Shown here in pieces: positions 1-41,834 of a DNA stretch of 41,834 nucleotides. Every line of letters begins with the position of its first letter. Position 1 is the first letter of the stretch. Both the position numbers and the translations under genes were made by a program. The DNA comes from an uncultured Truepera sp. Its GTDB lineage: Bacteria > Deinococcota > Deinococci > Deinococcales > Trueperaceae. Where the stretch lies: NCBI GenBank assembly GCA_902806425.1, contig CADCWP010000035.1:1-41834 (forward strand). Direction: 5' to 3'. The notes below the pieces were generated by a model, which had not been told where the DNA came from, made no database searches, and saw nothing but the letters and a program-made list of their open reading frames with translations.

Positions 1-709
1 CGACCGTACCGTTCGGGTCGGCTAGACTCGCCCGCAGCCTGTGACCCGCGGGCTCGCCTTCCAAGTCGGCGAGTATCTCGAGCCGCGCCCCCTCAGCCGA
101 CGCCTCCATGACGAGAGGCCGTACCCCGGCAAAGCGCACCCCGCTCCAAGCTTCCAGATAGATGTCTCGCCAGATCCCCACCGTCACCAGCGTCGGCCCC
201 CAGTCCCAACCGAAGTTGCAGGCCATCTTGCGGATGAAGTTGAAAGGTTCCGGGTAGGCGTTAGGTAGGTCACCCAACTCGACTTGCTTGGCGTAGGCGT
301 AGACGTAGGGCGAGCGGAAGGTGATCGTAAGCTCGTTTTCCCCCTCGTGCACTAAACCCATAAGCTCAAAACGGTAACCGACATGCATCGACTCGGTCTC
401 GGCCAGCAGTTCACCGTTGACGTGGACCTCGGCGACCGTATCGAGTCCGTCGCAGACCAGCGTCAGGTGGTCGTCGGCCAGCAGTTCCGACATCACCGTA
501 AAGGTGCAGGTGTAACGCCAGTCGGAGCGACCGATCCAGGGCGTTGCCAGCTCGTTTTGCGCTGGATACGGGTCTTCGATGACGCCCGCCGCCAGCAGGT
601 CGGTATGGACGCACCCCGGCACGGTCGCCGGGAAGGTGCCGCGGACGGGTTCGGGAACGTCGGTCAGGGCGGAGACGTGCCACTGTGCGGGAAGGTCAAA
701 GCGCTTCAA
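1..709 (-). CDS. Beta-mannosidase (glycoside hydrolase family 2), N-terminal part
   Basis: Reading leftward from a TTG at 709-707 the frame stays open to the window edge, giving about 236 residues of an N-terminal portion. It contains PATVPGCVHTDLL near residue 28 and FIRKMACNFGWDWGP near residue 160. Both are typical of the sugar-binding and jelly-roll part of GH2 beta-mannosidases, which release mannose from the non-reducing end of beta-mannosides. The catalytic TIM barrel lies outside the window. TTG is the only start available, because an in-frame stop lies three codons upstream. It overlaps the stop of the VOC gene as TTGA, and GAGGGGTGAG sits just upstream as ribosome-binding site, so translation is probably coupled. 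It has no signal peptide, so it is likely cytoplasmic and acts on imported oligosaccharides. The family call is firm; the exact substrate is inferred. Confidence 0.85.
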   Translation of the reverse strand, partial: MKRFDLPAQWHVSALTDVPEPVRGTFPATVPGCVHTDLLAAGVIEDPYPAQNELATPWIGRSDWRYTCTFTVMSELLADDHLTLVCDGLDTVAEVHVNGELLAETESMHVGYRFELMGLVHEGENELTITFRSPYVYAYAKQVELGDLPNAYPEPFNFIRKMACNFGWDWGPTLVTVGIWRDIYLEAWSGVRFAGVRPLVMEASAEGARLEILADLEGEPAGHRLRASLADPNGTV

Positions 710-1137
710 AGGGGCTCACCCCTCGCAATCCGGCGTTGCGGCGACTCGGGGCTTAGCTGCATCAGCTCGATAGCGTTGCCGTCGGGGTCGTGAATCCACG
801 CTTGCAGGTTGGTGTCGAGCCCGACGCTCGGGGGCCGGTCTATAGCGACGCCCAGATTACGCAGCTCCTCGACGGTCCCCCGCAGGTCTTCGGTCAGCAA
901 GCAGAGGTGCATAAAGCTCTGCTGACGATTTAGGTCGGGCTCCGGCCCGCCGGGGAACACCTCGATAAAGCGGTCTCCGGCAACGTGCAGATAGACGAGC
1001 ATCAGCGAGCCGTCGTCGTGGTGGAGGCGAAACGCCTCACGGATACCTAAAAGCTCGTAAAACGCTAAGGTCTGATCCATATCCGCCGCCGCGAACGCCG
1101 CGTGCGCCAGGTCGGTGAAGTGTGGGGTTGGGGTCAC
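706..1137 (-). CDS. VOC (glyoxalase/bleomycin-resistance) superfamily protein
   Basis: About 143 residues forming a single VOC unit: HAAFAAADMDQTLAFYELLG at the start, then IEVFPGG, FMHLCLLTED in the middle and WIHDPDGNAIELMQLSPE at the end. The paired beta-alpha-beta-beta-beta modules and the late His/Glu positions match metal-binding VOC enzymes such as glyoxalase I or dioxygenase-like proteins, but the substrate cannot be read from the sequence. I chose GTG at 1137 because homology begins directly after it and because it forms a GTGA overlap with the stop of the upstream relic ORF. A longer TTG start at 1191 would add 18 residues without family resemblance. It lies inside the oligosaccharide operon, so a role in sugar metabolism (epimerase or lyase-like) is possible but unproven. 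Confidence 0.75.
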   Translation of the reverse strand: MTPTPHFTDLAHAAFAAADMDQTLAFYELLGIREAFRLHHDDGSLMLVYLHVAGDRFIEVFPGGPEPDLNRQQSFMHLCLLTEDLRGTVEELRNLGVAIDRPPSVGLDTNLQAWIHDPDGNAIELMQLSPESPQRRIARGEPL

Positions 1138-1313
1138 GCCAGCCAGCCCTTTAGGAGCGCTAAACTCGCGCGGCTGACGCCGCCCGCACAACGCAAACGT
1201 TTAGGTTCGGCCACGCACGTTTTAAGCGGCACCACGACCTCACTCCAGCCCCCGGTCATGCGGTAGCCGAGTCCGCGGGCGACGTAGTTGGCGCTCATCT
1301 GCGAGATGGTCAA
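1134..1313 (-). pseudogene. Relic of a TIM-barrel sugar-phosphate isomerase/epimerase-like gene, kept as a short ORF
   Basis: A 59-codon ORF starts with TTG at 1313, six bases after a perfect AAAGGAG ribosome-binding site. Its first 25 or so residues (LTISQMSANYVARGLGYRM, then TGGWSE) resemble the N-terminus of xylose-isomerase-like TIM-barrel sugar isomerases/epimerases, recognised by eye only. After this the sequence becomes low-quality and basic and ends at TGA, far short of the usual 280-330 residues. This points to a large internal deletion or frameshift. The stop overlaps the GTG start of the VOC gene as GTGA. It may still be translated and serve as a leader for the genes downstream. 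The family assignment is tentative. Confidence 0.45.
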
Positions 1314-1364
1314 GATAGTCTCCTTTAGGGCAGCTTGACGCTGAATGCCGCAGCCCGGTCGAAG

Positions 1365-1412
1365 AAGCAACGAGTAAAGGCTTTTACCCTTATTGCTCGG
1401 CACTCACTGCTC
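1365..1412. repeat. Dispersed intergenic repeat, copy 1
   Basis: AAGCAACGAGT-A-AAGG, then TTTAC and TCACTGCTC, occur here between the ATPase stop and the relic ORF. They occur again in the same order at 18404-18437, with about 14 nt less between the blocks. GTAAAGGCTTTTAC inside it is a near-palindrome, so the RNA could fold. Function unknown. Confidence 0.45.
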
Positions 1413-1421
1413 ATTGCGGCA

Positions 1422-2240
1422 TTAATGCAGCGTCGGCACGTCGGCTATAAGCGCCCGCGTGTACGGGTGCTGGCTCTGTGCCACCACCTGCTCGGTGGGG
1501 CCGGTATCGACGAGTTCGCCCCTGTACATCACCAGCAAACGGTCGCTCACGTAGTACGCCTGCCCCAGGTCGTGGGTGATCAAGAGGAGCGTCGTGCCGG
1601 TCGCGTCGCGGACATCTTTAAGCTGGTTTAGGATGCTGACCCGCAACGAGGCGTCGAGCATCGAGGTCGGTTCGTCGGCAATCAGCAGTTGCGGCGCGAG
1701 CATCAGCGCCCGCGCCATCATCACCCGCTGCCGCTGCCCGCCGGAGAGTTCGTACGGACGCTTTTCTAACAGCGATTCCGACAAGCCAACCTGCGACAAC
1801 GCGGTTCGGAGCCGCGAGTCCCTTTCTGCGCGCGTGGGCTGTTTTTGCAGCACACCCAGCGCCGAGAGCATCACCCGCCGTACGCTGTAAAACTGATTAA
1901 ACGACGCGAAGGGGTCCTGAAAGACCGCCTGCACCTCACGCCAGTAGGCGGTTTTAGGGCCGTGCGTGACATTTTTACCCAAGAGTTGAATCTCGCCCGA
2001 GGTCGGAGCCAGAAGCCGGAGTAAAAGCCGCGCCAGCGTCGATTTGCCGCTGCCGGACTCGCCGACTAAAGCGACGATCTCACCCGGATACAGCTCAAAC
2101 GAGACGTCTTTAACCGCCGCGACGGCGTTTGCGCCGGAGCCGAAGGTGCGGTTTAGGTTGCGAACGGCCAGCAGCGGCTGCGTTTGGTCTACGGGGGACT
2201 TTTGAACCCCTGTGTGGGAGGGCCTAACCGACGCGTCCAT
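1422..2240 (-). CDS. ABC transporter ATP-binding protein, OppF/DppF type
   Basis: A 272-residue nucleotide-binding subunit that would power the adjacent permeases. Walker A GESGSGKST is at residues 60-68, the signature LSGGQ at 165-169, Walker B LLIADEP at 185-191 and the switch histidine near 223. FQDPFASFN after the Q-loop and the C-terminal HPYTRAL motif are typical of the OppF/DppF branch. The ATG at 2240 is preceded by GGAGG at good spacing and overlaps the end of the partner ATPase by 17 nt. It is the last transporter gene of the operon. OppF/DppF-type transporters also serve oligosaccharides in some thermophiles, so 'peptide' should not be assumed. Confidence 0.93.
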   Translation of the reverse strand: MDASVRPSHTGVQKSPVDQTQPLLAVRNLNRTFGSGANAVAAVKDVSFELYPGEIVALVGESGSGKSTLARLLLRLLAPTSGEIQLLGKNVTHGPKTAYWREVQAVFQDPFASFNQFYSVRRVMLSALGVLQKQPTRAERDSRLRTALSQVGLSESLLEKRPYELSGGQRQRVMMARALMLAPQLLIADEPTSMLDASLRVSILNQLKDVRDATGTTLLLITHDLGQAYYVSDRLLVMYRGELVDTGPTEQVVAQSQHPYTRALIADVPTLH

Positions 2241-3258
2241 CAGGTCCTCCTACTAAATTCCCCGCGAGGAGCTGCCGCGCTTCAAGGGTGCGCCAGCAGG
2301 CGGCGAAGTGCGACCCACTATCCCCGACTTCGACCAGCGGGGGAACCTCTTCCCTGGAACGCGTGTCGGCCAGGGGACAGCGCGGGTGAAAGCGGCAACC
2401 CTTCGGCATGGCGGCAAGGTCGGGGGGCGAACCGGGAATACCGAGCACCCGAGCAGCCCGGATATGCGGCTCGGGGACCAAGATCGAACCTACCAGCGCG
2501 CGCGCGTAGGGGTGCTCCGGCGTGTTGATCACCCGTTCGGTCGGCCCGAGTTCGGCAACTTTACCGGCGTACATGACCGCGACCCGGTCGGCAATGTGGC
2601 GCAGGAGCGGCAGGTCGTGGGTGATAAAAAGCACCCCTGAGATGATCTTGCGCGCCAGCAAATCTTTGAGCATCTCGACCACCGCGCGCTGCGACGACAC
2701 GTCGAGCGCCGAGGTCGGCTCGTCGGCGATCAGGATAGTGGGGTCTAAAAGCGTCGAGATGACCGTGATAACGCGCTGGCGCATTCCACCGGAGAGTTCG
2801 TGCGGGTAACGCTCCAAGACCCGCGTGGGCAGACCCAGCTGCTCGAGCCGCGCTCCCGCCCGCCCCCACGCCGCCTTGCGCGTGGTGCGCTCGTGTGCCC
2901 GCAGCACGTCGTACGCGAGGTCACGCACGCGGGTCGTCGGGTTCATCGCGTTCATCGCGCTTTGTGGCAGGGTTGAGATGAGTTTGCCGCGTTCGCTGCG
3001 TGGGAGCGGGTCGCTTTCGGTCAGGTCGGCGTGCCGCCCCTGAACCTGCATGGTCCCGCTTTTGACGTACAGGGGCGGCGCGGCGTTTAGCGCCAAAATG
3101 GTCGCCAGCGTCGATTTGCCACAGCCCGACTCGCCGACGACGCCCAGAACTTCGCCTTCGCGCAAATCTATAGATACGTCATCAACAGCGTGCAGCTCTA
3201 CCCCATTAGCCAAACGGTAGGCGGCCCGCAGATTTTGAACGCTCAGCAGCGCAGCCAT
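2224..3258 (-). CDS. ABC transporter ATP-binding protein, OppD/DppD type
   Basis: A 344-residue ATPase with Walker A GESGCGKST (42-50), signature LSGGM (155-159), Walker B ILIADEP (175-181) and the HDL switch. The extended C-terminus carries GIPGSPPDLAAMPKGCRFHP followed by RCPLA and a later FAACW. This is the cysteine-containing oligopeptide/dipeptide-type tail (Cys288, Cys294, Cys321) that in relatives can hold an iron-sulfur cluster. The ATG overlaps the stop of the upstream permease gene by one base (TGATG), with GAGGAGG upstream. It forms the ABC heterodimer with the gene at 1422-2240. Confidence 0.93.
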   Translation of the reverse strand: MAALLSVQNLRAAYRLANGVELHAVDDVSIDLREGEVLGVVGESGCGKSTLATILALNAAPPLYVKSGTMQVQGRHADLTESDPLPRSERGKLISTLPQSAMNAMNPTTRVRDLAYDVLRAHERTTRKAAWGRAGARLEQLGLPTRVLERYPHELSGGMRQRVITVISTLLDPTILIADEPTSALDVSSQRAVVEMLKDLLARKIISGVLFITHDLPLLRHIADRVAVMYAGKVAELGPTERVINTPEHPYARALVGSILVPEPHIRAARVLGIPGSPPDLAAMPKGCRFHPRCPLADTRSREEVPPLVEVGDSGSHFAACWRTLEARQLLAGNLVGGPDGRVG

Positions 3259-4088
3259 CAGCGCCTCCTCAACCGGGGATTAAAAAACTCGTCCAGACTC
3301 GACTGGAGCAGCAGGAGCGAAAACGCGATCACCGAGAGCAGGATTGTTTGGGGCAGGATGGCCCAGTACGCGCCCGTCCGCAGCGCCTCACCTTGGAGGG
3401 CGCTCTGGAGCATCTTGCCGAGCGAGATGCTCTGGCTCGGCCCGAGGCCCAGCAAACTCAAGCCCGCTTCGTTGAGCACGCCGCTCGAGAGTTGCAACAC
3501 GAACGCCATCACCACGTAGCTCATCATGTACGGCAGGATTTCGCGCATGATGACGCCGAACGTCCCGGCCCCGGAGAGTTTGGCGACGTCGACGTGTTCG
3601 CGCGTCTTTAACGATGAAGTCTGCGCCCGCACCGCCCGCGCCGTCCACGGCCAGCTCGTCACCCCGATAATGACGCCCAAAAGCAGGGTCGAGCGGTTTT
3701 GCAACGCGACCGACAGGAGCACCAAGATCACGATGGTCGGCACCGTGATGAGGATATTCGTAAAGCCCATCAAGATTTCGTCCAATAGCCCGCCGATATA
3801 CCCCGACAGGGTGCCGATAGCGACCCCGATAAGCGTCGCCACAACCCCCGCGACCAGGCCAATATAGAGCGAGGTGCCGAGGCCGTGCATGAGCTGCAAA
3901 AAGACGTCGTTGCCGATAGCGTCGGTACCGAGCCAAATCTGCGACGAAGGCTCGTCGTAGCGCCCGCCGACGGCGAAAAGCGGGTTGCGGTCGTCGAGGC
4001 GCGGCCCGACAAGCGCCGTCACCACGATCAGGGCGATGAGGGAGAAGCTCAGGCGAAAGCGCCCGTTGCCGAAAAGTGACCGGATCAC
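3258..4088 (-). CDS. ABC transporter permease, DppC/OppC type
   Basis: A 276-residue inner-membrane protein with an N-terminal transmembrane helix, an OppC-like periplasmic stretch (HWLGTD-like motif as IWLGTDAIGNDVF near residue 53), and five further helices. The EAA-type coupling loop is REHVDVAKLSGAGTFGVIMR, residues about 170-190. It pairs with the DppB-type permease to form the pore. The start is GTG at 4088, giving a GTGA overlap with the stop of the preceding permease gene, which implies translational coupling. Confidence 0.92.
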   Translation of the reverse strand: MIRSLFGNGRFRLSFSLIALIVVTALVGPRLDDRNPLFAVGGRYDEPSSQIWLGTDAIGNDVFLQLMHGLGTSLYIGLVAGVVATLIGVAIGTLSGYIGGLLDEILMGFTNILITVPTIVILVLLSVALQNRSTLLLGVIIGVTSWPWTARAVRAQTSSLKTREHVDVAKLSGAGTFGVIMREILPYMMSYVVMAFVLQLSSGVLNEAGLSLLGLGPSQSISLGKMLQSALQGEALRTGAYWAILPQTILLSVIAFSLLLLQSSLDEFFNPRLRRR

Positions 4089-5098
4089 GCGCCCGCTCCG
4101 TGCGCCGTGCGGATACGTGGGTCGATAAGGCCGTAGGTGAGGTCGACCAGGAAGTTGGCCGCGAGCACCGCGACGGTAATCAGCATCGTCACCCCCTGAA
4201 TCACCGGGTAGTCGTTCTGCCGGATGGCGTCGAACAAGACCGTGCCGAGGCCCGGATACGAAAACACGATCTCGGTGATCAGCGCGCCCCCGGCGAGCGC
4301 GCCGATAGAGAGCGCCAAACCGGTGATCTGCGGCAACATGGCGTTCCGGAAAATGCCCCGGACGATGCGGGGTTCGCGCAGCCCCAGCGAACGCTCGTAG
4401 CCGACGTAATCCGCGCCGAGTTCATAGATCGCCATCGACCGCATCCCGATAGCCTGACCACCGATTACCACTAGCAGGAGCGACAAAAACGGCAACAGGT
4501 AGTGCCGGAAGGCGTCGGCGATAAAACCCCAGGTCCAGCTCGGGGAGGAGGCGAAACCGTACGCGCCGCCGGTTGGAAACCACGGCAGCGCCACCGCGAA
4601 GGTGTAGAGGAGCAAGATAGCCAGGCCGTAGTAGGGGATGCTCGAGAACGCCAAGGAGCCCAAAAACGCGCCCCGGTCGACCCATCCACCCTTATACGCC
4701 GCCAACGCGCCCAAAATATTGCCCAAAATCCAACCCAGCAAGATCGTCGGCAGCTGCAACGCTAGCGTCCAAGGCAGCGCCGCCCCGATCAGGCTGTTCA
4801 CGCTCGTCGGATAGTTGCCGAGTGACGTGCCCAGGTCGCCGCGAAAGAGGTTTCCCAGGTAGGAGATAAACTGCTCCAGGGGCGACTTGTCGAGGCCAAA
4901 CTCGACGATATAGGTGTCGTACACGCGCTGCATAGCCTCGCCCGAAGCGCCCCCGCCCTGCGCCATCTGCGACACGATAGCGTCGACCGGGTTGCCGGGG
5001 ATAAGGCGCGGCAAGAAAAAATTAAGCGCCATCGCGGCGACGAAGGCGAGCAGATACCAGAATAGTTTGTTGAGAAGATAACGTCCAAACGGATTCAT
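4085..5098 (-). CDS. ABC transporter permease, DppB/OppB type
   Basis: A 337-residue membrane protein: N-terminal helix (RYLLNKLFWYLLAFVAAMAL), FFLPRLIPGNPVD motif typical of DppB/OppB, then five helices and the coupling loop GADYVGYERSLGLREPRIV. It ends in DLTYGLIDPRIR, the usual C-terminal signature of this family. I prefer ATG at 5098 because GGGGGA lies at proper spacing; a TTG at 5110 would add four residues. The gap to the binding-protein gene holds a strong hairpin (5112-5135). Confidence 0.92.
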   Translation of the reverse strand: MNPFGRYLLNKLFWYLLAFVAAMALNFFLPRLIPGNPVDAIVSQMAQGGGASGEAMQRVYDTYIVEFGLDKSPLEQFISYLGNLFRGDLGTSLGNYPTSVNSLIGAALPWTLALQLPTILLGWILGNILGALAAYKGGWVDRGAFLGSLAFSSIPYYGLAILLLYTFAVALPWFPTGGAYGFASSPSWTWGFIADAFRHYLLPFLSLLLVVIGGQAIGMRSMAIYELGADYVGYERSLGLREPRIVRGIFRNAMLPQITGLALSIGALAGGALITEIVFSYPGLGTVLFDAIRQNDYPVIQGVTMLITVAVLAANFLVDLTYGLIDPRIRTAHGAGA

Positions 5099-5111
5099 AG
5101 GGTCCCCCAAA

Positions 5112-5135
5112 GGGTGCCGAGCGGTCCCGGCACCC
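5112..5135 (-). promoter_or_regulatory. Intercistronic RNA hairpin between binding-protein and permease genes
   Basis: On the transcribed strand GGGTGCCG and CGGCACCC form a perfect 8-bp stem with an 8-nt loop, followed by TTT. It sits between the binding-protein stop and the permease start. Such hairpins often stabilise the upstream message or partly terminate transcription, giving excess binding protein over permease. Confidence 0.65.
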
Positions 5136-5147
5136 CACCAGGCTTAA

Positions 5148-6839
5148 CTACTCGGCTTCAGAGGTGATGTTGAAAAACACCTGTACACCGGACTGAGAGT
5201 GCATAGGCGGGGCGTAGGGGTTTTCAGCCGTCGGAAAGTTTTTCCACACGGCGCTGTCGAAGGTGTAGAACTGTAGCGGACGGTACATCAGCGGGATAAC
5301 CGGAATGTCGGTACGGAAGATCTCGTCTAGCTGCGCGTAGAACTGGCCCTGCTCTTCGGGCGGGGCGGCAGCAGCCTGGTCGAGGAGTTCGGCGACCTCG
5401 GGGTTTTCGTAACGGCCATAGTTCCAGAACGCGGTCTGACCGGCTTCGGGAACGCCCCTGATGTCGAGCACGTCCCGGAAGCGGGGCCACGGTGCGGCGG
5501 CGCTTGTCCCGGAAGCAGTGTTCATGGCGAGGTCAAAGTTGCCGTTTTGCATGTTCGTCTGCCACACCGACTGCTCGGGAAAGTTCGTCTTGATGTCGAT
5601 GCCGACCGCCTGGGCGCTCGAGGCCACGATCTCTAACGCCTGATTCCAGTCTGTCCAGCCGTACGGCGCTGAGACCTCCCACGGTCCGAGGCGGGTGCCG
5701 TCGGGAAGCACGTAGATGCCGTCGTCGCCCTTTTGAGCGCCGAGTTCACCCTCGAGAATCTCCACCGCGCGGTTGGGATCGAAGGTCCAGCCCGTTTCCG
5801 CGATGGCCTCGGGGTCGAAATAGGGGTCTTCACCGCCGCCGGGGACGATCAAACTGGCGTTGACCGGCACCGAGTAGCTTGACATGGCGGTCTCGGCGAT
5901 GAGCGGGTAGTTGATGGTGTAGGCGAGCGCGCGGCGCACCGCCGGGTTATCTAAACCAGGCTTGCTGACGTTAATCCACATCATCGGGATGTTACCGGGC
6001 AGGTAGTAGGGCTCTTCATCCATCCAGGTGCTGATGGGTTCACCCTGCTCAGCGAGCGTCCAGACCTCGGGAATAAAGTTCTGCGACAGGTCAAGCTGCC
6101 CCTGCGAGAAGGCCAGGTTGGCGGCGTCGTTTGAGGCGAAGATCGGGTGAACGAGGTAGGTGGGTGCGGGCAGGCCGTAGACCGCTTCGCCCCAGTAGTC
6201 CGGCGCGCGCTCTAAGATGATGCGCTCGTTGTTGGCGCTCGAGAGCGTGTACGGCCCGGAGCCGACCGGCTCGAGGTTGGCAAACTGGACCAGCGACGCC
6301 TCTTGTTCCTCCAAGCCCGACCAGATGTGCTCGGGCAAGATAGCTACCGAGGTAAGAAAGTTGCGTACCAGCCCCAAGTTGAGGCGTTCCTGGTTCAGCG
6401 TGAAGGTAATCGTGCGCTCATCAGTCGCCTCGACCGCCGTCACGTAATCCCAAAACGACGCGTACTCGACTCCCTGCCGCTGACCCAGTTCGTAAGCATA
6501 CACGACGTCTTCGCTGGTGAGCGGCTCGCCGTCTTGGAACGCGGTGCCCTCTTGCAGGGTCACGACAAACGCGTCTTCGCCCTCTTCCAAGCTGGCCCCG
6601 AGACGCGGATCGAGTTCGCCGGTCACTAGGTTAAAGGTGAAGAGCGACTCGTAGATGAGGTTGAACCCACCCCCTTCGTTGACCGGCCAGGCGCGTACCG
6701 GGCCGACCGGGTTAAAAGAGCTGGGCGGTCCCCACTGATGTCCGGTGATATACAGCGTTTCGTCGCGTGGAGGGTTCTGCGCGGCGGCGACGCCCAAAAA
6801 GGCGGCGGCGAGCAGCGTCAGCGTGCGTATCTGTTTCAT
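5148..6839 (-). CDS. ABC transporter substrate-binding protein, family 5 (probable oligosaccharide binder)
   Basis: A 563-residue exported protein. Residues 1-20 form a Sec signal peptide ending AAA|QNPP, with no lipobox cysteine, so the protein should be free in the periplasm. The mature part has the SBP_bac_5 layout: ETLYITGHQWGPPSSFNP start, DPRLGASLEEG, FQDGEPLTSEDVVYAYELG, and a late IPLMYRPLQFYTF segment. The YITGHQWGPPSSFNP opening resembles members from Thermotoga-type systems that bind beta-linked oligosaccharides rather than peptides (from memory). ATG at 6839 is chosen because AGGAGAG lies directly upstream and it starts the signal peptide; upstream in-frame codons are spurious. 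It is the first transporter gene after the LacI regulator. Confidence 0.88.
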   Translation of the reverse strand: MKQIRTLTLLAAAFLGVAAAQNPPRDETLYITGHQWGPPSSFNPVGPVRAWPVNEGGGFNLIYESLFTFNLVTGELDPRLGASLEEGEDAFVVTLQEGTAFQDGEPLTSEDVVYAYELGQRQGVEYASFWDYVTAVEATDERTITFTLNQERLNLGLVRNFLTSVAILPEHIWSGLEEQEASLVQFANLEPVGSGPYTLSSANNERIILERAPDYWGEAVYGLPAPTYLVHPIFASNDAANLAFSQGQLDLSQNFIPEVWTLAEQGEPISTWMDEEPYYLPGNIPMMWINVSKPGLDNPAVRRALAYTINYPLIAETAMSSYSVPVNASLIVPGGGEDPYFDPEAIAETGWTFDPNRAVEILEGELGAQKGDDGIYVLPDGTRLGPWEVSAPYGWTDWNQALEIVASSAQAVGIDIKTNFPEQSVWQTNMQNGNFDLAMNTASGTSAAAPWPRFRDVLDIRGVPEAGQTAFWNYGRYENPEVAELLDQAAAAPPEEQGQFYAQLDEIFRTDIPVIPLMYRPLQFYTFDSAVWKNFPTAENPYAPPMHSQSGVQVFFNITSEAE

Positions 6840-6961
6840 TCGGTCTCTCCTAAAAAGAGTGTGGGTCACTTCTTGGGCAGGGGCGCTTTTTACGGGAGTA
6901 CTTTCATATAGAGTCACTTCGGGCGGGCTTTAAGTCCTGACCTCCTCTACTGGCTACGGGC

Positions 6962-7960
6962 TCATGAGGTGTCCCCCGGCTCGAGCTGCGTCGGAACCAC
7001 GACCTGCTGCGGCGGGGCCTCCGGGTTCTGGATCTGCCTGAGCAAAACCCGTACTCCCGCTGCGCCGAGTTCCTGCTTGTCCACCGCCACCGTGGTGAGC
7101 CGCGTCTTGCGGTGTTCGGCCCCGGTGGTGCCGTCGTAACCGACCACGGACACATCTTCCGGCACCCGGACCCCGAGGGTCTCCAAAACCTGCACCACCG
7201 AGTAGCCCACCGCGTCGTTTGCGCAGACGACGCCGTCCGGGCGGTAGCTCGCAAAAAGGGCGTGAAGCGCGCCGTAAAGGTCGGCAAAACTCCTGCCCTC
7301 AACGACCGGGCCGGACCCCAACCCCGCCTCACGCAGCACCTCCTCAAAGCCCACGTGGCGCGCCCTAAAGTTGGGTTGGGCGAGCGTCATAGCCGCGAAC
7401 ACCAAGCGACGCCGCCCCTTTGACAACAGGTGCCGCGTCGCCACCCGGCTGCCCTCAACGTTTTGGCTGACGACGCTGCTGAGCCCCTCGGCTTCACCGT
7501 CGATCACGACGAGCGGCGTGCTGGCGCTCAGCTCGCGCAAAAACGCCGCCTCCACGTCGTAGCCGATATATAAAATGCCATCGGCGCGGCGCTCGGAAGC
7601 GAGATGCAAAAGGTCATCGCCGCGTTTAAGGCTCGTCAAGAGCAAGTTGAGGTCGTGCCGCTCCAACTCCGCTTCGACTCCGGCCAAGACCTCGCTGTAA
7701 AAGGCGCTGGTAAAAATGGGTTGGAACACGCTGCGTACGGCGACCGCTACGTTGCCGGTGCGGCCCCGCGCGAGGCCCCGCGCCTGCGCCATCGGGTGGT
7801 AGCCGAGTTCACGCGCCAGCTGCTGCACCCGCGCCCGAGTCGCCTCGGAAATCTCCGGGTCGCCGTTGAGCGATTTTGAGACCGTACCGATAGCGACGCC
7901 CGCGGCTTTAGCTACGCTTCTAATTGAGACACGTCCGCTAGACACGCCTGTGCCCTTCAC
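6962..7960 (-). CDS. LacI/GalR-family transcriptional regulator
   Basis: A 332-residue repressor. The helix-turn-helix and hinge occupy residues about 12-60 (VSIRSVAKAAGVAIGTVSKS, then LARELGYHPMAQARGLA). A periplasmic-binding-protein-like sensor domain follows, with GILYIGYDVEA, VDGEAEGLSSVV, RPDGVVCANDAVGYSV and VSVVGYDGTTGAEH, the standard ligand-binding landmarks. Ligands of this family are usually sugars, which supports the carbohydrate role of the adjacent transporter and mannosidase. The start is GTG at 7960; an inner GTG at 7945 is also possible. Two palindromes lie between its -10 box and start, so autoregulation is likely. Confidence 0.9.
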   Translation of the reverse strand: MKGTGVSSGRVSIRSVAKAAGVAIGTVSKSLNGDPEISEATRARVQQLARELGYHPMAQARGLARGRTGNVAVAVRSVFQPIFTSAFYSEVLAGVEAELERHDLNLLLTSLKRGDDLLHLASERRADGILYIGYDVEAAFLRELSASTPLVVIDGEAEGLSSVVSQNVEGSRVATRHLLSKGRRRLVFAAMTLAQPNFRARHVGFEEVLREAGLGSGPVVEGRSFADLYGALHALFASYRPDGVVCANDAVGYSVVQVLETLGVRVPEDVSVVGYDGTTGAEHRKTRLTTVAVDKQELGAAGVRVLLRQIQNPEAPPQQVVVPTQLEPGDTS

Positions 7961-7984
7961 AGCGCCCCGAGGGTCGTAAACGCC

Positions 7985-8002
7985 TACGAAAGCGGTTTCG
8001 TA
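7985..8002. promoter_or_regulatory. LacI-type operator, 18-bp palindrome with central CG
   Basis: TACGAAAGCGGTTTCGTA is symmetric except at one base pair (the positions flanking the central CG). The size, the GAAA/TTTC arms and the CG centre match LacI/GalR operators. It lies 25 nt upstream of the regulator's GTG and downstream of the proposed -10 box. Confidence 0.7.
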
Positions 8003-8021
8003 AAGTTGTTAAAACTGCTTT
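8002..8021. promoter_or_regulatory. Second, weaker palindrome next to the LacI operator
   Basis: AAAG-nn-GTT-nn-AAC-nn-CTTT has symmetric half-sites and abuts the first operator. It could be an auxiliary site for the same regulator, although its centre is AA rather than CG. Confidence 0.35.
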
Positions 8022-8027
8022 GAGGCT

Positions 8028-8033
8028 AGCATA
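8028..8033 (-). promoter_or_regulatory. Extended -10 box for the LacI-family gene
   Basis: On the minus strand TGG-TATGCT fits the extended -10 pattern TGn-TAnnnT. No good -35 is seen. Transcripts would begin just before the two palindromes. Confidence 0.4.
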
Positions 8034-8133
8034 CCAGTTTAGAAATCGCAAGCCCACAGGGGTCAACGGATTTCCTGAAGCAGTGCTAGAGCAGCGCCAA
8101 GCTGTACCCCAAACCAAGGTAAGCCACGCTCCC

Positions 8134-8139
8134 ATACAA
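8134..8139 (+). promoter_or_regulatory. Probable -10 box for the 8178 gene
   Basis: TACAAT lies 38 nt upstream of the ATG, which has its own GGGGGAGAG ribosome-binding site. The -35 region is weak. Confidence 0.35.
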
Positions 8140-8177
8140 TAAGCTGAGGAAAATCTAGCCGCCCGACAGGGGGAGAG

Positions 8178-9617
8178 ATGAAAGACGACAAAAAGATTGG
8201 CACCCAGCAAAAAGCCCTCGAGGTCAACCTCGACCGGAGCAAATACGGAACCTTTGCCGAGATCGGCGCGGGGCAGGAGGTCGTCAGATGGTTTTTTCAG
8301 GCCGGAGCCGCCGCCGGAACCATCGCCAAGTCTATCTCGGCGTACGACATGACCGTTTCGGACGCGATCTACGGGCAGTCACCGCGTTACGTCTCAAGGC
8401 AGCGCCTCGAGACGATGCTCGACTACGAGTACAACTTGTTGATCGAACGGCTCGGCAGCCGGGGAGCCGACACCAACTTTTTCGTTTTCGCCAACACTGT
8501 CGTCGCCCGTGGGTACAAGGCCGGGGGCGAGTATCACGGCTGGATGGGTATCAGCTATCAGCCCGAACCGGGAGCCGAACCCAACCGCATCGTGATTCAC
8601 GTGCGGATGCTCGACAAGGAGACCTTGTCGCAGCAAGAGGCGCTCGGCATCTTGGGCGTCAACCTCATCTACGGGGCGCTCTTTTACCATGACGGCAGTT
8701 CGCCGGATACGCTCATGCGCTGTCTGCTCGATGATCTCTCGGCGGAGCGCATCGAGGTCGATATGATCGCCTTTTCCGGTCCCACCTTTCGCGGTACCGA
8801 TTATCGCCTGATGGCGCTTAAACTCGTGCAGTTGGGTCTTAGCGACGCCGCCATGTTCTCCGCGCAGAGCGAGGTGCTGCAACCGTCCGAAGTGCTTTAC
8901 AAAAAGCCGATCTTGGTCGAACGTGGTTCGTTTCGTCCGGTGACGCACGTCAACTTGGACATGCTCGCGTGCGCGCGTGGGCAGTTTGAAGGGCAGCTCG
9001 AGGCGGACGGGGGCGCTACAGTCGAACTCATGGAGATCACCATGAAAAACCTTATGGCTACGGGCGAGATCGACTACGACGATTTCTTGGCCCGCGCCGA
9101 CGTGCTCGCCGCTACGGGCGCTACGGTGCTGATCTCGAACTACTTCGAGTACTACCGGCTGGCGGCGTATCTGCGGCGCTACACAAAAAAACCCATTGCC
9201 ATCACCATGGGGATTCCGAGCTTGGAAGGGCTTTTTGACGAGTCGTTCTACGAAAACCTCGAGGGCGGCATTCTAGAGTCGTTCGGACGGCTTTTTAAAA
9301 ACGACACCCGGCTTTACATCTATCCGCTCCAGGAAGCCGACACCCACAAGCTCATCACGGTGCAAAAACTCAAGGTCGCGCCGCACCTGCGTAACCTCTA
9401 CGCGCACCTCGTTGAAAACGGCTACATCGAGTCGATTGACTTTTACAACAAGGACTACCTGCACATCTTCTCGCGCGACGTGCTCGCCAAAATCGGAGCG
9501 CACGACGCTTCGTGGAAGGAGATGGTGCCGCCGGGGGTCGCCGCGCTGATCCGCGAACGGCAGCTTTTTGGCTACGCTCCTGAAGCTACACCGGACGCCA
9601 AGGTCACTGCTAACTGA
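8178..9617 (+). CDS. Conserved protein of unknown function (FAEIGAGQEV family)
   Basis: A 479-residue soluble protein. I recognise it as a widely distributed conserved family, marked by YGTFAEIGAGQEVVRWFF near residue 22, SAYDMTVSDAIYG near 55, FVFANTVVAR, YHGWMGISYQ, QEALGILGVNLIYGAFF-like (here GALFYHD), and VLYKKPILVERGSFRPVTHV near 240. In databases it is often given unreliable names, sometimes nucleotide adenylyltransferase-like, and I do not adopt any. It has no signal peptide or membrane helix. ATG at 8178 follows GGGGGAGAG. It is divergent from the LacI operon and followed by an acidic orphan, with 47 nt between them. The reaction it catalyses, if any, is not evident. Confidence 0.85.
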   Translation: MKDDKKIGTQQKALEVNLDRSKYGTFAEIGAGQEVVRWFFQAGAAAGTIAKSISAYDMTVSDAIYGQSPRYVSRQRLETMLDYEYNLLIERLGSRGADTNFFVFANTVVARGYKAGGEYHGWMGISYQPEPGAEPNRIVIHVRMLDKETLSQQEALGILGVNLIYGALFYHDGSSPDTLMRCLLDDLSAERIEVDMIAFSGPTFRGTDYRLMALKLVQLGLSDAAMFSAQSEVLQPSEVLYKKPILVERGSFRPVTHVNLDMLACARGQFEGQLEADGGATVELMEITMKNLMATGEIDYDDFLARADVLAATGATVLISNYFEYYRLAAYLRRYTKKPIAITMGIPSLEGLFDESFYENLEGGILESFGRLFKNDTRLYIYPLQEADTHKLITVQKLKVAPHLRNLYAHLVENGYIESIDFYNKDYLHIFSRDVLAKIGAHDASWKEMVPPGVAALIRERQLFGYAPEATPDAKVTAN

Positions 9618-9664
9618 CGCCCGCTACGACCCCGTACAAAAGCCCGATATGAAAGACTGTAGAG

Positions 9665-10381
9665 ATGAGCCTTTCCACACCACAACAGATCGACCTGACG
9701 GCGCTCTACTACGGCGCATTTTTGGTCCACAGTCGGGGCGACGACGCCTGGTACTTGTATAACGAAGGTGAAACCGCCGATCAGGTCGAGGCTGCGGACG
9801 CCGAACGCTACGTCGCGCAGGGCTGGGTCGAGCGGCAGGGTTATGAAAGTTCGGTCAACCTGGAACTCTACGCGCTGACCACGGCGGGGCAAGAGATCGT
9901 CGAACCGTATTTGGACGAAGGCGAAGGCGAAGCTGATAACGAAACCGACGCCCGTCTGCTTTTAGCCGCCACCGCGGGTGACCGGGAGTACCTGCTGAGC
10001 GTGCCCGTGACGGCGGACGACGCCGAGACCTTGCGGCGGCGCTTTGTACTCGCTGAAACACTCTCAGCCGCCGACGATGATTTTGTCGCGCTCGAGTACG
10101 GCGCCGATGTCAGCGCCTACGACCCCGGACTTAGCGAAGAGGTGGCCGATTTGCGAGCTGAAGCCAAAGGCGCGGCGCTGCTGGCAAACTTGGCGGACGA
10201 CTGGCAGCGTGAGGCCGAACTCGAGCTGAGCTGGGCGAGCGTGCTCATCAGCGAGTCGGGGTTCGCGTTTGCTGCCGGACTGAGCAGCGGCGATAGGCTC
10301 GAGACCGACGAAGTGACCGAAGAGGAGCTGATGACCCTCGCCATGACGCTACTCAGCGGCGAGACCCCGACCCAAGCCTGA
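9665..10381 (+). CDS. Acidic protein of unknown function
   Basis: A 238-residue, strongly acidic, soluble protein that I do not recognise. Residues about 40-85 (AERYVAQGWVERQGYE then LELYALTTAGQEIVEPYL) read like the wing and last helix of a winged-helix fold. The acidic EGEGEADNE linker follows, and the rest is mostly helical and rich in Ala, Glu and Asp. It lacks a signal peptide. No convincing ribosome-binding site precedes the ATG (only TAGAG). It probably shares a transcript with the conserved gene 47 nt upstream. Convergent to the amine oxidase gene. Confidence 0.6.
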   Translation: MSLSTPQQIDLTALYYGAFLVHSRGDDAWYLYNEGETADQVEAADAERYVAQGWVERQGYESSVNLELYALTTAGQEIVEPYLDEGEGEADNETDARLLLAATAGDREYLLSVPVTADDAETLRRRFVLAETLSAADDDFVALEYGADVSAYDPGLSEEVADLRAEAKGAALLANLADDWQREAELELSWASVLISESGFAFAAGLSSGDRLETDEVTEEELMTLAMTLLSGETPTQA

Positions 10382-10411
10382 CGAGACCTTTGATGAAGGA
10401 GCCGAAGCCTA

Positions 10412-11656
10412 TCAGCGCGCCGCCAGAACTTCTCGCGCGGCGCGCACGCCGCTCTCAAGCGCACCGTGAACCGTTCCCGCGGCCTCGTCATGCGTCGCCT
10501 CACCGGCGAAAAATAGGGTGTCCTCTACCGGCGCGGCCAGTTGCGCTCTAGCCCCCAGCCCTCCGGTTGCCACATACGAATACGCGCCCCGCGCGTAAGG
10601 GTCGGCTTGCCAGTCGTAGACGCGCACCGCCGCCGGAGCCGGGTGTTCACCGAAAAATGCTCTCAAGCTCTCCCGAGCCGCCCGCACCAGCTCACGCTGG
10701 CCGAGCCCAGGGAGCGCCTCCGCTTTGGGGCCGCCCGCCCACAGGCTGAGCAGCGGTACCTGGTGCGGTGAGGGCGTCCAAAACGTCGGGAAAGGGGCTT
10801 TGGGCGCGTGGAAATACACGGCTTGTGGGAACCGCTCCCTCCAGAACGGCGTGTCGAACAGCAGCACCGCTTTCACCACGCCGCCCATCCGCAATCTGGC
10901 TAGGGCGTCCGCCTTGCCCAGCGGAGGCGAAAACCGCACCACGTCCGCCTGTAACACGCTTAGGGGTAGGGTGATAAGAACCCGCCGCGCCCTGAAGTCA
11001 CAGGCCTCGCCGAAACGTTCAGCTGTGACGGTGACCTGCCCACGCCTCCAGCGCAGCTCCCGCACCTCGGTGTGAAGCTGTACGCGCACGCCCCTCCGCA
11101 AAACCTCCAGCAGTGCCCCGTACCCGCCAGAGGGTCGGAACTGCCCATCCTCCTGCGTGGTGCCCCCTCCCCACTCCCGCGCCAGTGCCCGGCTGCTCGC
11201 CTGAGTCGGGTCGGCGGCGTCGAAACCCTCGACCAAGGTCCGCGCCAGACGCTTTGTGTCCTCGTCCAGATGAGCGGTTACAGGATGGCGCAAAAGGTCG
11301 GCGAACGTGAGGTCTTCGGGCAGCCCGTCCACTGCGCTCAGCACCTTACCCGCCTTGGTGAACATTCCTTCGCTCGCCGTGACCTGCTCGCCACTAAGCA
11401 GCAGCTGCCTACCCCCTTGAGCCAGCGGCACCACACCGGCAAGTTGCAACCAAGGGGAGTCGGCGGCTTCTTGACCGTGAATAAACTCCGCGCCCAAATC
11501 CAAGGGGATGGGAAAGGTCGGGTCGGAAACGTTCAGGATGCGGCCTCCGACGCGCTCCCTGGCCTCGAGCACCTGCACAGCTTGTCCGGCCCGCTGTAAG
11601 GTTTGAGCCGCTGCCAAACCCGCCGCCCCTGCTCCAATAATCAGCGTATCCAGCAC
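10412..11656 (-). CDS. FAD-dependent amine oxidase (flavin monoamine oxidase family)
   Basis: A 414-residue flavoprotein. The N-terminal dinucleotide-binding motif is LIIGAGAAGLAAA (residues 5-17), followed by VLEARERVGGRI (29-40). The C-terminal FAD motif is LFFAGEATHDEAAGTVHGAL, near residue 385, which is the hallmark of the amine oxidase/polyamine oxidase group. Such enzymes oxidise primary or secondary amines to imines with release of hydrogen peroxide; the substrate here is unknown. No export signal. The start is GTG at 11656, placed six bases after a TAAACT box, which suggests a leaderless transcript. Confidence 0.88.
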   Translation of the reverse strand: MLDTLIIGAGAAGLAAAQTLQRAGQAVQVLEARERVGGRILNVSDPTFPIPLDLGAEFIHGQEAADSPWLQLAGVVPLAQGGRQLLLSGEQVTASEGMFTKAGKVLSAVDGLPEDLTFADLLRHPVTAHLDEDTKRLARTLVEGFDAADPTQASSRALAREWGGGTTQEDGQFRPSGGYGALLEVLRRGVRVQLHTEVRELRWRRGQVTVTAERFGEACDFRARRVLITLPLSVLQADVVRFSPPLGKADALARLRMGGVVKAVLLFDTPFWRERFPQAVYFHAPKAPFPTFWTPSPHQVPLLSLWAGGPKAEALPGLGQRELVRAARESLRAFFGEHPAPAAVRVYDWQADPYARGAYSYVATGGLGARAQLAAPVEDTLFFAGEATHDEAAGTVHGALESGVRAAREVLAAR

Positions 11657-11662
11657 CCTTTT

Positions 11663-11668
11663 AGTTTA
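11663..11668 (-). promoter_or_regulatory. -10 box of a probable leaderless promoter (amine oxidase)
   Basis: TAAACT ends six bases before the GTG start on the minus strand, matching the TAnnnT leaderless layout seen repeatedly in this window. Confidence 0.5.
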
Positions 11669-11743
11669 GGGCGTACTCCACGAAAAGCCTACGCCGCGCA
11701 CCTCTTTTACCGCCTACACGCTTCGTATACGATTAGACAGGCC

Positions 11744-11761
11744 ACCACGAGCACTCGTGGT
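11744..11761. promoter_or_regulatory. Operator-like palindrome in the trxB promoter
   Basis: Two perfect 8-bp arms, ACCACGAG and CTCGTGGT, surround a CA centre, directly upstream of and touching the -10 box. A repressor or redox regulator bound here would block RNA polymerase. Confidence 0.6.
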
Positions 11762-11766
11762 ACATT
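11761..11766 (+). promoter_or_regulatory. Extended -10 box for trxB
   Basis: TGG-TACATT fits the extended -10 pattern. It lies 51 nt upstream of the GTG start, which has its own GGAGG ribosome-binding site. Confidence 0.5.
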
Positions 11767-11817
11767 TTTAATAGTGTCGGCTGCGGCCGAGAAGCCGCAA
11801 AGCCGTGGAGGAAACCT

Positions 11818-12810
11818 GTGCCAGAAGCTAAAACCCAACACGCAGACGTAGTTATTATCGGCGGCGGCCCAGCCGGGCTGACCGCAGGCATCTACACGGG
11901 CCGCGCCCAGCTCACGACGCTCATCCTAGAAAAAGGGCTCCCTGGCGGACAGATCGCCCAGACCGAGGAGGTCGAGAACTATCCCGGCTTCGACGAGGCC
12001 GTGAGCGGCCCCGAGCTGTCGCAGCGGATGGTGCGGCAAGCGGAGAAGTTCGGCGCGAAAATTCTCATGGAAGAGGTGCAGGGGCTGGCGCGTCAGGGTG
12101 ACGAGTTCGTGGTCACGGGCTACGACGGAGAGTACCGGACGCGGGCTGTGATCATCGCTACGGGCGCGACCCCACGCCGTTTAGGCGTTCCCGGCGAGGA
12201 CGAGTTCTACGGCCGCGGCGTCTCGACCTGCGCGACCTGCGACGGCTTCTTCTACCGAGGCAAAAACGTCGTGGTTGTCGGCGGCGGCGACGCAGCCGTC
12301 GAAGAGGGGTTGTTCCTGACCAAGTTCGCCGACAGGGTGACTGTGATCCACCGCCGCGGCGAACTCCGCGCCAACAAGGAGGCGCAGCGGCGCGCCTTCG
12401 CCAACCCTAAACTGGTCTGGGTCTGGGACACGGTTGTCGAGGCGGTCGTAGGCGACGAGCAGGTCACCGGGGTCGCGGTGCGCAACGTTCAAACAGGTGA
12501 GCGCGGCATCCTGGAGACCGACGGCGTATTCATCTACGTCGGCCACAACCCCAACACCGACTATTTGGGCGAAGTGATCGAGCTGAGCGAGACCGGGTAC
12601 GCCAAGGTAAGAGACGACATCTATACAAACGTTCCCGGCGTCTTCGCAGCGGGTGACGTCGCCGACGAGGTTTACCGGCAGCTCGCTACCAGCGTCGGAG
12701 CCGGAACGCGGGCGGCGATGGCGGCCGAGCGGTACTTGGCGGAAAAAGAGGCGCACGTTCACATCTCGACCTCCGAAGCGGATATCGTGAGCGCAGCCGC
12801 CGCGTCGTAA
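11818..12810 (+). CDS. trxB: Thioredoxin reductase
   Basis: A 330-residue FAD/NADPH enzyme that passes electrons from NADPH to thioredoxin. It has the FAD motif [14 protein letters not shown] (residues 12-25), the redox-active pair CATC at Cys138-Cys141 within [10 protein letters not shown], the NADPH motif [12 protein letters not shown] (around 157-168) and the closing FAD motif [20 protein letters not shown]. All key residues are present and the length is normal. GTG at 11818 follows GGAGG by six bases. It is a single-gene unit with its own operator and a strong terminator, so it is likely regulated individually, probably by thiol or oxidative stress (inference). Confidence 0.96.
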
Positions 12811-12828
12811 AACGTCCTGAACACTTGC

Positions 12829-12860
12829 AAGCACCGGTCACAACCAACCGGTGCTTTTTT
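12829..12860 (+). terminator. Rho-independent terminator of trxB
   Basis: Perfect 10-bp stem AAGCACCGGT / ACCGGTGCTT, 8-nt loop, then a run of six T. It begins 19 nt after the trxB stop. Confidence 0.92.
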
Positions 12861-13198
12861 ATGATCTTTAACCCGTCCAAAGAACAACCGCGAAAGGTGC
12901 TCGAGCTGAACGGCTCATTTCTCGAAACCTTGCCTGCTGTGTAGCTCCGTTGCAGGACGGGCTAAAACTTTTTAAGCTTTGGGCTCGAGTCGCCCACAAC
13001 TTCATACGGATACCGAGCTAGCCATCATAATTTTGAGGTGTTGGAAGATAGCTTGCAGGTTGAGCCAAATACAACCTTTACTCCGTAGTTACCCCAACTA
13101 AATCGTGATGTTCGCCGAACGAACCCATGCAATATCCTATGGCATGATCTACAAAGGGCTACCCGTTTACACGACCTCGCAACGTTTTAAGTTCTCAC
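12861..13198. other. 338-nt gap without a recognisable gene
   Basis: This stretch is visibly lower in GC than its neighbours. I see only short open frames (27-45 codons on either strand) without family resemblance, a small GTTCGCCGAAC palindrome at 13110-13120, and two CTCGAG hexamers. It holds the trxB terminator tail and the 3' end of the SPOR gene transcript. Confidence 0.6.
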
Positions 13199-14338
13199 TC
13201 AGCGGACGGGCGCGGTGACCTCGTAGAGCACCACCTGCTCGCCCGCGTAGACGAGTAAATAATCACCCCCAGCCCAGAGCGGTTGCCCGACCACCGCCCG
13301 CCACGTTCTGGAACCCGCCGAAAGCGCCGTGTAGGGTCCGTCCCGGCGTGCGCCCCAGCCGTCGCCGGTCAACCTCCCCTGCGGCGGTACTATCTTGCCT
13401 TTTTGAACAACCGCCTGGAGCGAAAAAAGCGGCTCCGGTAACCCTTCTGGAAACGACTCGGGTGCCGCCTGCCCAAACCAGGTCAGCGCCGGGCCCGCAG
13501 GAGAAGGCCGAGCCGTGCCGGGGTTGCCGAGGGCCGGATAGCGCCCGCCGGTGCGGCTGACGGGGTCGAAACGCTCGGCCACGATCAGAAACGGCGCGCC
13601 ACGTCCGGACTCGTAAAAGATGTAGGGGCGCACCTGCTCGGGCGTCAGACTCAGCGCCTCGGCAGCCTCTGCAAGCCGCGCCTGCCCCAGGGAGGTCAAG
13701 CCACCATCCGGGAGCACGTCAGCCTCGTCGGCCGCGAAAAGCGGCAGGTTGGCGACCCGTTCCAAAACGCGCGCCTCACCGGGAACAGGCGCGGCGCGCC
13801 ACGCCGAAAACGGCGACGTTACGAGCGCACGACTCAGCACGCGGTAGGTGGCGATAAGCGGTTCCGCCTCAAAAAATCCTTGGGTTCGTAAAACGGCAGC
13901 GTCGCCCCACGGCAGGACCTCGAGCCGCCCAAAGTCGGGCGCAACCGGGTAGCGCGCGACGAACCTGGGCTCGAGCGGGATAAGGTCGGGTGGGATGCCC
14001 TCGGCAAGTGCAGGTACGGGTACCGTCCCGCCGACGCCGCGCATGGCCGCCGCGTAAGCTTGGGCCGCCTCGCGGTCGGCGAACGCGCCGACGCGCAGGC
14101 GGTAGACAGTCTGGCTGTCACCGGGCACGCTCACCAAGTAGGCCGGATAACCCGCCTCACGCAGGTTTCGCCGCAACCCCTCGGCGGACGCCTGATCCGA
14201 AAGCGCCGCAACCTGGACCGTGTAAGAAATTGTCTGCGCGGCGCTCACTCCCAAAAAAAGCGTCCAAAAAAGCGCCGCGCAGAGCGCCAACCGCCCGTTC
14301 CAGACACTCAGCGCCCGAGAGACCGTGAGATGCCGCAC
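13199..14338 (-). CDS. Exported SPOR-domain protein
   Basis: A 379-residue protein with a signal peptide (residues 1-34, cleavage VSAA|QTIS). A SPOR domain follows at about 38-110 (YTVQVAALSDQASAEGLRRN, then YRLRVGAFADREAAQAYAAAM). SPOR domains bind peptidoglycan stripped of stem peptides, usually at division sites. The remaining 260 residues form an uncharacterised beta-rich periplasmic region with no motif I can name. GTG at 14338 lies six bases after TACGCT, so the message is probably leaderless. It is a single gene; a cell-wall or division role is inferred from the SPOR domain alone. Confidence 0.82.
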   Translation of the reverse strand: MRHLTVSRALSVWNGRLALCAALFWTLFLGVSAAQTISYTVQVAALSDQASAEGLRRNLREAGYPAYLVSVPGDSQTVYRLRVGAFADREAAQAYAAAMRGVGGTVPVPALAEGIPPDLIPLEPRFVARYPVAPDFGRLEVLPWGDAAVLRTQGFFEAEPLIATYRVLSRALVTSPFSAWRAAPVPGEARVLERVANLPLFAADEADVLPDGGLTSLGQARLAEAAEALSLTPEQVRPYIFYESGRGAPFLIVAERFDPVSRTGGRYPALGNPGTARPSPAGPALTWFGQAAPESFPEGLPEPLFSLQAVVQKGKIVPPQGRLTGDGWGARRDGPYTALSAGSRTWRAVVGQPLWAGGDYLLVYAGEQVVLYEVTAPVR

Positions 14339-14344
14339 TTCGTC

Positions 14345-14350
14345 AGCGTA
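14345..14350 (-). promoter_or_regulatory. -10 box of a probable leaderless promoter (SPOR gene)
   Basis: TACGCT ends six bases before the GTG start. Confidence 0.5.
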
Positions 14351-14561
14351 GCATCATCAAGGCTAGGTCGTGAAGGTCCCAAAAGCCGCCCTCACGCCGG
14401 TAGTAGGCGCGACCAACTAGAGCTACTTTGGGGCGAAGTTTTATGGCTGGTGTCTCGGTAACACTACAGTAATCAGCTATAGACGGCGCGCCCGAGCCCT
14501 TGCCGGAACGATAAAGAGGGAATTCAACGTCACGCCTAACTCACGTCAGCCGCCGCGCCGG

Positions 14562-16031
14562 TCAGCTTTCGGCGAGTTCGGGGGTCAAGGTCTCCTCACT
14601 AGGGGACTCGGTACGCTCAGCCAGCGCCGCGTTCAAGATGTGCTCTATCGCCCCCTCGACGAGCGTGTCGAAGTTTCCGGCTTCGATGATCGGCACGCCT
14701 TCGGCTTTGGCCTGCGCGGCGCAAAAGTCTTGGATCATGCGAATCTCGTCGAAGTGCGCCAGGTAGTGCTCGCGGTGGCGGCGGGAGTGCGTCTGCACCT
14801 CGCGGACCCCGAAATAGCTCTGGTGCAGCTCAGGGTCGGAGACCGTCAGCACCAGTTCGATGACCGTAGCCCCCTCGAAACCGTCCAGGGGGATAAATCC
14901 CGGTACCAGATGGATGCCCTCCATCACGATAGAACTCGCCTCCTCGACGCTACGGCTGATTATCGCGTGCAGGGGCGCAGTGAGCTGCTGCACCTGCCGC
15001 TGAAAGCCGCGCACGACCCGTTTACGTTTAGGTTTGGGGTTTTCCGAAGGGAGCAGTTCGGCGCGCCACGCGGTAAAGCTCGAGGTGTGCAGCTCCGGGC
15101 TCAGTTCGGGGCTGATAAGTGAGCGCAGCGCCTGTCGGATGGCGTCGGTCGAGACGATGCGCGGCAGCCCCAGGCGGTACGCCAGGGCCGAGGCCAGGTT
15201 TGATTTGCCGACCCCCGGCGCGCCGCCGATAAGGATGATCAGCGGCCTTTCAGGCCGCCGCAGCGCGCGCAGCAGTTCGTAGCGGCGGACGAACTCCTCA
15301 CCGGCCTCTTGGAGCAGAAGCCGTTTGACGCTCGCCCGCACCGCAGAGACTGGCAGCTCGCGCTCCCCGAGCCGCCAGAGCATCACCTCGGCGCGTTTGG
15401 CGAGTTGGTGTGACAGCTCCGGGCCAAGCCCCAGAGCCATCAGCGACTGGGCCAAGATGCCCCTCGAGTACGGTACCCGCACGCCGTCCCGTTGCCGCAC
15501 CCACAGCTCCGAAGGTTGTCCCTGCGCCGCCTCGAAACGCGCCCGCGCCTCGTGCCCGTAGCGCGCCCCGACGGCCAGCGCCGTCTGCCGCGCCAACTCG
15601 GGCGGGGTGATAAGGTCCGACCCGCCCCGCCGCAGCTCCTGCTCGATCTGCCGCGCCAGCGCGCTCGCCTCCTTAAACGAGTAGCCCTGCTTCTCTAGCG
15701 ACCCGGCCAGGTTGCGGCGCGAGAAGGGGACCTCGGCACCCCCTTCGTCTCTCACCTTGAGGGGCGCGAAAGGTGGCGGCTGCCCCCTAAAACGCACCGC
15801 GGCGTCAGGGCCGTGCGCCTCCTCGACAAGCTCCCCTAAGGTATTGACCAGGGCCGCAAGCTTGACCTCTTTGGCATTTTTCTGCCGGTAGTGTTTTTCG
15901 AGCGCGCGGGCCAGCCGGATCGCCTCGTCGGTCAGCAGGCCCGCCCCCTGAAGCGACTCGACGACCGTCCCCAGGTTGAAGGTGACCTTGTCGTCGGCCC
16001 GCACTACCTTAAAACTGTTTTTCACCCTCAC
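14562..16031 (-). CDS. 2-phosphoglycerate kinase with three ATP-cone-like modules
   Basis: A 489-residue protein. The C-terminal half is a P-loop kinase: IILIGGAPGVGKSNLASALA (265-284) with Walker A GGAPGVGKSN, IVSTDAIRQALRS after it, and IVMEGIHLVPGF further on, as in archaeal-type 2-phosphoglycerate kinase, which makes 2,3-bisphosphoglycerate from 2-phosphoglycerate and ATP. The N-terminal half contains three tandem, diverged ATP-cone-like units at about residues 6-80, 90-165 and 175-255. Units two and three both show V-P-[FY]-S-R-x-[IL]-L-A-x-SL. These are nucleotide-sensing regulatory domains, and family members usually have fewer. The start is GTG at 16031; a GTG two codons later is possible. 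A cDPG synthetase partner is not in the window. Confidence 0.8.
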   Translation of the reverse strand: MRVKNSFKVVRADDKVTFNLGTVVESLQGAGLLTDEAIRLARALEKHYRQKNAKEVKLAALVNTLGELVEEAHGPDAAVRFRGQPPPFAPLKVRDEGGAEVPFSRRNLAGSLEKQGYSFKEASALARQIEQELRRGGSDLITPPELARQTALAVGARYGHEARARFEAAQGQPSELWVRQRDGVRVPYSRGILAQSLMALGLGPELSHQLAKRAEVMLWRLGERELPVSAVRASVKRLLLQEAGEEFVRRYELLRALRRPERPLIILIGGAPGVGKSNLASALAYRLGLPRIVSTDAIRQALRSLISPELSPELHTSSFTAWRAELLPSENPKPKRKRVVRGFQRQVQQLTAPLHAIISRSVEEASSIVMEGIHLVPGFIPLDGFEGATVIELVLTVSDPELHQSYFGVREVQTHSRRHREHYLAHFDEIRMIQDFCAAQAKAEGVPIIEAGNFDTLVEGAIEHILNAALAERTESPSEETLTPELAES

Positions 16032-16083
16032 CCCGCCCTCTTTGGGAGTATGACTATGGTAAAGCCTACCGCTTGGGGGCCGC

Positions 16084-16689
16084 TTAGGGGGCGGGTTGGC
16101 GCGGCGCGTGGGGGCCGATGATACTCAAGAAGTCCTCTAAGATGTTGCCGGTCACGCCCCAGATCAGCCGCTCCTGCTCGGCGCTGCGGTGCGCGTAGGA
16201 GTAGACCACGCGGCGCTGACCCTCCAACTGCCTGGTCTCTCGTTCCGGACGGATCGCCAAAAGCTCCACGAGGGGGATGGTAAATGTTTCGGCGACCTCT
16301 CCGGGGTTGGGCTTTACCACCTGCGGCCACTCGAGGACGCCCACAAACGGCGTCACCACATAACGTGCGGGCGACGGGTGATCGTGCAGCCTGCCTAAAA
16401 GTGCTGTTTCGGAAACCTCCAAACCTGTTTCTTCAAACGTCTCTCGCCTCGCAGCCCCCGAGGCGCTCTCCCCGAGCTCGAGCCGTCCCCCCGGAAAGGC
16501 GATCTGTCCCGCGTGGTTCAAGAGACCGCTGCTCCGCACGGTGAAGAGCAGGTGCAGCCCGTCGGCGGCGCGCAGCACGGGAACCAGCACGGCGGCGCGG
16601 CGGAAGCCGGGAAAGTCAAGTGTCTCGTGGGGCCGCGCCCCCAAATCTTTACGTAACGCGCTAAAGAGCGCGTTATAGTCAGGAGTCAC
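16084..16689 (-). CDS. Nudix hydrolase, probable CoA pyrophosphatase (NudL type)
   Basis: A 201-residue Nudix protein. The box GGRLELGESASGAARRETF followed by EETGLE fits GX5EX7REUXEEXGU. It is preceded by LLNHAGQIAFPGG, the extra motif that marks the CoA-pyrophosphatase branch, which cleaves CoA, especially oxidised CoA, into 4'-phosphopantetheine and 3',5'-ADP. The start is GTG at 16689 with no clear ribosome-binding site. It lies between mazG and the 2-phosphoglycerate kinase gene on the same strand, and all of them act on nucleotides or phosphorylated metabolites. The substrate is inferred from the motif. Confidence 0.85.
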   Translation of the reverse strand: MTPDYNALFSALRKDLGARPHETLDFPGFRRAAVLVPVLRAADGLHLLFTVRSSGLLNHAGQIAFPGGRLELGESASGAARRETFEETGLEVSETALLGRLHDHPSPARYVVTPFVGVLEWPQVVKPNPGEVAETFTIPLVELLAIRPERETRQLEGQRRVVYSYAHRSAEQERLIWGVTGNILEDFLSIIGPHAPRQPAP

Positions 16690-16738
16690 AGGTAATCGAG
16701 TGTCACAGTATGGTTTTCATAGGCTGCCAGGGTGCGCT

Positions 16739-17356
16739 TTACAACCCGGCGCGGGCGTCGGCGGCCCTTCGCAAGGCCAGTTCGGGGTCCACTCCGGCGG
16801 CGCGGGCGTAGTCGACGACCGCTAAAAGAAGTTCACCGACGGCCTCTTCGGTTAGCGTGGGTTGGGTGGGCTCCAGCGCCCTCACCACAGCCTCCGCCCC
16901 ACCCGGCTCCCACCCCAACTTTTTGCCCAACTCGGCGGCGCGCATAAGCGCGGGCAGGCCGCGTGGTACCCGGTCGGCGGGAGACAGCTCGGTTCCGCCC
17001 CGCTCCTCACGCTTGATCCGGTCCCAGTTGCGCTTCACCTCATCCGCGCCTGTCACCTGCACCCCCTCGAAGATGTGCGGGTGACGCCGGACGAGCTTGC
17101 CGACGATGCTCGCCTCGATGTGCTCATACCCGAAGGTCCCAGCCTCCTCCGCGACAACCGCGTGGAAAGCAACCTGTAAGAGCACGTCCCCGAGTTCGTC
17201 GGCCATGATCATGGGGTCGGCGGTAGCGAGGGCGTCTACGGCTTCGGCGGCCTCCTCGAGCAAGTAGGGCCGCAAACTCTCGTGCGTCTGCTCGCGGTCC
17301 CAGGGGCAGCCGTCCGGGGCGCGAAGCCGTCTCATCGTCTCTAAAAGTTTCTTCAT
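16739..17356 (-). CDS. mazG: MazG-type nucleoside triphosphate pyrophosphohydrolase
   Basis: A 205-residue single-domain MazG. Typical landmarks are LRAPDGCPWDREQTHESLRP near residue 11, YLLEEAAEAVDAL near 31, DELGDVLLQVAFHA near 53 (the EExxE and ExxD magnesium-binding helices) and KRNWDRIKREER near 108. It hydrolyses (d)NTPs to monophosphates and pyrophosphate, cleaning the nucleotide pool and influencing ppGpp signalling in some bacteria. It is shorter than the two-domain Escherichia coli enzyme (about 263 residues). The ATG lies six bases after a TAAACT box. Confidence 0.93.
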   Translation of the reverse strand: MKKLLETMRRLRAPDGCPWDREQTHESLRPYLLEEAAEAVDALATADPMIMADELGDVLLQVAFHAVVAEEAGTFGYEHIEASIVGKLVRRHPHIFEGVQVTGADEVKRNWDRIKREERGGTELSPADRVPRGLPALMRAAELGKKLGWEPGGAEAVVRALEPTQPTLTEEAVGELLLAVVDYARAAGVDPELALRRAADARAGL

Positions 17357-17362
17357 AGGGCC

Positions 17363-17368
17363 AGTTTA
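17363..17368 (-). promoter_or_regulatory. -10 box of a probable leaderless promoter (mazG)
   Basis: TAAACT ends six bases before the ATG on the minus strand. Confidence 0.5.
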
Positions 17369-17543
17369 GAGGGTCCGGCCCCCCTGCACCGATAGCTGGG
17401 TTCAAGTCAACCACTCGAGAGAATGCGTAGGCGCTAAGGGGGTTGTTTCCCATCAAAACGTCATCGACGCAGCGGCCTCCGGTAAACGCGTAGTTGCGCG
17501 CGGTGCAGTCCGGCTCGGGCAACGTGAAGACACCCTGTAGTCG

Positions 17544-18377
17544 TTACGGCGTAGCGACCGCCACCTCTGCGTCCTCCAACCCAACAAGCTCCTTAGGTAG
17601 CGGCTGCTCGGTGACCCAAGCCCGGACGGTCTGAGCAAACAGCTCGGGCGCTTCGCCGCTCCAACCGTGGCCTAAACCTGGCACGACGTACCCCTGGGCG
17701 TCGGGCAAAACGGCGGTGAGGCGCGGGACCGACTCGCGGATGAGCGCCTGCTCGCGCTCGCCCGCGATGACTAAGGTCGGGCAGGTGATGCGGTCGACTT
17801 CTGCTGGGAGGCCGAATCGCATAAGCTCACGCCCAATGCTCAAGTAAGCCCACCGTGACATCGCCTTGGCGCTCCGGCGGTAGCCTGCGTAGTGCACCTC
17901 GGGGATGCGAAGACCTCGGGCGTTCGCCTTCAAAAAAGCGTCCGTCTTGAGAAAGGGCAGCATCATGTAGCCCATGAGCCCCATAACCCTGGCGTTCGGG
18001 AAGGGCAGCACGTTCACGCCCGAAAGCACCGCCCGGTCCACGCGCTCCGGAAAGTGCTCCGTAAGGCGCAAGCCCACATACGCGCCGAGCGACAAGCCGA
18101 CGACATACACCGGGCCTTCTGCCTTCCGAGCGACAAGCTCGGCCAGCAGCTTCACGGTCTCGTCCAGCGACCGCCACGGCACGGTGTTGCTCGCCCCGTG
18201 GCCGGGTAAATCGGGAATGAGCAGGTGAAAGTCGCTGAGCAGTTCCGCCTGCCGCTCCCACATCCAACCACTCGTAGCGACCGCGTGGAGGAGTAGTAGC
18301 GTCGGTGCGCCGGGCGTGCCCGCCTCGGTGACGTGCAGCCGGGGGCTGTCGTCGGGTGTATAAGTAGGCGCTGTCAT
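17544..18377 (-). CDS. Alpha/beta hydrolase
   Basis: A 277-residue alpha/beta-hydrolase fold protein. The oxyanion-hole region LLLLHAVATSGWMWERQ is near residue 27. DLPGHGASN follows, then the nucleophile elbow GLSLGA with Ser96, and the late GLGHGWSGEAPELF with His237. The usual acid position (TLVIAGEREQAL, near 201-212) has Glu-Arg-Glu where relatives often have Asp, so the acid may be shifted. No signal peptide. Substrate unknown: ester, lactone or similar. ATG at 18377 sits five bases after TAAGAT, so it is probably leaderless. Confidence 0.85.
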   Translation of the reverse strand: MTAPTYTPDDSPRLHVTEAGTPGAPTLLLLHAVATSGWMWERQAELLSDFHLLIPDLPGHGASNTVPWRSLDETVKLLAELVARKAEGPVYVVGLSLGAYVGLRLTEHFPERVDRAVLSGVNVLPFPNARVMGLMGYMMLPFLKTDAFLKANARGLRIPEVHYAGYRRSAKAMSRWAYLSIGRELMRFGLPAEVDRITCPTLVIAGEREQALIRESVPRLTAVLPDAQGYVVPGLGHGWSGEAPELFAQTVRAWVTEQPLPKELVGLEDAEVAVATP

Positions 18378-18382
18378 GCTGC

Positions 18383-18388
18383 ATCTTA
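18383..18388 (-). promoter_or_regulatory. -10 box of a probable leaderless promoter (alpha/beta hydrolase)
   Basis: TAAGAT ends five bases before the ATG. TTGCTT upstream at a 15-nt spacing is a possible -35. Confidence 0.45.
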
Positions 18389-18403
18389 GTTCAATGAGCG
18401 TAT

Positions 18404-18437
18404 AAGCAACGAGTTAAGGTGTTTACTCACTGCTCGT
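18404..18437. repeat. Dispersed intergenic repeat, copy 2
   Basis: AAGCAACGAGT-T-AAGG, TTTAC and TCACTGCTC repeat the blocks found at 1365-1412, with a shorter gap. It covers the last codons and stop of pgeF and the start of the following gap; GAGT and ACTC ends could pair. Confidence 0.4.
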
Positions 18438-19197
18438 AGTCAAACCTTCGTTGCTTCTGAATTATCGCCCAGTGTCGCCCGGTCCTCCCGTCGTCGCGGC
18501 GGTGCGAGTAAAAGCGCGCCGGGTCGCCGTAGGTGCAAAGGCCGCTCTCCCACACGTTCGCAGGCTGTACCCCATCTTTTAGCAGCAGCCAGCGGTTGGC
18601 GGCGGCAACGTCCAGGAGAAACCGTCCGGTGCCGTCCGGGGTGGCGACGTGTTCGGGAAACCCGGCACCTAGAAACGCGGCGACGACCTCCGCCCCGACT
18701 TGGTAGTTGGCTGCCAGGATGGAGGGACCGAAGGCGACCTGCACGTCGGCGGGGTCGGTACCGTAAAGCGTCGCCATCTTCACCAGCGTCTTCCCCGCAA
18801 TCCCTTCCACCGTCCCGCGCCAACCGCAGTGCGCCGCCCCGACCGCGCCCGTCACCGGATCGTAAAAGAGCACCGGCAGACAGTCGGCAGTGCTGACCAC
18901 GAGCACCAGCCCCTTTATATCCGTGACGGCGGCATCGGCCTCCTCCTCGAACCAGCTCGGACGACCGATAAGGACGCGCGCGCCGTGAACCTGACTAAAC
19001 GCGCACACCCCGGTCTTATCAACCCCGAAAGCGGCGAGCACCCGGCGGCGATTCTCGGTTACGGGCGCTTCGTTGTCACCACTCGAGAGGCCTAGATTGA
19101 GACTCTCATAGGGTGCGCCGCTGACCCCGCCCGTCCGGGTGGTAAAGCCGTGCGGCACAGCTAGGTTGGGTGCGCGAATAAGGTCCAAGGCATTCAC
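18427..19197 (-). CDS. pgeF: Peptidoglycan editing factor PgeF (laccase-domain, YfiH family)
   Basis: A 256-residue multicopper-polyphenol-oxidoreductase-fold protein. Members remove wrongly incorporated amino acids from peptidoglycan precursors and are also reported as purine nucleoside phosphorylases. The metal/catalytic set is present: QVHGA with His71, TADCLPV with Cys106 and AAHCGWRG with His123. HGFTTRTGGVS near the start and FGPSI in the middle are typical. GTG at 19197 is chosen because family similarity begins there and because it overlaps the stop of the DoxX-like gene (TAGTG). An upstream TTG/ATG extension of 37 residues lies inside the neighbouring gene. Confidence 0.92.
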   Translation of the reverse strand: MNALDLIRAPNLAVPHGFTTRTGGVSGAPYESLNLGLSSGDNEAPVTENRRRVLAAFGVDKTGVCAFSQVHGARVLIGRPSWFEEEADAAVTDIKGLVLVVSTADCLPVLFYDPVTGAVGAAHCGWRGTVEGIAGKTLVKMATLYGTDPADVQVAFGPSILAANYQVGAEVVAAFLGAGFPEHVATPDGTGRFLLDVAAANRWLLLKDGVQPANVWESGLCTYGDPARFYSHRRDDGRTGRHWAIIQKQRRFDYEQ

Positions 19198-19565
19198 TAG
19201 GCGTCCTCGGCGAGCCACACGAACATGACGATGAGGACGAACTGAAACGCCAGACGCCAAAAGAGTAGAAACGGCGCGATAGCCTCCGCGCCAACGTCCG
19301 CGGGGCAAAAGAGCATGTGCAGGTGCACCGGCAAGAACGCCACCATCAGGAGGGCCAGCCCGTAGGCCGCCCGCCGCCGGAAGCGCCTCAGGGGGAGCCC
19401 CAAGCCGCCCAGAACTTCCAACACGCCGCTCAGGAGCACCCAGAAAAGCGGTGCGGGAAAGTACGGCGGCATGATCGGCGTGTAAAATCCGGGACGGACG
19501 AAGTGCAGCGCACCCAGCACGATAAACAGGAGACCGACAACGATTCGCACGGGTTGTTTGGGCAT
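19197..19565 (-). CDS. DoxX-like small membrane protein
   Basis: 122 residues with four predicted membrane helices (IVVGLLFIVLGALHFV; FWVLLSGVLEVLGGLGL; YGLALLMVAFLPVHLHMLF; FQFVLIVMFVWLA). This is the DoxX/DoxD-like layout, including the HF and GxxEVxGG positions. No known activity can be assigned. The ATG overlaps the stop of the GIY-YIG gene (TGATG) and GAGG lies upstream, so it is translated within an operon with pgeF. Confidence 0.75.
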   Translation of the reverse strand: MPKQPVRIVVGLLFIVLGALHFVRPGFYTPIMPPYFPAPLFWVLLSGVLEVLGGLGLPLRRFRRRAAYGLALLMVAFLPVHLHMLFCPADVGAEAIAPFLLFWRLAFQFVLIVMFVWLAEDA

Positions 19566-19837
19566 CAGGACCTCAACAGATTGGTGGTTTGGGCAAGGAG
19601 GCGGAGCTTTTTTTGTCTCGGGTACCGCTTGATGGCGGCCTCGCGCCTGAGCGCCTCCGAATGGCCCGCAGCGACCTCTAAGTAGACGAGTTCGCCGGGG
19701 CCGTTTAGGCGTAGGTACGCCGCGCCGCGCCCGGCATTGTGGGCTTTCAGGCGGCGCGCGACGTCGGTCGTGACGCCCGTATAGAGCGCCCCGTTCCGGC
19801 AGCGCAACATATAAACCTGCCAGCTAGAGCCGTTCAC
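19565..19837 (-). CDS. GIY-YIG domain protein (YhbQ/UPF0213 type)
   Basis: 90 residues consisting of one GIY-YIG nuclease module: WQVYMLRCRNGALYTGVTTD (the GIY and YIG strands, here VYM and YTG), VARRLKAHNAGRGAAYLR with the conserved Arg and His, and LVYLEVAAGHSEALRREAAI with the catalytic Glu position. Stand-alone members of this size are linked to DNA processing, but many are uncharacterised. GTG at 19837 gives the complete domain; the open frame extends much further upstream but only as a shadow of the DUF1684 gene, which it overlaps by 14 nt. Confidence 0.82.
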   Translation of the reverse strand: MNGSSWQVYMLRCRNGALYTGVTTDVARRLKAHNAGRGAAYLRLNGPGELVYLEVAAGHSEALRREAAIKRYPRQKKLRLLAQTTNLLRS

Positions 19838-20324
19838 CGGCGTAGACAGGCACCGGGAGCCGGTTTTCAGCGGGCGGCAGCGGGCAGCGGTAGCGCGCAG
19901 AGTAGGCGCAAAAGGGCGCATACGCGTAGTTGAAGTCGAGCAAGACGCGCCCATCCGGGAGAAGGTCAGCCTCGAGGTAGCGTCCCGCCGCGTAGGTCTG
20001 GGTGCCGCTGGTCGCGTCTTGAAACGGTATAAAAAACCGCTGGCTGTCCCCAAACGTCGGCCGGAAGAGTGTCAGCGCGCACGGCTGGCCTCCCAACTCA
20101 AACATCGCGCGGGCTACGCGCAAATACGGCTGCTCGTCACCGGTGCTCGTCGCTAACAGCGAGACCTCACGCGCTTTCATGGGCTCGAGTGCCGCCATAA
20201 CGACGTGCGCCTCTGACGGCGGGTAGTAGAGGAGCCCTGGAAACGTCGCATCTTCAACCGGCGAGTTGGGACCTTCTCTAAAATACGCATCTTTCTCAGC
20301 GCGAAAGCGGGCGAGCGCGGTCAT
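19824..20324 (-). CDS. DUF1684 family protein
   Basis: A 166-residue protein ending in the family's diagnostic motif DFNYAYAPFCAYSARYRCPL followed by PPAENRLPVPVYAGE. Residues near 105-125 read FIPFQDATSGTQTYAAGRYL, also typical. The molecular function of DUF1684 proteins is not established. It lacks a signal peptide, though some relatives are exported. It is the first gene of a four-gene overlapping set ending with pgeF, so all four are probably co-expressed. ATG follows GAGGCGAG, and a TATGCT box lies eight bases upstream. Confidence 0.85.
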   Translation of the reverse strand: MTALARFRAEKDAYFREGPNSPVEDATFPGLLYYPPSEAHVVMAALEPMKAREVSLLATSTGDEQPYLRVARAMFELGGQPCALTLFRPTFGDSQRFFIPFQDATSGTQTYAAGRYLEADLLPDGRVLLDFNYAYAPFCAYSARYRCPLPPAENRLPVPVYAGERL

Positions 20325-20332
20325 CTCGCCTC

Positions 20333-20338
20333 AGCATA
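20333..20338 (-). promoter_or_regulatory. -10 box for the DUF1684-to-pgeF operon
   Basis: TATGCT ends eight bases before the ATG, so the transcript is leaderless or nearly so. Confidence 0.4.
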
Positions 20339-20397
20339 CACGACCTCTCAGCTTCGGCTTATCCGCTCTCGTCCCTTACGTGCGACAATAAAAGGCG

Positions 20398-21765
20398 ATG
20401 CGACAGCCTAATTTGCGGGGTCACCTCGCCGTACTCGCGCTCTTAATCACACCTCTCACCTCGGCTCAAGGGGTCCAACTAGCCGACGCCGTCACCCCCG
20501 AGGGCGTCCGCACGCATATGGCCGCGTTTCAGCGGATCGCGGACGAGCATAACGGCACCCGCGCCGCCGCGACACCCGGCTACGCGGCTTCGGCGCGCTA
20601 CGTAGAGAGGACGTTGCAACGAGCGGGCTACCGGGTGCGGTTCCAACCCTTTACAATCACGTTCAGCAAAACCTTGGCCGAAACGGGTCGCACGGTAAGG
20701 GACGGCAGCATAGACCTCTCCCCCGTCGTGATGGAGGGCTCACTCAACACCCCGGCGTCCGGACTGCAAGCACGGCTGACGGTACCGACCGACCCGCTCG
20801 GCTGCGCGCCGGAAGACTTTGCGGGGGCGCGGGGAACCGTCGTGGTAGTAGAACGCGGGGTGTGCACCTTCGGCGTCAAATCACAGAACGCGGCCCAGGC
20901 CGGGGCGAGGGCCGTCCTCGTCTACAACAGCGCCGCGGAGCCCGCTACAGAAGCCTTTAGCGGCTCGCTCGGCGACGCGCCCGTCACCGAAACCGTACCG
21001 ACGGCCGGGCTGACGCGGGCTGTAGGCGCTCAGCTTTTGGAGCAACTGGAGCGCGGCGTGGTCCGAGTCGCTTTGGACCTGCGCGTCTCACGGGAGCAGC
21101 GCCAGACGGCCAACGTCATCGCGGAAAGCTCTGCAAGCACCAGCCCGGTTGTGATGGTCGGCGCACACCTGGATTCGGTGCCGGAGGGGCCGGGGATCAA
21201 CGACAACGGCAGCGGCAGCGCGCTGGTGCTCGAGCTGGCCCTTGAGCTCGCCCAAACAGGTGACGTAGGCAGGGTGCGGTTCGCCTTCTGGGGCGCTGAG
21301 GAGCTGGGCCTGCTGGGGTCGGAGCACTACGTCTCGGAACTTTCCCCCGCCGAACTAGGGAGCATTCGCGCGTACCTCAACTTCGATATGGTCAGCTCAC
21401 CCAACGCCGCGCCCTTTGTCTACGGCGACCCGGCGCTGACCGCGCTTTTTAGGGAAACCTTCGCTGCCCAGAACCTGACGCTGCTCCCCGACAGCATCGG
21501 AGGCGCGTCCGATCACGCGCCGTTCGAGGCGGCGGGCGTGCCCGTCGCGGGACTTTTTAGCGGCGCGAGCGGCACCAAATCGCCCTCCGAGGCGCGCAGC
21601 TACGGAGGGCGAGCCGGTTCGGCCTATGACAGCTGCTACCACCAAGCCTGCGACACCTTAACGGGTACCGCTACGCCCACCGCCGAACGTTATCTGGACC
21701 TCATGGCCGACGCCGCCGCGGACGCGCTGCAAAGCCTTTTGCGTAGTGAGCTGGCTGTGCGGTAG
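20398..21765 (+). CDS. Exported M28-family aminopeptidase with PA domain
   Basis: A 455-residue secreted metallopeptidase. Residues 1-23 are a signal peptide (LTSA|QGVQ). A protease-associated insert at about 135-225 contains VVVVERGVCTFGVKSQNAAQ and AVLVYNSA. The zinc domain has VGAHLDSVPEGPGINDNGSG (His257 and the following aspartate), FWGAEELGLLGSEHYV with the Glu-Glu pair, YLNFDMVSSPN and ASDHAPFEAAG. YDSCYHQACDT near the end supplies the last His and a likely disulfide. This matches Streptomyces-type aminopeptidases that trim N-terminal residues from peptides in the periplasm or medium. The ATG is preceded by AAAAGG. Confidence 0.92.
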   Translation: MRQPNLRGHLAVLALLITPLTSAQGVQLADAVTPEGVRTHMAAFQRIADEHNGTRAAATPGYAASARYVERTLQRAGYRVRFQPFTITFSKTLAETGRTVRDGSIDLSPVVMEGSLNTPASGLQARLTVPTDPLGCAPEDFAGARGTVVVVERGVCTFGVKSQNAAQAGARAVLVYNSAAEPATEAFSGSLGDAPVTETVPTAGLTRAVGAQLLEQLERGVVRVALDLRVSREQRQTANVIAESSASTSPVVMVGAHLDSVPEGPGINDNGSGSALVLELALELAQTGDVGRVRFAFWGAEELGLLGSEHYVSELSPAELGSIRAYLNFDMVSSPNAAPFVYGDPALTALFRETFAAQNLTLLPDSIGGASDHAPFEAAGVPVAGLFSGASGTKSPSEARSYGGRAGSAYDSCYHQACDTLTGTATPTAERYLDLMADAAADALQSLLRSELAVR

Positions 21766-21846
21766 CGAGCGCGTGTTCAGGCCAAAATGCTTTCGCTACT
21801 TCGGCCGCGTATCCCACCTTACCTAGCTTCGGTGCCAAGTTCGTCA

Positions 21847-21868
21847 TAATGATAACGTGTTATCATTA
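21847..21868. promoter_or_regulatory. 22-bp operator-like palindrome upstream of the flavoprotein gene
   Basis: Perfect 10-bp arms TAATGATAAC and GTTATCATTA flank a GT centre in an otherwise GC-rich region. TATCAT inside the right arm could be a -10 box. The size and symmetry resemble TetR- or MarR-type operators. No regulator gene is adjacent. Confidence 0.65.
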
Positions 21869-22032
21869 AAGCCTTGCTACAAGACGCTTCACGCCGTTCC
21901 GACTGTGCGGTGCACTTGCTCCCGTTGCCTTTACAAGCTTCAAGACTCGAGCTAGACGCTACTCCTAGAACTGCCCACGAAGGCAAGCCGATGTTGCTTG
22001 TCACCATCTAGCAATTGTTTTTAGGAGTAGCC

Positions 22033-22968
22033 ATGAACCCCTTACACGTGGATGTCGCCGTTATCGGCGGCAGTAACGCCGGACTGAGCGCCGCCCTCAC
22101 CCTTGGCCGCGCGCGCCGCAGCGTCGCCCTAATCGACGACGGCACCCCCCGCAACGCACCCGCGGGCCACGCCCACAACATCTACACCCGCGACGGCACC
22201 CCGCCTGATGAGTTGCGCCGCATCGGACGGGAGCAGCTCGAGCCTTACGGCGTTCGTTTACTCAACACCCGCGTGACCAAAGCAGGAGGCAGTAAAGGGG
22301 TATTTCAGCTCGCTTTAGCCGCCGGTGAACCGCTCTCTGCCGAGCGCGTGCTGCTGGCTACCGGCGTGTCGGACGATCTTCCCAACATACCGGGCTTGCG
22401 CGAGTTGTGGGGAAAAAGCGTGTTTACCTGCCCCTACTGCCACGGCTGGGAAGTCCGGGACGCGCCGCTCGCCGTTTTAGGTGACGGCGACACAGGTTAT
22501 GGGTACGCCCGCATGATCCAAAACTGGAGCCGTGATCTCGTCCTGATCACAGGCGAAAACACAACCCTGACCGACGACCAGCTCAATGACCTTGAGGCGC
22601 GGAGTATAGGGGTCGTCGAGGCCGAAGTCACCGAGTATGAGCGCCGGGGCGGTGAACTGAGCACCCTGCATCTTTCAAATAGCCAGCGTGTGGCACGCCA
22701 AGCTGTTTTCATGCGTCCTCCGATGAGTTTACGTGGTGACCTGCATGAGCAACTTGGCTGTGCCCTGAGTGATGACGGATCACGGATCGTGGCGGACGAG
22801 ATGGGCCAAACAAGTGTGCCGGGCGTTTACGCCGCAGGCGACATGGTAAGTCCGATGCACGCGGTCATTATGGCTGCGGCGAGCGGGGCTAAAGCTGCCG
22901 GGATGATGAATCACGAGCTTGTTATGCAAGCGCCTAGACCTAACGTACAGGCGGTGGCAGCCCCGTAG
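22033..22968 (+). CDS. Thioredoxin-reductase-like FAD/NAD(P)-dependent disulfide oxidoreductase
   Basis: A 311-residue flavoprotein of the class II pyridine-nucleotide disulfide oxidoreductase family. It has VAVIGGSNAGLSAALTLG (residues 8-25), GHAHNIYTRDG, LLATGVSDDLPNIPG, and a redox pair Cys133-Cys136 in FTCPYCHGWE. CPYCHGWE differs from the CATC of the true TrxB at 11818 and marks a separate branch that includes enzymes acting on low-molecular-weight or natural-product disulfides. GVYAAGDMVSPMHAVIMAAASG closes the FAD site. ATG at 22033 follows AGGAG; a TTG/GTG six codons earlier is not needed. A strong palindrome lies 165 nt upstream and suggests specific regulation. Confidence 0.88.
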   Translation: MNPLHVDVAVIGGSNAGLSAALTLGRARRSVALIDDGTPRNAPAGHAHNIYTRDGTPPDELRRIGREQLEPYGVRLLNTRVTKAGGSKGVFQLALAAGEPLSAERVLLATGVSDDLPNIPGLRELWGKSVFTCPYCHGWEVRDAPLAVLGDGDTGYGYARMIQNWSRDLVLITGENTTLTDDQLNDLEARSIGVVEAEVTEYERRGGELSTLHLSNSQRVARQAVFMRPPMSLRGDLHEQLGCALSDDGSRIVADEMGQTSVPGVYAAGDMVSPMHAVIMAAASGAKAAGMMNHELVMQAPRPNVQAVAAP

Positions 22969-22989
22969 GTAGTTCGGTTGCATAAGATG

Positions 22990-23022
22990 GTGGGGGCTGA
23001 CTCGATGGAATTCAGCCCCCAC
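22990..23022. terminator. Strong hairpin after the flavoprotein gene
   Basis: Perfect 11-bp stem GTGGGGGCTGA / TCAGCCCCCAC with an 11-nt loop, 22 nt after the stop. There is no T-run, so it may act as a 3' stabiliser or non-canonical terminator. Confidence 0.5.
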
Positions 23023-23201
23023 CCAAACTGCGATGAAGCTGTTACGCCGTGATGGCTGCTGCCTATACGTCAAAACCTCTAGATGGCGCTTTGGCGCTGA
23101 AGGTAGGTTCAACGGGCATTAGCGTTCTTACCAGGTCGCCGACTTTGGGCATCAAGGAGGCCTACGTCACGTTTGCAACCCTGTAGGGCTAGCCACCGCC
23201 T

Positions 23202-23207
23202 TACACT
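23202..23207 (+). promoter_or_regulatory. -10 box of a probable leaderless promoter (YczE-like gene)
   Basis: TACACT ends seven bases before GTG 23215 and supports that start over the TTG at 23173. Confidence 0.5.
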
Positions 23208-23214
23208 GGCTTTC

Positions 23215-23901
23215 GTGGCGCAACGCTTTCTTTCCATCACAAACCCTTTTGTAACATCCCTAGTAACTTTCGACTTCTGGCGCAGAGTAGTTCAGCTCAA
23301 CCTCGGGCTTATGGTTTTCGGCGTCGCCATCTCGCTTATGCTCCGCGCTAACCTGGGCCTCGACCCCTGGTCGGTTCTGCACGAGGGGGTAAGCGGGCTG
23401 ACGGGCCTGTCGTTCGGGCGCACAACCCAGCTCATCGGCCTGGGGCTCATCGTCTTTAATTTCTTTGTGCTGCGTCTGCGACCGGGTTTGGGAACGGCGC
23501 TCAACATGCTTTTGGTCGGCCCCTGGATCGACTTTTTCGGGGCACAATCGTGGATGCCTACCGTCGCGGCGGGCGCGTGGGGCTGGGGTGTCGTGACCTT
23601 TGTCGCGGGCGTCATGCTGATGGGGCTGGCTATCGGCCTCTACATCACAGCAGGATTCGGGGCGGGGCCGCGCGACGACCTGGTGCTCGGAAGTGCACTC
23701 AGACTCAGGCGCAGCGTCCGCGTGACGCGGGGCGGCCTCGAGCTGATGGTGCTGGCTACGGGGTTTTTGCTGGGTGGCGCGGTCGGTTTGGGAACGGTGG
23801 TGTTCGCGGTCCTCATCGGCCCGACAATGCAGTTTTTCTTGCGCGTGTTTGGCTATGAGCGCAAACCGTTAGCGGTGGTCGCTCCAGTAGCCAGCGACTG
23901 A
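23215..23901 (+). CDS. YczE-like integral membrane protein
   Basis: A 228-residue membrane protein with about five helices. LNLGLMVFGVAISLMLRANL followed by GLDPWSVLHEG, GLSFGRTTQLIGLGLIVFNF and AIGLYITAGFGAGPRDDLVLG are the conserved segments of the YczE/YitT-related family (BsYczE). Its biochemical role is unknown; in Bacillus the protein affects surfactin/bacillomycin production. I start at GTG 23215 because of the -10 box spacing; an in-frame TTG 42 nt upstream would add a segment with no family similarity. Confidence 0.8.
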   Translation: MAQRFLSITNPFVTSLVTFDFWRRVVQLNLGLMVFGVAISLMLRANLGLDPWSVLHEGVSGLTGLSFGRTTQLIGLGLIVFNFFVLRLRPGLGTALNMLLVGPWIDFFGAQSWMPTVAAGAWGWGVVTFVAGVMLMGLAIGLYITAGFGAGPRDDLVLGSALRLRRSVRVTRGGLELMVLATGFLLGGAVGLGTVVFAVLIGPTMQFFLRVFGYERKPLAVVAPVASD

Positions 23902-24045
23902 CGCCGGGTCTTTAGACCTACTAAGTGTTCCTGGATAAACGGCGCTTCGGGAAGGCGCGCGTACGCATGTGACCCGCTGAGCGTGACGTCGGTAGGCGAG
24001 AGGGCGTCACGAAACGGGTGTAGGATTGACTTTTGAGGAGGTACC

Positions 24046-25239
24046 GTGAGCATCGCCCAGCAACACACCATTCGTGAGGCCGCAGAGGCTGTTTTCGAGG
24101 AGACCGTGGCCCAGCGCCGCGATTTTCACATGCACCCCGAGATCGCCTTTGAAGAATTGCGGACTTCTGGCATCATCGCCGACAAGTTGGAGGCGCTCGG
24201 CTTAGCCGTCCGGCGCGGCGTCGCTCGGACGGGGGTCGTCGCCGTTTTGGAGGGTGCCCGGCCGGGGCGCACGGTGCTGGCCCGCGCCGACATCGACGCG
24301 CTGCCCATCCACGACGAGAAAGACGTCTCTTACCGCTCGCAGATTATGGGCAAGATGCACGCTTGCGGTCACGACGGGCACGCAGCAGTGCTCTTGTCGG
24401 TCGCTAAAATTTTAACCGGGCGCAGGGACAGCCTCGCGGGCCGCGTCGTGTTCGTCTTTCAACCCGCAGAGGAGATGGTCGGCGGCGCGGCGGCGATGCT
24501 CGAGGATGGTGCCCTCACCGGATTGACGCCGGACGCAACTATCGGTCTGCACCTGTCGTCCGAATATCCGCTTGGGACCGTGGCGCTTCGGGCAGGGCCG
24601 TCGATGGCGGCGACCGACTCGTTTCGCGTGCTCGTGCGTGGCTCCGGCGGACACGCCGCTAAACCGCACCTGTGCGTCGACCCGGTGGTCATCGCCGCCG
24701 GACTCGTCGGGGCGCTGCAAACGCTCGTCGCCCGTGAGACCGACCCGCAGGACAGCGCGGTCGTGAGCATGACGAGCGTCCACGGCGGCACCGCCTACAA
24801 CATCATCCCCGAAGAGGTCGAACTCAAGGGCACGCTCCGCACCTTTTTGCCGGAGACGCGCGCGCACCTCAAGGCCCGCTTGGAGATGCTGCCCCGCAGC
24901 GTGGCCGAAGGTCTGCGCGGTTCGGTGACGTTCGCTTGGATCGACGAATCGCCTGCCGTAGTCAACGACGACGCCATGACCGCGCGGCTCCGGCGCGTCG
25001 CAGGAGGGATCGTGGGGGCCGAGAACGTCGTCGAGAGCGCCAAGACGATGGGCGGCGACGACATGTCGCTGTGGCTTCAGAGGGCACCGGGCTGCTACTT
25101 CTTCGTGGGTGGGCGCAACGAGGCGGTAGGGGCGGACAAACCGCACCATCACCCGCGCTTCGACCTCGACGAAGGCTGTTTGCAAGTAGCGGTCGAGACG
25201 CTGACGCTGGGCGTGTTGGACTTTCTCAGGGCGGACTAG
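24046..25239 (+). CDS. M20-family amidohydrolase (hippurate/N-acyl-amino-acid hydrolase type)
   Basis: A 397-residue zinc-type amidohydrolase. RRDFHMHPEIAFEE at residues 24-37 and GKMHACGHDGHAAVLL near 101-117 provide the family's metal ligands (Cys107, His109). VFQPAEEMVGGAAAML near 143 contributes the catalytic Glu pair and ATIGLHLSS the next His. The dimerisation domain is inserted at about 185-300 (GSGGHAAKPH near 205). The final ligand is in KPHHHPRFDLDE. Such enzymes remove acyl groups from amino acids or indole conjugates; the substrate is not predictable. GTG at 24046 follows GAGGAGG by four bases. TAGGAT at 24021-24026 may be its -10 box. Confidence 0.92.
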   Translation: MSIAQQHTIREAAEAVFEETVAQRRDFHMHPEIAFEELRTSGIIADKLEALGLAVRRGVARTGVVAVLEGARPGRTVLARADIDALPIHDEKDVSYRSQIMGKMHACGHDGHAAVLLSVAKILTGRRDSLAGRVVFVFQPAEEMVGGAAAMLEDGALTGLTPDATIGLHLSSEYPLGTVALRAGPSMAATDSFRVLVRGSGGHAAKPHLCVDPVVIAAGLVGALQTLVARETDPQDSAVVSMTSVHGGTAYNIIPEEVELKGTLRTFLPETRAHLKARLEMLPRSVAEGLRGSVTFAWIDESPAVVNDDAMTARLRRVAGGIVGAENVVESAKTMGGDDMSLWLQRAPGCYFFVGGRNEAVGADKPHHHPRFDLDEGCLQVAVETLTLGVLDFLRAD

Positions 25240-25319
25240 TGATACCGGCAACCCGCGTCATACGGTCATAGTCTCTGTAAGCCTGCACGAGTGCCACTAT
25301 TGCCCTTTAACGGGGGTGG

Positions 25320-25325
25320 TACACT
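25320..25325 (+). promoter_or_regulatory. Extended -10 box of a probable leaderless hrcA promoter
   Basis: TGG-TACACT fits an extended -10 and ends seven bases before the GTG. I see no CIRCE element nearby. Confidence 0.5.
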
Positions 25326-25332
25326 CTAAAGG

Positions 25333-26277
25333 GTGAACCCCCGCACTGAGCAGATTCTCGAGCTCGTCGCCGAGTGCCATATCAGTTCGGCCAAACCGGT
25401 GCCGTCGTCGGTGATCGCCGAGCGGTTACGGGTCAGCAGCGCCACCGTGCGAAATGAGTTCTCGGTCCTCGAGGAGGCCGGTTATCTGGTGCAGCCGCAC
25501 ACGTCGGCCGGGCGGGTACCGAGCACCCGGGGTTACCGCCGCTACGCCCGCAAGTTCTTGCCGCCGCAGACGCTTCCCGAAGCGCAGCGAGCGCTGCTCC
25601 TCCAAAATTTTCGTGGTGCCCACGGCGAAGGGCTGTTAGAACGGGTTGCCCACATCACCGCCGAGCTGTCCGGCTACGCCGTGGTCGTCACCCTGCCGAC
25701 CGACGACGAGGTGCAGCTTCTGGAGGTGCATCTGTCGGCCCTGTCGAGCCGCCGCACCCTGGCTGTGGTGGTGCTGGAAAACGGCCTTATCCGGCAGCTG
25801 GCGCTAGAACTCTCCCCGACACCCTCGGAGGGCGACCTGCTCGAGGCCGAGAGCAGCCTCCGCCGCCTGACGCTGCCGGTGCGCGAGGTGCCGCAGGCGC
25901 TCTCGGACATCGCCGGACGCGCCGAGAGCGACGTCGCCCGCACCTACCGGGCGCTCGCCGAAGCGTGGCCGCAGCTGCGCGCCCCACGCGTTTTTTCGGG
26001 CGGCCTCAAATATCTCTTTAGCGAACCCGAATCCGCCGACCCGGACTTTGTAAAACGGGTGCTCGACAAGGTTGAAGCGCCTGCGGCCACCGCCGAAGCG
26101 CTCGCGCTCGTTTTCGAGGAGTCGCTGGCGCTCGTGTCGGCGCAGCTCGAGTTCGGCAGCGGTCGGGCCGGAATGTTGCTGCTAGGTCCCCTGAGGATGC
26201 GCTACCCGAAAACGCTGATGATCGCGCGGGGTGTTACCGAGACGGTCACCGCGACCACCGCCGAAACGCCCAACTGA
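25333..26277 (+). CDS. hrcA: Heat-inducible transcription repressor HrcA
   Basis: A 314-residue repressor with the N-terminal winged helix (EQILELVAECHISSAKPVPS, then VSSATVRNEFSVLEEAGYLV at about 35-54) and the family signature PHTSAGRVPSTRGYRRY at 56-72. The middle has a GAF-like dimerisation region, and the C-terminus reads LLGPLRMRYPKTLMIA, close to the usual 'GPxRMxYxK' ending. HrcA normally binds CIRCE elements and represses groE/dnaK operons with help from GroEL. It is slightly shorter than the usual 340 residues. It is followed by the molybdopterin fusion gene rather than grpE-dnaK. Confidence 0.93.
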   Translation: MNPRTEQILELVAECHISSAKPVPSSVIAERLRVSSATVRNEFSVLEEAGYLVQPHTSAGRVPSTRGYRRYARKFLPPQTLPEAQRALLLQNFRGAHGEGLLERVAHITAELSGYAVVVTLPTDDEVQLLEVHLSALSSRRTLAVVVLENGLIRQLALELSPTPSEGDLLEAESSLRRLTLPVREVPQALSDIAGRAESDVARTYRALAEAWPQLRAPRVFSGGLKYLFSEPESADPDFVKRVLDKVEAPAATAEALALVFEESLALVSAQLEFGSGRAGMLLLGPLRMRYPKTLMIARGVTETVTATTAETPN

Positions 26278-26283
26278 TACGCT
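26278..26283 (+). promoter_or_regulatory. Extended -10 box of a probable leaderless moaDE promoter
   Basis: TGA-TACGCT: the TGA stop of hrcA supplies the TGn of an extended -10. The box ends six bases before the ATG. Confidence 0.55.
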
Positions 26284-26289
26284 TCTTTT

Positions 26290-26985
26290 ATGACGCTGGA
26301 GATATTACTTTTCGCGGTCTACCGTGAGCAGGTCGGGCAAAAAGCCGTGAGGCTCGAGCTTCCCGACGGTGCCACGGTCCGAGACGCCGCCGAAAAGCTC
26401 GAAGCCGATCATCCTGAGCTAAAGCTTAAAGGCGCGCTCGCGGCCATTGATGAAACCTACGCGTCTCCCGATGAGACGCTCCACGCGGGCGACACGCTCG
26501 CCTTTTTCCCGCCGGTCGCAGGTGGTTCGGGTGACGACGACCCCTCCGAGGACGACCACTTTTTCGTCACCGAGGACCCCCTCGAGCTGTCCCGTTACGT
26601 CGCGCTGGTGACGGCCCCGGCGTTCGGGGCAGTGGGCAGCTTTATCGGCACGGTGCGCACGCCCAACCTTGGTCATGTGGTCCGCTACATCGACTATCAG
26701 GGGTACGAGGCGATGATCTTCGCGCAGATGAAGCGCGCCGCAACCGAACTGCGCGGACGCTTCGAGCTGGGCCGCGTCGTCTTCGCGCACCGTTTGGGAA
26801 GGCTCGAGCCGGGAGAAGCGTCGATCATGATCGTGGTGTCCTCAAAGCACCGCAAGGACGCGCTGCTCGCTACGCACGCCGCTATCGACCGGCTGAAAGA
26901 AACGTTGCCGGTGTGGAAGCTCGAGGTTACGCAGGACGGTGCGCGGTGGGTCGAGGGCTCGAGCGCCGCTGCGGAGACGCTCTGA
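26290..26985 (+). CDS. MoaD-MoaE fusion, molybdopterin synthase
   Basis: A 231-residue fusion of both molybdopterin synthase subunits. Residues 1-79 are MoaD, a ubiquitin-like sulfur carrier (LEILLFAVYREQVG, then FFPPVAGG with the terminal Gly78-Gly79). Residues about 89-231 are MoaE: VGSFIGTVRTPN, YIDYQGYEAMIFAQM, VVFAHRLGRLEPGEASIMIV and LPVWKLEVTQDGARWVEGS. The complex converts cPMP to molybdopterin using a thiocarboxylate on the MoaD C-terminal glycine. Here that glycine is internal, followed by SGDDDPSEDD, so cleavage after Gly79 would be needed, as reported for mycobacterial MoaX. Six bases separate a -10 box from the ATG. Confidence 0.93.
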   Translation: MTLEILLFAVYREQVGQKAVRLELPDGATVRDAAEKLEADHPELKLKGALAAIDETYASPDETLHAGDTLAFFPPVAGGSGDDDPSEDDHFFVTEDPLELSRYVALVTAPAFGAVGSFIGTVRTPNLGHVVRYIDYQGYEAMIFAQMKRAATELRGRFELGRVVFAHRLGRLEPGEASIMIVVSSKHRKDALLATHAAIDRLKETLPVWKLEVTQDGARWVEGSSAAAETL

Positions 26986-27170
26986 CGGTATCCTATCTAC
27001 AGTGCGATGAGCTGACCCGGTGGAGAAAGCCGATTGTGCCCCAGAGCTGACACAGCTGGCGCAGAAAAGACTTACGCATAAAAAAAAGCGCTCAGGTGTT
27101 CGCCAAAGGACTTCTCACCCCCACCTACTGCGCGCAGGGTAGAGCCTTGACCCACCTGATGAGGACGCGA

Positions 27171-27650
27171 TCAATCCGACTGCCTTTGAATAAGTTCTTT
27201 TAACTGAAATTCATGGCGGATGGGGTGCATGACGGCGTGTTCCAGCATCGCGTCGATCCAGTAGGGCATACCGGGGAAGTAGCTTTCGGGCTCAGGCTCG
27301 AGCCTCTCGTCTAAGACATCGGCGAGGGGTAAACGCCAGCGTTCCAAGACGCGCTTGAGGTAGCTGTCTGCTTCGGCTTCGATGATGGCAACCCCCGGCA
27401 CGGGTTTGATCTCAGGGTCGGGTAGCTCGAGGTTCTTGCATATTGAAACCATGTAATTCCCTGCCGAACGTAAAATATGCTTGAGCAGCGTCTCTAAAGA
27501 CTGATAGTTTTCATCGTCTGTCTCAGGGAGTTTAATGTTAGCTGCTTTTGCCTGTTTCCAAACTTCCAAGCAGCCACGCAGGTGTTGCTCATGGAGCAAA
27601 ACAAGGGCTCTTGCACCACGAGATTGGTAGTCGTTAACGTCGCCAGTCAC
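27171..27650 (-). CDS. DinB-superfamily protein
   Basis: A 159-residue four-helix-bundle protein. The metal-binding histidines of DinB/YfiT-like proteins are suggested by VLLHEQHLRG near the start, LLKHILRSAGNYM in the middle and HAVMHPIRHEFQLKEL at the end. The helical pattern and length match. Such proteins include thiol-dependent transferases, but this one cannot be assigned. I chose GTG at 27650 because a perfect AAGGAGGTGA ribosome-binding site precedes it; the open frame extends 54 codons upstream without family resemblance. It is divergent from the PD-(D/E)XK-like gene across 114 nt. A run of eight T at 27079-27086 on its downstream side may help termination. Confidence 0.75.
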   Translation of the reverse strand: MTGDVNDYQSRGARALVLLHEQHLRGCLEVWKQAKAANIKLPETDDENYQSLETLLKHILRSAGNYMVSICKNLELPDPEIKPVPGVAIIEAEADSYLKRVLERWRLPLADVLDERLEPEPESYFPGMPYWIDAMLEHAVMHPIRHEFQLKELIQRQSD

Positions 27651-27764
27651 CGTTTCACCTCCTTGGGGCCGACAAGCTCTTGCACACCCCTCAAGCCTAC
27701 GCTTAAAAGACACACGACCTCTATGAGGTACACTTGTAACTGAGATTCTAGCCCGAGCATTGCG

Positions 27765-28526
27765 ATGTCGACCGACGAACTGCTTACCTACCTCTTCGAC
27801 GGGCAGTCGCATGTGCTCTTTCCACCTATGGCGACGTGGTTGGCTTCGCGTCGGTTCATGGCCTTCGTCACCGCCTTTCGCAGCAAAATCCGCAAGAAGC
27901 TGCGGGGGGCGCGCGAGCAGGAGAGCCTACACGACCTGCGGCTTGAACTCGAGACGGCCTACCTGCTCCTGCGAGAACGGTCCTTGAGTGTGGTATACGA
28001 ACCGCAGGGGTGTGAAGGGGCGCGGTGTCCGGACTACGCGGTAACATTTACCACCAGCCTGACATTCATGCTCGAGGTCACACGGCAGCGGCCCGCCACG
28101 GACAGAACCCCAACGCTCGCCCGGGAACAAACGTCGCATGTAGCTGAACGCCTCGGCGCTACAGTTTGCGGCAAATTGGGGCAATTGTCGGGGCAGCACA
28201 GCAACGTCCTTATCGTCGGCCTTGACGCTCCGTGCTCCGCGCAAGACCTCCACGCCGTCATGCTCGGCGTCCAACACCGTGCCGAGCGCAACGACCCAAA
28301 CTTGGTGGCGCGACATGGGTTTCGAGACCGCGCCGACTTCTTCAGTCACTACAGGCGGCTTAGTGAGGTGCTCGTGCGGCCCCCGCAGCTAAACGAGGTC
28401 GAGGGGGTGGCCTGTTGGGTCAATCCGCAGGCGAGGCGTCCCTTGCCTACAAAGGTGCGAACAGCGCTCCTGCACAGCCACACCGCACAGGCCGAGCACG
28501 AAGGGGTAAGGCAGCCGCGAGCCTGA
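27765..28526 (+). CDS. Uncharacterised protein with a PD-(D/E)XK nuclease-like core
   Basis: A 253-residue soluble protein of unknown function. Residues 57-107 match the restriction-endonuclease-like core by pattern: LRLELETAYLLLRERSL (Glu61/Glu63 on helix 1), VVYEP, CPDY with Asp90, a hydrophobic strand, then FMLEVTR with Glu104 and, in place of the usual lysine, Thr106/Arg107. A second part, KLGQLSGQHSNVLIVGLD at about 145-165, reads like the later helix and strand of the same fold. Similar unannotated proteins occur in other thermophilic and radiation-resistant lineages (from memory). No ribosome-binding site precedes the ATG. It could be a nuclease or an inactive relative; no methylase or toxin partner is adjacent. 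Confidence 0.6.
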   Translation: MSTDELLTYLFDGQSHVLFPPMATWLASRRFMAFVTAFRSKIRKKLRGAREQESLHDLRLELETAYLLLRERSLSVVYEPQGCEGARCPDYAVTFTTSLTFMLEVTRQRPATDRTPTLAREQTSHVAERLGATVCGKLGQLSGQHSNVLIVGLDAPCSAQDLHAVMLGVQHRAERNDPNLVARHGFRDRADFFSHYRRLSEVLVRPPQLNEVEGVACWVNPQARRPLPTKVRTALLHSHTAQAEHEGVRQPRA

Positions 28527-28809
28527 ACCCAATCGTTAGGACATTACCGTTACGCGTGAGACGCGCGCATTACCGGCGACCACCCTTTCGATCATTGGGC
28601 TCGAGCCCGCGCACCAGGATGCGTCGGCAAGTTGTTGCGGACCCGTTTATCGCCTCTTTACCACACCACAGCGTCCCATCTCGGATGTTCATCCCCACAA
28701 GGAATAGCACGGATGTGCTATTTTTGCTTGAGAGGAGCCCATAATGCGATGAGCTTTGCGGCGTCTCACTAGGACTCTTCTGCTAAACCAATTCCAACCG
28801 AGGTGAACG
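28527..28809. other. Gene-free stretch with one terminator
   Basis: 283 nt without a recognisable gene. It holds the terminator at 28703-28725, and immediately after it GAGGAG followed by ATG-CGA-TGA (28744-28752), a two-codon frame. The rest shows no family resemblance on either strand. Confidence 0.5.
28703..28725 (+). terminator. Rho-independent terminator or operator-like hairpin
   Basis: AATAGCAC and GTGCTATT form a perfect 8-bp stem with a GGAT loop, followed by T residues. It lies 177 nt after the PD-(D/E)XK-like gene. The same sequence could also be a protein-binding palindrome. Confidence 0.75.
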
Positions 28810-28971
28810 ATGCTGGCACAAATTGCTTTGTTTGGTGGGTTTGATCCGCTCGCCGTGGTGGCACCTTACGAGGTGCTGGGGGACGATGGTGAAGCCGTGG
28901 GGGGTAAGCGTTCGGTGCCGAACGGTTCCTCCTCTGACGTTGCGGCACTGAACTGCGCGGGCTCTAGGTGA
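28810..28971 (+). pseudogene. DJ-1/PfpI family relic, N-terminal fragment kept as short ORF
   Basis: A 53-codon ORF beginning MLAQIALFGGFDPLAVVAPY followed by EVLGDDGEAVGG. This is the usual start of DJ-1/PfpI (GATase1-like) proteins, in which 'LLFDGFDPLDVVGPYEVL' is typical. After about 33 residues the similarity ends and the frame stops at TGA, so most of the 200-residue family domain, including the catalytic cysteine, is missing. GAGGTGA precedes the ATG at good spacing, and the stop overlaps the GTG of the next gene as GTGA. It may persist as a coupled leader peptide. Confidence 0.7.
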
Positions 28972-29300
28972 CGGACGCCGCCCCGACGCCGGACACCGTT
29001 CGCCGCCGCCTCTATCTCGTGCGCTGGGTTGCCCTAGCCGACGCGCTTCTGCTCGTCGCCCTGGTGAGCGCTTCGCTCCTCGACCGGCGCGACCTGGTAA
29101 GCGTGCTGGGCCCTGTTCACGGCGGCAACTTTTTGCTCTTGGTAGTGCTCACCTACACCGGCGCGGCGGACGGACTTTGGGGCTGGTGGTTTCTGGCGGC
29201 GACGGTGTTTTCCGGCGGGCCGCTCGGCGCGTTTATCGGCGAGCGGGTGATCCTCAGAAGCCTTGCCCAAGGTGCGGACGCAGCCGAGGTTCGGGCATGA
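28968..29300 (+). CDS. Small membrane protein, DUF3817-like
   Basis: 110 residues with three predicted membrane helices (VALADALLLVALVSASLL; GPVHGGNFLLLVVLTYTGAA; GLWGWWFLAATVFSGGPLGAFIGE). LGPVHG followed by FLLLVVL is the conserved GPxHG motif of DUF3817 proteins. Function unknown. GTG at 28968 overlaps the stop of the PfpI relic as GTGA and has no ribosome-binding site of its own nearby, so it depends on translation of the relic. Its own stop overlaps the next start (ATGA). Confidence 0.7.
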   Translation: MTDAAPTPDTVRRRLYLVRWVALADALLLVALVSASLLDRRDLVSVLGPVHGGNFLLLVVLTYTGAADGLWGWWFLAATVFSGGPLGAFIGERVILRSLAQGADAAEVRA

Positions 29301-29746
29301 CCCTGGCGGCGACCCTAACGTGGCTCGTGCGTTACGGCCACGTAGTGGGCGGCGCTCTCTGGCTGGGCGGTTACCTGGTGCTGGCGTTTCTGCTCATTCC
29401 CACCTTGGCAAAAGGTAAGAGTGCGCCCCTCGAGCGGCTTACGGAAACAACGGTGCGGGTACTGACCTACGCGGGTACGGCGACGATCTTTTTCGGCCTA
29501 CTGCTAGTGACGCGGACGCGCGGCTTCGACCGGCTTTTTCAGGGAGAGTGGGGCGGTATCATCGTCGCGTGTTTTGTCATCGCCCTGGCGCTGCTCGGCA
29601 TCGGCGACGGAGCGCTCCGCCCGGCCCTACGCCGCGTGAGCACGACTCGAAACGTTCGGCCTGCCCAACGCTTGGCCCTGCTCGGCTTCGCCCTGTCGGT
29701 GGTCGCTGTCGGACTTATGACGCGTGCCCTGTACGTCCCGACCTAG
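29297..29746 (+). CDS. Four-helix membrane protein, CopD/DUF2269-like
   Basis: 149 residues with four membrane helices. LVRYGHVVGGALWLGGYLVL at residues 9-28 carries the His-x-x-x-G-G-x-x-W-x-G-G pattern of CopD-like and related small membrane proteins whose histidines may bind heme or copper. The third and fourth helices are IIVACFVIALALLGIG and LALLGFALSVVAVGLMTRAL. ATG at 29297 overlaps the preceding stop as ATGA; the longer upstream frame is a shadow of the DUF3817-like gene. A role in electron transfer or metal handling is only a possibility. Confidence 0.65.
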   Translation: MTLAATLTWLVRYGHVVGGALWLGGYLVLAFLLIPTLAKGKSAPLERLTETTVRVLTYAGTATIFFGLLLVTRTRGFDRLFQGEWGGIIVACFVIALALLGIGDGALRPALRRVSTTRNVRPAQRLALLGFALSVVAVGLMTRALYVPT

Positions 29747-29956
29747 ATCGTCCGGAGGTGCATCAGTGGGTGTAGGTGAGGTAACGCCGTTTTATGTAGG
29801 CTCACCATCAAACTTTGCTCGCCTAGTGCCGACCAAGCTATAAAGGGATAGGTTCACCTCTAGGTCTTGTGCGCCACAAAGCGCTACGTTAGGGCGCTAC
29901 TTAGGCGGCCTTTGACGCGAGCTCCGGCAACGGCTTGAGGGGGATTACCCCGACCA

Positions 29957-31264
29957 TCAAGCCTCTAACGCGCGCGCTACCGTCAACACCAACGCCTCCT
30001 GCTGCGGCCTCGCCGCGATCATCATCCCGACCATCTCGCCGCACGGGACGCTCACAGCCGGACCACCCAGGATGTTAAAGACCGTGGTATTTCGCAAAAC
30101 AGCAGCGTTGGTGGCGTAGTAGGCAGCGTCCGTTTCCAAGTCGGTCACTTTGGGCGGCAAGATGGCGACGGTCGGCGCGAGCACCGCGTCAAATCCCCTA
30201 CAGGCACCCCAGAACTCACGTTGTAGCCGCCTCCGCTCATACCCTAAACGGATGTAGTCGGTAGCCGTGCGGGAGCGGCCTTGCAGGATGCGCGCCGCGA
30301 CGCGGGGGTCGAAGTTTGCCCCTTCGCGCCCCAACAGGTCCTCGTAGAGCGCTAAGGACTCGAGCGCCGCGAAGGAGCCGTAGCGCCCGTAGAGGCCGCT
30401 GATCTCCGCTAACACGGGCAGCTCACAGGTTTCGACCGTCGCCCCACGCGCGATCAACCGCTCACACGCCCGCCCGAACGCCGCTGCCACCTCGGTCTCT
30501 AAACCCTCTTGCAACACCGTGCTCGGCGCGAGCAGCCGCAGACCCTTGACGTCGCCCGGCGCAAACGGCGTGGGCACCTCCCCCGCCAGCACGCGCAACA
30601 GGTGCCAGGCGTCCTCTACCGTGTGGGTAATCGGGCCGAGCGTGTCGAGCGTGGTCGAGAGCGCTACGCAACCGTCTGTCGGAACGGTTCCATCGGTCGT
30701 TTTAAGGCCCACGAGCCCGCCAAACGCCGCCGGAATTCGCACCGACCCGCCCGTGTCCGAGCCGACCGCTGCGGCCGCCAAGCCGGACGCGACCGCGACC
30801 CCCGCTCCCGACGACGAGCCGCCGGGGACGCGCGCCGGGTCGAGGGCGTTGCCGGGTGTGCCGAAGTGCGGGTTTAGGCCGAGACCCGAAAACGCCAGCT
30901 CGGTCATGTTCGTCTTGCCCAAAAAAACCGCTCCCGCCGCGTCTAAGCGCGCCGCCGCCGGACAGTCCCGTACGGCGGGCGGGTTGCGTAAAAAGACCTT
31001 GGCACCCGCCGCCGTCACGTCGCCTTTTGTGTCCATCAGGTCTTTGAGGGCGACTGGAATACCTTGCAGCGGGCCATAGTCGCGGCCTTGGGCGAACATG
31101 GCGTCGGCGCGCTCGGCTTGGGAGAGCGCGCGCTGGGCGGTGACGAGGCGGTAGACGGGGCCGGGCTCGAGGCGCTCCAGAAATGCTCGCGTCACCTCCA
31201 CAGCGCGCAGCTCACCCGTCCGGTACGCCCGCGCCAGTTCGGTCAGCGTCAGGGAGTGGAGCAT
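29957..31264 (-). CDS. Amidase signature family enzyme
   Basis: A 435-residue Ser-cisSer-Lys amidase. The signature GGSSSGAGVAVASGLAAAAV followed by GSDTGGSVRIPAAFGGLVGLK spans residues 148-188; the triad is Lys74 (IPVALKD), Ser150 and Ser174, at spacing close to known family members. GKTNMTELAF near 116 is also typical. GatA is unlikely because the GatB/GatC context is absent and the C-terminus differs. The enzyme probably hydrolyses a small amide or acts on an allophanate-like substrate. ATG at 31264 lies seven bases after TATACT, so it is probably leaderless. Confidence 0.9.
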   Translation of the reverse strand: MLHSLTLTELARAYRTGELRAVEVTRAFLERLEPGPVYRLVTAQRALSQAERADAMFAQGRDYGPLQGIPVALKDLMDTKGDVTAAGAKVFLRNPPAVRDCPAAARLDAAGAVFLGKTNMTELAFSGLGLNPHFGTPGNALDPARVPGGSSSGAGVAVASGLAAAAVGSDTGGSVRIPAAFGGLVGLKTTDGTVPTDGCVALSTTLDTLGPITHTVEDAWHLLRVLAGEVPTPFAPGDVKGLRLLAPSTVLQEGLETEVAAAFGRACERLIARGATVETCELPVLAEISGLYGRYGSFAALESLALYEDLLGREGANFDPRVAARILQGRSRTATDYIRLGYERRRLQREFWGACRGFDAVLAPTVAILPPKVTDLETDAAYYATNAAVLRNTTVFNILGGPAVSVPCGEMVGMMIAARPQQEALVLTVARALEA

Positions 31265-31271
31265 GGGCTAG

Positions 31272-31277
31272 AGTATA
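31272..31277 (-). promoter_or_regulatory. -10 box of a probable leaderless promoter (amidase)
   Basis: TATACT ends seven bases before the ATG on the minus strand. Confidence 0.55.
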
Positions 31278-31421
31278 CGGTCCCGGCACGAACACTGTTT
31301 GCCCGCCCCTGTAAGAGACGCTAACGGTGGCCTCCAGGCTCGAGGAATGTCTGCGGGTCTATAACCCCGCCGACCGGCATTTGACGCCAGCCGTGTTCAG
31401 CCCGTAAGATGACGGCAGCTT

Positions 31422-31446
31422 AATCCTGAGTACTTTACTAGGGATT
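31422..31446. promoter_or_regulatory. Operator-like inverted repeat before the iron/cobalamin-type importer
   Basis: Arms AATCCTGAGTA and TACTAGGGATT match at 9 of 11 positions when folded, around a CTT centre. It includes TACTTT, a possible -10 box, and ends eight bases before the ATG's own GGAGAACG region. The placement suggests a metal-responsive repressor site, but it is not a recognisable Fur or DtxR consensus. Confidence 0.5.
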
Positions 31447-31454
31447 GGAGAACG

Positions 31455-32354
31455 ATGGTCCGAAAACTTACGCTGATCGTGAGCGCCATTTTAGGCGGCG
31501 CGGCCCTCGCTCAGACCTGCGACGGGCGGCTCGTCGAACACGCACTGGGCGAAACGTGTGTGCCGGAGACGGTCGCCCGCGTGGTTGCGCTCGAGACCGG
31601 CGAACTCGACAGCGCCGTCGCGCTCGGAGTGCCGCCGGTCGGGGCGGGCTCCTGGCTGGCCGCCGATGATCCGTGGCCCGAATACCTGGAGAGCGAACTG
31701 CAACTTACGACCTACATCGGCCTGGGCGACGCACCGAACCTCGAGGCCATCGTCGCGCTAAAGCCCGACCTGATCCTGGGCAGCCGTGAACGCCACGGAT
31801 CGCTTTACGGACAACTCTCTAAGGTTGCGCCCACGGTTTTTACCGAGACCGTCGGCGTGGTGTGGAAAGAAAACCTGCTCGTGCACGGTGAAGCGCTGGG
31901 TAAGGAGGCCGAAGCGCGGGCTCTGCTGAGCGCCTATGAGGCTCGGACTCGAGAGTTTCGGAGGTCGCTAGGGGACGCGCGCCCGGAGGTCTCCATCGTG
32001 CGCTTTTTGCCCGGTGAGATTCGCGTCTATCAGAAGGCCACCTTTAGCGGCACCATCTTGGCGGACGTAGGGCTCCCCCGCCCGCCGACAGGTGACGTCG
32101 AAGGGTTTGCCGCGAGCATCACCGAGGAGGGCGTGCCGGAAGTCGGCGGCGACGTTATCTTTACAACCGTCTACGGCCCGCAGGACGAGACCGATTACAC
32201 GCTCGTCACCGAAGGTTCGCTCTGGAAGGGCTTAGCAGCGGTAGAGGCCGGGGACGTTTACAGGGTACCCGAAGACTATTGGATGCTGGGCGTTGGCGTA
32301 GGGGCTGCCAACCGCGTGCTTGACGACCTCGAGCTGTACATCCTAGACCGGTGA
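31455..32354 (+). CDS. Periplasmic binding protein of an iron-siderophore/cobalamin-type ABC importer (first copy)
   Basis: A 299-residue FecB/BtuF-like binding protein. Residues 1-19 are a signal peptide (AALA|QTCD) without lipobox. The mature part follows the class III fold: VARVVALETGELDSAVALGV, PNLEAIVALKPDLILGS (residues about 96-112), YGQLSKVAPTVF, a central helix, and GDVIFTTVYG with VPEDYWMLG at the end. Cys22 and Cys35 near the mature N-terminus could form a disulfide. It would deliver a metal chelate to the permeases encoded downstream. ATG at 31455 follows GGAG. The stop overlaps an alternative GTG of the next gene. Confidence 0.88.
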   Translation: MVRKLTLIVSAILGGAALAQTCDGRLVEHALGETCVPETVARVVALETGELDSAVALGVPPVGAGSWLAADDPWPEYLESELQLTTYIGLGDAPNLEAIVALKPDLILGSRERHGSLYGQLSKVAPTVFTETVGVVWKENLLVHGEALGKEAEARALLSAYEARTREFRRSLGDARPEVSIVRFLPGEIRVYQKATFSGTILADVGLPRPPTGDVEGFAASITEEGVPEVGGDVIFTTVYGPQDETDYTLVTEGSLWKGLAAVEAGDVYRVPEDYWMLGVGVGAANRVLDDLELYILDR

Positions 32355-32377
32355 AAAACCGGAACGAAAGGGTTTTT

Positions 32378-33325
32378 ATGCGTTATCTGGTGTTGTTCGC
32401 GGCCCTGATGTCTCTGGCGTTTGCCCAGGACACCGTCACCCTCACCCACGCCGAGGGCGAGACCGTGGTACCCAAAAATCCCGAACGCGTCGTGGTGATC
32501 GGTGAGGAGATTTTAGAACTCGCCTGGGTTTTAGATATGAACGTCGTCGGTTTGGCTCCTGGCCGTGTGCCTCCCGAGAGGGTCACCGCCGCGGGAAAGA
32601 TAGACCCCGAGTTTTTCGCGGATAGCTTTTTCGCAGGCTCCGACTACGGCGACGTGACCGTCGTCGGTACCTGGGTCGAGCCTTCGGTCGAGGCGATCTT
32701 GGCGCTGCAACCCGACCTCATCATCCGCACCTATTGGGGGCAAGAGGGGTACGAGCAGCTCTCTAGAATCGCGCCGACGGTGTCGTTTTCACAGATTGAA
32801 GCCAACAGCTGGAAAACAGCCCTTACTGAGATGGCTAAGATTACCGGCGCTCAAAAAGCCGCCGATGCCGCGCTAGACGACCTGAACGCAGCCTACAAGA
32901 CACTTGGCGCTGAACTGAGGGCGGCGGGCGTCTTTGGGAAAACCCCTAACACGCTGGTGGTGTCCCCTTTTCCCGGCGGTGACGTGTACCTCTATACCGG
33001 CGACCGGGGGGCCGACGTGATGCGGGCCTTAGGCTTTACCTACGCCTTGCCGGGGGGCGTCGTCGTCGACCCGGCGGCCGACCCCGGCGGCTGGACAACG
33101 CCTATCTCGGAGGAGGCCTTGCTGCAAACGGGGGCCGACACGCTGATGTTGTCGCTGACCAACAGCGGGTTCGAGGGCGACCCGGAGACCATCGAGCTGC
33201 TTGGAAACTCGGACGCGCAGCTCGTACAGCAGCAGCTCGCCCCTATGAGCCCGTGGACGGGGCCCAAGGTCAATCGCCTTCTGGCTGAAGAGATCACCGC
33301 GAAGGTTTTGGCAGCTGAGCAGTGA
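32378..33325 (+). CDS. Periplasmic binding protein of an iron-siderophore/cobalamin-type ABC importer (second copy)
   Basis: A 315-residue protein of the same class as its upstream neighbour, but clearly diverged. The signal peptide MRYLVLFAALMSLAFA|QDTV lacks a lipobox. Then NPERVVVIGEEILELAWVLD, WVEPSVEAILALQPDLIIRT, QLSRIAPTVSF and a C-terminal SPWTGPKVNRLLAEEI segment as in FecB/FepB-like proteins. I chose ATG at 32378 because AAAGGG precedes it; a GTG at 32351, overlapping the previous stop as GTGA, has no ribosome-binding site. The two copies may have different ligands and share one channel. Confidence 0.9.
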   Translation: MRYLVLFAALMSLAFAQDTVTLTHAEGETVVPKNPERVVVIGEEILELAWVLDMNVVGLAPGRVPPERVTAAGKIDPEFFADSFFAGSDYGDVTVVGTWVEPSVEAILALQPDLIIRTYWGQEGYEQLSRIAPTVSFSQIEANSWKTALTEMAKITGAQKAADAALDDLNAAYKTLGAELRAAGVFGKTPNTLVVSPFPGGDVYLYTGDRGADVMRALGFTYALPGGVVVDPAADPGGWTTPISEEALLQTGADTLMLSLTNSGFEGDPETIELLGNSDAQLVQQQLAPMSPWTGPKVNRLLAEEITAKVLAAEQ

Positions 33326-33340
33326 CGCAACAGTAGGCTG

Positions 33341-33366
33341 GCCCGAGTCGCCCCAAACCGTCGGGC
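33341..33366 (+). promoter_or_regulatory. Intercistronic hairpin between binding-protein and permease genes
   Basis: GCCCGA and TCGGGC form a 6-bp stem around a 14-nt loop in the 81-nt gap before the first permease. There is no T-run. It occupies the same place as the hairpin at 5112-5135 in the other import operon. Confidence 0.4.
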
Positions 33367-33406
33367 GGTAGCACTGTAAGCGTAAACCGCCCAAAGGAAA
33401 CCTGTT

Positions 33407-34453
33407 ATGAACCCTCCTCAAAGACCTCCGGCTCAGCCGCAACCGACCGTGGTGCGTTCACGCCCGCTCGTTGCGGCTGTTCTGATGCTCGGCTGCGCCG
33501 TCCTGCTCGTCTTCGGGTTGGGCTGGTCAGCCTCCGTCGGAGCGGCGGATATCGACGTGTGGACCGTTTGGAACGCAGTGTTCCGCTACGACCCAACCTT
33601 GAGCGCGCACCTGATCATCCAAGAGGTGCGCCTCCCCCGCGTCGTTATCGGGGCGATGGTCGGCGCAGCCTTTGCGGTCGCCGGGGCCATCATGCAGGGC
33701 CTGACCCGCAACCCGCTGGCGAGCCCGTCAATCATGGGTCTAAACGCCGGGGCAGGCTTTTTTCTGGTGCTCTCGTTTGTGCTGCTACCAGGGCTAAACG
33801 TCACCGGGCTTATCGTCGCCTCGTTTTTCGGGGCGGGGTTCGGCGCGACGCTGGTCTTCGGCATCGGCTCGCTCTCGAGGGGCGGTCTTACTCCGGTCAA
33901 GCTGGCGCTCGCCGGAGCGGCAGTTACGGCGCTCTTAACGTCGCTCACCACCGGGTTGGTGTTGTACTTCGGTCTGGCGCAGAACGTCCTTTTTTATACG
34001 GCGGGGGGCCTTCAGGGGACGCGTTGGGAGCAGGTGCGGCTGCTGCTGCCCTGGTTTAGCGTGGCGCTCACTGCGGGGCTGGCGCTCTCAAAAAGTGTTA
34101 CCGTCCTCAGTTTGGGCGACGAGGTCGCCAAAGGGTTGGGACTACAGACCGGGTTGGTCAGGGCGCTCTGCACCGTGGTCGTGCTACTGCTGGCCGGGGC
34201 GGCGGTCGCGGTGGCCGGGGGTGTCGGCTTCGTCGGACTGGTGGTGCCGCACCTGGCGCGGTTTTTGGTCGGGCTCGACTACCGTTTGATTATCCCGAGT
34301 TCGGCGCTTTTGGGCGCGCTGCTTCTCGTCTTGGCCGATTTGGGCGCAAGGACGCTCAGCCCACCCTTCGAGACGCCGGTGGGGCTGATTACCGCGATCA
34401 TCGGCGCGCCGTTTTTTCTCTATCTGGCGCGGCGCGACACTAGGGGCATGTGA
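33407..34453 (+). CDS. FecCD-family ABC transporter permease (first)
   Basis: A 348-residue membrane protein with about ten helices. Conserved FecCD segments are visible: VRLPRVVIGAMVGAAFAVAG (the 'RLPR' coupling region, near 74), AIMQGLTRNPLASPSIMGLN near 94, LGDEVAKGLGLQ near 237, and GGVGFVGLVVPHLARFLVG near 270, the family signature. It forms a pore with the next gene. ATG at 33407 follows AAAGGA. The stop lies within a short tandem repeat. Confidence 0.93.
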   Translation: MNPPQRPPAQPQPTVVRSRPLVAAVLMLGCAVLLVFGLGWSASVGAADIDVWTVWNAVFRYDPTLSAHLIIQEVRLPRVVIGAMVGAAFAVAGAIMQGLTRNPLASPSIMGLNAGAGFFLVLSFVLLPGLNVTGLIVASFFGAGFGATLVFGIGSLSRGGLTPVKLALAGAAVTALLTSLTTGLVLYFGLAQNVLFYTAGGLQGTRWEQVRLLLPWFSVALTAGLALSKSVTVLSLGDEVAKGLGLQTGLVRALCTVVVLLLAGAAVAVAGGVGFVGLVVPHLARFLVGLDYRLIIPSSALLGALLLVLADLGARTLSPPFETPVGLITAIIGAPFFLYLARRDTRGM

Positions 34454-34480
34454 TGGCAGGAACGTGATGGCCGGAATGTG
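34450..34480 (+). repeat. Tandem 14-bp repeat between two permease genes
   Basis: GTGATGGCAGGAAC and GTGATGGCCGGAAT follow each other directly, with a third GTG after them. They contain the stop of the first permease and three possible start codons. Confidence 0.55.
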
Positions 34481-34494
34481 CTAGAGGGAAGCTA

Positions 34495-35538
34495 GTGGCG
34501 CGGCCTAAGCAGCTGACGCCGCAAAACCACCACGGCCCCGCCGTACAGGCCGGTCTCAACCGGCCGCTTTTAGTAATGGTATTCCTGGGCCTGCTTATCG
34601 TCGCGGCGTGCCTGCTGAGCCTGAACCTTGGTTTTATCAAGCTGGGGCCACTCGAGGTCGTCCGTACCCTCTTGGGTGGCGGGACGGATCAGCAAGAACT
34701 CGTCTTGTACGGGTTTCGGCTGCCGCGAGTTGTGCTGGCGCTTCTCGTCGGCGGGTCGCTGGCGCTTTCGGGCGGTATCTTGCAGGGCGTGTCGCAAAAC
34801 GGGTTGGCCGACCCCGGCATCCTGGGTATCAACGCCGGAGCGGGCGTCGCGGTCGTCGGCCTCCTGTACGTTTCGTCGGTCACGGCGGCCCCGGCATTTT
34901 TGCTGCCGGTAGCGGCGTTTTTGGGAGCGGCGGGGGCGGCGCTGCTGATCTATCTACTTGCGTATAAGGACGGGAGCGTCACGCCCGCGAGACTCTTGTT
35001 GGTCGGCGTCGCGGTCAACGCGGGGCTCGGCGCGGCCATGCTGGTACTCTCGCTACGGCTCGACGAACAACTCTACACCTACGCGGTGACGTGGCTGGAG
35101 GGCACGACCGCCGGGGCGACGTGGTCTGCGGTGCGGGCACTCTCGCCGTGGTTTTTAGTGCTGGTACCGCTGAGCTTTTACAAAGCCCGGACGCTCAACG
35201 TCCTCAACCTTGGGGACAACGTAGCGACCGGTTTGGGAGCTGGGGTGGCGCGGCAGCGACTCGGTCTCATCGGCGTGGCGGTGGCCTTAGCGGGCTCAAG
35301 CGTCGCCGCCGCCGGGGGCGTCGGCTTCGTGGGCTTGGTCGCACCGCACCTAGCGCGCAGGCTCGTCGGGCCGAACCACCGGGTCATGCTGCCGACGGCG
35401 CTGCTTTCCGGCGCGCTCCTGATGGTCGTGGCGGACACCTTGGCGCGCAACCTGTTGGCCCCGGTCGAGTTGCCGGTAGGCGTTGTGGTCGCCGCGATTG
35501 GGGCCCCGTACTTTTTATTTTTATTGGCGAAGAGCTAA
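34495..35538 (+). CDS. FecCD-family ABC transporter permease (second)
   Basis: A 347-residue partner of the preceding permease. FRLPRVVLALLVGGSLALSG near 75, ILQGVSQNGLADPGILGINA near 95, LGDNVATGLGAG near 238 and GGVGFVGLVAPHLARRLVG near 275 are the FecCD landmarks. GTG at 34495 follows GAGGGA by five bases. An ATP-binding subunit would be expected next, but the following gene is a peptidase. The ATPase must come from elsewhere in the genome. Confidence 0.93.
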   Translation: MARPKQLTPQNHHGPAVQAGLNRPLLVMVFLGLLIVAACLLSLNLGFIKLGPLEVVRTLLGGGTDQQELVLYGFRLPRVVLALLVGGSLALSGGILQGVSQNGLADPGILGINAGAGVAVVGLLYVSSVTAAPAFLLPVAAFLGAAGAALLIYLLAYKDGSVTPARLLLVGVAVNAGLGAAMLVLSLRLDEQLYTYAVTWLEGTTAGATWSAVRALSPWFLVLVPLSFYKARTLNVLNLGDNVATGLGAGVARQRLGLIGVAVALAGSSVAAAGGVGFVGLVAPHLARRLVGPNHRVMLPTALLSGALLMVVADTLARNLLAPVELPVGVVVAAIGAPYFLFLLAKS

Positions 35539-35703
35539 AAACAGCGGACTAACTTTAAGTAGCATGACGGTTCGTTCTGGCATGTGACTACAGCCGTGCG
35601 GAGAGATGGTGTCGAGATGACCGCAGCGTGTAGCGGTTCAACGCGGAATTGCCGGGTTGAAGTGCCCCGCCGCTTCAAGCAAAACCTGTGGCCGAAGGCG
35701 TGA

Positions 35704-35709
35704 TAGCTT
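35704..35709 (+). promoter_or_regulatory. Extended -10 box of a probable leaderless promoter (prolyl oligopeptidase)
   Basis: TGA-TAGCTT ends five bases before the ATG. Confidence 0.5.
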
Positions 35710-35714
35710 GAGAG

Positions 35715-37751
35715 ATGCGCCCCGAGTACCCCGAAACCCAAACCGTAGACCAGACCGACGACCTCCACGGCACACTCGTCAGAGACCCGTACAGGTGGCT
35801 TGAAGAGCCCGCGAGCACCCCCGAAGTGCGAAGATGGATCGACGCGCAGAACGCCCTGACCGAAAGTTATCTGGCCGATATTCCAGAACGCGAAGAGATT
35901 AAAGCACGCCTCACCGAGCTGTGGAACTATCCCAAACAGGGCGCACCTTTCGCCAAGGGCGGACGCTATTTTGGATTTCGCAATACGGGTCTGCAAAACC
36001 AGGACGTGCTCTTCGTGATGGACACGCCTTCTGCTATAGGCCGCGTGCTGCTCGACCCCGACACCCTCTCAGACGACGGCACCGTGTCGTTGCGGATGTT
36101 GTCTGTAAGCCCGGACGGACGGCACCTCGCCTACGCGACCTCGGAGAGCGGGTCGGATTGGCAGACCTGGTTCGTCCGCGACATCGAAACGGGCGAAGAC
36201 TTAGACGACGCGCTGCCGTGGAGCAAGTTTTCCGGGGCGACCTGGCTGCCGGACGGTTCGGGATTTTTGTATAAACGCTATCCTGAGCCGCAGGAGGGCG
36301 CGGCGTTCGTCGACAAGAACGAAGCGCCGGAGCTGTTTGTGCATACCCTAGGGACGCCGGTCACGAATGACAGCCTCGAGTACAGCCGCCCCGACAAACC
36401 GGAGTGGAACTTTTACCCCATGCTCAGCGACGACGACCGCTACCTCGTTCTGCACGTCAGCCTGGGCACGATGAACAAAAACCTGCTCTTCGTCCGTGAG
36501 CTTGGGGACCGCGGCAGCTTTACCGAGCTGATCGGGGACTTTAGGGCGGCCTACACGTTTGTCGGCAACGACGGCAGCACCTTTTACCTTAAAACCGACG
36601 ACGGGGCCGACCGGGGGCGCATCGTCGCCGTGAATTTAGACACCGGAGCGTGGACGGAGGTGGTACCGGAGTCGAATGACACGCTCGAGCAGGTCGTCAT
36701 GCTACAAGACAACCTCGTTTGCCTCTACCTGCAAAACGCCAGCCACCGTCTGCGACGCTACCGCACCACCGGCGAGCATGTGGGCGACATCGCGCTACCC
36801 GGCCTCGGCTCGGTCGAGACGCTGAGCGCCGAGCGAGACGGCACCGAACTCTTCTACACCTTTACGAGCTTTCTCGAGCCCGTCCAGAGCTTCCGCTTCG
36901 ACGTGCGGACGGGCGACAGCGAACGGCTTGACGCCCCGGCCCTCGACTTCGACACCCCGGCCTACACCACCCGGCAGGTGTTCGCCACCAGCAAAGACGG
37001 TACCCGCGTACCGCTCTTTTTGGTCCACCGTAAGGATGTGGAACTGAACGGCCAGAACCCCACGCTGCTCTACGGTTACGGCGGCTTTAACATCGCGCTC
37101 ACGCCGTCGTTTTCGGTGGGCCGTCTGGTGTGGTTGGAGCGGGGCGGCGTGCTGGCGGTCGCCAACCTGCGCGGCGGCGGCGAGTACGGCACGGCGTGGC
37201 ACGAGGCGGGCACGAAAGAACGCAAGCAAAACGTCTTCGACGACTTTATCGCCTGCGCGGAGCACCTGATCGCCGAGGGCGTCACCTCTTCCAAAAAACT
37301 CGCCGTCCAGGGCGGCTCGAACGGCGGCCTCTTAGTCGGGGCATGCATGACGCAGCGCCCCGAGCTGTTCGGCGCGTGCCTGCCTGCCGTCGGCGTTTTG
37401 GACATGCTGCGGTTTCACAAGTTCACCATCGGCTGGGCTTGGACCTCGGATTACGGCTCGGCGGACGACGAGGGCGAGTTCGGCGCGCTCTACGCTTACT
37501 CGCCGCTGCACAATTTGAGAGAGACCTGCTACCCACCCACACTCGTCACTACCGGCGATTTCGACGACCGCGTGGTCCCAGCGCACTCGTTTAAATTTGC
37601 CGCCGCGCTTCAGGCCGCCCAAACGTGCGACGCGCCCACGATCATCCGGGTTCAGACCAAGGCCGGACATGGGCAAGGGAAGCCGACCAAAATCCTTATC
37701 GAAGAACAGACAGACGTGTGGAGCTTTCTGCATAAAGCGCTCTCGTTCTAA
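35715..37751 (+). CDS. Prolyl oligopeptidase family serine peptidase (S9A)
   Basis: A 678-residue cytoplasmic peptidase that cleaves short peptides after proline. The N-terminal DDLHGTLVRDPYRWLEEPAS and the beta-propeller (about 80-410) are typical. The catalytic domain begins near YGYGGFNI and includes ANLRGGGEYGTAWHEAG, the nucleophile in QGGSNGGLL (Ser535), GDFDDRVVPAHSFKF (Asp617/618) and TKAGHGQGKPT (His652). All triad residues are present and the length is close to the 690-710 residues of well-studied members. No signal peptide. Confidence 0.95.
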   Translation: MRPEYPETQTVDQTDDLHGTLVRDPYRWLEEPASTPEVRRWIDAQNALTESYLADIPEREEIKARLTELWNYPKQGAPFAKGGRYFGFRNTGLQNQDVLFVMDTPSAIGRVLLDPDTLSDDGTVSLRMLSVSPDGRHLAYATSESGSDWQTWFVRDIETGEDLDDALPWSKFSGATWLPDGSGFLYKRYPEPQEGAAFVDKNEAPELFVHTLGTPVTNDSLEYSRPDKPEWNFYPMLSDDDRYLVLHVSLGTMNKNLLFVRELGDRGSFTELIGDFRAAYTFVGNDGSTFYLKTDDGADRGRIVAVNLDTGAWTEVVPESNDTLEQVVMLQDNLVCLYLQNASHRLRRYRTTGEHVGDIALPGLGSVETLSAERDGTELFYTFTSFLEPVQSFRFDVRTGDSERLDAPALDFDTPAYTTRQVFATSKDGTRVPLFLVHRKDVELNGQNPTLLYGYGGFNIALTPSFSVGRLVWLERGGVLAVANLRGGGEYGTAWHEAGTKERKQNVFDDFIACAEHLIAEGVTSSKKLAVQGGSNGGLLVGACMTQRPELFGACLPAVGVLDMLRFHKFTIGWAWTSDYGSADDEGEFGALYAYSPLHNLRETCYPPTLVTTGDFDDRVVPAHSFKFAAALQAAQTCDAPTIIRVQTKAGHGQGKPTKILIEEQTDVWSFLHKALSF

Positions 37752-37754
37752 AGC

Positions 37755-38711
37755 GTGCGCGGACGCTACGCCCCCTCCCCCACCGGCCAGCTTCACTTAG
37801 GCAACGCCCGCACCGCGCTACTGGCTTACTGGCACGCCCGTGCTCAGGGTGGAACGTTCGTGATGCGGGTCGAGGACCTGGACACGCAGCGGAGCCGCCC
37901 GGAGTTTGTGCAGGCTAATCTCGAGGAGTTGCGCTGGCTGGGGTTGGGTTGGGACGAGGGGCCGGACGTTGGCGGTGCGTTCGGTCCTTACGTGCAGAGC
38001 GAGCGGTTTTGGCTCTACAAGCGGGCGCTCGAGACCCTCCGGACTTCAGGCCAACTCTTTGAGTGCTACCTTTCACGCAAAGACCTTCAGGACGTGGCAG
38101 GTGCGCCGCACGGCACCGGGGCGGCTCACGGCGAGGCGCAGCGAAGCCTGAACGCGCAGATAGAAGCGCGCAAACGGCGTGAGGGCAAGACGCCCAGCCT
38201 GCGCTTCCGGGTAGAGCCCCAGACGCTGGCCCTCCACGACGAGGTAGTGGGCAACGTTACCCTGAACCCCGCCGCCGACACCGGCGACTTCGTGGTGCGG
38301 CGCGCGGACGGCGAATGGGCGTACCAGCTGGCGGTGGTAGTGGACGACATAGCCATGAAGATCACGCACGTCGTGCGCGGCGACGACCTGCTGCCGAGCA
38401 CCGGCGCGCAGCTTCTTTTATACAGGGCGCTCGGGGCCGAGCCACCCGCGTTCGCCCACGTGCCGCTGCTCCTGGGCGCGGACGGGGTGCGGCTCGCTAA
38501 ACGCAAGGGCTCGCTGACGCTCTCCGCGCTTAACGAGGCGGGCGTGAGGCCGGAGCGGGTAGTCGGCTTGCTGGCCTCTTCGCTGGGACTTATAGAGAGA
38601 CCACTCGAGGCCCACGCAGACGACTTCACCGAAACGTTCGAGCTTGGCCGTATCCATAAAGAGGCGTTTAGGCTAGACGAATCACACTTGGCATGGCTTT
38701 ACGGAGGTTGA
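37755..38711 (+). CDS. gluQ: Glutamyl-queuosine tRNA(Asp) synthetase
   Basis: A 318-residue short glutamyl-tRNA synthetase paralogue lacking an anticodon-binding domain. It activates glutamate and attaches it to queuosine in tRNA(Asp). RYAPSPTGQLHLGNARTALL (HIGH motif as HLGN, 14-17), VEDLDTQRSRPE, WLGLGWDEGPDVGG and the KMSKS-like LAKRKGS (247-253) are present. The zinc region is unusual: only Cys104 (LFECYLSRKDL) remains of the usual cysteine cluster, so zinc binding is probably lost. GTG at 37755 starts three bases after the peptidase stop, suggesting coupling. Confidence 0.9.
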   Translation: MRGRYAPSPTGQLHLGNARTALLAYWHARAQGGTFVMRVEDLDTQRSRPEFVQANLEELRWLGLGWDEGPDVGGAFGPYVQSERFWLYKRALETLRTSGQLFECYLSRKDLQDVAGAPHGTGAAHGEAQRSLNAQIEARKRREGKTPSLRFRVEPQTLALHDEVVGNVTLNPAADTGDFVVRRADGEWAYQLAVVVDDIAMKITHVVRGDDLLPSTGAQLLLYRALGAEPPAFAHVPLLLGADGVRLAKRKGSLTLSALNEAGVRPERVVGLLASSLGLIERPLEAHADDFTETFELGRIHKEAFRLDESHLAWLYGG

Positions 38712-38712
38712 C

Positions 38713-39531
38713 GTGCCGGATATCAGAGCGATCACCGCCGCCGACCTCACCGGGCTCGAACCCCTGCTCCGCGCGTCGTTCGGACGAGACGATTTCGCTC
38801 TGAGCGACGAACTAGAGGCGTTTGCCGAGCGCCAGCCGGGAGATTGGTTCGCGCTCTACAGCGACCAACCGGGAGGCTTTGTCCGCTACTTTTCACTGGA
38901 CAAAAATCTCTATATAGGTGAACTCTACGTCGTTCCGGGTCCGGAGCGGACGGGGAGGCTCGAGAGGCTTTTGCGCCATCTCGTCCGCCATCACACGCTC
39001 CCGGCACCCGCAACGCTGCGACTGGACACCCCCGAGACCGACCACGAGCTGATGGACGTGCTACAGTCTCTTTTTCCAACTGCCCTCAGAAAGACCGTTG
39101 CCCACTATCAGCTAAGGACTCCTGCCCGAGTTCGAGAGATCTCGGACGTACAGACTTTGACGGAAACCGACCTCAAGGCGACGCAAGCTATCCTTGCGCA
39201 GCTAAAACCTTACAGCGTGCGCGAACTCGCGGGCTTAGCCGCTACAAAACAGCTCTACATTGCGAACGATAACGGCGTCAAAGCCGCCCTGCACGCAGCG
39301 CCTTACGGGGCGGGGCTCGAGGTCGTCACCTTAGCGACCGCGCAGGCTCATCTCTGGCGCGGGTACGCAGCGGCGCTGCTCCAAACTTTTCTGGACGCGA
39401 ATCCGAGCACTGAAGTCTTTCTCAAGGTCAACGCCGAGAACACCGCTGCTGTCAGGTTGTACGAGAACGTCGGTTTTACCCGTCAAGCCAGCCAGACCGA
39501 GGTCTGGTGGTATCTTCGGCTGGACCCATGA
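38713..39531 (+). CDS. GNAT-family N-acetyltransferase with two GNAT units
   Basis: A 272-residue protein. The C-terminal GNAT domain (about 140-272) has the acetyl-CoA-binding region HLWRGYAAALLQTFLDA and the strong motif VFLKVNAENTAAVRLYENVG followed by F. The N-terminal part (4-130) looks like a degenerate GNAT unit: IRAITAADLTGLEPLLRASF, YIGELYVVPGPERTGRLERL. Substrate unknown. GTG at 38713 follows GGAGG located inside the end of gluQ. The stop overlaps the kinase gene start as ATGA, so gluQ, this gene and the kinase form one transcript. Confidence 0.85.
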   Translation: MPDIRAITAADLTGLEPLLRASFGRDDFALSDELEAFAERQPGDWFALYSDQPGGFVRYFSLDKNLYIGELYVVPGPERTGRLERLLRHLVRHHTLPAPATLRLDTPETDHELMDVLQSLFPTALRKTVAHYQLRTPARVREISDVQTLTETDLKATQAILAQLKPYSVRELAGLAATKQLYIANDNGVKAALHAAPYGAGLEVVTLATAQAHLWRGYAAALLQTFLDANPSTEVFLKVNAENTAAVRLYENVGFTRQASQTEVWWYLRLDP

Positions 39532-40427
39532 ACCTGCCCAAACCGTTTCTCAGGACCCTCCGCAACGTTCACGCCGACGTCGACGCGTGGGTGGTGGGAT
39601 TACCCGAAACCCTGGCGGGGCTCGAGGCACTCTGGCACATCCGCGTCACCGGCCTCGTCCCGCAACTTTTATACAACCTCGTCGCCCACGCCGAGCGCGC
39701 GGACGGAACCCCGTGCATCCTCAAACTGAGCCCGCCCTCGGACGACCTAAGGCGCGAAGGGCAGGCACTCTCCCTCTACGCGGGCGACGGCATCTGCCGC
39801 CTGCTAGAACGGGACGAGGGCGCGAACGCGCTGCTCTTGGAGAGGCTGACACCGGGCGTTTCACTTCAAGAACTCTGGACGCTCGAGCACGACGACGCCC
39901 ACACCCGCGTCGCTGCCCAACTGATGCAGCGGCTGTGGCGCAGGGTCCCCGAACCGCACCCGTTTCGCCCTCTCAGGAGCTGGGCGAGAGAGCTGTGGGA
40001 CTACGAAGGCACAAAGATTCCCGCACCGCAGAGGGTGCGTGCGAGGGCGCTTCTTCTCGAGCTTGGCCCCAACACTGACCCCATTTTGCTCCACGCCGAC
40101 CTGCACCACGGCAATATCCTCACCACAGCAGTTACCACAGGGAGCGAGCCGTACCTGGCTATCGACCCGAAAGGCATCGTGGGGGCAAGGGGGTACGACG
40201 TAGGCACCTATCTGCTCAACCCCGTGCAGGCCACCGCAAAGGAACTCACCGCATTGGCACCGCAACGCCTCGAGACCTTCAGCCGAGCACTAGGGTTGAG
40301 CCAGCGCGATCTTGCTGCCTTGGGGTTTGTCCACGCGGTTTTATCGGCGTGTTGGGACGCCGATAATCATGGGGACTGGGACGGGCGGGCACTCGAGGTG
40401 GCGCGGGGGCTCGAGCCGCTCGTTTAA
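39528..40427 (+). CDS. Aminoglycoside phosphotransferase-like kinase (streptomycin 6-kinase/hydroxyurea kinase family)
   Basis: A 299-residue small-molecule kinase. ILLHADLHHGNIL holds the catalytic Asp191 and Asn196, and YLAIDPKGIVGARGYDVGTY the metal-binding Asp213. This motif pair, with LHHGN and IDPKG, is typical of the APH(6)/hydroxyurea kinase branch. The N-terminal lobe has CILKLSPPSDDLRREGQAL with the ATP-binding Lys and Glu. Whether it confers antibiotic resistance is unknown; housekeeping roles are common in chromosomal copies. ATG at 39528 overlaps the GNAT stop (ATGA). Confidence 0.88.
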   Translation: MNLPKPFLRTLRNVHADVDAWVVGLPETLAGLEALWHIRVTGLVPQLLYNLVAHAERADGTPCILKLSPPSDDLRREGQALSLYAGDGICRLLERDEGANALLLERLTPGVSLQELWTLEHDDAHTRVAAQLMQRLWRRVPEPHPFRPLRSWARELWDYEGTKIPAPQRVRARALLLELGPNTDPILLHADLHHGNILTTAVTTGSEPYLAIDPKGIVGARGYDVGTYLLNPVQATAKELTALAPQRLETFSRALGLSQRDLAALGFVHAVLSACWDADNHGDWDGRALEVARGLEPLV

Positions 40428-40490
40428 GGGCGCTCTATGCTGAGCTACGAGTCAGGCCGCGCCTTGCGGACCTTCAACGCTCGAGCCTAC

Positions 40491-40519
40491 TTGTGACCTG
40501 CATCCAATCCCTTTAGGCT
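40491..40519 (+). promoter_or_regulatory. Complete promoter of a probable leaderless gene (helical orphan)
   Basis: TTGTGA (-35) and TAGGCT (-10) are separated by exactly 17 nt, and the ATG follows the -10 box after seven bases. It is the clearest leaderless promoter in the window. Confidence 0.65.
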
Positions 40520-40526
40520 TAGGGCC

Positions 40527-41024
40527 ATGAACGAGGAAAACTTAAAAAGCTATCTAAACGACCACCTGGCCGGTTCCACAGCGGCGGTAGAGCTGGCCCA
40601 GCACGCCCAAGACAGCAATCCGGACACACCTTTAGGCGCGTACCTTTACACCTTTTTAGAGGAAGTTGAGGAGGATAGAGGGGTCGTTAAGGACTTGCTG
40701 GAGCGTTTAGGCGGCGGGACCAACCCGGTGAAAACGGCCGTAGGCTGGTTTGCTGAGAAGGCGGCCCGGCTCAAGCTCAACCACCCCCTACAGAGCTATA
40801 CGGCCTTTGTCCGTATGGAGGAGCTCGAGGGTCTGCTGCTCGGGGTGCGGGGCAAGCTCGCGCTCTGGCACGCCCTCGAATACACGGTCGCGTCCGACCC
40901 TCACTTTGACGGATTCGACTTTATCGGCCTTGCCAAGCGGGCCGAAGGACAGCTCAGTGAGATAGAGCGACACCGGCTCGAGGCCGCACGGGAGGCCTTT
41001 TTGCCCGACGCGCCGCCTGCTTAA
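40527..41024 (+). CDS. Helical protein of unknown function (possible ferritin-like bundle)
   Basis: A 165-residue all-helical protein starting NLKSYLNDHLAGSTAAVELA. YTFLEEVEEDRGVVKDLLER, WFAEKAARLKLNHPLQSYTA and EELEGLLLGVRGKLALWHAL follow. I recall uncharacterised proteins with the same 'YLNDHLAGS' opening in other bacteria. Acidic and histidine positions on successive helices suggest a four-helix bundle, but the metal-ligand pattern of a ferritin is incomplete. No signal peptide. Single gene with its own promoter. Confidence 0.7.
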   Translation: MNEENLKSYLNDHLAGSTAAVELAQHAQDSNPDTPLGAYLYTFLEEVEEDRGVVKDLLERLGGGTNPVKTAVGWFAEKAARLKLNHPLQSYTAFVRMEELEGLLLGVRGKLALWHALEYTVASDPHFDGFDFIGLAKRAEGQLSEIERHRLEAAREAFLPDAPPA

Positions 41025-41044
41025 AGCTTGGTCAAGGAGCGCTC

Positions 41045-41050
41045 TATAAT
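41045..41050 (+). promoter_or_regulatory. -10 box of a probable leaderless promoter (Uma2 gene)
   Basis: A perfect TATAAT ends five bases before the ATG. TTAAAG 18 nt upstream is a weak -35. Confidence 0.6.
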
Positions 41051-41055
41051 GGGGC

Positions 41056-41604
41056 ATGACCACCGAGCCACGCTTTATGAACGCTCAAGCGTTACTCGAG
41101 CTTCCCCACGGTCATCTCCGTCACGAACTTATACAGGGAGAATTAATAGAGCTGGCTCCAGCCGGACACGAACACGGACGACTCGCCGCGCTCATCACCT
41201 CTTCGCTCCTTCAACATGTGCTGAAAAACCAACTGGGAGCCGTTTACGCCGCTGGAACGGGCTTTAAGCTCGCCTCGGACCTCGATACCGTGCGCGCGCC
41301 CGACGTCGCGTTTGTTTCAGCGGCACGGTTAGAGAACGTTGAGAGTAGCGGTTACTTTCCCGGCCCGCCCGACCTGGCCATTGAAATCATTTCACCCAAC
41401 GACCGCCACAATGAAGTTAGAGAAAAAGTCGAGATGTGGCTTCGTTACGGCGTCCGGATGGTGGTGACGCTCAATCCGCAGACGCGCACGGTGACGGTCT
41501 ACCGGAGTTTGAACAGTATCCGGATGATTCGGGGGGAAGGGCGGCTCGAGGGCGAGGATATCGTTCCCGGTTGGGTGTTGCCACTAGCAGAACTTTTTGA
41601 GTAG
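41056..41604 (+). CDS. Uma2 family (DUF820) PD-(D/E)XK-fold protein
   Basis: A 182-residue Uma2 protein. It has HELIQGELIELAPAGHEHGR at residues 23-42, VRAPDVAFVS with Asp83, PPDLAIEIISPND with Glu110, and VREKVEMWLRYGVRMVVTLN with Lys124. It ends GEDIVPGWVLPLAELF. The residues of the nuclease core are present, but the biological role of Uma2 proteins is not settled; they occur in many copies in cyanobacteria and Deinococcota. The ATG lies five bases after TATAAT, so it is probably leaderless. Confidence 0.92.
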   Translation: MTTEPRFMNAQALLELPHGHLRHELIQGELIELAPAGHEHGRLAALITSSLLQHVLKNQLGAVYAAGTGFKLASDLDTVRAPDVAFVSAARLENVESSGYFPGPPDLAIEIISPNDRHNEVREKVEMWLRYGVRMVVTLNPQTRTVTVYRSLNSIRMIRGEGRLEGEDIVPGWVLPLAELFE

Positions 41605-41612
41605 GTTTCTTT

Positions 41613-41798
41613 ATGACCGACTTTATATCGCCCAAAGTAGCAGAGCGACTGAAGTACTACGTTTACCTCTATATTGATCCTCGCTACAACCGCATCTTCT
41701 ATGTCGGCAAGGGTAAGGGAAGCAGAGTACTACAGCTAGTTGCAGAATTACTGAAGGTTATAGCCGCAGTGCCTGAACCAGCCTGCGGCATCCGTTGA
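41613..41798 (+). pseudogene. Truncated GIY-YIG-like fragment
   Basis: A 61-codon frame beginning MTDFISPKVAERLKYYVYLY followed by IDPRYNRIFYVGKGKGSRV. This is the start of LEM-3-like/GIY-YIG nuclease proteins (VYLYIDPR and FYVGKGKG). After 'GKGSRV' the similarity ends abruptly and the frame stops, so the catalytic Arg and Glu region is missing. The change suggests a deletion, frameshift or insertion at about 41730. Inverted AGCCTGC (41780-41786) and GCAGGCT (41811-41817) lie just downstream. The window ends too soon to see what interrupted it. Confidence 0.6.
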
Positions 41799-41834
41799 GC
41801 TGACAGTGCGGCAGGCTTTAGCAACAGCGGTGGT

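Follow-up and report, generated by a model that had tools for sequence, protein, structure and literature searches.

A 2-phosphoglycerate-kinase-like protein of Deinococcota with three ATP-cone-fold units ahead of its kinase domain

The archaeal-type 2-phosphoglycerate kinase (2PGK), of which we take the Methanothermus fervidus enzyme to be the type, is represented by the curated model NF003259 (PRK04220), whose length of 306 positions leaves room for one ATP-cone and points to a one-cone form in archaea. A 2005 paper described COG2074 2PGKs as common to Thermus, Deinococcus and archaea and, in its passage on the family, as not then found in other bacteria (PMC1274311); the term ATP-cone does not occur in its main text. 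Cyclic 2,3-diphosphoglycerate (cDPG) is placed exclusively in hyperthermophilic methanogens in the relevant passage of a 2023 paper (PMC10690619) and in certain hyperthermophilic methanogens in that of another (PMC12136491). Passages elsewhere report cDPG synthetase (cDPGS) in thermophilic ammonia-oxidising archaea (PMC7554672, PMC5797428) and discuss cDPG as a store of carbon, phosphate or energy (PMC1224877). As to phosphoglycerate mutases, the relevant passages of PMC2964296 state that the cofactor-dependent enzyme (dPGM) requires 2,3-bisphosphoglycerate (2,3-BPG) and that an archaeal-type iPGM occurs in Deinococci.

The ATP-cone (PF03477) is a domain of ribonucleotide reductase (RNR) and of NrdR. 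According to the sections of PMC9110341 that treat the domain, the inner site of S. coelicolor NrdR comprises K50, R51 and E56, with V48 and K62 also required, the loop from hairpin to helix contacts adenine, and ATP-cones act through oligomer contacts too. A literature search linking ATP-cone with phosphoglycerate kinase returned, judged by title, unrelated matches only, and the phrase 'three ATP-cone' was not found among the matches listed for ATP-cone. Rice LPA1, which we presume to be related to the protein studied here, appears in literature on 2-phosphoglycerate kinase.

Three ATP-cone-fold units and a 2PGK-type kinase domain

The gene under study lies in a window of 41,834 nucleotides (the whole stretch of DNA that was analysed) from an uncultured Truepera sp., and its parts were placed as follows.

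14562..16031, minus strand (16031->14562): 2-phosphoglycerate-kinase-like gene, 489 aa, GTG start at 16031
15786..16010, minus strand: ATP-cone-fold unit 1, residues 8-82 (profile, 27.2 bits, and AlphaFold2 model)
15522..15761, minus strand: ATP-cone-fold unit 2, residues about 91-170 (profile, 29.2 bits at 96-167; AlphaFold2; VIA-align)
15255..15509, minus strand: ATP-cone-fold unit 3, residues 175-259 (profile, 63.0 bits at 183-259; Pfam; VIA-align)
14607..15245, minus strand: P-loop kinase domain, residues 263-475 (full-length AlphaFold2 model)
15201..15227, minus strand: Walker A motif GGAPGVGKS, residues 269-277

Over residues 5-483 of 489, the top curated model for the window protein was NCBIfam NF008994 (PRK12337, 2-phosphoglycerate kinase; 492 positions), at 572 bits (E 8.7e-172) against a curated cut-off of 603, a score that does not reach equivalog membership. 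A preliminary description of the gene as a 2PGK was thus right as to family and length, with the proviso that the protein stays below this cut-off; it gave no strand. Because NF008994 covers residues 5-483, the long form is already contained in a curated model. The archaeal-type model NF003259 gave 294 bits and aligned with residues 181-474 only, which hold the kinase domain and the last cone; N-terminal to these the window protein carries two further cones.

The kinase domain resembles adenylate, UMP/CMP and gluconate kinases (Foldseek and VIA-align; Z up to 15.8), and a whole-protein phmmer comparison with PDB chains gave weak matches only (best E 0.038). In 131 one-, two- and three-cone enzymes, a set that leaves out the Gammaproteobacteria, 34 kinase-domain positions were conserved at 95% or more and a single site, position 353, was group-specific. 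The window protein carries the catalytic positions common to the 2PGKs that adjoin cDPGS. Because the catalytic domain is conserved, the conversion of 2PG to 2,3-BPG remains the best reading of its reaction, and judged from sequence the most likely one. The window genome (G000) has a single kinase match. Kinase-only paralogs that have no cones were observed in G037, a genome of the window's genus, and in G069 (L062:8582-9343 and L063:7874-8542, both on the minus strand), with NF008994 as their nearest model (222 and 143 bits). Elsewhere in the window, a 479-aa open reading frame on the plus strand (8178-9617) had no NCBIfam match at E 0.001.

The profile used to locate the cones drew on two sources only, the single cones of actinomycete enzymes and the last cones of those from Desulfurobacteriaceae, and contains no Deinococcota sequence. 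When residues 1-172 were shuffled 2000 times, 1670 of the shuffles gave some match to it, the best at 6.4 bits as compared with 27.2 and 29.2 bits for units 1 and 2, which rules out a chance or compositional origin of the repeats. The Pfam ATP-cone model recognised cone 3 over its cut-off (34.7 vs 25.8 bits); cone 2 did not reach that cut-off (19.7 bits) and cone 1 was silent. AlphaFold2 models of residues 1-259 (32 sequences; pLDDT 92.6) and of the full-length protein (pLDDT 85.7) repeated one element order three times, which in cone 1 consists of strands at 8-11 and 14-17, helices at 20-29 and 34-50, a strand at 55-57 and helices at 58-73 and 75-82. The ATP-cone fold, a beta-hairpin with a helical bundle, was found in each unit, in the case of cone 1 solely from the element order of the model.

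Structural comparison by VIA-align matched cone 3 (174-259) to the ATP-cones of NrdR and RNR, with Z up to 12.7 for NrdR (rmsd 2.4, 85 aligned), and cone 2 (91-173) to the human RRM1 cone (Z 9.3, rmsd 2.4, 77 aligned). For cone 1 this comparison of the three-cone model listed no separate ATP-cone match, and the assignment of that cone therefore rests on profile and model. The top Foldseek matches of residues 1-259 were P. aeruginosa NrdA (5im3, E 2.4e-5), which presumably carries two ATP-cones, and then NrdR. At the level of sequence, a profile of 42 cones compared with PDB sequences up to E 10 retrieved no RNR or NrdR chain (its best match, a diol dehydratase at E 0.0022, was taken as chance), and hhalign gave the cone profiles a probability of at most 1.04% against an NrdR profile. 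As there is no direct sequence link to solved ATP-cones, the connection is drawn from the fold and, for cone 3, from Pfam. Taken together, these comparisons confirm that the window protein consists of three ATP-cone-fold units ahead of a 2PGK-type P-loop kinase. The preliminary description had placed three ATP-cone-like units at residues of about 6-255, and the profile found them at 8-82, 96-167 and 183-259; the structure prediction that it had called for gave three like units, and one cone plus unrelated helices was not seen.

Distribution of the kinase and order of its cones

Rather than being a peculiarity of this genome, the three-cone kinase proved to be phylum-wide. NF008994 matched in 108 of 111 Deinococcota genomes, in all 85 genomes that were 90% complete or more and contaminated to no more than 5%, and in 37 of 39 Trueperaceae genomes; its cut-off was reached in 64/111. 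Cones were counted in 133 distinct proteins from 160 loci, the two kinase-only paralogs and 25 repeats having been dropped. By a local profile, all 81 distinct Deinococcota proteins had three cones (31/31 in Trueperaceae and 50/50 in other Deinococcota). Relatives outside the phylum were not recovered by a contig scan with the window protein alone as query and were found by an alignment-based scan; among the best 80 of its 232 relatives, two cones were present in Desulfurobacteriaceae (6/6) and Gammaproteobacteria (2/2) and one cone in Actinomycetota (44/44), a sample beyond which other phyla and cone numbers may exist. The window protein is of the same family as the COG2074 enzymes in the passage of PMC1274311 cited above, and relatives are now seen, among those best 80 of 232, in Actinomycetota, Desulfurobacteriaceae and two Gammaproteobacteria too.

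We compared the cones with one another by hhalign. Every pair among the six Deinococcota cone groups matched with a probability of 97.3-99.9%, and the cones of Trueperaceae paired with those of other Deinococcota with scores of 112 (cone 1 to cone 1), 111 (cone 2 to cone 2) and 182 (cone 3 to cone 3). The single actinomycete cone had Deinococcota cone 3 as its best partner (score 158-161), and the unit 3 profile in turn matched best with that actinomycete cone and with the third cone of other Deinococcota. Since the cones pair by position, the three-cone array predates the split between Trueperaceae and other Deinococcota, with cone 3 as the common module. In a kinase tree of 110 tips, in which 25 of the 50 non-Trueperaceae Deinococcota proteins were used, the Deinococcota joined with support 1.0, with both kinase-only paralogs and the two Gammaproteobacteria nested among them, and the two-cone Desulfurobacteriaceae stood as sister to it with support 0.585. 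With this low support for the sister and an interrupted Deinococcota group, the tree does not establish that cones were gained once and step by step. The Gammaproteobacterial two-cone enzymes (L154 and L160, of which one was read) depart at P263, D399, H403, R431 and D455, with D399R, H403L and R431W at near-invariant sites; these enzymes may not be 2PG kinases and could have a different function.

Two genes lie upstream of the kinase in the window.

16084..16689, minus strand: NUDIX hydrolase gene, immediately upstream and separated from the start of the kinase by 52 bases
16739-17356, minus strand: MazG-like gene, upstream of the NUDIX gene

MazG-like, NUDIX and kinase genes form a conserved row in Trueperaceae. 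The window's NUDIX gene scored 95 bits with the CoA-pyrophosphatase model NF007980, below the cut-off of 134. Of 37 Trueperaceae loci, six of them repeat fetches, 35 have a NUDIX gene ahead of the kinase in the same orientation (29 of 31 distinct proteins); one of the two loci that lack it, L003, has only 276 bases upstream. MazG follows beyond NUDIX in 23/37 loci, a count limited by short flanks.

Synthetase, mutases and the possible fate of 2,3-BPG

In contrast to the archaeal-type system, the window genome has no match to cDPGS, nor has any other of the 111 Deinococcota genomes (0/111). The same query was positive in 7/7 actinomycete control genomes, in one of them at 29% identity. We therefore rejected cDPG as the product, and the link to a thermoprotectant that had been suggested for this gene found no support in the search for the synthetase, a check that the suggestion had called for.

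Actinomycete loci present a different arrangement, in which a gene of ~460 aa adjoins the kinase (42/44), upstream and on the same strand in 41, L155 being irregular. In locus L129 this neighbour is cDPGS by its match to the solved M. fervidus cDPGS (417 bits, E 7e-124).

L129:2569-3954 beside L129:3854-4876: example of an actinomycete pair

The pair of cDPGS and one-cone 2PGK, usually after a metallophosphoesterase gene, was observed in Actinomycetota at L114-L122, L124-L153 and L155-L159. In the class of L129, Thermoleophilia, 72 of 149 genomes have the kinase and 75 of 149 have cDPGS (kinase matches from 190 bits upward; six weak-match genomes and one weak cDPGS genome were dropped). All 72 kinase-bearing genomes have cDPGS, 71 of them within 2.5 kb. 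One-cone enzymes that always occur with cDPGS (72/72) would therefore serve the step from 2PG to 2,3-BPG, and the catalytic domain shared with them suggests the same step for the window enzyme. With the query used for Deinococcota, no cDPGS was found in 101 genomes of the class that includes the two-cone Desulfurobacteriaceae, 21 of which have a two-cone kinase at least in part, or in the two Gammaproteobacterial genomes with a two-cone enzyme; the association between cone number and cDPGS is to be counted over some four lineages and not as hundreds of separate events. Among the papers listed we found no account of a bacterial cDPG gene pair, in a search from which a spelling without the comma may have dropped some papers.

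With respect to mutases, the window genome encodes a cofactor-independent enzyme, GpmI (648.6 bits), and its matches to GpmA (TIGR01258) are all below the cut-off, by which the supply of a mutase cofactor was ruled out for this genome. Over cut-off among the 111 Deinococcota genomes were ApgM in 59, GpmI in 33 and GpmA in seven. Two genomes, G066 and G072, were observed to have a strong GpmA (407 and 402 bits) and no ApgM match, so that 2,3-BPG may serve there as cofactor. Since GpmI is present, no GpmA match exceeds its cut-off and cDPGS is absent, the window genome fits neither of the known uses of 2,3-BPG.

Cone motifs and the proposed role of the cones

A motif shared by units two and three, V-P-[FY]-S-R, had been noted in the preliminary description and was seen in the translation at both places.

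15717..15731, minus strand: V-P-F-S-R motif of unit 2, residues 101-105
15462..15476, minus strand: V-P-Y-S-R motif of unit 3, residues 186-190

Cone 1 of the window protein reads V-T-F-N-L at residues 16-20 (T-F-N-L-G, without the basic residue of P-F-S-[KR]-G). In the 50 non-Trueperaceae Deinococcota proteins, each of the three cones retains the S-[KR]-G of P-F-S-[KR]-G, the basic site being K in 50, 47 and 50 of cones 1, 2 and 3 and R in three of cones 2, and the F site of cone 1 is F or L; identity between cones within one of these proteins is 31-37%. In Trueperaceae the basic residue is present in 30/31 cones 3, 28/31 cones 2 and 0/31 cones 1. The motif probably maps to the adenine-contacting loop of NrdR.

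Although the fold is alike, the 2PGK cones mostly replace the residues of the S. coelicolor NrdR site and carry P-F-S-[KR]-G. When compared in the register of the conserved F, K50, R51, E56 and K62 were majority residues in no 2PGK cone group, save R51 in both Gammaproteobacterial first cones. Minorities of Trueperaceae have R at the R51 position (12/31 cones 1 and 8/31 cones 2) and, in cones 2, E at E56 (10/31) and K at K62 (6/31); cone 3 of the window protein has R at the R51 position. As a control, 19 of 20 Trueperaceae NrdR sequences fit the full K50/R51/E56/K62 pattern, of which only K62 is an independent count since the control pattern presupposes K50, R51, E56 and F58; the alignment holds 20 of 24 loci, the four left out by the pattern including the window genome's own NrdR (L174). 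To us P-F-S-[KR]-G suggests another kind of ligand or contact site, one that remains under selection, in two of the window protein's three cones; we do not take it as evidence of ATP binding. Graded nucleotide control by the array, as had been envisaged, is thus unproven, with the NrdR residues mostly absent and the basic residue of cone 1 lost in 31/31 Trueperaceae.

On balance we favor, as slightly more likely than not, an explanation in which the protein is an ancestral Deinococcota long-form 2PGK whose cones gate the kinase and whose 2,3-BPG is an end metabolite. The window enzyme would phosphorylate 2PG with ATP to 2,3-BPG. Cone 3 is the module common with the one-cone enzymes, as profile comparison shows, and cones 1 and 2 are further tandem cones that position-wise matching places before the Trueperaceae split. 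The cones would most likely gate the kinase, or its assembly state, through a ligand at the junction of hairpin and helix 1, the site of P-F-S-[KR]-G, with cones 2 and 3 as candidate sensors in the window protein and cone 1 as a putative degenerate spacer. Given no cyclisation by a relative of the known synthetase and no mutase need, 2,3-BPG would be an end metabolite, perhaps serving as a store of phosphate or energy, as a solute or as an effector.

It is possible, if short of probable, that the cones are structural or oligomerisation modules that sense no nucleotide, the extra ones only stabilising or tethering the kinase. The scarcity of the NrdR inner-site residues, the degenerate cone 1 of all 31 Trueperaceae and the oligomer contacts of ATP-cones (in the sections of PMC9110341 on the domain) would fit this, whereas a pure scaffold accords poorly with a motif kept in three cones of 50 proteins despite 31-37% identity, located by our mapping at what would be the adenine-contacting loop (as described in the same sections of PMC9110341), and with the R that the window's cone 3 keeps at the R51 position. 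An unlikely alternative on the catalytic side is a shift of the Deinococcota enzyme to some other small phosphorylated substrate, in which case it would be no 2PG kinase. No user of 2,3-BPG was found (no cDPGS in 111 genomes, mutases mostly cofactor-independent), and the superfamily includes a kinase named mevalonate-3-phosphate 5-kinase (NF008996, 83 bits on the window protein), so substrate can drift; against such a shift, the 34 near-invariant positions are common with the cDPGS-adjacent enzymes, one site only is group-specific, and the top models are NF008994 and NF003259.

The two established destinations of 2,3-BPG fare worse. Provision of cofactor to a cofactor-dependent phosphoglycerate mutase is very improbable: dPGM needs 2,3-BPG (PMC2964296, in its passage on the enzyme) and TIGR01258 exceeds its cut-off in 7/111 genomes, but the window genome has GpmI and no GpmA over cut-off, and ApgM and GpmI prevail across the phylum (59 and 33 of 111). 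A part in making the thermoprotectant cDPG, such as the enzyme has in hyperthermophilic methanogens, is extremely improbable, since the first step may be that of the archaeal pathway (relevant passages of PMC10690619 and PMC1224877) but cDPGS is absent from all 111 genomes under a query that works in 7/7 controls.

Returning to the gated kinase with 2,3-BPG as end metabolite, we tentatively extend it, as a rather doubtful proposal, to Deinococcota and Desulfurobacteriaceae together. In both, a dedicated kinase gated by several cones would yield 2,3-BPG as an end product in its own right, neither mutase cofactor nor substrate for cDPG. Cone number is higher where cDPGS is missing (one cone with it, two or three without), as if extra allosteric modules took the place of a downstream sink in keeping the draw on 2PG and ATP in check.

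Many genomes of one actinomycete class have both genes of the cDPG pathway, as against the placement of cDPG exclusively in hyperthermophilic methanogens in the passage of PMC10690619 that concerns it. The series of one, two and three cones offers a natural set for testing the tandem addition of allosteric modules and bears on whether ATP-cones can function through a binding motif that differs from the one in NrdR and RNR. For the organisms themselves, a heat- and radiation-resistant phylum keeps, near-universally, a predicted 2,3-BPG kinase without a known consumer of its product.
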